From Bacteroidaceae bacterium (GTDB lineage Bacteria > Bacteroidota > Bacteroidia > Bacteroidales > Bacteroidaceae), in assembly GCA_024688885.1 (NCBI GenBank), contig JAILDV010000045.1:1-34683 (forward strand): 34,683 bases of DNA, given 5' to 3'. Shown here one piece after another: positions 1 through 34,683 of this stretch. The notes under the pieces are model-generated. The model was given only the letters and a program-made list of their open reading frames with translations, did not search any database and was not told where the DNA came from. Numbering within the stretch: the stretch's first letter is position 1; each line of letters starts with the position of its first letter. The position numbers were made by a program, and so were the translations under genes.

Positions 1-86
1 TAGAGACTGGAACTTCCATCTGCCAGTTTCTTTTCACGAAGCTTGACTTGTCCTCGTTGAGTTGTTGATGTTTGTTTCTTTGCCAT
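1..86 (-). CDS. Tyrosine recombinase/phage-type integrase, N-terminal fragment (runs off the left edge)
   Basis: Only the first 28 codons are in the window. The gene starts at the ATG at 84-86 on the minus strand and reads MAKKQTSTTQRGQVKLREKK, then LADGSSSLY. A Lys/Gln/Thr-rich start followed by a V-K-L-R-E-K-K-L-x-D-G-x-x-S-L-Y strand is typical of the arm-binding N-terminus of Bacteroidetes tyrosine recombinases carried by integrative elements. The catalytic domain is outside the window, so the family call rests on this short stretch. The gene points away from mnmE, and its leader holds direct repeats and a candidate attachment site (335-371). This suggests that an integrated element extends to the left. 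It could also be a different DNA-binding protein with a similar N-terminus, but context favours an integrase. Confidence 0.7.
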   Translation of the reverse strand, partial: MAKKQTSTTQRGQVKLREKKLADGSSSL

Positions 87-127
87 TGCCTTTATAGTTT
101 TAACGAGTTACTACCGAATGCCACCAC

Positions 128-200
128 GGGGGACAAAAAACCATCTTTCGGGGGACAAAAAATGGGGGTGCGTCACTCTTTGGGGGACATCTGGGGGACA
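128..200. repeat. Four direct GGGGGACA repeats in the integrase leader
   Basis: GGGGGACA occurs at 128-135, 150-157, 182-189 and 193-200. The first two extend to GGGGGACAAAAAA. Start-to-start distances are 22, 32 and 11 bp, close to two, three and one helical turns. The rightmost copy overlaps the putative -7 box. They could be recombinase arm-type sites, operator sites, or UGUCCCCC repeats in the leader RNA. Confidence 0.75.
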
Positions 201-206
201 AAGTTA
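199..206 (-). promoter_or_regulatory. Putative -7 element of the integrase promoter
   Basis: The minus strand reads TAACTTTG here, matching TAnnTTTG, with a TTG 20 bp upstream at the -33 position. It lies about 113 bp before the integrase ATG, so a GGGGGACA-rich leader would be transcribed. Confidence 0.5.
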
Positions 207-208
207 GG

Positions 209-314
209 CAAAAATCTGCAAACAAACAATACCTAAATCAAAAATCTGCAAAAACCCGAACAATCTTTAACACTTGAAAACAAGGGATTTACAGGCTTAT
301 TTTTGCAGATTTTA
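209..314. repeat. AAAATCTGCAAA repeats, two direct and one inverted
   Basis: CAAAAATCTGCAAA is present at 209-222 and again at 239-252. The inverted form TTTTTGCAGATTTT lies at 300-313. All three sit between the integrase promoter and the mnmE 3' end, a position compatible with integrase or excisionase binding. This is inferred from position and repetition only. Confidence 0.6.
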
Positions 315-334
315 TGTGTTTCTTTGCAATTGGA

Positions 335-371
335 CTATTTTCCCACGCAAAATCTACTTTCCGACGCAGAA
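335..371. other. Candidate integrase attachment site: tandem 18-bp copies of the mnmE 3' end
   Basis: On the minus strand, the last 18 bp of mnmE (354-371) read TTCTGCGTCGGAAAGTAG, encoding F-C-V-G-K-stop. After one base, a second 18-bp block (335-352) reads TTTTGCGTGGGAAAATAG, which also encodes F-C-V-G-K-stop. The copies match at 15 of 18 positions, and the three differences are all at third codon positions. A recombinase gene starts about 250 bp further out. The mnmE/trmE (thdF) 3' end is the established target of SGI1-type genomic islands in Proteobacteria, where the last 18 bp serve as the core. Use of the same target here is an inference. Confidence 0.6.
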
Positions 372-1694
372 ATGGCTAAAGATGTTGTTAAGGGTTTCCT
401 GGGGGGTGATGGCGGCTCCGGTGATGTCGGAAAGATTAGAGAGAACGAGACGAAGGTCTTCGGCGAGGAGGTCGCCACTGAGTGATGAGTGCAGCCCGTC
501 GAGGACACGAAGCAGATTGTGATGTGCATGGGAAAGTGCATCGTAGTGGCGAGCTGAAGTGACAATGACATCGTTTTCGTTATATTCCGGGATGTTTGCG
601 GCTGAATAGATGGCATGTTCCAGCGTATCTATGTTCTCGCTGTTCTTTGCACTAATGGCAATTGCATTAAGTTGGGAGTCAGGAGAATAAGGATGTATAT
701 CGGCTTTATTCCAGATGATGATGAGGGATTTACCTTCTGTACGATGACGGATGTCTTCTATTTCTGAAGCAGTGGGAATTTCGTCTATCACCCAAAGAAT
801 GATTTTTGCTTTCTCCATTGCCTGATATGTGCGGTCAATGCCAATGCGCTCAACCGTATCGTCTGTCTGACGAATGCCTGCAGTGTCAATGATGCGGAAG
901 CAGATGCCATTCAAGAGCATCGTGTCTTCAACGGTGTCGCGGGTCGTGCCGTGCACATCGGATACGATAGCGCGGTCATCCTTCAGCAAACGGTTCAGGA
1001 GGGTTGACTTGCCCACGTTGGTTTTGCCCACTATGGCAACAGGAATGCCATTCTTCAGAGCCTGCCCGGTTTCGAACGACTGAGCGAGACGTACGATACG
1101 CCGATCTATCGTCTGAGCCAATTGCAGGAGTTCTGTGCGGTCGGCAAATTCAAGGTCTTCGTGGTCGGAGAAGTCAAGTTCCAGCTCAAGGAGAGAGGTG
1201 AGTTTGAGCAGTTGTTCGCGCAGGGTGGCGAGTTCTGATGAGAAGTGTCCCCGCAGCTGACTCATGGCGATGTTGTGGGTTGCCTTGTTGGTGGAGGCAA
1301 TGAGGTCAGCCACGGCTTCAGCTTGCGAGAGGTCGATTTTACCATTGAGATAGGCACGCATGGTGTATTCGCCGGGGTTTGCCATGCGGCATCCGTTCTG
1401 CACCAATAGTTCTAATATTCTGTTGAGGATATAGGAAGAGCCGTGGCAGGATATTTCGATGGAGTCTTCACCCGTGTAGGAGTGGGGAGCACGAAACACG
1501 GACACCAGCACTTCATCAATGACGGTGGTGCCATCAGTGATGTGGGTGTAGAGGATGGTGTTAGGTGCTACAGAGTTGCAGCACAGGGAACAGAGGGTGC
1601 TGACAATGGCAAAGGTCTGAGGACCTGAGACGCGGATGATGCCGAGGGCGCCACCTGGAGCGGTGGCGAGGGCGCAGATGGTGTCGTTGTTCAT
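354..1694 (-). CDS. mnmE: tRNA uridine-5-carboxymethylaminomethyl(34) synthesis GTPase MnmE
   Basis: MnmE works with MnmG to modify the wobble uridine U34 of certain tRNAs, using folate and GTP. The 446-aa length matches the family. The N-terminal tetrahydrofolate-binding domain begins MNNDTICALATAPGGALGII and contains the PGEYTMRAYLNGKIDLSQAEA helix region. The inserted G domain shows G1 GKTNVGKST, G3 DTAGIR and G4 NKAD. The usual proline of G1 (G-x-P-N-x-G-K-S) is Thr here. The chain ends in the diagnostic F-C-V-G-K, whose Cys is the conserved C-terminal residue. The ATG immediately follows the stop of the phosphorylase gene, so the two are probably co-transcribed. The last 18 bp are duplicated just outside the gene, but the reading frame is intact. 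Confidence 0.96.
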   Translation of the reverse strand: MNNDTICALATAPGGALGIIRVSGPQTFAIVSTLCSLCCNSVAPNTILYTHITDGTTVIDEVLVSVFRAPHSYTGEDSIEISCHGSSYILNRILELLVQNGCRMANPGEYTMRAYLNGKIDLSQAEAVADLIASTNKATHNIAMSQLRGHFSSELATLREQLLKLTSLLELELDFSDHEDLEFADRTELLQLAQTIDRRIVRLAQSFETGQALKNGIPVAIVGKTNVGKSTLLNRLLKDDRAIVSDVHGTTRDTVEDTMLLNGICFRIIDTAGIRQTDDTVERIGIDRTYQAMEKAKIILWVIDEIPTASEIEDIRHRTEGKSLIIIWNKADIHPYSPDSQLNAIAISAKNSENIDTLEHAIYSAANIPEYNENDVIVTSARHYDALSHAHHNLLRVLDGLHSSLSGDLLAEDLRLVLSNLSDITGAAITPQETLNNIFSHFCVGK

Positions 1695-2570
1695 TCAGAT
1701 GCGGTCTAGCACTTTTACAATGAGGGTGTCTATGGTGTTCTTGTATTCTGTGTTCATCTCGGTGGTGTAGCGGTTGGCAATGACCATGCAGCAGGTCATA
1801 GCTCGGTGACCGAGAAGGGATGCAAGGCCAGCAACTGCAGATGATTCCATCTCAAAGTTGCAGATGCGGAGACCGCCATATTCAAAGGCTTCCACTTTCT
1901 TGTTCTGGTCGGGGTCTTGAATCTTCAGACGAATCTGACGACCTTGTGGACCATAGAAACCTCCGCAGGCGATGGTGTAGCCACGAACCATGTCGTCTTG
2001 GGCAATCTGCTCTATCAGTTCTGCGTCGGCAACAGCCACATAGGGAGAACCCTTGAGAGGACTCCAATCCATATGTCGCTTGAAAGCATCCTCCAAAGTC
2101 AAGTCGCACACCTCATTGCGGCCAGCATAGTAGTTAAGCAACCCGTCAAAGCCGATGCTCTTCACCGATGCAATGAACGAGCCCGTGGGTGTGAAAGGTT
2201 GAAGACCGCCACAAGTGCCGATGCGCACGATGGTCAAGGTGCGATGCTCGTCCTTTTCCGTTCGTGTGTTGAAGTCAATGTTTGCCAGGGCATCAAGTTC
2301 AGTCAGAACAATATCGATGTTGTCGCATCCGATGCCAGTAGAAAGCACCGTGATACGTTTGCCCTGATAGGTGCCCGTGATACTGTGGAACTCACGGCTA
2401 CTCACCTCGCATTCCCGTTCGGAGAAATGTGCAGCCACCGTCGAAACTCTTCCTGGGTCGCCCACAAGGATGACACGGTCCGCCAATTGTTCGGAACGCA
2501 AATGAAGGTGGAACGCAGAACCGTCTTCATTGATGATGAGTTCTGAAGGGGGAAAGAATTTCTTGGCCAT
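1695..2570 (-). CDS. udp: Nucleoside phosphorylase (uridine phosphorylase family)
   Basis: This enzyme would cleave a nucleoside with phosphate to a free base and pentose 1-phosphate in pyrimidine salvage. Family signs are V-G-D-P-G-R-V near residue 40 (phosphate site), TGIGCDNIDIVLTEL, IGTCGG and the ribose-binding F-E-M-E-S-S near the C-terminus. The product is 291 aa from the ATG at 2568-2570 (MAKKFFPPSEL). A TTG three codons upstream also opens the frame, but the ATG is the more plausible start. It sits between an upstream membrane protein gene (57-bp gap) and mnmE (no gap). Uridine specificity is the best guess from resemblance to Bacteroidetes Udp; purine activity cannot be excluded. 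Confidence 0.85.
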   Translation of the reverse strand: MAKKFFPPSELIINEDGSAFHLHLRSEQLADRVILVGDPGRVSTVAAHFSERECEVSSREFHSITGTYQGKRITVLSTGIGCDNIDIVLTELDALANIDFNTRTEKDEHRTLTIVRIGTCGGLQPFTPTGSFIASVKSIGFDGLLNYYAGRNEVCDLTLEDAFKRHMDWSPLKGSPYVAVADAELIEQIAQDDMVRGYTIACGGFYGPQGRQIRLKIQDPDQNKKVEAFEYGGLRICNFEMESSAVAGLASLLGHRAMTCCMVIANRYTTEMNTEYKNTIDTLIVKVLDRI

Positions 2571-2626
2571 AGCTATCAAAGTGTTAGAGTGAACGAACTG
2601 GAAGGGTTAAGGTAAAGCCCACTACC

Positions 2627-3604
2627 CTATTCGGCACTGGCTTTTCTCAACACCAACGAGGTGATTTTCATGCCTTCGTTGAGAACGGCTGTGCCAGAGA
2701 AGCGTTGCACGTCTGCAGCTTCAGCAGTATGACCTTCAGAGGGATTACCCGTCTCGGTGTCAAGATCGGAATGTGTGCCACGCTTGTACACTTCTTCTTC
2801 GAGCAAGAATCGTGCATTGAAGATGTTTCTTCCTCCAGCATTGACCTTCGTGACGTTCAAGTTCTTCACATTGAAAACAATCGAGCGACCAGACGAGTGC
2901 ATGTTGGACATATAGGCATAGATGTCTTCCAGTTCAGGGTTAGCCTTGCCAATATAAGAATTGATTTCATCAGCAAGCGTTGCACCAATGGAGCCCTTGT
3001 CATTGTCGCCCAATGCATCAAAATGAGCAGAGAGTATTTCCTTCACAGAAGCCTTCTCCTCAATGGTCAGTTCCTCGTTGTCGATCTCTAACATCAGTTT
3101 CCTCACTTCTGCCACATACTTACCACGAGAGAACTGACTGAGGTACTGTTCATATACCTCGCGCGTGTTTGTTTCAACTGCATGGACATAAGAAAGAGAA
3201 TCGAATTTCTGATTGGCTTTGCCAAGATAAAAACCATCGGGATGCACATCCAAGAAATGGCGGACAGCATCAAGGGACATCTGCCCCTCTGCAGCCTGCC
3301 AATCGTCACGCTCGGTGAAGAAACGGTCATGCAGGTCTTTCAGCTGTGAATAGTGGAAAGCATCGGAGTTGTAGGTGTCGAAATACTCATTGAGTGCCTC
3401 GCCGAGAGAATCCAACTGGTGAGCATTCTCGTAACGCATGATATTATCATAGGCAGCACGTTCATCCGTATCACTTCCTCCTCGGAAGAAGAGATACCAT
3501 ACGGCTGCCCCTGCAAGGGCAAGAATGACAAGTGACACGACGAGAATAGTGGGTACCGCACTTTTCTTGGCTGGCGGATTTGGGGTGTTGTTGTTGAGTG
3601 ACAT
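2627..3604 (-). CDS. Unrecognised single-pass membrane protein
   Basis: I do not recognise this 325-aa protein. It begins with a short, Asn/Pro/Lys-rich cytoplasmic stretch, followed by one hydrophobic segment at about residues 17-40 (AVPTILVVSLVILALAGAAV, then WYLFF). The remainder is soluble, charged and helix-rich, with many Tyr and Phe spaced as in TPR-like or bacterial Ig-poor scaffolds, though no clear repeat was confirmed. A Gly/Thr/Glu-rich segment lies near residues 275-295. The N-in topology would place the bulk in the periplasm. It starts 4 bp after the stop of the upstream three-TM protein, so the two probably form a functional pair. Co-transcription with udp-mnmE is possible. Confidence 0.7.
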   Translation of the reverse strand: MSLNNNTPNPPAKKSAVPTILVVSLVILALAGAAVWYLFFRGGSDTDERAAYDNIMRYENAHQLDSLGEALNEYFDTYNSDAFHYSQLKDLHDRFFTERDDWQAAEGQMSLDAVRHFLDVHPDGFYLGKANQKFDSLSYVHAVETNTREVYEQYLSQFSRGKYVAEVRKLMLEIDNEELTIEEKASVKEILSAHFDALGDNDKGSIGATLADEINSYIGKANPELEDIYAYMSNMHSSGRSIVFNVKNLNVTKVNAGGRNIFNARFLLEEEVYKRGTHSDLDTETGNPSEGHTAEAADVQRFSGTAVLNEGMKITSLVLRKASAE

Positions 3605-3608
3605 ATTA

Positions 3609-4082
3609 TTATTGGATTATTGTTGGCTGAATGGTGGTAGTATCACTCGGGGCAAGTTCAGACTCCTCATCGATGAAGAGCGAATCTAAAGATTCCTCTG
3701 GCAGAAGCGTGTCCGAAAGGAGAGTGTCTTCGGGTTGCATCACATAGATGGGCACGATGGGTTCCTCTTCCACCACGGTCACATCCTTGATGGTGTCGCC
3801 GGTCCCCTCAAAAGGATGCATCTCGGGACGGGCATTCTTGTCGAACAACAAAAGCCCAACGAGAGCAAGTACAGAAAACACGAGAAAGAGGGTCGTGGCA
3901 AACTTGACCAACTTGCCTGCTGACGAGCAACGCCAAACAATATAGAAATAGGCACAGGACAGGATAAGCCAAATGATGCCAACCCACGTGAACCCGAAAA
4001 GCAAGCTCTTGACGAGAACACATACAAAAACGCAGACTGCCACAACTAACCCTAAGTCTCTGTAGGAATTATTGCGTTGCAT
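3609..4082 (-). CDS. Unrecognised small membrane protein with acidic C-terminal tail
   Basis: The 157-aa protein starts at the ATG at 4080-4082 (MQRNNSYRDLG). A longer frame exists upstream, but the TACTTTTG promoter box at 4119-4126 would fall inside it, so the shorter start is chosen. Three hydrophobic segments follow: about residues 11-30, 33-48 and 59-78. The last 75 residues are rich in Asp, Glu, Pro, Ser and Thr (for example EDTLLSDTLLPEESLDSLF) and look extended and disordered. No family was recognised. It is the first gene of the run into the single-pass protein, udp and mnmE. Confidence 0.65.
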   Translation of the reverse strand: MQRNNSYRDLGLVVAVCVFVCVLVKSLLFGFTWVGIIWLILSCAYFYIVWRCSSAGKLVKFATTLFLVFSVLALVGLLLFDKNARPEMHPFEGTGDTIKDVTVVEEEPIVPIYVMQPEDTLLSDTLLPEESLDSLFIDEESELAPSDTTTIQPTIIQ

Positions 4083-4118
4083 GGAGTGATATATAAAACC
4101 TGTTGTTATTTTCTTTCG

Positions 4119-4126
4119 CAAAAGTA
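4119..4126 (-). promoter_or_regulatory. -7 promoter element for the 4082-354 gene run
   Basis: The minus strand reads TACTTTTG, a match to TAnnTTTG, 37 bp upstream of the chosen ATG at 4082. Confidence 0.55.
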
Positions 4127-4169
4127 GAGAAATTTGTCGAAATAACATTTATGTTCAAGAGAAAAATTG

Positions 4170-4177
4170 TACCTTTG
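4170..4177 (+). promoter_or_regulatory. -7 promoter element for the DUF3298-type lipoprotein
   Basis: TACCTTTG followed by C, 24 bp before the ATG at 4201. It is divergent from the box at 4119-4126 on the other strand. Confidence 0.6.
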
Positions 4178-4200
4178 CACCACAATTTCGAAAAAGTATA

Positions 4201-5043
4201 ATGAAAAGGCATATCACACATTACATACAATTGTGTTTAGGAACAATTTTTGCCTGGTTTACCATATCATGTACATCTAAGTCGAACAATGATTGGCAGA
4301 ACATCGAATTCTACAACGTGGAAAAGATGGAGCAGTTGACAGAAGAGCCTCTCAATGCCAAACAGGGAGATTCTGCTGACTTCGGATTAGAGCCCAATCA
4401 GGAAAAGCGGGAGTTGGATGTCAAGGTGGATATGCAGTTCATGAAATCGGAGAATTGCACCAACGAAAAGGTGTGCAACCTCATCAACGGACATCTGATG
4501 GAACTGCTACTGAAGCAGTCAAGCAATCTGAGTATTGACGAAGCTGTCGCAGAATACATAGAGGACGTGAAGAGTGAGTTTCACGGGGATGAAGTGGCAA
4601 ATGTGTACTATGTCCACTTGACTGGACGCGCCGAATACGGTAAAGAGAATGTCATCAACTACCGACTGATAGAGGATGTCTTCACAGGAGGGGCACACCC
4701 CAGCATACAGACCACCATCCTGCGGTTCAACACACAAACAGGAGACCTCGTCACTCTGAACGACGTGTTCCCCACCCTCAACCAGCCTCAACTTCAGAAG
4801 ATTCTCCTGGAAAAGTTGATGAAGGATATGAATGTCCATTCAATAGACGAGTTGCATCAAAGGGGCATCCTGGAGATGGCAGATATGTTTGTCAGCAATA
4901 ACTTCTCCCTGCTGGAAGACAGCATCGAGTTCCTCTACAACGAGTATGACATTGCGCCATACGCCATTGGGGCTTGCACAATTCGTGTAAGCTATAAGGA
5001 TGTGAAGGACATCATCAGCACTACATGGGGAAGCCATAAGTGA
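4201..5043 (+). CDS. Lipoprotein with DUF3298/RsiV-type domain
   Basis: The 280-aa product starts with a Lys/Arg/His n-region, a hydrophobic core and the lipobox T-I-S-C, with Cys24 as the lipidation site. It is therefore probably an envelope lipoprotein. Residues from about 110 on resemble DUF4163/DUF3298 (PdaC/RsiV C-terminal) domains: VYYVHLTGRAEYG, then FTGGAHPSIQTTILRFNTQTGDLVTLNDVF, where the G-G-A-H-P and 'tG..v.L.DvF' patterns are characteristic. RsiV homologues bind lysozyme in Firmicutes; whether this one does is unknown. It is monocistronic with its own promoter, and its last 23 bp overlap the end of the convergent Lrp-family gene. Confidence 0.8.
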   Translation: MKRHITHYIQLCLGTIFAWFTISCTSKSNNDWQNIEFYNVEKMEQLTEEPLNAKQGDSADFGLEPNQEKRELDVKVDMQFMKSENCTNEKVCNLINGHLMELLLKQSSNLSIDEAVAEYIEDVKSEFHGDEVANVYYVHLTGRAEYGKENVINYRLIEDVFTGGAHPSIQTTILRFNTQTGDLVTLNDVFPTLNQPQLQKILLEKLMKDMNVHSIDELHQRGILEMADMFVSNNFSLLEDSIEFLYNEYDIAPYAIGACTIRVSYKDVKDIISTTWGSHK

Positions 5044-5494
5044 GCTTCAATGTGTCCATCACAAAGAAGGAACGCACTTGCGAGATATAGGGAAAATCGC
5101 CCAGTTTGTCAAGGATAAACTGCTGGTATTTCTGCATGCTGCTCACACATACTTTCAGAAGGTAGTCGCCATCACCTGATATGTTGTAGCACTCGGTCAC
5201 TTCGTTCCAAGTGGCTACCGTTTCACAGAAACCATTTGCTATCTGTTTATTGATTTGTTTCATGGACACATTGCAGAAGACCATGAAGCCACGTTCCATT
5301 TTGTTGGCATCCAACACGGCCACATAACCTTTGATGTAGCCCATACGTTCCAAGCGGCGTTGGCGTTCATAGGTAGGTGTCACCGAGAGGTGTATCTTCT
5401 GTGCCAGCTCTTTGGTGGTCAGGCGACTGTTGTCCTGCACGATGCGAAGAATCTGAAGGTCAATGTCATCAAGTTCGTGAATGTAAGTTTCCAT
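5021..5494 (-). CDS. Lrp/AsnC family transcriptional regulator
   Basis: The 157-aa length fits Lrp/AsnC proteins. The N-terminal helix-turn-helix is clear: [20 protein letters not shown], then KELAQKIHLSVTPTYERQRRLERMGYIKGY. The C-terminal RAM effector domain follows, with the typical S-G-D-G-D-Y-L-L-K-V turn at about residues 106-115. Lrp-type regulators sense amino acids or related metabolites; the ligand cannot be told from sequence. The start lies inside the 3' end of the maf gene (26-bp overlap), so it is the last gene of the 7888-5021 operon. The 3' end overlaps the convergent lipoprotein gene by 23 bp. Confidence 0.93.
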   Translation of the reverse strand: METYIHELDDIDLQILRIVQDNSRLTTKELAQKIHLSVTPTYERQRRLERMGYIKGYVAVLDANKMERGFMVFCNVSMKQINKQIANGFCETVATWNEVTECYNISGDGDYLLKVCVSSMQKYQQFILDKLGDFPYISQVRSFFVMDTLKLTYGFPM

Positions 5495-6089
5495 ATTTTT
5501 TCAATTCTGTGTAAAGGCGTTGGATGGGCAAACCCATCACGTTGAAATAAGAGCCCTCAATGCGTGTGACGGCCACATAGCCAATCCATTCCTGAATGCC
5601 ATAGGCACCAGCCTTGTCAAAGGGCTGATAAGTGTCCACATAATAGGCTATCTCCTCATCCGTCAGTTCTGCAAAATACACTTTCGAGGTCGAGGCGAAC
5701 TGCACGGTCTTTTCAATGGTGACAATCGACACACCCGTAATCACCTCGTGGGCATGACCGGAAAGCTCCTTGAGCATCGAAACTGCTTCTTCCCTATCCT
5801 TCGGCTTTCCAAGCACCTTCCCATTGTCATACACCATAGTGTCTGCAGTGATGATCATCTCATCATCAGCCATCGTACGTTTATAGACTTCTGCCTTCTT
5901 GCCTGAGATAAACATAGGAATATCCTCACCTTTCAGCGTTTCGGGATAACTCTCGTCAATATCGCTGAGCGTGCGCACCTCGAACGGGATTCCAAGACCA
6001 CTCAGCAGTTCTTTGCGTCGAGGGGAATTGCTGGCAAGAATCACCCGATACCCCTCTACCAACCGAAAGCCGTGCTGTTGTGCATCCAT
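5469..6089 (-). CDS. maf: Maf family nucleoside triphosphate pyrophosphatase
   Basis: Maf proteins hydrolyse non-canonical or pyrimidine NTPs (dTTP/UTP-type activity in the YhdE group) to monophosphate and pyrophosphate. The sequence shows the N-terminal signature [13 protein letters not shown] at about residues 17-29, ITADTMV with the catalytic Asp at about 80-86, GKPKDREEA and the C-terminal [12 protein letters not shown] and [10 protein letters not shown] motifs. At 206 aa it is slightly longer than usual because of a 15-residue N-terminal extension lying within the 34-bp overlap with the upstream phosphatase gene. A shorter TTG start is possible. It is the fourth gene of the operon. Confidence 0.94.
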
Positions 6090-6574
6090 TTGTCTTGTGC
6101 TTTTAATATCTGTTCAAGAATGTCACGTGCACACCCCTGCCCCCCGTTCTTGTGGGAGATGTAGGTACACATCGCCTTGATTTCAGGTGCTGCATCAGCA
6201 GGACAGCATGAAAGTCCACATTGCTGAAGCACTTCATAGTCGGGTATGTCATCGCCTACGTAGGCTATCTCCTCATTATGAAGTCTGTACTTTTCCTTCA
6301 GTTTATTGTAGACTTTGATTTTCACGGCAGCACCCAATATCACATCCTTCAGTCCAAGACCCTCATACCTGATGCGTATTGCCTCCGTCCTGCCACCAGT
6401 GATGATAGCAAGAATCAGTCCGCATTTCATGGCATGCTGCATGGCATAACCATCCTTAATGTTCACCGTGCGCATAGGGTCGCCGTTGGGATGCTGGGGA
6501 ATCGTCTCGCAAGAGAGAACGCCATCCACATCGAAAAATACGGCACGTATCTTTTTCAAATCGTAGTTAATCAT
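6056..6574 (-). CDS. kdsC: KdsC-like HAD phosphatase (3-deoxy-D-manno-octulosonate 8-phosphate phosphatase type)
   Basis: The 172-aa protein has the cap-less HAD fold of KdsC. Motif [10 protein letters not shown] carries the nucleophile and acid Asp at residues 15 and 17. Motif II is I-T-G-G-R-T, the Lys sits in [10 protein letters not shown], and motif III is Y-V-G-D-D-I-P-D. KdsC releases phosphate from KDO-8-P for lipid A core synthesis. No kdsA or kdsB is in the window, so the exact substrate is inferred from family resemblance. The gene overlaps both neighbours (8 bp with the DUF2520 gene, 34 bp with maf), which suggests coupled translation. Confidence 0.88.
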
Positions 6575-7328
6575 GATGAATACTTTTACTCATGAGTTCA
6601 TAAATCTTCTGCATATCGGGCGTGTCGGCAAGGAGTTGCAAGTGCTTGTCCATCACGTTGGTGTCCCAACGCACTGCAGGTCCCGTCTGTGCCTCTTGTG
6701 GCGACATGGAATAGAGTTTGCTGGCCGTCTCGTCTATGAGCGGAAGCATCACACTGAACGGAATGTCACCATGTTTTTTCAGCAGTTCTGCCCCCAAACT
6801 GTAACAATGGTTGGCGAAGTTGCAACAGAACACCGCTGACAAATGCAGGTACTTTCTGTTCTCGCTGTCAAGTTTGTAAACGGTGTCGGAGATGGTCAAG
6901 GCAAGTGTTTTCAAGAGTTCCATATCAGCCTCCTCCTTTGCCTCAACAAAACAAGGTATCACACTGAAGTCTACATCTTTACTCTTAGAAAAAGTCTGCA
7001 TTGGATAAAACACACCCCGCCGTTCAAAAGGCAGTGTATCCATCGGCATGCTTCCTGCCGTATGCACAAACAACTGTCCCTCACGCCCCTCCTTCAAAGA
7101 GGATGCAACAGAAGACAAGACGGAGTCCTTCACCGAGATGATGAACACATCGGCACTTTTCTCCACCCCCTTCAAATCTGTCGTCGATGCACATTTCAGC
7201 ACATCTGCCAAAGCACGGGCAGACTCCTCCGTTCTGCTCCACACCTGCACAATTTCATGACCAGCATGAAACAGCGCCTTACCCAAGTTGGTGGCAAGAT
7301 TGCCAGCCCCTATCAAAACTATTCTCAT
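6567..7328 (-). CDS. Rossmann-fold DUF2520 domain oxidoreductase-like protein
   Basis: The 253-aa protein opens with a dinucleotide-binding fingerprint, [16 protein letters not shown] (residues 1-16). A second half has the DUF2520 pattern, including [32 protein letters not shown] and the helical F-C-C-N-F-A-N-H segment. The architecture resembles pyrroline-5-carboxylate or 6-phosphogluconate dehydrogenases, so an NAD(P)-dependent reduction is likely, but no substrate is established for this family. It sits second in the operon, 20 bp after the nitroreductase gene, and overlaps the next gene by 8 bp. Confidence 0.85.
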
Positions 7329-7348
7329 GACCGTTTCTATCTTAAACT

Positions 7349-7888
7349 CTAAGCCTCTTCAGGAAAAGGTCCCACATGCACATTCTCCCACTTCAAATTG
7401 TCCTCATCCTGTGGCTTGCGCTCAATGGCTGGATAACCAATACCGATGACACATTCTGCCACCAGATTTTCCGGATAACGAAGCAAGAAACGGAGCACGT
7501 TGTCTGAAGGTTCGCCATTCTCCATGAAACGATTACGGATATGGCACCAGCAGGAACCCAAACCGAGGTCTGCAGCCTGATATTGCATCGTGACAGCAGC
7601 AATCGTAGCATCCTCACACCACGCATCCGTCACTTCCCTATCACCCAGCACGACAATTGCCACCTTGGCACCTGCGATGAACTGGCTACCCATAGGTCGG
7701 CACAGTGAAATCTTCTCCAACAAGGCCTTGTCATCCACTACCACAAAATGCCAGGCACGTGTTCCCTTACTCGTAGGCGACATCAGTGCGGCACGAAGAA
7801 TCGTCTGCAAATCTTCGGGTTTAACATCTTCATCCGTAAACTTGCGCACACTACGGCGTCGCTGCACTAAATCTCTGAAATTTTCCAT
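7349..7888 (-). CDS. Nitroreductase family protein (FMN-dependent oxidoreductase)
   Basis: The 179-aa product begins with the family's FMN-phosphate binding motif R-R-R-S-V-R-K-F at residues 10-17. It continues with LMSPTSKGTRAWHFVVVDD and the AADLGLGSCWCHIRNR segment typical of compact nitroreductases. These enzymes use FMN and NAD(P)H to reduce nitro groups, quinones or other electron-poor compounds; the natural substrate is unknown. It is the first gene of the operon that continues through DUF2520, KdsC-like, Maf and Lrp genes. A TAACTTTA box lies 33 bp upstream. Confidence 0.92.
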   Translation of the reverse strand: MENFRDLVQRRRSVRKFTDEDVKPEDLQTILRAALMSPTSKGTRAWHFVVVDDKALLEKISLCRPMGSQFIAGAKVAIVVLGDREVTDAWCEDATIAAVTMQYQAADLGLGSCWCHIRNRFMENGEPSDNVLRFLLRYPENLVAECVIGIGYPAIERKPQDEDNLKWENVHVGPFPEEA

Positions 7889-7920
7889 TACTTTTGAATT
7901 AAATTTGTGAAATTTGGGGT

Positions 7921-7928
7921 AAAGTTAG
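7921..7928 (-). promoter_or_regulatory. -7-like element for the nitroreductase operon
   Basis: The minus strand reads TAACTTTA, one base off TAnnTTTG, with TTG 19-20 bp upstream at the -33 position. Confidence 0.45.
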
Positions 7929-7971
7929 CAAACTTTCGTCATACAAGCTGCATTTATGAGAGTTTTTTCCT

Positions 7972-7979
7972 ATCTTTGC
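7972..7979 (+). promoter_or_regulatory. -7 promoter element for the mltG operon
   Basis: TATCTTTG followed by CCCC matches TAnnTTTG exactly. It lies about 100 bp before the mltG ATG, implying a long leader. Confidence 0.6.
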
Positions 7980-8080
7980 CCCTATATTTAGTGATTAATA
8001 AGAATTGAATTGTTGTTTTTACTGTGGAAAAGTGAAGATACTTACATCTTTTCCCACACAACCATAAATTTCAAGAAAAT

Positions 8081-9127
8081 ATGTCTAAGAAGAGAAAGAA
8101 TGGTGGGATATGGGTCGTATTGTTCATCCTTATCGCAGCCATGGTCATCGGTGCATGGTGGGTGTACAGAAGCGGTTTTGACATTGACGAACCCACCTAC
8201 CTCTACATCGATACCGATGACAATGTTGATTCCGTTGCACAGAAAGTGGAACGACAGACAAAGCCCGAAAGCATGCGGGTGTTCCATCTCTACGCAGGAC
8301 TGATGAACCTCAAGGACAAAATCCGAACAGGACGATATGAGGTGACCTCCGATCTGTCGATGCTCAACCTCATTCGTGACATCCGCAACCACAACGAGAA
8401 GCCCATTATGCTGGTCGTTCCCTCCACCCGTACGATGGATCAGATGGCTGGCAAATTGGCAAATCAGCTGATGGCAGACTCTGCTTCCATCGCCCAATAT
8501 CTCAACGATGAATCAAATATCAAGGCATTAGGCTATACAAAGGAGTCCTTCCTTGGCATATTCATCCCCAACACCTACGAAGTCTATTGGGACGTAAGCA
8601 TCCAGAAACTGATGGAACGCATGCAAAAGGAGAATACAACGTTCTGGAATGAGGAGCGCACAGCCAAGTTGAAAGAAGTGAGCGAGTATGCCGGTGAGAC
8701 GATGACGAAAGAGAAGGTCATCACGCTAGCTTCCATCATTGACAGCGAAACTGCCAACAACGGAGAGAAACCGACCATTGCTGCTCTCTACATGAACCGG
8801 CTCCGCAAGCAGATGGCTTTGCAAAGTGACCCCACCGTGATTTTCGCTGTAGGTGATTTCACTATCCGAAGAGTGCTGCACGAGCACCTGAAAGTGAAAT
8901 CGCCATACAACACCTACCGCAACACCGGTTTGCCTCCCGGTCCCATTCGGGTGCCAAGCATCGCAGGCATTGACGCCGTGCTGAATCATGACAAGAATGG
9001 CTATATCTACATGTGTGCCAAAGAAGACTTCTCCGGCACCCACAACTTTGCCGTCACTTATGGTGAGCACTTGCTCAATGCCGCACGCTATGTAAAGGCA
9101 CTCAATGAGCGAGGCATCAAACGCTAA
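8081..9127 (+). CDS. mltG: Endolytic transglycosylase MltG (YceG-like)
   Basis: MltG is an inner-membrane lytic transglycosylase that cuts nascent peptidoglycan strands and influences their length. The 348-aa protein has a Lys/Arg-rich start, a transmembrane helix at about residues 9-28, a LysM-like linker region and the YceG catalytic domain. Recognisable blocks are FIPNTYEVYW (161-170), LASIIDSETANNGEKPTIAA (216-235), NRLRKQMALQSDPTVIF and TGLPPGPI. In E. coli the aligned block is A-S-I-V-E-K-E-T and its first Glu (E218) is reported as catalytic. Here that position is Asp221 while Glu223 is kept, so activity needs confirmation. The ATG follows a leader of about 100 bp. It heads a run with the GH2 and nadE genes. 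Confidence 0.93.
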   Translation: MSKKRKNGGIWVVLFILIAAMVIGAWWVYRSGFDIDEPTYLYIDTDDNVDSVAQKVERQTKPESMRVFHLYAGLMNLKDKIRTGRYEVTSDLSMLNLIRDIRNHNEKPIMLVVPSTRTMDQMAGKLANQLMADSASIAQYLNDESNIKALGYTKESFLGIFIPNTYEVYWDVSIQKLMERMQKENTTFWNEERTAKLKEVSEYAGETMTKEKVITLASIIDSETANNGEKPTIAALYMNRLRKQMALQSDPTVIFAVGDFTIRRVLHEHLKVKSPYNTYRNTGLPPGPIRVPSIAGIDAVLNHDKNGYIYMCAKEDFSGTHNFAVTYGEHLLNAARYVKALNERGIKR

Positions 9128-9157
9128 TGTCTTTCATCATCTATTTCCACGACCACG

Positions 9158-11659
9158 ATGAAAAGAATCATCTTACCACTCATCATGTTGCTTGGTGCAA
9201 CAACTCTTTCTGCGCAACGCAAAGAAACCATCCTGCGTGATGGTTGGAAGTTCTCGCGCGGAGAGGGGCTCGATGCCACCGCCCCATCACAAGTGGGATT
9301 CAACGACAGCAAATGGCAGCAAGTCAAAGTGCCTCACGACTGGGCTATCAGCGGACCTTTCAACAAAGACATAGACAAACAGACTGTGGCCATCGAACAG
9401 AATGGCGAAAAAGAAGCCACAGAGAAGACAGGACGTTCAGGAGCTCTGCCTTGGATTGGAGAGGGTTGGTATCGCACCACCTTCAAAGTGGACAAGGAAA
9501 GCCAACGTGTTGTTCTCAACTTCGACGGAGCGATGGCAGAACCGGATGTATATGTGAACGGAGAGAAAGTGGGCGAATGGAAATACGGCTACACACCTTT
9601 CAATATCGATATTACAGGTGTTGTGAATGGCGACGACACACCTAACACCTTGGCTGTTCATCTAAAGAACATGGAGGAAAGCAGTCGCTGGTATCCCGGA
9701 GCAGGTCTTTATCGACCTGTCACCCTGATTCAGACAGGCACTTGCCACATTGAGGAATGGGGCATCAATGTGGTGACCCAACGCTGGAATAGTTACGAAC
9801 AAAAAGCCACCGTGATGTTCGTTGCCAACATCGAAGAAGACTTCGGAACACATAAGGTGCGATTCTCCACCAACGGACATACGGAGGAAACAACACCCAC
9901 ATTGCTTGACCAAGCGGCAGGCTACTCCAGCGCAGGAGTGACAATGACAATGGACGATGTGGAATGTTGGTCGCCCGAGAACCCCAAACTATATGATTTG
10001 ACCGTCAGTCTCATTGACGACAACGGCGAAGTGGTTGACCAGAAGACCGTGAAGTATGGCATCCGAACTGTAGAAGTGACAGCGAATGGCGGTTTCATGC
10101 TGAATGGAGAAACCCGAAAAATCAAAGGCGTCTGTCTGCATCATGACCTCGGCATGATTGGCACAGCAGTCAACAAGGCAGCCCTCATCCGTCAGGTGGA
10201 GCTGCTGAAAAGCATGGGATGTGACGCCATACGCACCTCTCACAACACACCCTCACAGATGCAGATGGAAGTCTATGACTCCCTCGGTATGATGGTGATG
10301 GCAGAGAGTTTCGACATGTGGCAATGGCCTAAATGCAAGAACGGCTACAGTCGTTTCTATAAGGATTGGTGGCGGCGAGACCTCCAAAATCTGGTGCTTG
10401 CCAACCGTCTCCATCCTTCCATCGTGATGTGGTCCATCGGTAATGAGATTTCCGAACAGGGATCCAAGGAGGGTAACCGCATGGCACGTGAGATGCAGAA
10501 CGTCATTCACTTCCTCGACCCCACCCGTCCTGTCACATCAGGAATGGACCGCATCGACGATGCCATCTCCTCGGGTTTTGCGCAAGTGCTCGACATTCCA
10601 GGCATCAACTACCGCACACACCGATACCTCGCCGCATACGACAAACTGCGCCACGGCTTCGTGCTTGGCAGTGAGACGGCATCCACCGTATCCTCACGTG
10701 GTGTCTATAAATTTCCCGTTGGACGTTTTGACGGCAAAGCATACGACGATGGGAAGTGCTCCAGCTATGACATGGAAGCCTGCTGGTGGTCAAATGTGCC
10801 CGAAGAGGACTGGCTCCTGCAAGAGGACAAGGATTGGGTGATTGGAGAGTTCGTCTGGACAGGATTCGACTATCTTGGCGAACCCACTCCTTACGACAAT
10901 TATTGGCCCAGCCGTTCATCTTATTTCGGCATCTTCGACCTTGCAGGTCTTCCCAAAGACAGGTATTACCTCTATCGTTCCCATTGGAACCAGGACGCAG
11001 AGACCATTCACCTGCTGCCCCATTGGACATTCCCTGGACGTGAAGGTGAAGTGACACCTGTCTATTGCTACACCAACCACCCCACTGCCGAACTGTTTGT
11101 CAACGGCAAGTCACAAGGCAAGATTTCCAAACAGACGGAAGTGAAGAAGGGTTCGGGCAAGGATGGTAGAATATCCGATGTCAACGACCCTGCCATTGAC
11201 CGCTATCGCCTTCGCTGGAACAACGTGAAGTATGAGCCGGGCGAATTGAAAGTGGTGGTCTATGATGAAATTGGCAAAGAAGTCGGCACCCAAACTGTCA
11301 AGACTGCAGGTGCAGCCGCTCAGATTCAGTTGACAGGTGACCTTGGTGCCGCTGTCAAGCCCCTCAAGGCTGATGGCGAGGACATGACCTTCATCACCGT
11401 CAACATCCTTGACAAAGACGGCACCCTTGTGCCCGATGCAGACAACTCCATCCAAGTGAGCGTCACAGGTGCAGCCCAGTTCAAAGGCATCTGCAATGGC
11501 GACGCCACCAGCACGGAAGTCTTCACGAAGCCCACGATGAAGACCTTCCACGGGCAACTCGTCATCGGCATCCAGAGCAACGGGAAACAGGGAGTTGCCA
11601 CCATCAAGGTGACAGGCAAAAGTTTGAAGCCAGCCACCCTTACAATCAATAGCAAATAG
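9158..11659 (+). CDS. Glycoside hydrolase family 2 enzyme (beta-galactosidase-like), secreted
   Basis: The 833-aa protein carries a signal peptide (residues 1-19, cleavage near L-S-A-Q). Domain order: GH2 sugar-binding N-domain (about 25-190, with KVPHDWAI and GEGWYRTTF), an Ig-like domain (195-303), the TIM barrel (305-600), then DUF4982-like and a C-terminal Ig-like domain. Catalytic residues are visible: acid/base Glu430 in W-S-I-G-N-E and nucleophile Glu506 in L-G-S-E-T. R-T-S-H-N (359-363) is the conserved barrel block. The domain set is typical of Bacteroidetes beta-galactosidases, but members also include glucuronidases and others, so the sugar is not settled. It lies 30 bp after mltG and 20 bp before nadE without a visible promoter of its own. 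Confidence 0.92.
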   Translation: MKRIILPLIMLLGATTLSAQRKETILRDGWKFSRGEGLDATAPSQVGFNDSKWQQVKVPHDWAISGPFNKDIDKQTVAIEQNGEKEATEKTGRSGALPWIGEGWYRTTFKVDKESQRVVLNFDGAMAEPDVYVNGEKVGEWKYGYTPFNIDITGVVNGDDTPNTLAVHLKNMEESSRWYPGAGLYRPVTLIQTGTCHIEEWGINVVTQRWNSYEQKATVMFVANIEEDFGTHKVRFSTNGHTEETTPTLLDQAAGYSSAGVTMTMDDVECWSPENPKLYDLTVSLIDDNGEVVDQKTVKYGIRTVEVTANGGFMLNGETRKIKGVCLHHDLGMIGTAVNKAALIRQVELLKSMGCDAIRTSHNTPSQMQMEVYDSLGMMVMAESFDMWQWPKCKNGYSRFYKDWWRRDLQNLVLANRLHPSIVMWSIGNEISEQGSKEGNRMAREMQNVIHFLDPTRPVTSGMDRIDDAISSGFAQVLDIPGINYRTHRYLAAYDKLRHGFVLGSETASTVSSRGVYKFPVGRFDGKAYDDGKCSSYDMEACWWSNVPEEDWLLQEDKDWVIGEFVWTGFDYLGEPTPYDNYWPSRSSYFGIFDLAGLPKDRYYLYRSHWNQDAETIHLLPHWTFPGREGEVTPVYCYTNHPTAELFVNGKSQGKISKQTEVKKGSGKDGRISDVNDPAIDRYRLRWNNVKYEPGELKVVVYDEIGKEVGTQTVKTAGAAAQIQLTGDLGAAVKPLKADGEDMTFITVNILDKDGTLVPDADNSIQVSVTGAAQFKGICNGDATSTEVFTKPTMKTFHGQLVIGIQSNGKQGVATIKVTGKSLKPATLTINSK

Positions 11660-11679
11660 TAAATATAGTACACATAAAG

Positions 11680-13644
11680 ATGAATTACGGTTTTGTTAAA
11701 GTAGCATCAGCCATTCCTTCACTGAAGGTTGCCGATTGCTCGTACAACACCCAGCAGATTGAGAGCCTCATCGTGCAGGCTGAAGGCAAGGGTGTTGAAA
11801 TCATCGCGTTCCCAGAACTTTGCATCAGTGGATACTCCTGTCAAGACCTGTTCGGGCAACAGCTGCTCCTTGAAAAATGCGAAGAAAGCCTCTTCAAACT
11901 GCTCGACTTCACTCGCTCACTGCAAATCATCTCCATTGTCGGCATGCCCGTCATGGTGAGCGGTATGTTGACGAATTGCGCCGTTGTCGTGCAGGGTGGC
12001 AAAATCTTGGGTGTCGTGCCCAAAACTTTCCTGCCCAACTACAAGGAATTCTACGAGCAGCGTTGGTTCGCACCTTCTACTGCCGTCAAAGACACCCAAG
12101 TGCATCTCTGCGCACAATTCGTGCCATTCGGATGCAATCTGCTCTTCCACACCCAGAAGACCTGCTTCGGCATCGAAATCTGCGAAGACCTCTGGGCACC
12201 CGTTCCTCCCAGCAGCGAACTGGCATTGAAAGGGGCAGAAATCATCTTCAACCTGAGTGCTTCCAACGAACTCATCGGCAAGAACCAATACCTGCTCTCC
12301 CTCATCAGTCAGCAGAGTGCCCGCTGCATCGCCGGCTACGTCTATAGCTCCTGCGGCTTTGGCGAATCCACTCAAGACGTGGTGTTTGCAGGCAATGCCC
12401 TCATCTACGAGAACGGTGCCCTGCTTGCTCGCAGCAAGCGTTTCTGTCTTGAGGAGCAGATGGTCATCAGCGAGATAGATACCGAGCGCCTGCTCACCGA
12501 GCGTCGCCACAACACCACCTTCGGTGAGAACGTTCGTCTGGCTTCGCAACTGTCAGCTGTCAACATTCAGTGCCAAACAGTCAATCCCTCCTACACATTT
12601 GAACTTACACGTTGGATCAATCCACACCCATTCGTGCCGGGCGGTCAGCAACTCAACGAACGCTGCGAAGAGATTTTCTCCATTCAGACCTCAGCACTTG
12701 CCAAGCGCATTGTCCACACGGGAGCACGCAGCATAGTCGTCGGCATCAGCGGTGGACTCGACTCCACCCTCGCCCTCCTCGTCTGTGTCAAGACCATGGA
12801 TCTGCTCAAGCGTCCTCGCAAGGAGGTCATCGGCATCACGATGCCAGGATTCGGCACCACCGACCGCACCTACCACAATGCCATGGCACTGATGAAGTCG
12901 CTCAACATCACCATCAAGGAAATCAGCATCAAGGAAGCCTGCATCCGTCACTTCCTCGATATTGGTCACGACCTCAACAACCACGATGTGACTTATGAGA
13001 ATTGTCAGGCACGTGAGCGCACCCAGATACTGATGGACGTTGCCAACCAATGTAACGGCTTTGTTGTTGGTACTGGCGACCTCAGCGAACTCGCCCTTGG
13101 ATGGTGTACTTACAATGCCGACCACATGTCCATGTATGGAGTGAATAGCTCCATTCCCAAGACCCTTGTCAAGCACCTTGTCAAGTGGGTGGCACTCACC
13201 AGTGTGGACAAGGATTCGAAGGCAACGCTGCTCGACATCATCGAGACACCAATATCCCCCGAACTCATCCCTGCCGACATCGATGGCACCATCCTACAAA
13301 AGACAGAAGACCTCGTGGGTCCTTACGAACTTCATGACTTCTTCCTCTACCATTTCCTCCGACTCGGATTCCGTCCAGCCAAGATACTCTACCTCGCAGA
13401 ACAGGCATTCATCAAGCAGACGTACACGGAAACCACGGAATTAGGTATGGAAGTTGGCAACTACGATGAAGAGATCATCAAAAAATGGCTCCACACCTTC
13501 TGCCGCCGCTTCTTCACCCAGCAGTTCAAACGTAGCTGTCTGCCCGACGGTCCAAAAGTCGGTTCGGTCAGTCTCTCCCCACGTGGCGACTGGCGCATGC
13601 CAAGCGATGCCAGCAGTGCCGACTGGCTTGCCGACCTCGAATAG
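11680..13644 (+). CDS. nadE: Glutamine-dependent NAD+ synthetase
   Basis: This enzyme makes NAD+ from deamido-NAD, ATP and glutamine. The 654-aa length is that of the two-domain form. The N-terminal nitrilase-type glutaminase domain has the Glu46 (F-P-E), Lys122 (P-N-Y-K) and Cys168 (E-I-C-E-D) triad. The C-terminal synthetase domain has the PP-loop G-I-S-G-G-L-D-S-T at about residues 355-363 and GTGDLSELALGWCTY. The C-terminus keeps the S-L-S-P-R-G-D-W-R-M-P-S-D-A block. It ends the mltG-GH2-nadE run, 22 bp before a strong hairpin terminator. Confidence 0.97.
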   Translation: MNYGFVKVASAIPSLKVADCSYNTQQIESLIVQAEGKGVEIIAFPELCISGYSCQDLFGQQLLLEKCEESLFKLLDFTRSLQIISIVGMPVMVSGMLTNCAVVVQGGKILGVVPKTFLPNYKEFYEQRWFAPSTAVKDTQVHLCAQFVPFGCNLLFHTQKTCFGIEICEDLWAPVPPSSELALKGAEIIFNLSASNELIGKNQYLLSLISQQSARCIAGYVYSSCGFGESTQDVVFAGNALIYENGALLARSKRFCLEEQMVISEIDTERLLTERRHNTTFGENVRLASQLSAVNIQCQTVNPSYTFELTRWINPHPFVPGGQQLNERCEEIFSIQTSALAKRIVHTGARSIVVGISGGLDSTLALLVCVKTMDLLKRPRKEVIGITMPGFGTTDRTYHNAMALMKSLNITIKEISIKEACIRHFLDIGHDLNNHDVTYENCQARERTQILMDVANQCNGFVVGTGDLSELALGWCTYNADHMSMYGVNSSIPKTLVKHLVKWVALTSVDKDSKATLLDIIETPISPELIPADIDGTILQKTEDLVGPYELHDFFLYHFLRLGFRPAKILYLAEQAFIKQTYTETTELGMEVGNYDEEIIKKWLHTFCRRFFTQQFKRSCLPDGPKVGSVSLSPRGDWRMPSDASSADWLADLE

Positions 13645-13665
13645 ACGCTCATCCGTCACCCTACA

Positions 13666-13709
13666 AAAGACGGGCTCCCGAAGCATCACCGCTTCAGGAG
13701 CCCGTCTTT
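13666..13709. terminator. Strong intrinsic terminator between nadE and the convergent GH3 gene
   Basis: A 19-bp stem (13666-13684 with 13691-13709, one mismatch) with a 6-base ATCACC loop is GC-rich at its core. It has A-rich and T-rich flanks, so it could work in both directions. Confidence 0.85.
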
Positions 13710-13796
13710 ATTTTATATGATTCAAGTTTCGGAAGTTATCGCTGCGTTCGAAGTAATCGAAGTCTAAGGAGTTATCGACGTTTGCTTAGTTCCTTC

Positions 13797-15002
13797 TTAA
13801 ACTCTCACTCCGAAGGACTTGGAACTTTTCAAGCCCTTTTTCAGTTTCAGGATGCGACGCACACTCTGATTGATGCGGTCCTCTGTGATGGTTCCTGCCT
13901 CCACAGCTGCCATCACAGCATCAAAGGCTTCGATGAAATCTTTCGGGCCAAGCACGATGTCCACACCAGCCTGAATGCTGCGCACGGCAGCGTCGCCACA
14001 GGAGTAGTGCTTAGTGATGGCGCCCATCTCCATGCCATCGGTGATGATGATGTTCTGATAGCCCAGTTCGCCACGGAGCTTGTCTTGCAGAACCACAGAC
14101 GAGAGCGTAGAGGGAATGTCAGATCCCGTCACTTTAGGCACGGCAATATGAGCGGTCATAATTAACTGACAACCCCATTGGATGCCAGCCTTGAAAGTGA
14201 CCATCTCGCAGTCCTTCATCTCCTCCCAAGACTTGAGCGACTGCACATAGCCTGTGTGCGAGTCGTTCTGCGTGTCTCCATGACCAGGGAAATGCTTGAT
14301 GCATCCCACGATTCCGGCATCCTTCAGACCCTGCAGATAGTTCGTCACCATCGGGGCAGCCACCTCGGGATCGTCAGAGAACGCGCGGTTACCAATGATG
14401 ATGTTGTCGGGGTTCGTGTTCACGTCCGCCACTGGCGCAAAGTCAATGTCGAAACCATATTTCCTCAGATAGGTGCCAATCACGTTGCCCGCATGATAAG
14501 CGTTTTTGGGGTCACCCGTTTCACCAATATCAGCCATCGGACCAATCACCTCCACGTCGAAGTTCTTGTTCTGAGCAATGCGGGTAATGCGACCGCCTTC
14601 CTCATCGATGCACAGCACCGGCTGTCCTTTCAACTTACGAATGTCTGAGATGATCCGTGCCAACTGCTTCTCGTCATCAATGTTCCAAGCATAGAGGATG
14701 ACACCACCCACAGGATATTTCTCATTCACACTCTTCATCTCTTCCGTCACTTCCTGCAAGGGGTCTACCTGCAAATCATCATAAGAATCCCACTCTATCG
14801 AGGGAGCGAGCGTCTCCGGACGAACATAGAACAACTGTCCCACCTTTTCGCGCAGCGTCATTTTTTTGAGTTGTTCTTCCACATCATCAGATGAGCCAGA
14901 AGAAGAGTCGTTGTCCGAACAAGAAGTGAAGAAAAGTGCACCGCAGCAGAGGATGGCGGCGAGTATCCATGTCAATTTTGTTTTCATTAGTTGATTTTCC
15001 AT
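13797..15002 (-). CDS. Glycoside hydrolase family 3 lipoprotein (beta-N-acetylhexosaminidase/NagZ-like)
   Basis: The product is 401 aa from the ATG at 15002; a second ATG at 14987 (MKTKLTW) would also give a complete signal peptide. The lipobox is F-T-S-C with Cys28, followed by a Ser/Asp-rich linker, which points to an envelope lipoprotein. The GH3 barrel shows CIDEEGGRITR (131-141), K-H-F-P-G-H-G-D-T (236-244) with the D-S-H dyad His249, and the nucleophile Asp322 in I-I-T-D-G-M-E-M. The K-H-F-P-G-H-G motif and single-domain size are those of NagZ-type N-acetylhexosaminidases, so muropeptide or chitooligosaccharide cleavage is likely. The gene is monocistronic with its own promoter. Confidence 0.92.
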   Translation of the reverse strand: MENQLMKTKLTWILAAILCCGALFFTSCSDNDSSSGSSDDVEEQLKKMTLREKVGQLFYVRPETLAPSIEWDSYDDLQVDPLQEVTEEMKSVNEKYPVGGVILYAWNIDDEKQLARIISDIRKLKGQPVLCIDEEGGRITRIAQNKNFDVEVIGPMADIGETGDPKNAYHAGNVIGTYLRKYGFDIDFAPVADVNTNPDNIIIGNRAFSDDPEVAAPMVTNYLQGLKDAGIVGCIKHFPGHGDTQNDSHTGYVQSLKSWEEMKDCEMVTFKAGIQWGCQLIMTAHIAVPKVTGSDIPSTLSSVVLQDKLRGELGYQNIIITDGMEMGAITKHYSCGDAAVRSIQAGVDIVLGPKDFIEAFDAVMAAVEAGTITEDRINQSVRRILKLKKGLKSSKSFGVRV

Positions 15003-15025
15003 TACATTTAAAGATTAATCAGTTG

Positions 15026-15033
15026 CAAATGTA
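15026..15033 (-). promoter_or_regulatory. -7 promoter element for the GH3 lipoprotein gene
   Basis: The minus strand reads TACATTTG followed by C, an exact TAnnTTTG match, 24 bp before the ATG at 15002. Confidence 0.6.
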
Positions 15034-15138
15034 CTGAAAATATTTCAAAACGACCATCATTGTCATCGGCAAAGATGCCTTCAGAGGTGTTTTTTGACAA
15101 AAACACGTCGAACACGTGGCAATGTCACTTTTTCTTTC

Positions 15139-15146
15139 TATCTTTG
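15139..15146 (+). promoter_or_regulatory. -7 promoter element for the ettA gene
   Basis: TATCTTTG followed by CC matches TAnnTTTG. It is 80 bp before the ATG, so the heptad array at 15158-15213 would form the 5' leader. Confidence 0.6.
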
Positions 15147-15157
15147 CCTTCCAATTC

Positions 15158-15213
15158 CATCACACATCGTACATCACACATCGTACATCACACATCGTAC
15201 ATCACACATAACA
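15158..15213. repeat. Heptad array (CATCACA/CATCGTA) in the ettA leader
   Basis: The 14-bp unit CATCACACATCGTA is repeated three times without change (15158-15199), followed by a partly diverged fourth copy. The unit is itself two related 7-mers, so this is eight heptads. It lies between the -7 box and the start codon and would be transcribed. It has no spacers, so it is not a CRISPR array. Confidence 0.9.
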
Positions 15214-15226
15214 TCTACATAATTCC

Positions 15227-16924
<1,698 letters not shown>

Positions 16925-16926
16925 GA

Positions 16927-16967
16927 CAAATTCGCCGAGGCATCTTGCGGATGTCTCGGCGAATTGT
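16927..16967. terminator. Intrinsic terminator downstream of ettA
   Basis: An 18-bp inverted repeat with a short TTGCG loop and one or two mismatches is followed by TTTTA. It lies between ettA and the convergent sugar-binding protein gene. Confidence 0.8.
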
Positions 16968-16997
16968 TTTACTGAAGGTTCACATGTAATCAACTTC

Positions 16998-17996
16998 TTA
17001 ATAGCTGTCTTTTGTCATAACGGTAAGCTTAGAGAAGATTGCCGGAACGTTGGAGAAGTTTTGGCTGGTATGAACCGGAGATTTGGAAATCAGACTATTG
17101 ACAATCATAGCTGTGTTGTATGCCATGTCCTTCAAGTTCTTGTCGATAGTCATGGTCTGCTTGCCGTCCATAATATAATCCTGCGATTTGGCAGAATTAT
17201 CCTGACCGGTAATGACCGGCATATCTGTAATACCAGCTTCTTCCAGAGCAGCAATGGCACCCTGAGACGCATTGTCAGCAGCCGCAAGAACCATATCCGG
17301 ACACTCACCCTCTCCATAGCTGGCGAGACGGTCTTTCATGGCCTTCTTTGCATCTTCAACATTCCAACTGTCACCCTTCACGTCGTTGTATGCCGTCTTA
17401 CCACTCTTTACGATAAGCTGTTTACCAATATATTTCTCGAGCAGTTCCATCGCTCCGTCATAATAATCCTTGGCGTTGACATCGGTATCCGGACCTTCAA
17501 GGATTTCAAGGGTCATGGTAGCCTTTCCTGAAGAATGGAAATGGTTGAGAAGGAACTGCGCCTGCATACGCCCTACTCCCTTCGTGTCGGCAGAAGAGAG
17601 ATAAGCTATGTGGGGGTTATCCTGTATAAAGCGGTCATGGCATACCACCTTGACATCGGGATTCTGCTCAAGCAGACCAGACTCGTTGATTTTCTTATAG
17701 TCAATAGAAGTCACTACAATATATTTCACGCCGTCCCTAATGGCAGTTCTAAGCTGCTCGACCTGTTGGTCCGCGCCCTCTGAAGTCTCGGGAGCAACGT
17801 AGAATGTGGCATTGAAACCGTACGCAGTCATGGCCTGCTCAAGGTTTGCCTTGTCTATGCCCCAACGGGCAATACGGGAATCGTCGGGAAGCAACACCGC
17901 CACTTTCTTCTGATTATCACTGTTGTTGTCGTCATTGTCGCTGCACGATGTCAGCCCTGAAATCATTGCTCCACACACCATGATGGTGGCAAGCAA
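16998..17996 (-). CDS. Periplasmic sugar-binding (Peripla_BP_4) lipoprotein with an amber codon in its signal peptide
   Basis: The mature part resembles ribose/multiple-sugar binding proteins: KKVAVLLPDDSRIARWGIDK, then DGVKYIVVTSID, LAAADNASQGAIAALEEAGI and VITGQD, which form the type I two-lobe fold. The natural start appears to be the ATG at 18015-18017, because the frame reads M-R-N-K-F-L, TAG, L-L-A-T-I-M-V-C-G-A-M-I-S-G-L-T-S-C-S-D-N-D. That is a normal lipoprotein signal with lipobox L-T-S-C except for the in-frame TAG at 17997-17999. Downstream of the stop only TTG (17994-17996) or internal ATG starts remain, and they lack the positively charged n-region. A well-formed promoter precedes it. 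No permease or ABC ATPase gene is adjacent. It may be a recent null allele. Confidence 0.75.
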   Translation of the reverse strand: MLATIMVCGAMISGLTSCSDNDDNNSDNQKKVAVLLPDDSRIARWGIDKANLEQAMTAYGFNATFYVAPETSEGADQQVEQLRTAIRDGVKYIVVTSIDYKKINESGLLEQNPDVKVVCHDRFIQDNPHIAYLSSADTKGVGRMQAQFLLNHFHSSGKATMTLEILEGPDTDVNAKDYYDGAMELLEKYIGKQLIVKSGKTAYNDVKGDSWNVEDAKKAMKDRLASYGEGECPDMVLAAADNASQGAIAALEEAGITDMPVITGQDNSAKSQDYIMDGKQTMTIDKNLKDMAYNTAMIVNSLISKSPVHTSQNFSNVPAIFSKLTVMTKDSY

Positions 17997-18047
17997 CTAT
18001 AAGAATTTGTTTCTCATAATTATTAATAGTTTATTCGTTAATCGGGG

Positions 18048-18055
18048 CAAAGATA
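18048..18055 (-). promoter_or_regulatory. -7 promoter element for the sugar-binding lipoprotein gene
   Basis: The minus strand reads TATCTTTG followed by CCCC, with TTTG exactly 20 bp upstream. This is a near-ideal Bacteroidetes promoter, 30 bp before the ATG at 18017. Confidence 0.7.
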
Positions 18056-18235
18056 CGAATAAGCAAGAATACATCCAAATAAAATCCGTTTTAATTTGTT
18101 TTGTCGAACGAAAAAAACTTTGAGCGAAGCGAATACTTATATCGAACTGACGTTGAATTTTGTAAATTTCACTCTAAAGTAGATGAGGGTTGCGCCTGGC
18201 GTAATTTCCTATGCTAAACTCACGTTGTCATATAA

Positions 18236-18273
18236 TAAAGGAGGGAAAGATTTATTGACCTCTCCCTCCTTTA
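18236..18273. terminator. Terminator hairpin downstream of the CE15-like gene
   Basis: An 11-bp perfect stem (TAAAGGAGGGA at 18236-18246 with its complement at 18263-18273) has a 16-base loop. It ends 26 bp from the stop of the convergent-facing esterase gene. The stretch 18056-18235 holds nothing else I recognise. Confidence 0.65.
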
Positions 18274-18298
18274 TATGAATGTATGTGTACCAATGGTG

Positions 18299-19558
18299 TC
18301 ACCACTTGATCCATTGACGATAATCATAGCGTGTCGGATAGTCCTCGGGTGCTATGCGTACAGTGGTGTTGGCTTCTTTACCCAAAAGGAACTTATCGAT
18401 GAAGGCTTCCACTTCGGGGTACTGCACTTCAGGAAGTTGGCAATGTCCATGACCTGCAACAATGGAATAGCCAATACGGTCGGCAATACCAAAGCGCTCC
18501 CACACCTTGATGGCTGCGTTGGCTGACACATACATGGATGGGTCAGCAAGCCACTCATAATCAGGATTGCCCAGCAACAACACGGCACGTGGACAACACA
18601 TGGCCACGAGTTCGTGACGGTCATGAGGGAGTCTGTTCACTTTCTCTTCACCGAAGTTCTCTTTCAAACTCTCCTTGAACCAGTTGTAATCTGTCTTGTC
18701 AAGGTTCTCTACATTACCCAATGTGCGTGAAACACGCCATGATGCTGCGCCACCGCCTCCAGGTTCCTGTGCGATGGTGAGGGCGACACGCTCATCGAAA
18801 GCACCACAGAAGAGTGCCATCTTGCCGGCATAAGAGCAACCTGTCACACCGATGTGCTTCATGTCAATCTTGGTCACTTCGGGACCTAATTTCTGCAATC
18901 CGTCGAGCAAGCGGCTGAAGCCCCATGCCCATTCGCTGTATGCACCATTCTCCTTCAATTCGGGATAAAGCTTGTCGAAGGCATAGTTGCCTCGTCCACC
19001 TCCTGCACCACGCCCCATCTGGGAGTAGCTGTTGACCTGACGCTCGTAGAAGACCATCATGGCGATGTTTCGGTCTGTAAACAACTTGCGTGGCAAGGCA
19101 TTGTTACTTGCACCAATGATGAGCGGATAAGGGGCTGTACCTTCTTTGGGATAGAAGATGGGGGTAGAGAGTGTCAGCACCTGTCCATTGACATGAACAT
19201 CAACGATGAGGGTGTCGCCCGACATGCGTGCATCGATGTCATCCATCGACACAGCGGGTTTCTTACCTATCTCATAGTGCTGAATCTGGTTGGCGATTTC
19301 CGAGCGACGCTGCTGCCACTGTGCCAAGTTCTTTGCTTCCTTTTTGCTATCAGCAAAGACAAAAGGATTGGGAAGTGTAGCCACATCAGGCATCTGGTCG
19401 GCTGTGCCATATTTGGGTTCGGCAAACTTTGCCCCTGTGTTTTCTACTGAAAAGACAAGTGGCATTTGATTCTTCTGTGCCAACATAGGCTGTGAGCACA
19501 CAAGACCCAGCAGGGAGAAGCACCCTCCCATAAGAGGGCTGATGAAAGATTTCTTCAT
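18299..19558 (-). CDS. CE15-like alpha/beta hydrolase (glucuronoyl esterase family), secreted
   Basis: Glucuronoyl esterases cut ester links between lignin and 4-O-methylglucuronate of xylan. The 419-aa protein has a signal peptide (residues 1-28, cleavage near M-L-A-Q). The esterase core follows: G-V-T-G-C-S-Y-A-G-K with nucleophile Ser242, the acid Glu265 in TIAQEPGGGGAASWR and the His at G-H-G-H-C (370-372). In characterised CE15 enzymes the nucleophile motif is G-C-S-R-x-G-K; here the Arg is Tyr243, so oxyanion stabilisation or substrate may differ. It is 79 bp downstream of the LacI-family gene on the same strand and close to the kdgK-eda genes, consistent with uronate use. Confidence 0.82.
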   Translation of the reverse strand: MKKSFISPLMGGCFSLLGLVCSQPMLAQKNQMPLVFSVENTGAKFAEPKYGTADQMPDVATLPNPFVFADSKKEAKNLAQWQQRRSEIANQIQHYEIGKKPAVSMDDIDARMSGDTLIVDVHVNGQVLTLSTPIFYPKEGTAPYPLIIGASNNALPRKLFTDRNIAMMVFYERQVNSYSQMGRGAGGGRGNYAFDKLYPELKENGAYSEWAWGFSRLLDGLQKLGPEVTKIDMKHIGVTGCSYAGKMALFCGAFDERVALTIAQEPGGGGAASWRVSRTLGNVENLDKTDYNWFKESLKENFGEEKVNRLPHDRHELVAMCCPRAVLLLGNPDYEWLADPSMYVSANAAIKVWERFGIADRIGYSIVAGHGHCQLPEVQYPEVEAFIDKFLLGKEANTTVRIAPEDYPTRYDYRQWIKW

Positions 19559-19637
19559 AAAGTAATAGGTTAGAAATAATTTGTTTTTGGTTTTTATATT
19601 ACGTTGATTGTCTGTTTATTGTTCGGTGTTTATTCAA

Positions 19638-20708
19638 CTAATCCTTATAAAAGTCAATATTCTCTTTTGTCAGCAACTCGATGGCCATGTAGTGGTCGCG
19701 TTTGATGTTCATCTTGAGCACACAGGAGTTGAACATGGAACGGAAGCAGTCAAGTCCCTGTGACTGAGGGTGCTGTGCTATCAGGAAGTCTGCTGACCCG
19801 TTCTTGATGCACTGCACATTAGCATCGATGGCATCATAGCCAAGCATCGTGACATGGGGATGCTGGGGCATCTCTGTTCGCAAGAAATCAGCGATGATGT
19901 GGATGGAAGAGTTGAAGCACAGGGCATGGCGTATTTCAGGATTCTTGGTGAAGAAATCGCGCATGATTTCCCGCATGCCCTCTTTATCGTACACATAGAG
20001 GTTCACATCCACAATTTCAATCTTGGGGTTATGCTCTGCCATGTACTGACGGAAACCCACCTCGCGGTTCATTTGCTGGCGACTCGCCACACGCCCTTCG
20101 CCCAGCACCTTGAAGAGTGCCATCTTCGTGGTTTTTGAATCGGCTGCCAACGACATGATGCGTCCAGAAAACGCACCACTCTGCAACGAGTCCTGTCCGT
20201 AGAAGATGCGGTGGTTGAACTCTGGCCAGTTGGAGTCGAGCAAGGCATAGGGAATGGCACGCTCATCCAGCTGAGCCGTGAATTTCGCCATGATGTTATA
20301 GTTGAAGATGGGACCAATGATGACGGTGTCAGGATTGGAGTCCAAGAGGCTTTGGCACTCGACTTTGAACGATTCCGTGTTGAACGGGTCATAACGGAAT
20401 ACCTTAAAGGAAATCTTGAAATCGTTGAAACGTCTCACACCATCGGTCAGACCATTCTCCACACGTGCCCAATAGCTATCCACCTCATGCATGGGCAGAA
20501 TGGCTGCAAATTGATGCACGCTGTGAGAGGCAAGTGCTGATGCGTAATGATTGGGGGTGTAATTGATTTCATCCATCACTTTCTGCACACGCTCCATGCT
20601 GATAGGCGACACATTGCCTCGGCCATGGATGATGCGGTCAACAGTGCCTACTGACACCCCTGCCCTTTCCGCGATGTCCTTAATACGAATCTTGGACGTT
20701 ATCTCCAT
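19638..20708 (-). CDS. LacI family transcriptional regulator
   Basis: The 356-aa protein starts with a LacI-type helix-turn-helix and hinge: IRIKDIAERAGVSVGTVDRI, then IHGRGNVSPISMERVQKVM. The effector domain resembles the ribose-binding type (Peripla_BP_4), with HQFAAILPMHEVDSYWARVENG and DTVIIGPIF. The recognition helix S-V-G-T-V-D-R differs from the common S-x-x-T-V-S-R and matches the subgroup of Bacteroidetes LacI regulators. It is divergent from kdgK and followed by the CE15-like gene, so it probably controls both in response to a sugar or uronate ligand. A 10-bp palindrome in its own leader (20751-20760) may be an operator. Confidence 0.94.
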   Translation of the reverse strand: MEITSKIRIKDIAERAGVSVGTVDRIIHGRGNVSPISMERVQKVMDEINYTPNHYASALASHSVHQFAAILPMHEVDSYWARVENGLTDGVRRFNDFKISFKVFRYDPFNTESFKVECQSLLDSNPDTVIIGPIFNYNIMAKFTAQLDERAIPYALLDSNWPEFNHRIFYGQDSLQSGAFSGRIMSLAADSKTTKMALFKVLGEGRVASRQQMNREVGFRQYMAEHNPKIEIVDVNLYVYDKEGMREIMRDFFTKNPEIRHALCFNSSIHIIADFLRTEMPQHPHVTMLGYDAIDANVQCIKNGSADFLIAQHPQSQGLDCFRSMFNSCVLKMNIKRDHYMAIELLTKENIDFYKD

Positions 20709-20750
20709 ATTTTATTTTATCTTCACTATCTATTTTTAGTCCCGAATCTT

Positions 20751-20760
20751 ATGCCGGCAT
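20751..20760. promoter_or_regulatory. Palindrome ATGCCGGCAT, candidate LacI-family operator
   Basis: ATGCCGGCAT is a perfect 10-bp palindrome with a central CpG-type core, as in many LacI-family operators, further bounded by CCGAAT and ATTCGG. It lies between the LacI gene's -7 box and its ATG, suited to autoregulation. Assignment is by position only. Confidence 0.35.
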
Positions 20761-20787
20761 TCGGAATCCGACTCAGGAAAAACTGTG

Positions 20788-20795
20788 CAAAGTTA
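20788..20795 (-). promoter_or_regulatory. -7 promoter element for the LacI-family gene
   Basis: The minus strand reads TAACTTTG followed by C, matching TAnnTTTG, 80 bp before the ATG at 20708. Confidence 0.55.
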
Positions 20796-20891
20796 ACGCT
20801 TTTTAATCATATAAAAATCTAAAAAGGGTAAAATTTCGCTGTCTATGTTTTTTTTGTAGGACAAAACAACTTTTTTCTCGCAAAAAAACCT

Positions 20892-20899
20892 TACATTTG
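20892..20899 (+). promoter_or_regulatory. -7 promoter element for the kdgK-eda-PFP operon
   Basis: TACATTTG followed by C matches TAnnTTTG, 88 bp before the kdgK ATG. The leader between contains GTGTG and CACAC arms (about 20913-20935) that could form a weak hairpin or operator. Confidence 0.6.
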
Positions 20900-20986
20900 C
20901 ATGCTAATTTAGCGTGTGGTTGGCTTATCACACACATTTTCTGAGAACAAACAGAACTACATAACAAGAAACATTTGAACTATCAC

Positions 20987-22009
20987 ATGGCAAAAATCGT
21001 AACTATGGGCGAAATTATGCTTCGCCTTTCACCAGAAGGAAACTATCGTTTCGTTCAAGCAGACAAGTTCAACATCATACCAGGTGGCGGAGAAGCTAAC
21101 GTGGGCATCAGTTTGGCAAACTTCGGACATGAGAGCGTGTTTGTAAGCAAATTGCCCAAGCATGAAATTGGACAGATTGCTGTCAACGCCCTTCGCAAGT
21201 ATGGCGTCAACACTGACTTCATTGCCCGTGGCGGCAACCGCATCGGACTCTACTATGCCGAGACAGGTGCCAGCATGCGCCCCTCAAAGGTCATCTACGA
21301 CCGCGCCAATTCTGCCATTGCAGAGGCAAAACCCGAAGATTTCGATTTCGACAAGATATTTGAAGGTGCCGACTGGTTGCACTGGTCAGGCATCACACCA
21401 GCCATCAGCGATGCTTCCGCAGAGTGTCTGCGCCAGGCATGTATCTCAGCTAAGAAGCATGGCGTGACCGTATCGTGCGACCTCAACTTCCGCAAGAAAT
21501 TGTGGACAAGCGAGAAAGCCATCTCCATCATGCGCCCTCTGATGCAGTATGTTGACGTGTGCATCGGCAATGAGGAAGACGCAGAACTGTGTCTTGGTTT
21601 CAAGCCTGATGCTGATGTGGAGGCAGGTGTGACTGACGCTGCTGGTTATGAAGGCATTTTCAAGGCAATGGCCAAAGAGTTCGGTTTCAAATATGTAGTG
21701 TCAACACTCCGTGAGAGTTTCTCAGCCACTCACAATGGTTGGAAGGCACTCATCTATGACGGAAAGGAATTCTATCAGAGCAAGCGCTACGACATCAACC
21801 CCATCATCGACCGTGTGGGTGGTGGCGACTCTTTCTCTGGAGGTCTCATCCACGGCTTGCTGACCAAGCCCACACAGGGTGAAGCATTGGAGTTTGCTGT
21901 GGCTGCTTCAGCTTTGAAGCACACCATTCCTGGAGACTTCAACCATGTGTCCATCGAAGAGGTGGAAGCGCTGGCAGGTGGCAATGCTAATGGTCGCGTT
22001 CAGCGTTAA
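20987..22009 (+). CDS. kdgK: 2-dehydro-3-deoxygluconate kinase (PfkB family)
   Basis: KdgK phosphorylates 2-keto-3-deoxygluconate to KDPG in uronate breakdown. The 340-aa protein starts at the ATG at 20987 (MAKIVTMGEIMLRL); an in-frame TTG 12 bp upstream is less likely. PfkB features are present: PGGGEANVGISLANFG near residues 26-43, the central C-D-L-N-F-R-K-K-L-W and the C-terminal RVGGGDSFSGGLIHGL, with the catalytic Asp in G-D-S. The usual G-A-G-D is G-G-G-D here, as in KDG kinases. Its position directly before eda makes the KDG assignment strong. A promoter and long leader precede it, divergent from the LacI-family gene. Confidence 0.92.
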   Translation: MAKIVTMGEIMLRLSPEGNYRFVQADKFNIIPGGGEANVGISLANFGHESVFVSKLPKHEIGQIAVNALRKYGVNTDFIARGGNRIGLYYAETGASMRPSKVIYDRANSAIAEAKPEDFDFDKIFEGADWLHWSGITPAISDASAECLRQACISAKKHGVTVSCDLNFRKKLWTSEKAISIMRPLMQYVDVCIGNEEDAELCLGFKPDADVEAGVTDAAGYEGIFKAMAKEFGFKYVVSTLRESFSATHNGWKALIYDGKEFYQSKRYDINPIIDRVGGGDSFSGGLIHGLLTKPTQGEALEFAVAASALKHTIPGDFNHVSIEEVEALAGGNANGRVQR

Positions 22010-22051
22010 AAACACAGAGTTTCGGATTAGAGTTTAGTTAAGTATTCATTT

Positions 22052-22732
22052 ATGGCAAAATTTGACAAGTTGGCTGTTATGGCCAAGATTGGTAGCACAG
22101 GCATGGTCCCCGTGTTTTACCACAAGGATGCAGAGGTGGCAAAGAAAGTCATCAAGGCTTGCTACGAAGGTGGTGTTCGTGCCTTCGAGTTCACAAACCG
22201 TGGCGACTTTGCCCATGAGGTATTTGCAGAGTGCGTGAAATTCGCAGCCACCGAATGCCCTGAGTTGGCATTGGGCGTTGGCTCTGTGGTGGATGCCCCC
22301 ACTGCTGCTTTGTACATTCAGTTGGGTGCTTGCTTCGTGGTAGGTCCTCTTTTCAATCCTGAGATTGCTCCTGTATGCAATCGCCGTCTCATCCCTTACT
22401 GCCCAGGTTGCGGTTCTGTAAGTGAGGTGGGCAAAGCACAGGAACTGGGTTGCGACCTCACAAAACTCTTCCCCGGTGATGTCTATGGCCCCGCTATGGT
22501 GAAGAACCTCAAAGCGCCAATGCCTTGGTCAAAAATCATGGTCACTGGCGGTGTGGCTCCTACAGAGGAAAACCTCACAGCATGGTTCAAGGCAGGCGTG
22601 TTCTGCGTAGGCATGGGTTCCAAGCTCTTCCCTTCTGACAAAGTGAAGGCAGGCGACTGGCAATACGTGACTGACAAGTGCAAGGAAGCACTTTGCTACA
22701 TTGAGGCAGCTCGCGAATCGCTCAACAAATAA
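22052..22732 (+). CDS. eda: 2-dehydro-3-deoxyphosphogluconate (KDPG) aldolase family protein
   Basis: KDPG aldolase splits KDPG to pyruvate and glyceraldehyde 3-phosphate through a Schiff base. The 226-aa protein shows MVPVFYHKD, then [15 protein letters not shown] with the catalytic Glu. The [10 protein letters not shown] block follows, and the Schiff-base Lys is in DLTKLFPGD. The C-terminal V-T-G-G-V-A-P motif binds phosphate. Compared with the E. coli motif E-V-T-L-R, this one reads E-F-T-N-R, as in the Bacteroidetes subgroup. It follows kdgK by 42 bp with no promoter between. Confidence 0.93.
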
Positions 22733-22773
22733 TTGACAATTTGATAATTATAACTATTAAAACATAACTTATT

Positions 22774-24414
22774 ATGGCAATTTCAAATCTTCAGAAAGCT
22801 CGTGCTGCTTATCAGCCCAAGCTTCCAAAAGCACTTCAGGGTCCTGTAAAGGCTGTTGAAGGTGCTGCCACTCAGTCTGTTGGTAATCAGGCTGAAATCA
22901 AGGAACTCTTCCCCAACACTTACGGCATGCCTGTCATCACATTCCAGCCAGGTGAGCCCGTTGCATTGGAACCATTCAACGTGGGTATCATACTCTCAGG
23001 TGGTCAGGCTCCTGGTGGTCACAACGTGATCTCTGGTCTGTTCGACGGTGTGAAGTCACTCAACCCTGCTAACAAGCTCTATGGTTTCATCCTTGGTCCT
23101 GGCGGTCTCGTTGACCACAAGTACATGGAAATCACTCCTGAGTTGATGGATCAGTACCGTAACACTGGTGGTTTCGACATCATCGGTTCTGGCCGCACCA
23201 AACTGGAGGAAGAGGATCAGTTTGAGAAGGGTATCCAGATTCTTCGCGAACTGAAGATTAAGGCACTTGTCATCATCGGTGGTGACGACTCTAACACCAA
23301 CGCTTGTGTATTGGCAGAGTACTATGCTGCCAAGAAGTATGGCGTTCAGGTGATTGGCTGTCCTAAGACTATCGACGGTGACCTGAAGAACGAGCAGATT
23401 GAGACTTCTTTCGGTTTCGACACTGCATGTAAGACTTACTCAGAGCTCATCGGTAACATCCAGCGCGACTGTAACTCAGCACGTAAATACTGGCACTTCA
23501 TCAAGGTGATGGGTCGTTCAGCTTCTCACATCGCCCTTGAGTGCGCACTTCAGTGCCAGCCTAACATCTGCCTCGTATCAGAGGAAGTAGAGGCTAAGGC
23601 CATGTCACTCGATGACGTTGTTACATACATCGCCACCGCTGTAGCTAAGCGTGCAGAAGATGGCAACAACTTCGGTACAGTGGTGATTCCTGAAGGTATC
23701 ATCGAGTTCATTCCAGCCATCAAGAAGCTCATCGCTGAGCTCAACGACGTGCTTGCATTGCCAGAAGCTCAGAGCATCAACAGCGGCAACGAACAGATTG
23801 AGTTCGTGAAGCGTCATCTCTCTAAGGAGAACCTCAACGTGTTCAAGTCACTTCCTTCTGATGTGGCTGCTCAGCTCGCTCTCGACCGCGACCCACACGG
23901 AAACGTGCAGGTATCTCTCATCGAGACAGAGAAGCTGCTCTCTCGCATGGTGGCAGACAAGCTCGCCATCTGGAAGCACCAGGGCAAGTATGTTGGCAAG
24001 TTCGGCACACAGCACCACTTCTTCGGTTACGAAGGTCGTTGCGCTGCTCCTTCTAACTACGATGCTGACTACTGCTACTCACTTGGCTACAACGCATCTC
24101 GCCTCATTGCCAATGGCAAGACTGGTTACATGTCTGTCATCAAGAACACCACAGCTCCTGCTGCTGAGTGGATTGCCGGTGGTGTGCCAATCACCATGAT
24201 GATGAACCTCGAGAAGCGCAATGGTAAGATGAAGCCTGTCATCCGCAAGGCACTTGTTGAGTTGGATGGCGCTCCATTCAAGTACTTCGCTGCACATCGT
24301 GACGAGTGGGCAAGAGAAACTGCATACGTATATCCTGGTCCTATCCAGTACTGGGGTCCAACAGAAGTGTGCGACCAGCCTACCATCACACTGAAGTTAG
24401 AACAGGCTAAGTAA
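22774..24414 (+). CDS. pfp: Diphosphate--fructose-6-phosphate 1-phosphotransferase (PPi-dependent PFK)
   Basis: This enzyme reversibly converts fructose 6-phosphate and pyrophosphate to fructose 1,6-bisphosphate. The 546-aa length is that of the long PPi-PFK group. Motifs are [17 protein letters not shown] (substrate loop), I-G-G-D-D-S-N-T, where the second Asp in place of Gly marks PPi rather than ATP use, [10 protein letters not shown] with the catalytic Asp, and K-V-M-G-R-S-A-S-H. It lies 41 bp after eda and shares codons favoured in highly expressed genes. Its stop overlaps the GH25 start (TAATG). Location with kdgK and eda suggests coordinated control of glycolysis and uronate flux. Confidence 0.95.
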
Positions 24415-25232
24415 TGCCCACTAAGCGAAAGACAACAAAACGTAAGAAAAAAGGCACACGACGAAACCCACTTCGCCGTGTGCCTTCTTATGTCCTATGG
24501 ACAGCGCTTGCCATTATCATCGTTGCCTACATCGCTTTCTTCTATAAGACCTTCGTGGGTCCCTACTCTTTTCGATGGAAAGCCCTTTACGGACACGTCA
24601 CCTACCCTGACGGGAAAGTGCGTGGTTTGGACATCTCCCACTATCAGGGAGACATCGATTGGAACAAGCTGCGCAATGCACAGATACAAGGCGCACCCGT
24701 CTCCTTTGTCTTCGTCAAGGCTACCGAAGGCACCAACATCTGGGATGAGAACTTCAACCAGAACTTTCACAATGCCAAGAAGAACGACATTGTGCGCGGA
24801 GCGTACCACTACTTCAGCCCCTCCTCCTCAGGCAAGGCACAAGCCAAGCACTTCTGCAAGATGGTGCAGCTCGACGAGCACGACCTGCCACCTGTGCTTG
24901 ACGTGGAGGAACTCGGCAACTGCACCCCCTCTCAACTCAGGCATGAGGTGCTGCAATGGATGGATTATGTAGAAAAGCACTATAGCGTCACCCCCATCCT
25001 CTACACAGGCTACAAATTCCGCACCTCCTATCTCAACACCCCCGACTTCGACCACTATCCCTATTGGATAGCCCACTACTACGTTGACACCCTCGAGTAT
25101 AAAGGTGAATGGGCTTTTTGGCAACACACCGATGCAGGCAGAGTCGATGGCATCAAAGGAGATGTGGACATCAACGTGTTCAAGGGTGACTACCAAGACC
25201 TCATGGACCTCACCATCCGGGAACAAGACTGA
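24414..25232 (+). CDS. Membrane-anchored GH25 lysozyme-like glycoside hydrolase
   Basis: GH25 enzymes hydrolyse the beta-1,4 bond between N-acetylmuramic acid and N-acetylglucosamine. The 272-aa protein has a very basic start ([18 protein letters not shown]), one transmembrane helix at about residues 26-46 and a GH25 barrel. The barrel shows R-G-L-D-I-S-H-Y-Q-G (catalytic Asp), FVFVKATEGT, GAYHYFSP, PPVLDVEELG with the catalytic Glu and PILYTGYKF. It appears to be exposed in the periplasm with an N-in anchor. The ATG overlaps the PPi-PFK stop, so it is translated from the same transcript, an unusual pairing of wall and sugar metabolism. Confidence 0.93.
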   Translation: MPTKRKTTKRKKKGTRRNPLRRVPSYVLWTALAIIIVAYIAFFYKTFVGPYSFRWKALYGHVTYPDGKVRGLDISHYQGDIDWNKLRNAQIQGAPVSFVFVKATEGTNIWDENFNQNFHNAKKNDIVRGAYHYFSPSSSGKAQAKHFCKMVQLDEHDLPPVLDVEELGNCTPSQLRHEVLQWMDYVEKHYSVTPILYTGYKFRTSYLNTPDFDHYPYWIAHYYVDTLEYKGEWAFWQHTDAGRVDGIKGDVDINVFKGDYQDLMDLTIREQD

Positions 25233-25275
25233 CCATCCGCTCATCTCCCCACCTTTTTTACCTCACCCTTTTCCT

Positions 25276-26076
25276 ATGCTTTACCTCTACGCAGACATTA
25301 CCATCACCCCTTACTCCGAAGTCACCTGCGATGTACTCACCGCCCTGCTCGGAGAGGTCGGTTATGATTCCTTCGAAGTGACCGACACGGGTATCAAGGC
25401 ATACATCCCCAAAGACCAATTCGATGAAGAGATTCTCAAAAGCACTCTTGCAGACATCTTCATCCCCGATGTAACGCTCACCTACATGCTCCACACTTTG
25501 GAGAACAAAGACTGGAACGCTGAATGGGAGCAGAACAGTTTTGACCCTATCCTCGAACGTGAATTTGGCATACGGCTCAATCCGCGCATGGCATTTGGCT
25601 CCGGTTCTCACGAAACCACCTACCAAATCACCTCCTTCCTCCTCAACGAAGATTTCACCTCCCAACGTGTGCTCGACATGGGCACAGGGACAGGTGTGCT
25701 TGGCATTGCCATGGCGATGCGGGGCGCTCAAGAAGTCGTAGCCATCGACATAGACCCCTTCAGTGTGGAGAACGCACGAGAGAACTTTGCCCTCAACCAA
25801 ATCAGCAACGCATGTGTCCTGCAAGGCGATGCCACCGCCATTCAGGGTGAGTTCCACACCATCGTTGCCAACATCCACAAGAACATCCTCACCAACGACA
25901 TGTCCACCTATGGGCAGCATCTCGCACCGCAGGGAAGACTCATCATTTCCGGTTTCTTCACCGAAGATGTGCCGGAGATGGAACTGACAGCCCGTCAGAA
26001 TCACCTTTCTCTCGAACAGACCTTCGAACGAAACAATTGGGCGGTCATGGTGCTTCGCAACAACCAGACCGACTGA
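25276..26076 (+). CDS. prmA: Ribosomal protein L11 methyltransferase
   Basis: PrmA trimethylates lysines and the N-terminus of ribosomal protein L11 using S-adenosylmethionine. The true start is the ATG at 25276 (MLYLYADITITPYSEVT); the frame is open further upstream into the GH25 gene but that part is a shadow. The 266-aa protein has an N-terminal substrate domain and a Rossmann methyltransferase with G-S-G-S-H-E-T-T, V-L-D-M-G-T-G-T-G-V-L (SAM motif I), V-A-I-D-I-D (motif II) and VANIHKNIL in the catalytic loop. It lies 43 bp after GH25 and is probably the last gene of the kdgK run. Confidence 0.94.
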   Translation: MLYLYADITITPYSEVTCDVLTALLGEVGYDSFEVTDTGIKAYIPKDQFDEEILKSTLADIFIPDVTLTYMLHTLENKDWNAEWEQNSFDPILEREFGIRLNPRMAFGSGSHETTYQITSFLLNEDFTSQRVLDMGTGTGVLGIAMAMRGAQEVVAIDIDPFSVENARENFALNQISNACVLQGDATAIQGEFHTIVANIHKNILTNDMSTYGQHLAPQGRLIISGFFTEDVPEMELTARQNHLSLEQTFERNNWAVMVLRNNQTD

Positions 26077-26184
26077 AGCCATTCGCAAGATGCACTTCAA
26101 CAAGGAAGGCTGGCACGTGTCGGAATATTAGTCCATTTTGATAGTTTCCGACCCTATCTTGACACATAATTCAAAAAAATGTGC

Positions 26185-26192
26185 TACCTTTG
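26185..26192 (+). promoter_or_regulatory. -7 promoter element for aspS
   Basis: TACCTTTG followed by C matches TAnnTTTG, 31 bp before the aspS ATG. Confidence 0.6.
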
Positions 26193-26223
26193 CAAAAAGA
26201 AATAACATAACACATATATAAAT

Positions 26224-27987
26224 ATGTATAGAACACATACAAATGGGGAGTTGAGACTCTCCGACACTGGCAAGCAAGTGACACTTGCCGGATGGGTACA
26301 GCGCACAAGAAAGATGGGTGCGCTGACTTTTGTTGATTTGCGTGACCGCTACGGCATCACACAGTTGGTGTTTAATGAGGAGACGAACGCTCCGTTGTGT
26401 GAACGTGCCAACAAGTTGGGACGTGAATTTGTGATTCAGGTGCAAGGAACGGTTGCTGAACGATACAGCAAGAACAAGAACATCCCGACGGGCGACATTG
26501 AAATTGAGGTGAGTGAACTGACGGTGCTGAATGAGTCTGTCACCCCTCCTTTCACAATTGAGGACAACTCTGATGGTGGCGATGACCTTCGCATGAAATA
26601 CCGCTATCTCGACTTGCGTCGCAATGCTGTGCGCAAGAATCTGGAACTGCGTCACAAGTTCTGCATCGCTGTGCGCAACTATCTCAGCAACCTCGGTTTC
26701 CTCGAAGTAGAAACTCCTATGCTGATTGGTTCCACTCCAGAAGGAGCACGTGACTTCATCGTTCCTTCACGCATGAACCCCGGACAGTTCTATGCCCTGC
26801 CCCAGTCGCCTCAGACCTTGAAGCAACTTCTCATGGTGGCAGGTTTCGACCGCTATTTCCAGATTGTGAAATGTTTCCGTGACGAAGACCTTCGTGCCGA
26901 CCGTCAGCCAGAATTCACACAGATTGACTGCGAAATGTCCTTCGTCACTCAAGAAGACATCATTCAGACCTTCGAAGGCATGGCAAAGCACTTGTTCAAG
27001 GAGTTGCGTGGTGTGGAAATTGAAGGTGATTTCCTCCGCTTGCCTTGGATAGAATGTATGAAGCGCTTCGGTTCCGACAAGCCCGACATGCGTTTCGGCA
27101 TGGAGTTTGTAGAGCTGGATGACGTGCTGAAGAAGGGCACCTTTGCCGTGTTTGATGATGCAGCCTACATTGGTGGTATCTGCGCCCCCGGCTGTGCATC
27201 ATATACAAGAAAGGACATTGACAAGCTGACTGAATGGGTGAAGCGTCCACAGATTGGAGCGAAAGGCATGGTGTATGCCCGTGTGCAGGAAGACGGCAGC
27301 GTGAAGTCTTCTGTCGACAAGTTCTATACACAGGAAGATTTGCAGGCATTGAAGGAGAAGATGGGTGCCAATCCTGGTGACCTCATCCTCATCCTCTCAG
27401 GTGCCGATGCCATGAAGACACGCAAGCAGCTGTGTGAGCTGCGTCTTGAGATGGGCGAACGCCTTGGTTTGAGAGACAAGAACAAGTTTGCCCTCCTGTG
27501 GGTGACTGAATTCCCGATGTTCGAGTGGAGCGATGAAGAGCAGCGTCTGATGGCGATGCACCATCCGTTCACACACCCGATGGACGAAGACATTCACCTG
27601 CTCGACACCGACCCTGCCGCTGTGCGTGCCGATGCCTACGACATGGTGTGCAACGGCATCGAAGTGGGTGGCGGTTCCATCCGTATCCACGACCCGAAAC
27701 TGCAAGCAAAGATGTTCGAGATATTGGGCTTCACTCCCGAGAAGGCAGAGGAGCAGTTTGGCTTCCTCATGAATGCCTTCAAGTACGGTGCACCTCCTCA
27801 TGGTGGTCTTGCATACGGACTGGATCGTTGGGTGAGCATCTTCGCAGGGCTTGATTCCATCCGCGACTGCATCGCCTTCCCGAAGAACAACAGCGGACGT
27901 GATGTGATGCTCGATGCACCATCGTTCGTTGACCAGAAACAACTGGATGAGGATTTCATTGCACTCAATCTGCCTGTTGAGAAGTGA
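26224..27987 (+). CDS. aspS: Aspartate--tRNA ligase
   Basis: AspS charges tRNA-Asp with aspartate. The 587-aa length is that of the bacterial type with the GAD insertion domain. The N-terminal OB-fold anticodon-binding domain contains [20 protein letters not shown]. Class II motif 2 reads [20 protein letters not shown] and motif 3 [11 protein letters not shown] near the C-terminus. The GAD domain lies in between, at about residues 280-420. The gene has its own promoter, and its stop codon overlaps the first heptad of a repeat array (27986-28020). Confidence 0.98.
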
Positions 27988-28020
27988 GAGATGAACAGTG
28001 AGAGGTAAGAGTTGAGAGGA
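27986..28020. repeat. Degenerate heptad array after aspS
   Basis: Five consecutive purine-rich 7-mers: GAGAGAT, GAACAGT, GAGAGGT, AAGAGTT, GAGAGGA. The period is exactly seven although the units differ. The first heptad overlaps the last two bases of the aspS stop. Confidence 0.6.
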
Positions 28021-28030
28021 AAGGAATCCG

Positions 28031-28876
28031 ATGAATTTGACTTTTTTCAGTTTTGGAAGTGGCAGTTGTGGCAACTGCTACTATCTTGCGACAGATACTG
28101 ATGCCATTCTCATTGACTGTGGCATCGGCATTCGTCGTATCAAAAAGAACATGCTGGAATATGGTTTGAAGATTGGCAAGGTGAAGGGCATGATTATCAC
28201 CCACGACCATGCCGATCACATCAAGTCTGCCGGAAAGCTCAGCAGGGAATATGCCATTCCCGTCTATACCACCCCTATCATCCACGACGGGATGGACAGG
28301 AACTGGCAAAACTCCGTGAAGATACCCGTGGAGAATCGCCACCACATCGACAAGGAAGAGCCCTTCGAGATTGGCAGTTTCCGCATCACTGCATTCTCCC
28401 TACCCCACGACGCTTCAGAAAATGTGGGCTATTACATTGAAGTGGGCGACTACCGCTTCACCGTCATGACCGATGTGGGCGACGTGACAGAGAATGTGCG
28501 CAACTACATCCAGAAAAGCACCCACCTCATCCTCGAAGCCAACTACGACGAGGAGATGCTGCAGCAGGGGCGCTATCCCGAGATTCTGAAGGAGCGCATT
28601 GTCAGCGGACATGGACACCTGTCCAACAAGAAGTCAGCCATTGCCCTTGCCGAGAACTTCCACGAACACCTCAAACACGTATGGCTCTGCCATTTGAGCG
28701 AAGAGAACAATCACCCCGAACTGGCAAGAAAGACCGTGGAAACCACCCTGCGCAGCTATGGCATCATAGCCGGAGTGGATTTCTCCCTTGAAGTGTTGCG
28801 GCGCAAGATTCCAACGGGTCCTTTCCAACTCGGAGAAATGGCAAACTGCCAATTCAGCCTTCCTTTTGAGGGCTAA
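28031..28876 (+). CDS. MBL-fold metal-dependent hydrolase (WalJ/YycJ-like)
   Basis: The 281-aa protein carries the metallo-beta-lactamase signature I-T-H-D-H-A-D-H-I at about residues 56-64, preceded by FFSFGSGSCGNCYYLATDTDA. Later metal ligands are visible in S-L-P-H-D-A and GHGHLSNKKSA. The G-S-G-S-x-G-N start and the V-S-G-H-G-H-L-S block are those of the YycJ/WalJ group, linked in Firmicutes to coordination of wall synthesis and DNA repair. The role in this phylum is not established. It lies 43 bp after aspS, separated by a heptad array, and could be co-transcribed with it. The next gene has its own promoter. Confidence 0.9.
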   Translation: MNLTFFSFGSGSCGNCYYLATDTDAILIDCGIGIRRIKKNMLEYGLKIGKVKGMIITHDHADHIKSAGKLSREYAIPVYTTPIIHDGMDRNWQNSVKIPVENRHHIDKEEPFEIGSFRITAFSLPHDASENVGYYIEVGDYRFTVMTDVGDVTENVRNYIQKSTHLILEANYDEEMLQQGRYPEILKERIVSGHGHLSNKKSAIALAENFHEHLKHVWLCHLSEENNHPELARKTVETTLRSYGIIAGVDFSLEVLRRKIPTGPFQLGEMANCQFSLPFEG

Positions 28877-28923
28877 ATTTCATAATTAAACAAAAAAACG
28901 ACCTTTTTCCCAATAAAAATTCG

Positions 28924-28931
28924 TACCTTTG
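28924..28931 (+). promoter_or_regulatory. -7 promoter element for the GT5-like/DUF4270 pair
   Basis: TACCTTTG followed by C matches TAnnTTTG, 37 bp before the ATG at 28969. Confidence 0.65.
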
Positions 28932-28936
28932 CATAA

Positions 28937-28957
28937 CTTTCCGTATATAACGGAAAG
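28937..28957 (+). promoter_or_regulatory. Leader hairpin at the start of the GT5-like transcript
   Basis: CTTTCCGT, five bases ATATA, then ACGGAAAG form a perfect 8-bp stem. Given the -7 box at 28924-28931, transcription would start within or just before it, so this hairpin would cap the mRNA 5' end. Confidence 0.5.
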
Positions 28958-28968
28958 AAGAATTTAAC

Positions 28969-29793
28969 ATGGAAGCAAAGAAAGTACTATTCATCACAAC
29001 AGAAATCGAGCCTTTTGTGTCGGAGAACGCATGTTCGGTGAAAGGGCATATCCTGCCCCAATCCATTCAGGAGCTCGGCTACGAGATCAGAACATTCTCC
29101 CCTAAGTGGGGCGGAATCAATGAGCGTCGCAACCAGTTGCATGAAGTCATTCGTCTGTCTGGCATGAACCTCATCATTGACGACACAGACCACCCACTCA
29201 TCATCAAGGTTGCCACACTGACGTCGGCGAAGATGCAAGTCTATTTCATCGACAACGACGACTACTTCATGAAGCGTGGTATTCTCACAGACAAGGAGGG
29301 TAAGGAATATGCCGACAATGGAGAGCGCGCCATTTTCTATGCACGGGGTGTGCTGGAAACCGTCAAAAAGCTCGGTTGGCGTCCTGACATCATCCACTGC
29401 TACGGATGGGCAGCCGCACTGGCACCTTTCTACATCAAGCAGGCATACAACGATGAGCCTTCTTTCCGCGATGCCAAGGTGGTGATGGAAGTATCTCCCA
29501 AGGAATTCCAGAGAGACCTTGGTGCCGACAACGCCAAGTTCGTGGAATACAAAGACGCACACTATGCCGACATCGCCGACATCTGTGGTGAAGCCTACGG
29601 ACACACCGAACTGGAAAAGATTGGTGTCAAGTTTGCCGACGGCGTCATCATCGAGAACAAAGACGTTGACCCCTCCATCATCGACTACGCCAAGTCGCTC
29701 GGTCTTCCCGTGCTTGACCCCGTCGAAGGTGACTCCTTCCGTGAGGCATACAGTGCTTTCTATCAGCAAATTGCAGAAGCGTCAAACAACTGA
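28969..29793 (+). CDS. Degenerate glycogen/starch synthase-like protein (GT5 N-terminal domain only)
   Basis: The 274-aa protein aligns by eye with the N-terminal half of ADP-glucose glycogen synthases: KKVLFITTEIEPFVSENA, then LPQSIQELGYEIRTFSPKWG. The C-terminal GT-B domain is absent (normal length about 470-500). The substrate motif K-T-G-G-L near residue 20 is replaced by E-N-A-C-S. The conserved N-D-W-H-T of family members reads C-Y-G-W-A-A (144-149). It is therefore unlikely to be a working synthase and may bind a glycan or act as a partner or regulator. The companion DUF4270 lipoprotein gene begins 15 bp downstream, suggesting a joint envelope-related role. In my recollection this short form is recurrent in Bacteroidales. 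Confidence 0.8.
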   Translation: MEAKKVLFITTEIEPFVSENACSVKGHILPQSIQELGYEIRTFSPKWGGINERRNQLHEVIRLSGMNLIIDDTDHPLIIKVATLTSAKMQVYFIDNDDYFMKRGILTDKEGKEYADNGERAIFYARGVLETVKKLGWRPDIIHCYGWAAALAPFYIKQAYNDEPSFRDAKVVMEVSPKEFQRDLGADNAKFVEYKDAHYADIADICGEAYGHTELEKIGVKFADGVIIENKDVDPSIIDYAKSLGLPVLDPVEGDSFREAYSAFYQQIAEASNN

Positions 29794-29808
29794 TTTCAAC
29801 AGAATTTC

Positions 29809-31185
29809 ATGTTCAAACACACACATATCCTTGCTTGGGTCACAGCACTGCTCCTTTTGGCAGCATGTGATGAAGACACCGCCACGCTCGGTGTGGACAT
29901 GATGCCCAAGACAGACCTCGTCACCAAGAACTATCAGGTCTATGACGTCACCACTGAATCCTATCCCGTAGGTGATGCCGTGCTGGCACGCACCAACATG
30001 TCATATCTGGGACGATTCACCGATTCAGAGACCAACACGACTGTCAAGAGCGATTTCCTTGCACAGTTCCACATCGACGAGGGCTTCACCGTTCAGCAAT
30101 CAGTGCAGAATGACTCCTGCACCCGCTTCGACCTCCGACTCTTCATCGATGACTATGTAGGCGACTCCCTTCAGAACTTCCGGCTCAGCGTCTATGAGCT
30201 GAACCAGCCGCTCGACCCCAATGCCGACTACTACACCAACATCGACCCTGAGAAATACTACGACAAGGCAGCCCAGCCCATTGCCACCAAGTGGTTCACC
30301 ATCAGTGACCGCACCATCAAGGACAAAGAGCGTTGGGCAAACACCTACAAAAACAACATCCTTGTCAGCCTCCCCACAACACTCGGCACACGCATTATCC
30401 GTGACTTCAAGGCTCATCCCGAGCACTTCAGCAACACATCCGCATGGCAGAAGAGTGGCAACCCCTGCAGCAAGGGACTCTACTTCAAGCTCGAATACGG
30501 CGACGGAGCCATGGCATACATCAATCTCGTGCAGCTCAACATCTTCTACCGCTACCACGACGATTACATCCATCGCGACACCATCGGCTTGGCATCCTTT
30601 GCCTCCACCGATGCAGTCGTGCAGGCAACCCATTTCGAGAACTCCAACCTCGACAAGCTCCTTGCCGACAAGAACTCCACCTATCTGAAGAGCCCTGCAG
30701 GCATCTTCACGCTTGCCACCATTCCAGCTGATCAAATCAACGTGCAAGACACCATCAACTCAGCCAAGCTCACTTTCACGCGCTACAACGACGTGGTGGA
30801 CAGCCCCTTCAAGCTCAACATCCCCAGCACCGTCCTTCTGGTGCGTCTTGACGACTACCTCAACGGATTCTTTGAGAACTATCAGGTGAACGATGGAAAG
30901 GAGTCCTATCTTGCCCCCTTCAACAAGAGTTCCAACACCTACCAGTTCAGCAACATAGCCCGTCTACTCACACGCATGGCGAAAGAGAAGAAAGAAGGCA
31001 AAGCCTCTGCCAACTGGAACAAGGTGCTCCTCATTCCTGTCCAACCCACCAAAGACTCCTCAGGCAACATCGTCAAGCTCAACCACGACTTCAGCATGAG
31101 CAGCGCCCGACTGGTTGGAGGACAAAAAGACAAGATAAAACTGGAAGTGATTTACACAAACTTCAAATCACAAAAAAGAGAATGA
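29809..31185 (+). CDS. DUF4270 family lipoprotein
   Basis: The 458-aa protein has a lipoprotein signal peptide ending L-L-A-A-C with Cys20 as the lipidation site. It is followed by D-E-D-T-A-T-L-G-V-D-M-M-P, the hallmark start of DUF4270 proteins. The body is beta-rich with many Tyr and Asp and ends in SSARLVGGQKDKIKLEVIYTN. DUF4270 proteins are Bacteroidetes envelope lipoproteins of unknown function. It is in an apparent two-gene operon with the GT5-like protein and ends inside the first arm of a terminator hairpin. Confidence 0.87.
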   Translation: MFKHTHILAWVTALLLLAACDEDTATLGVDMMPKTDLVTKNYQVYDVTTESYPVGDAVLARTNMSYLGRFTDSETNTTVKSDFLAQFHIDEGFTVQQSVQNDSCTRFDLRLFIDDYVGDSLQNFRLSVYELNQPLDPNADYYTNIDPEKYYDKAAQPIATKWFTISDRTIKDKERWANTYKNNILVSLPTTLGTRIIRDFKAHPEHFSNTSAWQKSGNPCSKGLYFKLEYGDGAMAYINLVQLNIFYRYHDDYIHRDTIGLASFASTDAVVQATHFENSNLDKLLADKNSTYLKSPAGIFTLATIPADQINVQDTINSAKLTFTRYNDVVDSPFKLNIPSTVLLVRLDDYLNGFFENYQVNDGKESYLAPFNKSSNTYQFSNIARLLTRMAKEKKEGKASANWNKVLLIPVQPTKDSSGNIVKLNHDFSMSSARLVGGQKDKIKLEVIYTNFKSQKRE

Positions 31186-31207
31186 GGACATCCCATTCTC
31201 TTTTTTT
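31172..31207 (+). terminator. Intrinsic terminator for the GT5-like/DUF4270 operon
   Basis: A-rich AAAAAAGAGAATG pairs with CATTCTCTTTTTT around a short GC-containing loop and continues into a T-run. The DUF4270 stop codon (31183-31185) lies within the first arm. Confidence 0.8.
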
Positions 31208-31225
31208 CATCTCCCAAGCTTTTTC

Positions 31226-31267
31226 AACTGTCAACTGTCAATTGTCAACTGTCAACTCTCAACTTTC
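31226..31267. repeat. Heptad array (AACTGTC type) overlapping the hydrolase 3' end
   Basis: Six consecutive 7-mers: AACTGTC, AACTGTC, AATTGTC, AACTGTC, AACTCTC, AACTTTC. The array covers the last codons and stop of the convergent YqiA-like gene, so it determines the C-terminal residues of that protein. Confidence 0.85.
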
Positions 31268-31842
31268 CTCAACTTTTCCACCAGCGGCAGCACCACCTTC
31301 TTGATGACCTTTTCCGTCAGTTGGTGTTCACCGTCGAAACGGATGACGTGGTCAGCCAGGTAGTTCTTCTTGAAGAGCGCCTCAGCATTAGTCACCGTGG
31401 TGTCGTGCAGTCCCACCAGACACCAGCACAGCTGTTTCTCCTCCTCCGTAATGTCCTTGAATTGCTGACGCTCCATCTGGTTGAAATGCTGTATGATGTC
31501 GCGTGTGATGCGGAATGTCTTCGCACCATCATACCTCCCGTTGAAGAAATGATACTCACCCGTCTTCAGCACCTTCGAATTGGTGGACATCGTGAAAGCA
31601 GGGTTCACCAAAATACGTTGGATGCCCCTCATCTGCTGGGCATACATACCACCCATGCTCGTACCCACAATCATGTCGGGCTGCTCCTTCTCACACAGTT
31701 CCTTCAGATAAGGCAGCGCCTCCGCTGGATCAACAGGAATGTCAGGAGCCACCACCTCATCATTCGGCAGTTCCCTTCGTAAAGTCTCCACGGTTCCACT
31801 TGCATGCGAGGAACCAAATCCATGAAAATAAATCAGTTTCAT
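31252..31842 (-). CDS. YqiA/YcfP-like alpha/beta-fold hydrolase
   Basis: The 196-aa protein has the compact UPF0227 hydrolase pattern. The N-terminus MKLIYFHGFGSS provides the oxyanion-type H-G-F-G. The nucleophile elbow is G-T-S-M-G-G (Ser62), and a late His is found in F-D-G-E-H-Q-L. Members are poorly characterised esterases. The C-terminal residues K-V-E-S are encoded by a heptad repeat array that runs past the stop, so the original end may have been different. It is downstream of the ABC ATPase gene on the same strand, 109 bp away. Confidence 0.82.
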   Translation of the reverse strand: MKLIYFHGFGSSHASGTVETLRRELPNDEVVAPDIPVDPAEALPYLKELCEKEQPDMIVGTSMGGMYAQQMRGIQRILVNPAFTMSTNSKVLKTGEYHFFNGRYDGAKTFRITRDIIQHFNQMERQQFKDITEEEKQLCWCLVGLHDTTVTNAEALFKKNYLADHVIRFDGEHQLTEKVIKKVVLPLVEKLRKVES

Positions 31843-31918
31843 AACAAAATAAATATTTTGAGTGAAAAGTTTAATTTAATTCATAATGCATAATGTTGAA
31901 CATTACACCCCGCATGGC

Positions 31919-31952
31919 ACTCCCTCCCCTTTGGGGGAGTCGGAGGGGGCTT
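31919..31952. terminator. GC-rich inverted repeat downstream of the two-domain ABC ATPase gene
   Basis: CTCCCC, TTTG, GGGGAG form a compact hairpin (31924-31939). A further GGAGGGGG block can alternatively pair with the CCCTCCCC. It is directly downstream of the ABC ATPase stop. It lacks a clear T-run, so terminator function is tentative. Confidence 0.4.
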
Positions 31953-33631
31953 TAATTCCTTTTCAAGTAAATCTCGTGGTCAATGTTCTTCGGATACTCC
32001 TCCTTGTAGTGCGTCACCATCAGCAGGGTCTTGTGCTTCCGTTGACAGAACACCTCGATGATGTCCTTCACCAACCGTCGGTTCTTCAAGTCAAGCCCAT
32101 GCAGCGGTTCATCAAGAATCAGCAGCGCAGGGTCTTTCACAAACGCCCTTGCCAACAGCACCAGACGTTGTTCACCGCTGCTCAAATGCAGGAACGTCGT
32201 GTCAGCATACCGCTTGATGCCAAAGATGTCCATCCAGAACTCGCACATCGCCCTCTGTTCCGGCTTCGGCTTCTTATACAAGCCCGATACATCGCTCAAT
32301 CCGCTCGCCACAATGTCGATGGCAGGTACATCCTTCATATAGGCACGGTGCATCTCAGGAGAAATGTAACCGATATGCCGCTTGATGTCCCAAATGCTCT
32401 CACCCTTGCCACGCTGATGACCAAACAGCACGATGTCATTCGCATAACTCTGCGGATTATCCGCACACACAATGCTCAGCAACGTCGATTTGCCAGCCCC
32501 GTTCTCACCATTCAGCGCCCAATGCTCACCCTCCTTCACCGTCAGGTTCAGGTCTTTCAAGATAGTGCGTTCCCCATAACGGATGTTCACATGACGAAAC
32601 TCGATGACAGTTGAATTAGGAATGAGGAATGAGGAATGAGGAATTGATACCTGGTCAACAGCAGAACATTCAATTCCTAATTGACTCCGTCGAGCTAAAG
32701 GTTCCTCACTCCTCACTCCTAACTCCTCACTCCTAACTCCTAACTCGAGTATCGCCTTCTCCTTCTCCTCGCTCAGCATTCGTGCCGGCACAGGCTCCCT
32801 GCTCTCCAGATAAGCCTGCAGCGTCATCTTCTGTCCCACCTTCAAATCCTTCACTGGCACCACATGCGTGATGAAGTCAGGAATGTCATCCGTTTTCGAC
32901 AGCACCAGCACCACCGACACATTTGTCTCCTTCGTCAGCAAAGTCAGAAACTCCGCCAGTTGGGCACGAGCCGTCACATCCAATCCTATGAAAGGATTAT
33001 CCATGATGAGCACCCTCGGATTTGTCATCAGTGTCTTCGTCAACTGAAACTTCCTCAGTTCACCACTGCTCAGCAAGATGATATGCTTATCCAGCAACTG
33101 CTCCAGATGGAATATCTCATACAGATGCTTTCTCACCTTCTCCAACTCCTTATGCATCAGCACTCTATCCTCCTCTTCCTGACGCAATCGTTCAGCCTCC
33201 TGTTCAAGCGTCTCGTCACGCACCAGAAACTTGTCAAACACTGTCTTTCTCGTCAGTCCCTCCTCCGCTATGCGGAACGACTCTGCCAGCAAATCCTTCA
33301 CCAGTGGAGTCTCCTCAATGTCATTTTGGTTCCAACGCTGCTGGTAGTAGTACACCCCCTCATTCGTGCCATACGAATCCCTAAACGACAGATACTTGAT
33401 GTTGTCGCTCACCATCTTCGCCTTGCTCGGAGTGAAATCATACTTCACCCCCTGCATCGGCATCAGCGCACACTTTCCCATCAGCACATCCACCAATCTC
33501 GTCTTGCCGCTGCCGTTGTCACCCACAATGGCCAGCTGTTCACCAGCCAGCAACTCAAAGTCGATAGGAGCCCCCATCCTCATCTGCGGATGACGCACCA
33601 CTCCACCCTTTATCTCGATAATCTTCTGCAT
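31952..33631 (-). CDS. Two-domain ABC ATPase (ModF/PhrA-like), linker built from a repeat element
   Basis: The 559-aa soluble protein has two ATPase domains. Domain 1: Walker A G-D-N-G-S-G-K-T at residues 37-44, signature L-S-S-G-E-L-R and I-M-D-N-P, where the usual D-E-P is D-N-P, so the catalytic Glu is missing. Domain 2: GENGAGKST near residue 375, L-S-S-G-E-Q-R and L-I-L-D-E-P-L-H-G-L-D, which look intact. The organisation resembles E. coli ModF. Residues of about 295-340, between the domains, read ELGVRSEELGVRSEE, then IPHSSFLIPNS; this is encoded by a pair of inverted heptad arrays. The ATP-site asymmetry and the insertion are both unusual. A TACCTTTG promoter lies 20 bp upstream. A chaperone or scaffold role is possible; function is not known. 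Confidence 0.85.
   Translation of the reverse strand: MQKIIEIKGGVVRHPQMRMGAPIDFELLAGEQLAIVGDNGSGKTRLVDVLMGKCALMPMQGVKYDFTPSKAKMVSDNIKYLSFRDSYGTNEGVYYYQQRWNQNDIEETPLVKDLLAESFRIAEEGLTRKTVFDKFLVRDETLEQEAERLRQEEEDRVLMHKELEKVRKHLYEIFHLEQLLDKHIILLSSGELRKFQLTKTLMTNPRVLIMDNPFIGLDVTARAQLAEFLTLLTKETNVSVVLVLSKTDDIPDFITHVVPVKDLKVGQKMTLQAYLESREPVPARMLSEEKEKAILELGVRSEELGVRSEEPLARRSQLGIECSAVDQVSIPHSSFLIPNSTVIEFRHVNIRYGERTILKDLNLTVKEGEHWALNGENGAGKSTLLSIVCADNPQSYANDIVLFGHQRGKGESIWDIKRHIGYISPEMHRAYMKDVPAIDIVASGLSDVSGLYKKPKPEQRAMCEFWMDIFGIKRYADTTFLHLSSGEQRLVLLARAFVKDPALLILDEPLHGLDLKNRRLVKDIIEVFCQRKHKTLLMVTHYKEEYPKNIDHEIYLKRN
32613..32749. repeat. Inverted pair of heptad arrays inside the ABC ATPase gene
   Basis: The left arm (32613-32640) is GAATTAG followed by three GAATGAG heptads. 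The right arm (32702-32749) is six to seven heptads of (T/C)TCC-T-(C/A)A type, the approximate complement. A 61-bp spacer separates them. The total 137 bp lies in frame in the interdomain linker of the ABC ATPase. Confidence 0.85.
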
Positions 33632-33650
33632 ACAACTTAGAATTTGACCA

Positions 33651-33658
33651 CAAAGGTA
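33651..33658 (-). promoter_or_regulatory. -7 promoter element for the two-domain ABC ATPase gene
   Basis: The minus strand reads TACCTTTG, matching TAnnTTTG, 20 bp before the ATG at 33631. Confidence 0.6.
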
Positions 33659-33704
33659 GTGAAAAAATTGCAGATGTCATTAGAACCCAAGCAATGAAAA
33701 CAAA

Positions 33705-33885
33705 AATTTAACAATTTAACAATTTAACAGCACAATGAATGAAATGCGCTGCGCTGGAATGAAAAAATGAGAAAATGAAAGAGTGAAAATGGCAACCTCT
33801 TTAGGGCAATATTTCTGCAAGGTACTATATATCAGCAAAATAAAACAAGCAATGTTAAATTGTTAAATTGTTAAATTGTTAAATC
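33705..33885. repeat. Octamer arrays in inverted orientation (24-bp perfect inverted repeat)
   Basis: Three AATTTAAC octamers (33705-33728) face three GTTAAATT octamers plus a partial fourth (33854-33885). The 24-bp arms are perfectly complementary and are separated by 125 bp without a reading frame. The architecture parallels 32613-32749. Confidence 0.85.
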
Positions 33886-33975
33886 TGCAAATAGTGGTTT
33901 GGGGGATAGTTTATAGGGGGGATATAGGAGGGTTTTTAAATTTAAATATATTATTATATTAATATTATCATTAGT

Positions 33976-33994
33976 GTCCCGTTAAAATTGGGAC
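33976..33994. repeat. Hairpin GTCCC-N9-GGGAC near the transposase 3' end, possible insertion-sequence terminus
   Basis: GTCCC and GGGAC flank nine bases, 11 bp beyond the transposase C-terminal stop. The TTAGTGTCCCGTTAAAA sequence may be the left terminal inverted repeat of the insertion sequence. The matching right end was not found and could lie beyond the window. Confidence 0.4.
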
Positions 33995-34004
33995 GAGTTA
34001 AATA

Positions 34005-34606
34005 TTAATCAAACAACCCCGGGATAAGGGGACCCAATTGCTCTTTGACATCATTGGAATAAGTCTTATCGAACAGTTCTCTTAGCGGTGTTTTGTCCGT
34101 TAGTGAAATACTGAGGATTTGCAGGACCTCATAGGTCGAGCGTTTCAACTGCATGTCATGCTGGACAATCGCCACGAGGCAGTAGGCAGTGATGGCTGCA
34201 CTGGGCAGAGCGGTATCGTCGTAGAGTCGAATGCATACACCTTGCCTCCGAGCTTGAAGATGTCTGTTGCCCGTTTCTCCCTGGCCTGCGTCATCATGTA
34301 GAAGGCAAACTCCTCAAAGATACGGAAGTCGCGGTTCTGATTGGCCGTAGCCAACGTCGTCTTGGCGATGGGCTTTCGCCCCAAACCGAGGTGGAAACAC
34401 TTGGACTGATGGGCTTCAAGAGCCACTATCACATCGCGCAGACTCTCACGGTTACTGAGTTGACCGAACATCAAAGCAAGAAGTTGGTTCCAGCAGGTGA
34501 GATGCTTGACATAACGATTCCCGTCATACTTGTCAACAAGGTGGCGGAACTTGTCATAGTCTAAATACTCCAGCAATTGGGCGAATACGTATTTGTCTTT
34601 GTTCAT
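34005..34606 (-). pseudogene. IS4-family transposase with internal deletion and frameshift
   Basis: The N-terminal part starts at the ATG at 34604-34606 (MNKDKYVFAQLLEYLDYDKF) and has the DUF4372-type pattern, including C-W-N-Q-L-L-A-L-M-F-G-Q-L and the first catalytic Asp in V-Y-A-F-D-S-T-T. After I-P-L-C the frame degenerates and stops at 34145. The C-terminal family segment (SAAITAYCLVAIVQHD, then YEVLQILSISLTDKTPLREL) continues in another frame at 34005-34202. Together they cover about 210 aa of an expected 380-400, so roughly 180 residues are missing, including the second Asp and the Glu of the DDE triad. It is not functional as a transposase. A TACTTTTG box lies upstream at 34630-34637. 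Confidence 0.85.
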
Positions 34607-34629
34607 CTTGCAGCCTTTCAATTTGACTG

Positions 34630-34637
34630 CAAAAGTA
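34630..34637 (-). promoter_or_regulatory. -7 promoter element upstream of the transposase remnant
   Basis: The minus strand reads TACTTTTG followed by C, matching TAnnTTTG, 24 bp before the ATG at 34606. Confidence 0.5.
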
Positions 34638-34683
34638 CAAATTCAAATCCGTGCACCCTTAAAACTACTCGTAAAAGACTTTA

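Follow-up and report, generated by a model that had tools for sequence, protein, structure and literature searches.

In a Bacteroidaceae genome, the last 18 bp of mnmE are followed, after a single base, by a second block encoding the same protein end. These two blocks are probably the attR cores of a family of Bacteroidales tyrosine-recombinase elements, whose attP would often hold two cores and whose core copies would be exchanged with the chromosome. The window, meaning the whole stretch of DNA that was analysed (34,683 bp), forms the first part of contig C63 in a genome of 68 contigs (G000); since it is a contig start, the bulk of the element lies outside it.

The doubled core at the 3′ end of mnmE

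The inner copy, TTCTGCGTCGGAAAGTAG, is the end of an intact mnmE and encodes F-C-V-G-K-stop, as does the outer copy, TTTTGCGTGGGAAAATAG; the two mismatch at block bases 3, 9 and 15, all of which are third codon positions. This tandem arrangement is exactly as described in the original prediction, and was confirmed on the sequence. By our own arithmetic, a match of at least 15 of 18 bases at one given offset has a chance probability of ~3e-7. With up to two mismatches allowed, the double pattern was present in six of the 45 genomes of the genus searched, and the backwards pattern in none.

The original prediction also had an integrating element, with a recombinase gene, at the end of mnmE. An element of this kind, with a tyrosine recombinase, is borne out by the recombinase residues encoded at the contig end, which are identical to the start of an integrase in a related genome (G035). 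The start codon of the window's recombinase (84–86, minus strand) lies ~250 bp from the outer block. As a set, the features of the window, with a recombinase next to att and 37-bp direct repeats on two contigs, fit a tyrosine-recombinase integrative element. At the opposite end of the window, a frame at 34145–34621, which we take to resemble the start of an IS transposase, may be the reason for the contig break there.

Table 1. Positions of the doubled core, the adjoining element end and mnmE in the window.
Feature	Position	Strand	Details
mnmE (tRNA modification GTPase)	354..1694	-	446 codons, intact; last 18 bp are the inner core
Core copy 1 (inner)	354..371	-	present end of mnmE; identical copy at the far end, C12:591-608
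One-base spacer	353..353	-	A on the mnmE strand
Core copy 2 (outer)	335..352	-	joined to the element right end
Element right end, type A	100..334	-	235 bp, 97-98% identical to the mnmE-side flank in G035, G182 and G088
Candidate arm-type recombinase site ATCTGCAAA	302..310	-	motif; role inferred
Candidate arm-type site TTTGCAGAT	244..252	-	motif; role inferred
Candidate arm-type site TTTGCAGAT	214..222	-	motif; role inferred
Tyrosine recombinase, first 28 codons	1..86	-	gene cut by contig end; 100% identity to G035 integrase residues 1-28

The far end of the element

A core search of the same genome found a second double block on another contig (C12:591–627), reading TTCTGCGTCGGAAAGTAG A TTTTGTGTGGGTAAATAG, and the element is flanked by a 37-bp direct repeat with two differences between its copies (window 335–371 and C12:591–627). 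A further 18-bp copy at the far end had been anticipated, and it is present on C12, although as two more copies rather than one. C12 1–590 is the element side, with the DUF2149 gene and others beyond the far core.

That C12 is the other flank of the element follows from a sister genome without the element (G025), in which mnmE adjoins C12-type sequence. Its mnmE side is 90% identical to that of the window, the core comes next, and after the core a 53-bp match to C12 731–783 (94%), in the region of the DUF2149 gene, is followed by the equivalent of C12 9534–13126 at 98–99% identity. There was no match to C12 784–9533 within the G025 stretch compared, which means that the site in G025 is not just an empty version of this one. 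From these comparisons we conclude that C63 and C12 would have been neighbours before insertion, the pairing of the G000 ends depending on two separate contigs. At the mnmE end, G025 reads TTCTGCGTGGGAAAGTAG A TTTTGCGTGG and then diverges, so that a first copy with 10 bases of a second stands next to chromosomal genes.

A 108-bp stretch (L008, C12 628–735) lying between the far core and the DUF2149 gene contains one ATCTGCAAA motif and is similar to the right end found in a second type of element; it is likely a remnant of an earlier island. The tail behind the far core, beginning attgtaac, had been considered as the native mnmE terminator, an assignment that was rejected as the tail recurs in different genera and is followed by elements that encode an integrase of their own; it is now treated as the right end of the second element type. 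The idea of an AbiEi-like protein at the start of C12 was dropped, as the 32-aa open frame there had no match in Pfam.

Integrases, candidate arm-type sites and cargo

The G035 integrase is 388 aa in length, with Phage_integrase, Phage_int_SAM_5 and Arm-DNA-bind_5 matches. The right end of its element is 98% identical to that of the window, and the element encodes TraG (TIGR03783), TraK (TIGR03781), TraM (TIGR03779) and TraN (TIGR03780) above cut-offs, together with a partial MobC match below cut-off. G035 has one core at mnmE, and the far end of its element was not found on its contig. The element interior was likewise not found in the window's assembly, where the G035-type integrase is represented by 28 residues only. 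Counting both orientations, the TTTGCAGAT and ATCTGCAAA motifs occur three times in window 1–334, three times in C12:1–590, and once in window 372–34683.

Behind the second right-end type lie a recombinase gene of its own and a helix-turn-helix gene, and the cargo includes an RND efflux transporter (G331) and AbiEi/AbiEii (G212). AbiEii is also encoded on a 3-kb segment in G027. Three segments with AbiEi/AbiEii or RND efflux genes (L130, L131 and L133) suggest a cargo hotspot at the mnmE site.

Surveys of core number

Doubling is no peculiarity of this genome: in flank-anchored surveys it recurs through the element family. In these surveys, covering 349 genomes of the family, the element's own ends served as anchors while the cores and their spacing were left free; the left-end anchor matched in 26 genomes and the right-end anchor in 33. 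Thirty right-end loci comprise nine at an mnmE with two cores, 15 at an mnmE with one, one with a single core elsewhere than mnmE, and five that are coreless. Among the 27 distinct left-end places, two or three cores are present at 12 and one core at eight, the remainder being degenerate (two), coreless (four) or actually an mnmE end (one). The 12 multiple-core left ends, which largely have 29 bp TTCTGCRTCGGAAAGTAGATTYTGCGTGG in common, include one with a two-base spacer and two with a degraded second copy. Taking all 21 flank-anchored multiple-core places together, the cores are one A apart at 20 and two bases apart at the other (G027).

At the mnmE 3′ ends of 26 relatives there is one core in 22, two cores in two, a partial second core in one, and a contig cut in one; in three of the 22 (L022, L028 and L037) a type A right end lies behind the single core. 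In G022, G182 and G088 the joint GGGAAAATAG-tccaatt/tccgatt follows a single mnmE core, and with this the earlier proposal that the outer copy is element-borne holds for at least its 3′ half. Identical downstream tails follow single, double and triple cores, at mnmE as well as at left ends, in a tail collection that is enriched for doubles through the way in which the sequences were fetched. In G034 (L078, C31 near 849–885) an element left end with a degraded second copy is joined to a non-mnmE site, with an intact mnmE elsewhere in the genome, and this junction is a possible secondary insertion site.

Two assemblies in the collection each contain two mnmE genes. Those of G013 (L043/L044) have equal scores and the same 3′ end and lie on two contigs, and those of G004 (L045/L046) differ from each other; strain mixture, contamination and real duplication are alternatives.

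A scan of GTDB for two F-C-V/I-G-K-stop cores one base apart, with the spacer base free and the spacer length fixed, returned at least 117 stretches with a double coding core, and the same question put to viral contigs returned one match. All 80 titles among the matches listed are Bacteroidia. The matches listed hold 119 arrays (112 doubles and seven triples), with A as the spacer base in 116 and G in three; a regular expression assigned 64 of them, plus one uncertain, to mnmE, 48 to element left ends, and six to other contexts. Some records are the same places as those in the other surveys (e.g. L208 and L080), and the sets are not independent. As the pattern itself requires F-C-V/I-G-K-stop twice, one base apart, the GTDB set is uninformative on doubling frequency, spacing and codon positions; statistics on codon position and spacing in the 119 arrays were discarded as circular, and the flank-anchored loci were used instead. 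Among the matches listed, 29 arrays are mnmE doubles with a tail of neither type A nor type B, and are candidate footprints, with neighbours inspected in isolate khp7 and G025. For the tails in G031, G115, G367, G127 and G296, footprints and further types of element are both possible readings.

Core counts at paired element ends

Where both ends of an element can be paired, an attP with m cores entering a chromosome with n should give integrated ends that total m+n; with m=2, a total of three means a single chromosomal core, and a total of four a doubled one. Most paired ends total three. Eleven isolates, each preselected by a double in the GTDB scan, were searched for all cores, and in five of these one core at mnmE and two at a left end lie on the same contig, bounding segments of 11.8 kb (Xylanibacter ruminicola D31d), 7.2 kb (KHT3), 6.4 kb (tc2-28), 2.1 kb (HUN156) and 88 kb (tf2-5). 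Of the five, a type A right end is present only in D31d and tc2-28, and tblastn (1e-8) detected a relative of either integrase in the tf2-5 stretch only, so the other four segments may be passengers moved by other elements.

The same total is reached on one contig in G027, with one core at mnmE and two at the left end, and across different contigs in G069 and G314 (attR two, attL one) and G205 (attR one, attL two). The window genome has two and two, as does G212, where the mnmE double is one base off the pattern. G146, with one and one on a single contig, and G115, with a junction of left end, single core and right end, indicate that some attP have one core. Junctions of left end, double core and right end, as expected of a joined attP, occur in L080 and, as identified by regular expression, in four other left-end arrays.

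The remaining isolates are more varied. MA2016 and Segatella baroniae B14 have arrays, with two segments in a row in MA2016; in the B14 chromosome (849–977.5 kb), four successive core-bounded segments extend ~125 kb downstream of mnmE (L333, L334 and L339), and the bounding cores lie at 850 kb, 945 kb (a pair 21 bp apart), 955 kb (a triple), 960 kb (a double) and 975 kb. A triple forms part of a complex arrangement in S. albensis, and the ends in S. maculosa and Marseilla are on cut or separate contigs. In khp7 there is a double core at mnmE, with the second core abutting the end of a convergent 345-codon frame; the core search of this genome found a single 18-bp match at 571,836 and no second double elsewhere.

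Position of the proposed exchange and descent of the copies

Variation within the arrays points to where the copies are joined. In 41 left-end arrays among the matches listed, with a tail of neither type A nor type B, copy 1 is nearly fixed except at base 7 (base 12 is A in 40, and bases 15, 17 and 18 are fixed), while in the last copy bases 12, 15, 17 and 18 vary. The opposite is seen in 29 type A mnmE arrays, again among the matches listed, where variation lies at bases 3, 6, 7, 9 and 12 of copy 1, and the last copy hardly varies except at base 3. This opposite variation implies an exchange between approximately bases 10 and 14, which would put the boundary near GGN-AA in either copy; the search pattern admits only differences that are coding-silent or V/I, and leaves their location free.

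Seventeen distinct flank-anchored pairs, admitted when at least 13 and 12 of the 18 bases agreed with one core, have 59 differences, of which 46 are at third codon positions, five at the Val/Ile base, six at the stop-codon base and two in the degraded copy of G034. We read this bias as a mark of coding descent. An inverted-repeat core extending across both blocks was ruled out, the blocks being direct repeats and single-core joints being common.

Proposed core exchange and alternative explanations

In the explanation that we favour, the family would insert at the last 18 bp of mnmE, and the double in the window would be attR. The joined ends would often read left end-TTCTGCRTCGGAAAGTAG-A-TTYTGCGTGGGAAARTRR-right end, with both cores encoding F-C-V/I-G-K-stop, so that a crossover at either would restore MnmE. 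Where the chromosome offers a single core, crossover near GGN-AA would yield three cores in total, with one at mnmE and two at the left end, or two at mnmE and one at the left end. Later excision or integration that used the cores unequally would pass 19-bp units from element to chromosome or back, and doubled footprints and sometimes triple arrays would remain. For the two-and-two state of the window, the most likely route is entry into an mnmE end that was already doubled, favoured by the partial, partly eroded double that G025 keeps without the element. That the recombinase makes these exchanges, and the order in which it would do so, we infer from the observed sites, copy numbers, flanks, far end, and homologous ends and integrases. 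The first origin of the 19-bp unit lies outside the proposed explanation.

Plain accretion, whereby successive single-core elements were mostly deleted and their cores left adjacent, is an unlikely source of the doubles, even with accretion plainly present at the site: B14 has its four segments over 125 kb and its two cores 21 bp apart, MA2016 has two consecutive segments, and in the window's genome the 108-bp piece like a second-type right end is lodged between the far core and the DUF2149 gene. Random deletions would not yield exactly one A between cores in 20 of 21 flank-anchored places, and element left ends, too, have doubles, in which the first copy hardly varies; the 119 GTDB arrays carry no weight against accretion through their one-base spacing, as this was a requirement of the pattern. 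We also think it decidedly unlikely that the doubled block was inherited with mnmE in this group, as part of the ancestral chromosome, and that elements merely use it. Doubled ends without the window's element do exist in G025 (the first copy and 10 bases) and khp7, and the original prediction had named a tandem in element-free relatives as evidence against an element origin. However, 22 of the 26 relatives' mnmE ends have one core, three of these with a type A right end. The same double, with its nearly invariant, element-constant first copy, stands at element left ends, so that the G025 and khp7 doubles do not refute an element origin and are better read as 19-bp footprints.

A longer recombinase site (a core of ~29–37 bp), of which the second block would be a part and its likeness to mnmE secondary, could explain the 29 bp largely common to multiple-core left ends. 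We hold it to be very unlikely, given that single-core joints are frequent (15 of 30 right-end loci and eight of 27 left-end places), that the copies are direct rather than inverted repeats, and that the differences in the 17 pairs are concentrated at third codon positions. Where the original prediction had left accretion, a previous excision and a spare target side by side, the data favour copy exchange during integration and excision. An extension of this core-exchange explanation, which we put forward tentatively and regard as doubtful, is that the two-core attP is a working device: every insertion would leave a spare, gene-restoring site. The landing pad would in this way copy itself, and its number of copies, from one to three, would both record and encourage the build-up of islands (AbiE-type, efflux and conjugative) at mnmE throughout the Bacteroidales.

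Relation to known systems and significance

Members of the SGI1 family in Gammaproteobacteria carry a characteristic Int/Xis backbone and are mobilised by IncA/IncC helpers. Comparison with the literature rests on parts of three articles (PMC3285670, PMC5704250 and PMC4755523). As described in the parts consulted, SGI1 targets the last 18 bp of mnmE, has a tyrosine integrase near one end, is known to integrate in tandem, and is delimited by 18-bp imperfect direct repeats, one per end (PMC3285670, PMC5704250). The window's element resembles it in lying at the last 18 bp of mnmE/trmE with the gene end intact, and differs from SGI1, as so described, in having two cores at both ends rather than a single repeat, with doubles and triples at 19-bp spacing, and Bacteroidales hosts. 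Both trmE entries in the table of a review, in the portion seen, are gamma-proteobacterial elements (PMC5704250), and no description of mnmE as a Bacteroidales integration site was found among the titles and abstract openings from which the literature was judged. The site thus appears to be the Bacteroidales counterpart of the SGI1 target, new in its tandem, variable-number cores.

Likeness to the Bacteroidetes conjugative transposons is seen in TraG, TraK, TraM and TraN of the G035 element, beside the same right end, whereas the insertion at mnmE and, in the wider family, the doubled cores are differences. Accretion of the ICESt1/ICESt3 type, as presented in the consulted part of the review, is similar in its arrays of elements at one target gene and its segments without a detected integrase, but there an element lies between successive att sites, whereas here one to three cores stand one base apart (PMC5704250).

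These findings place an SGI1-like mnmE integration hotspot, with an unusual att structure, in the Bacteroidales, dominant bacteria of the gut and rumen, and indicate where Prevotella-type genomes stack mobile islands carrying AbiE-type, RND efflux and conjugation genes. If the exchange of copies is real, the 19-bp ladder would be a readable history of integration and excision, empty sites that were formerly occupied would be recognisable, and the choice that a recombinase makes between tandem cores could be tested simply.
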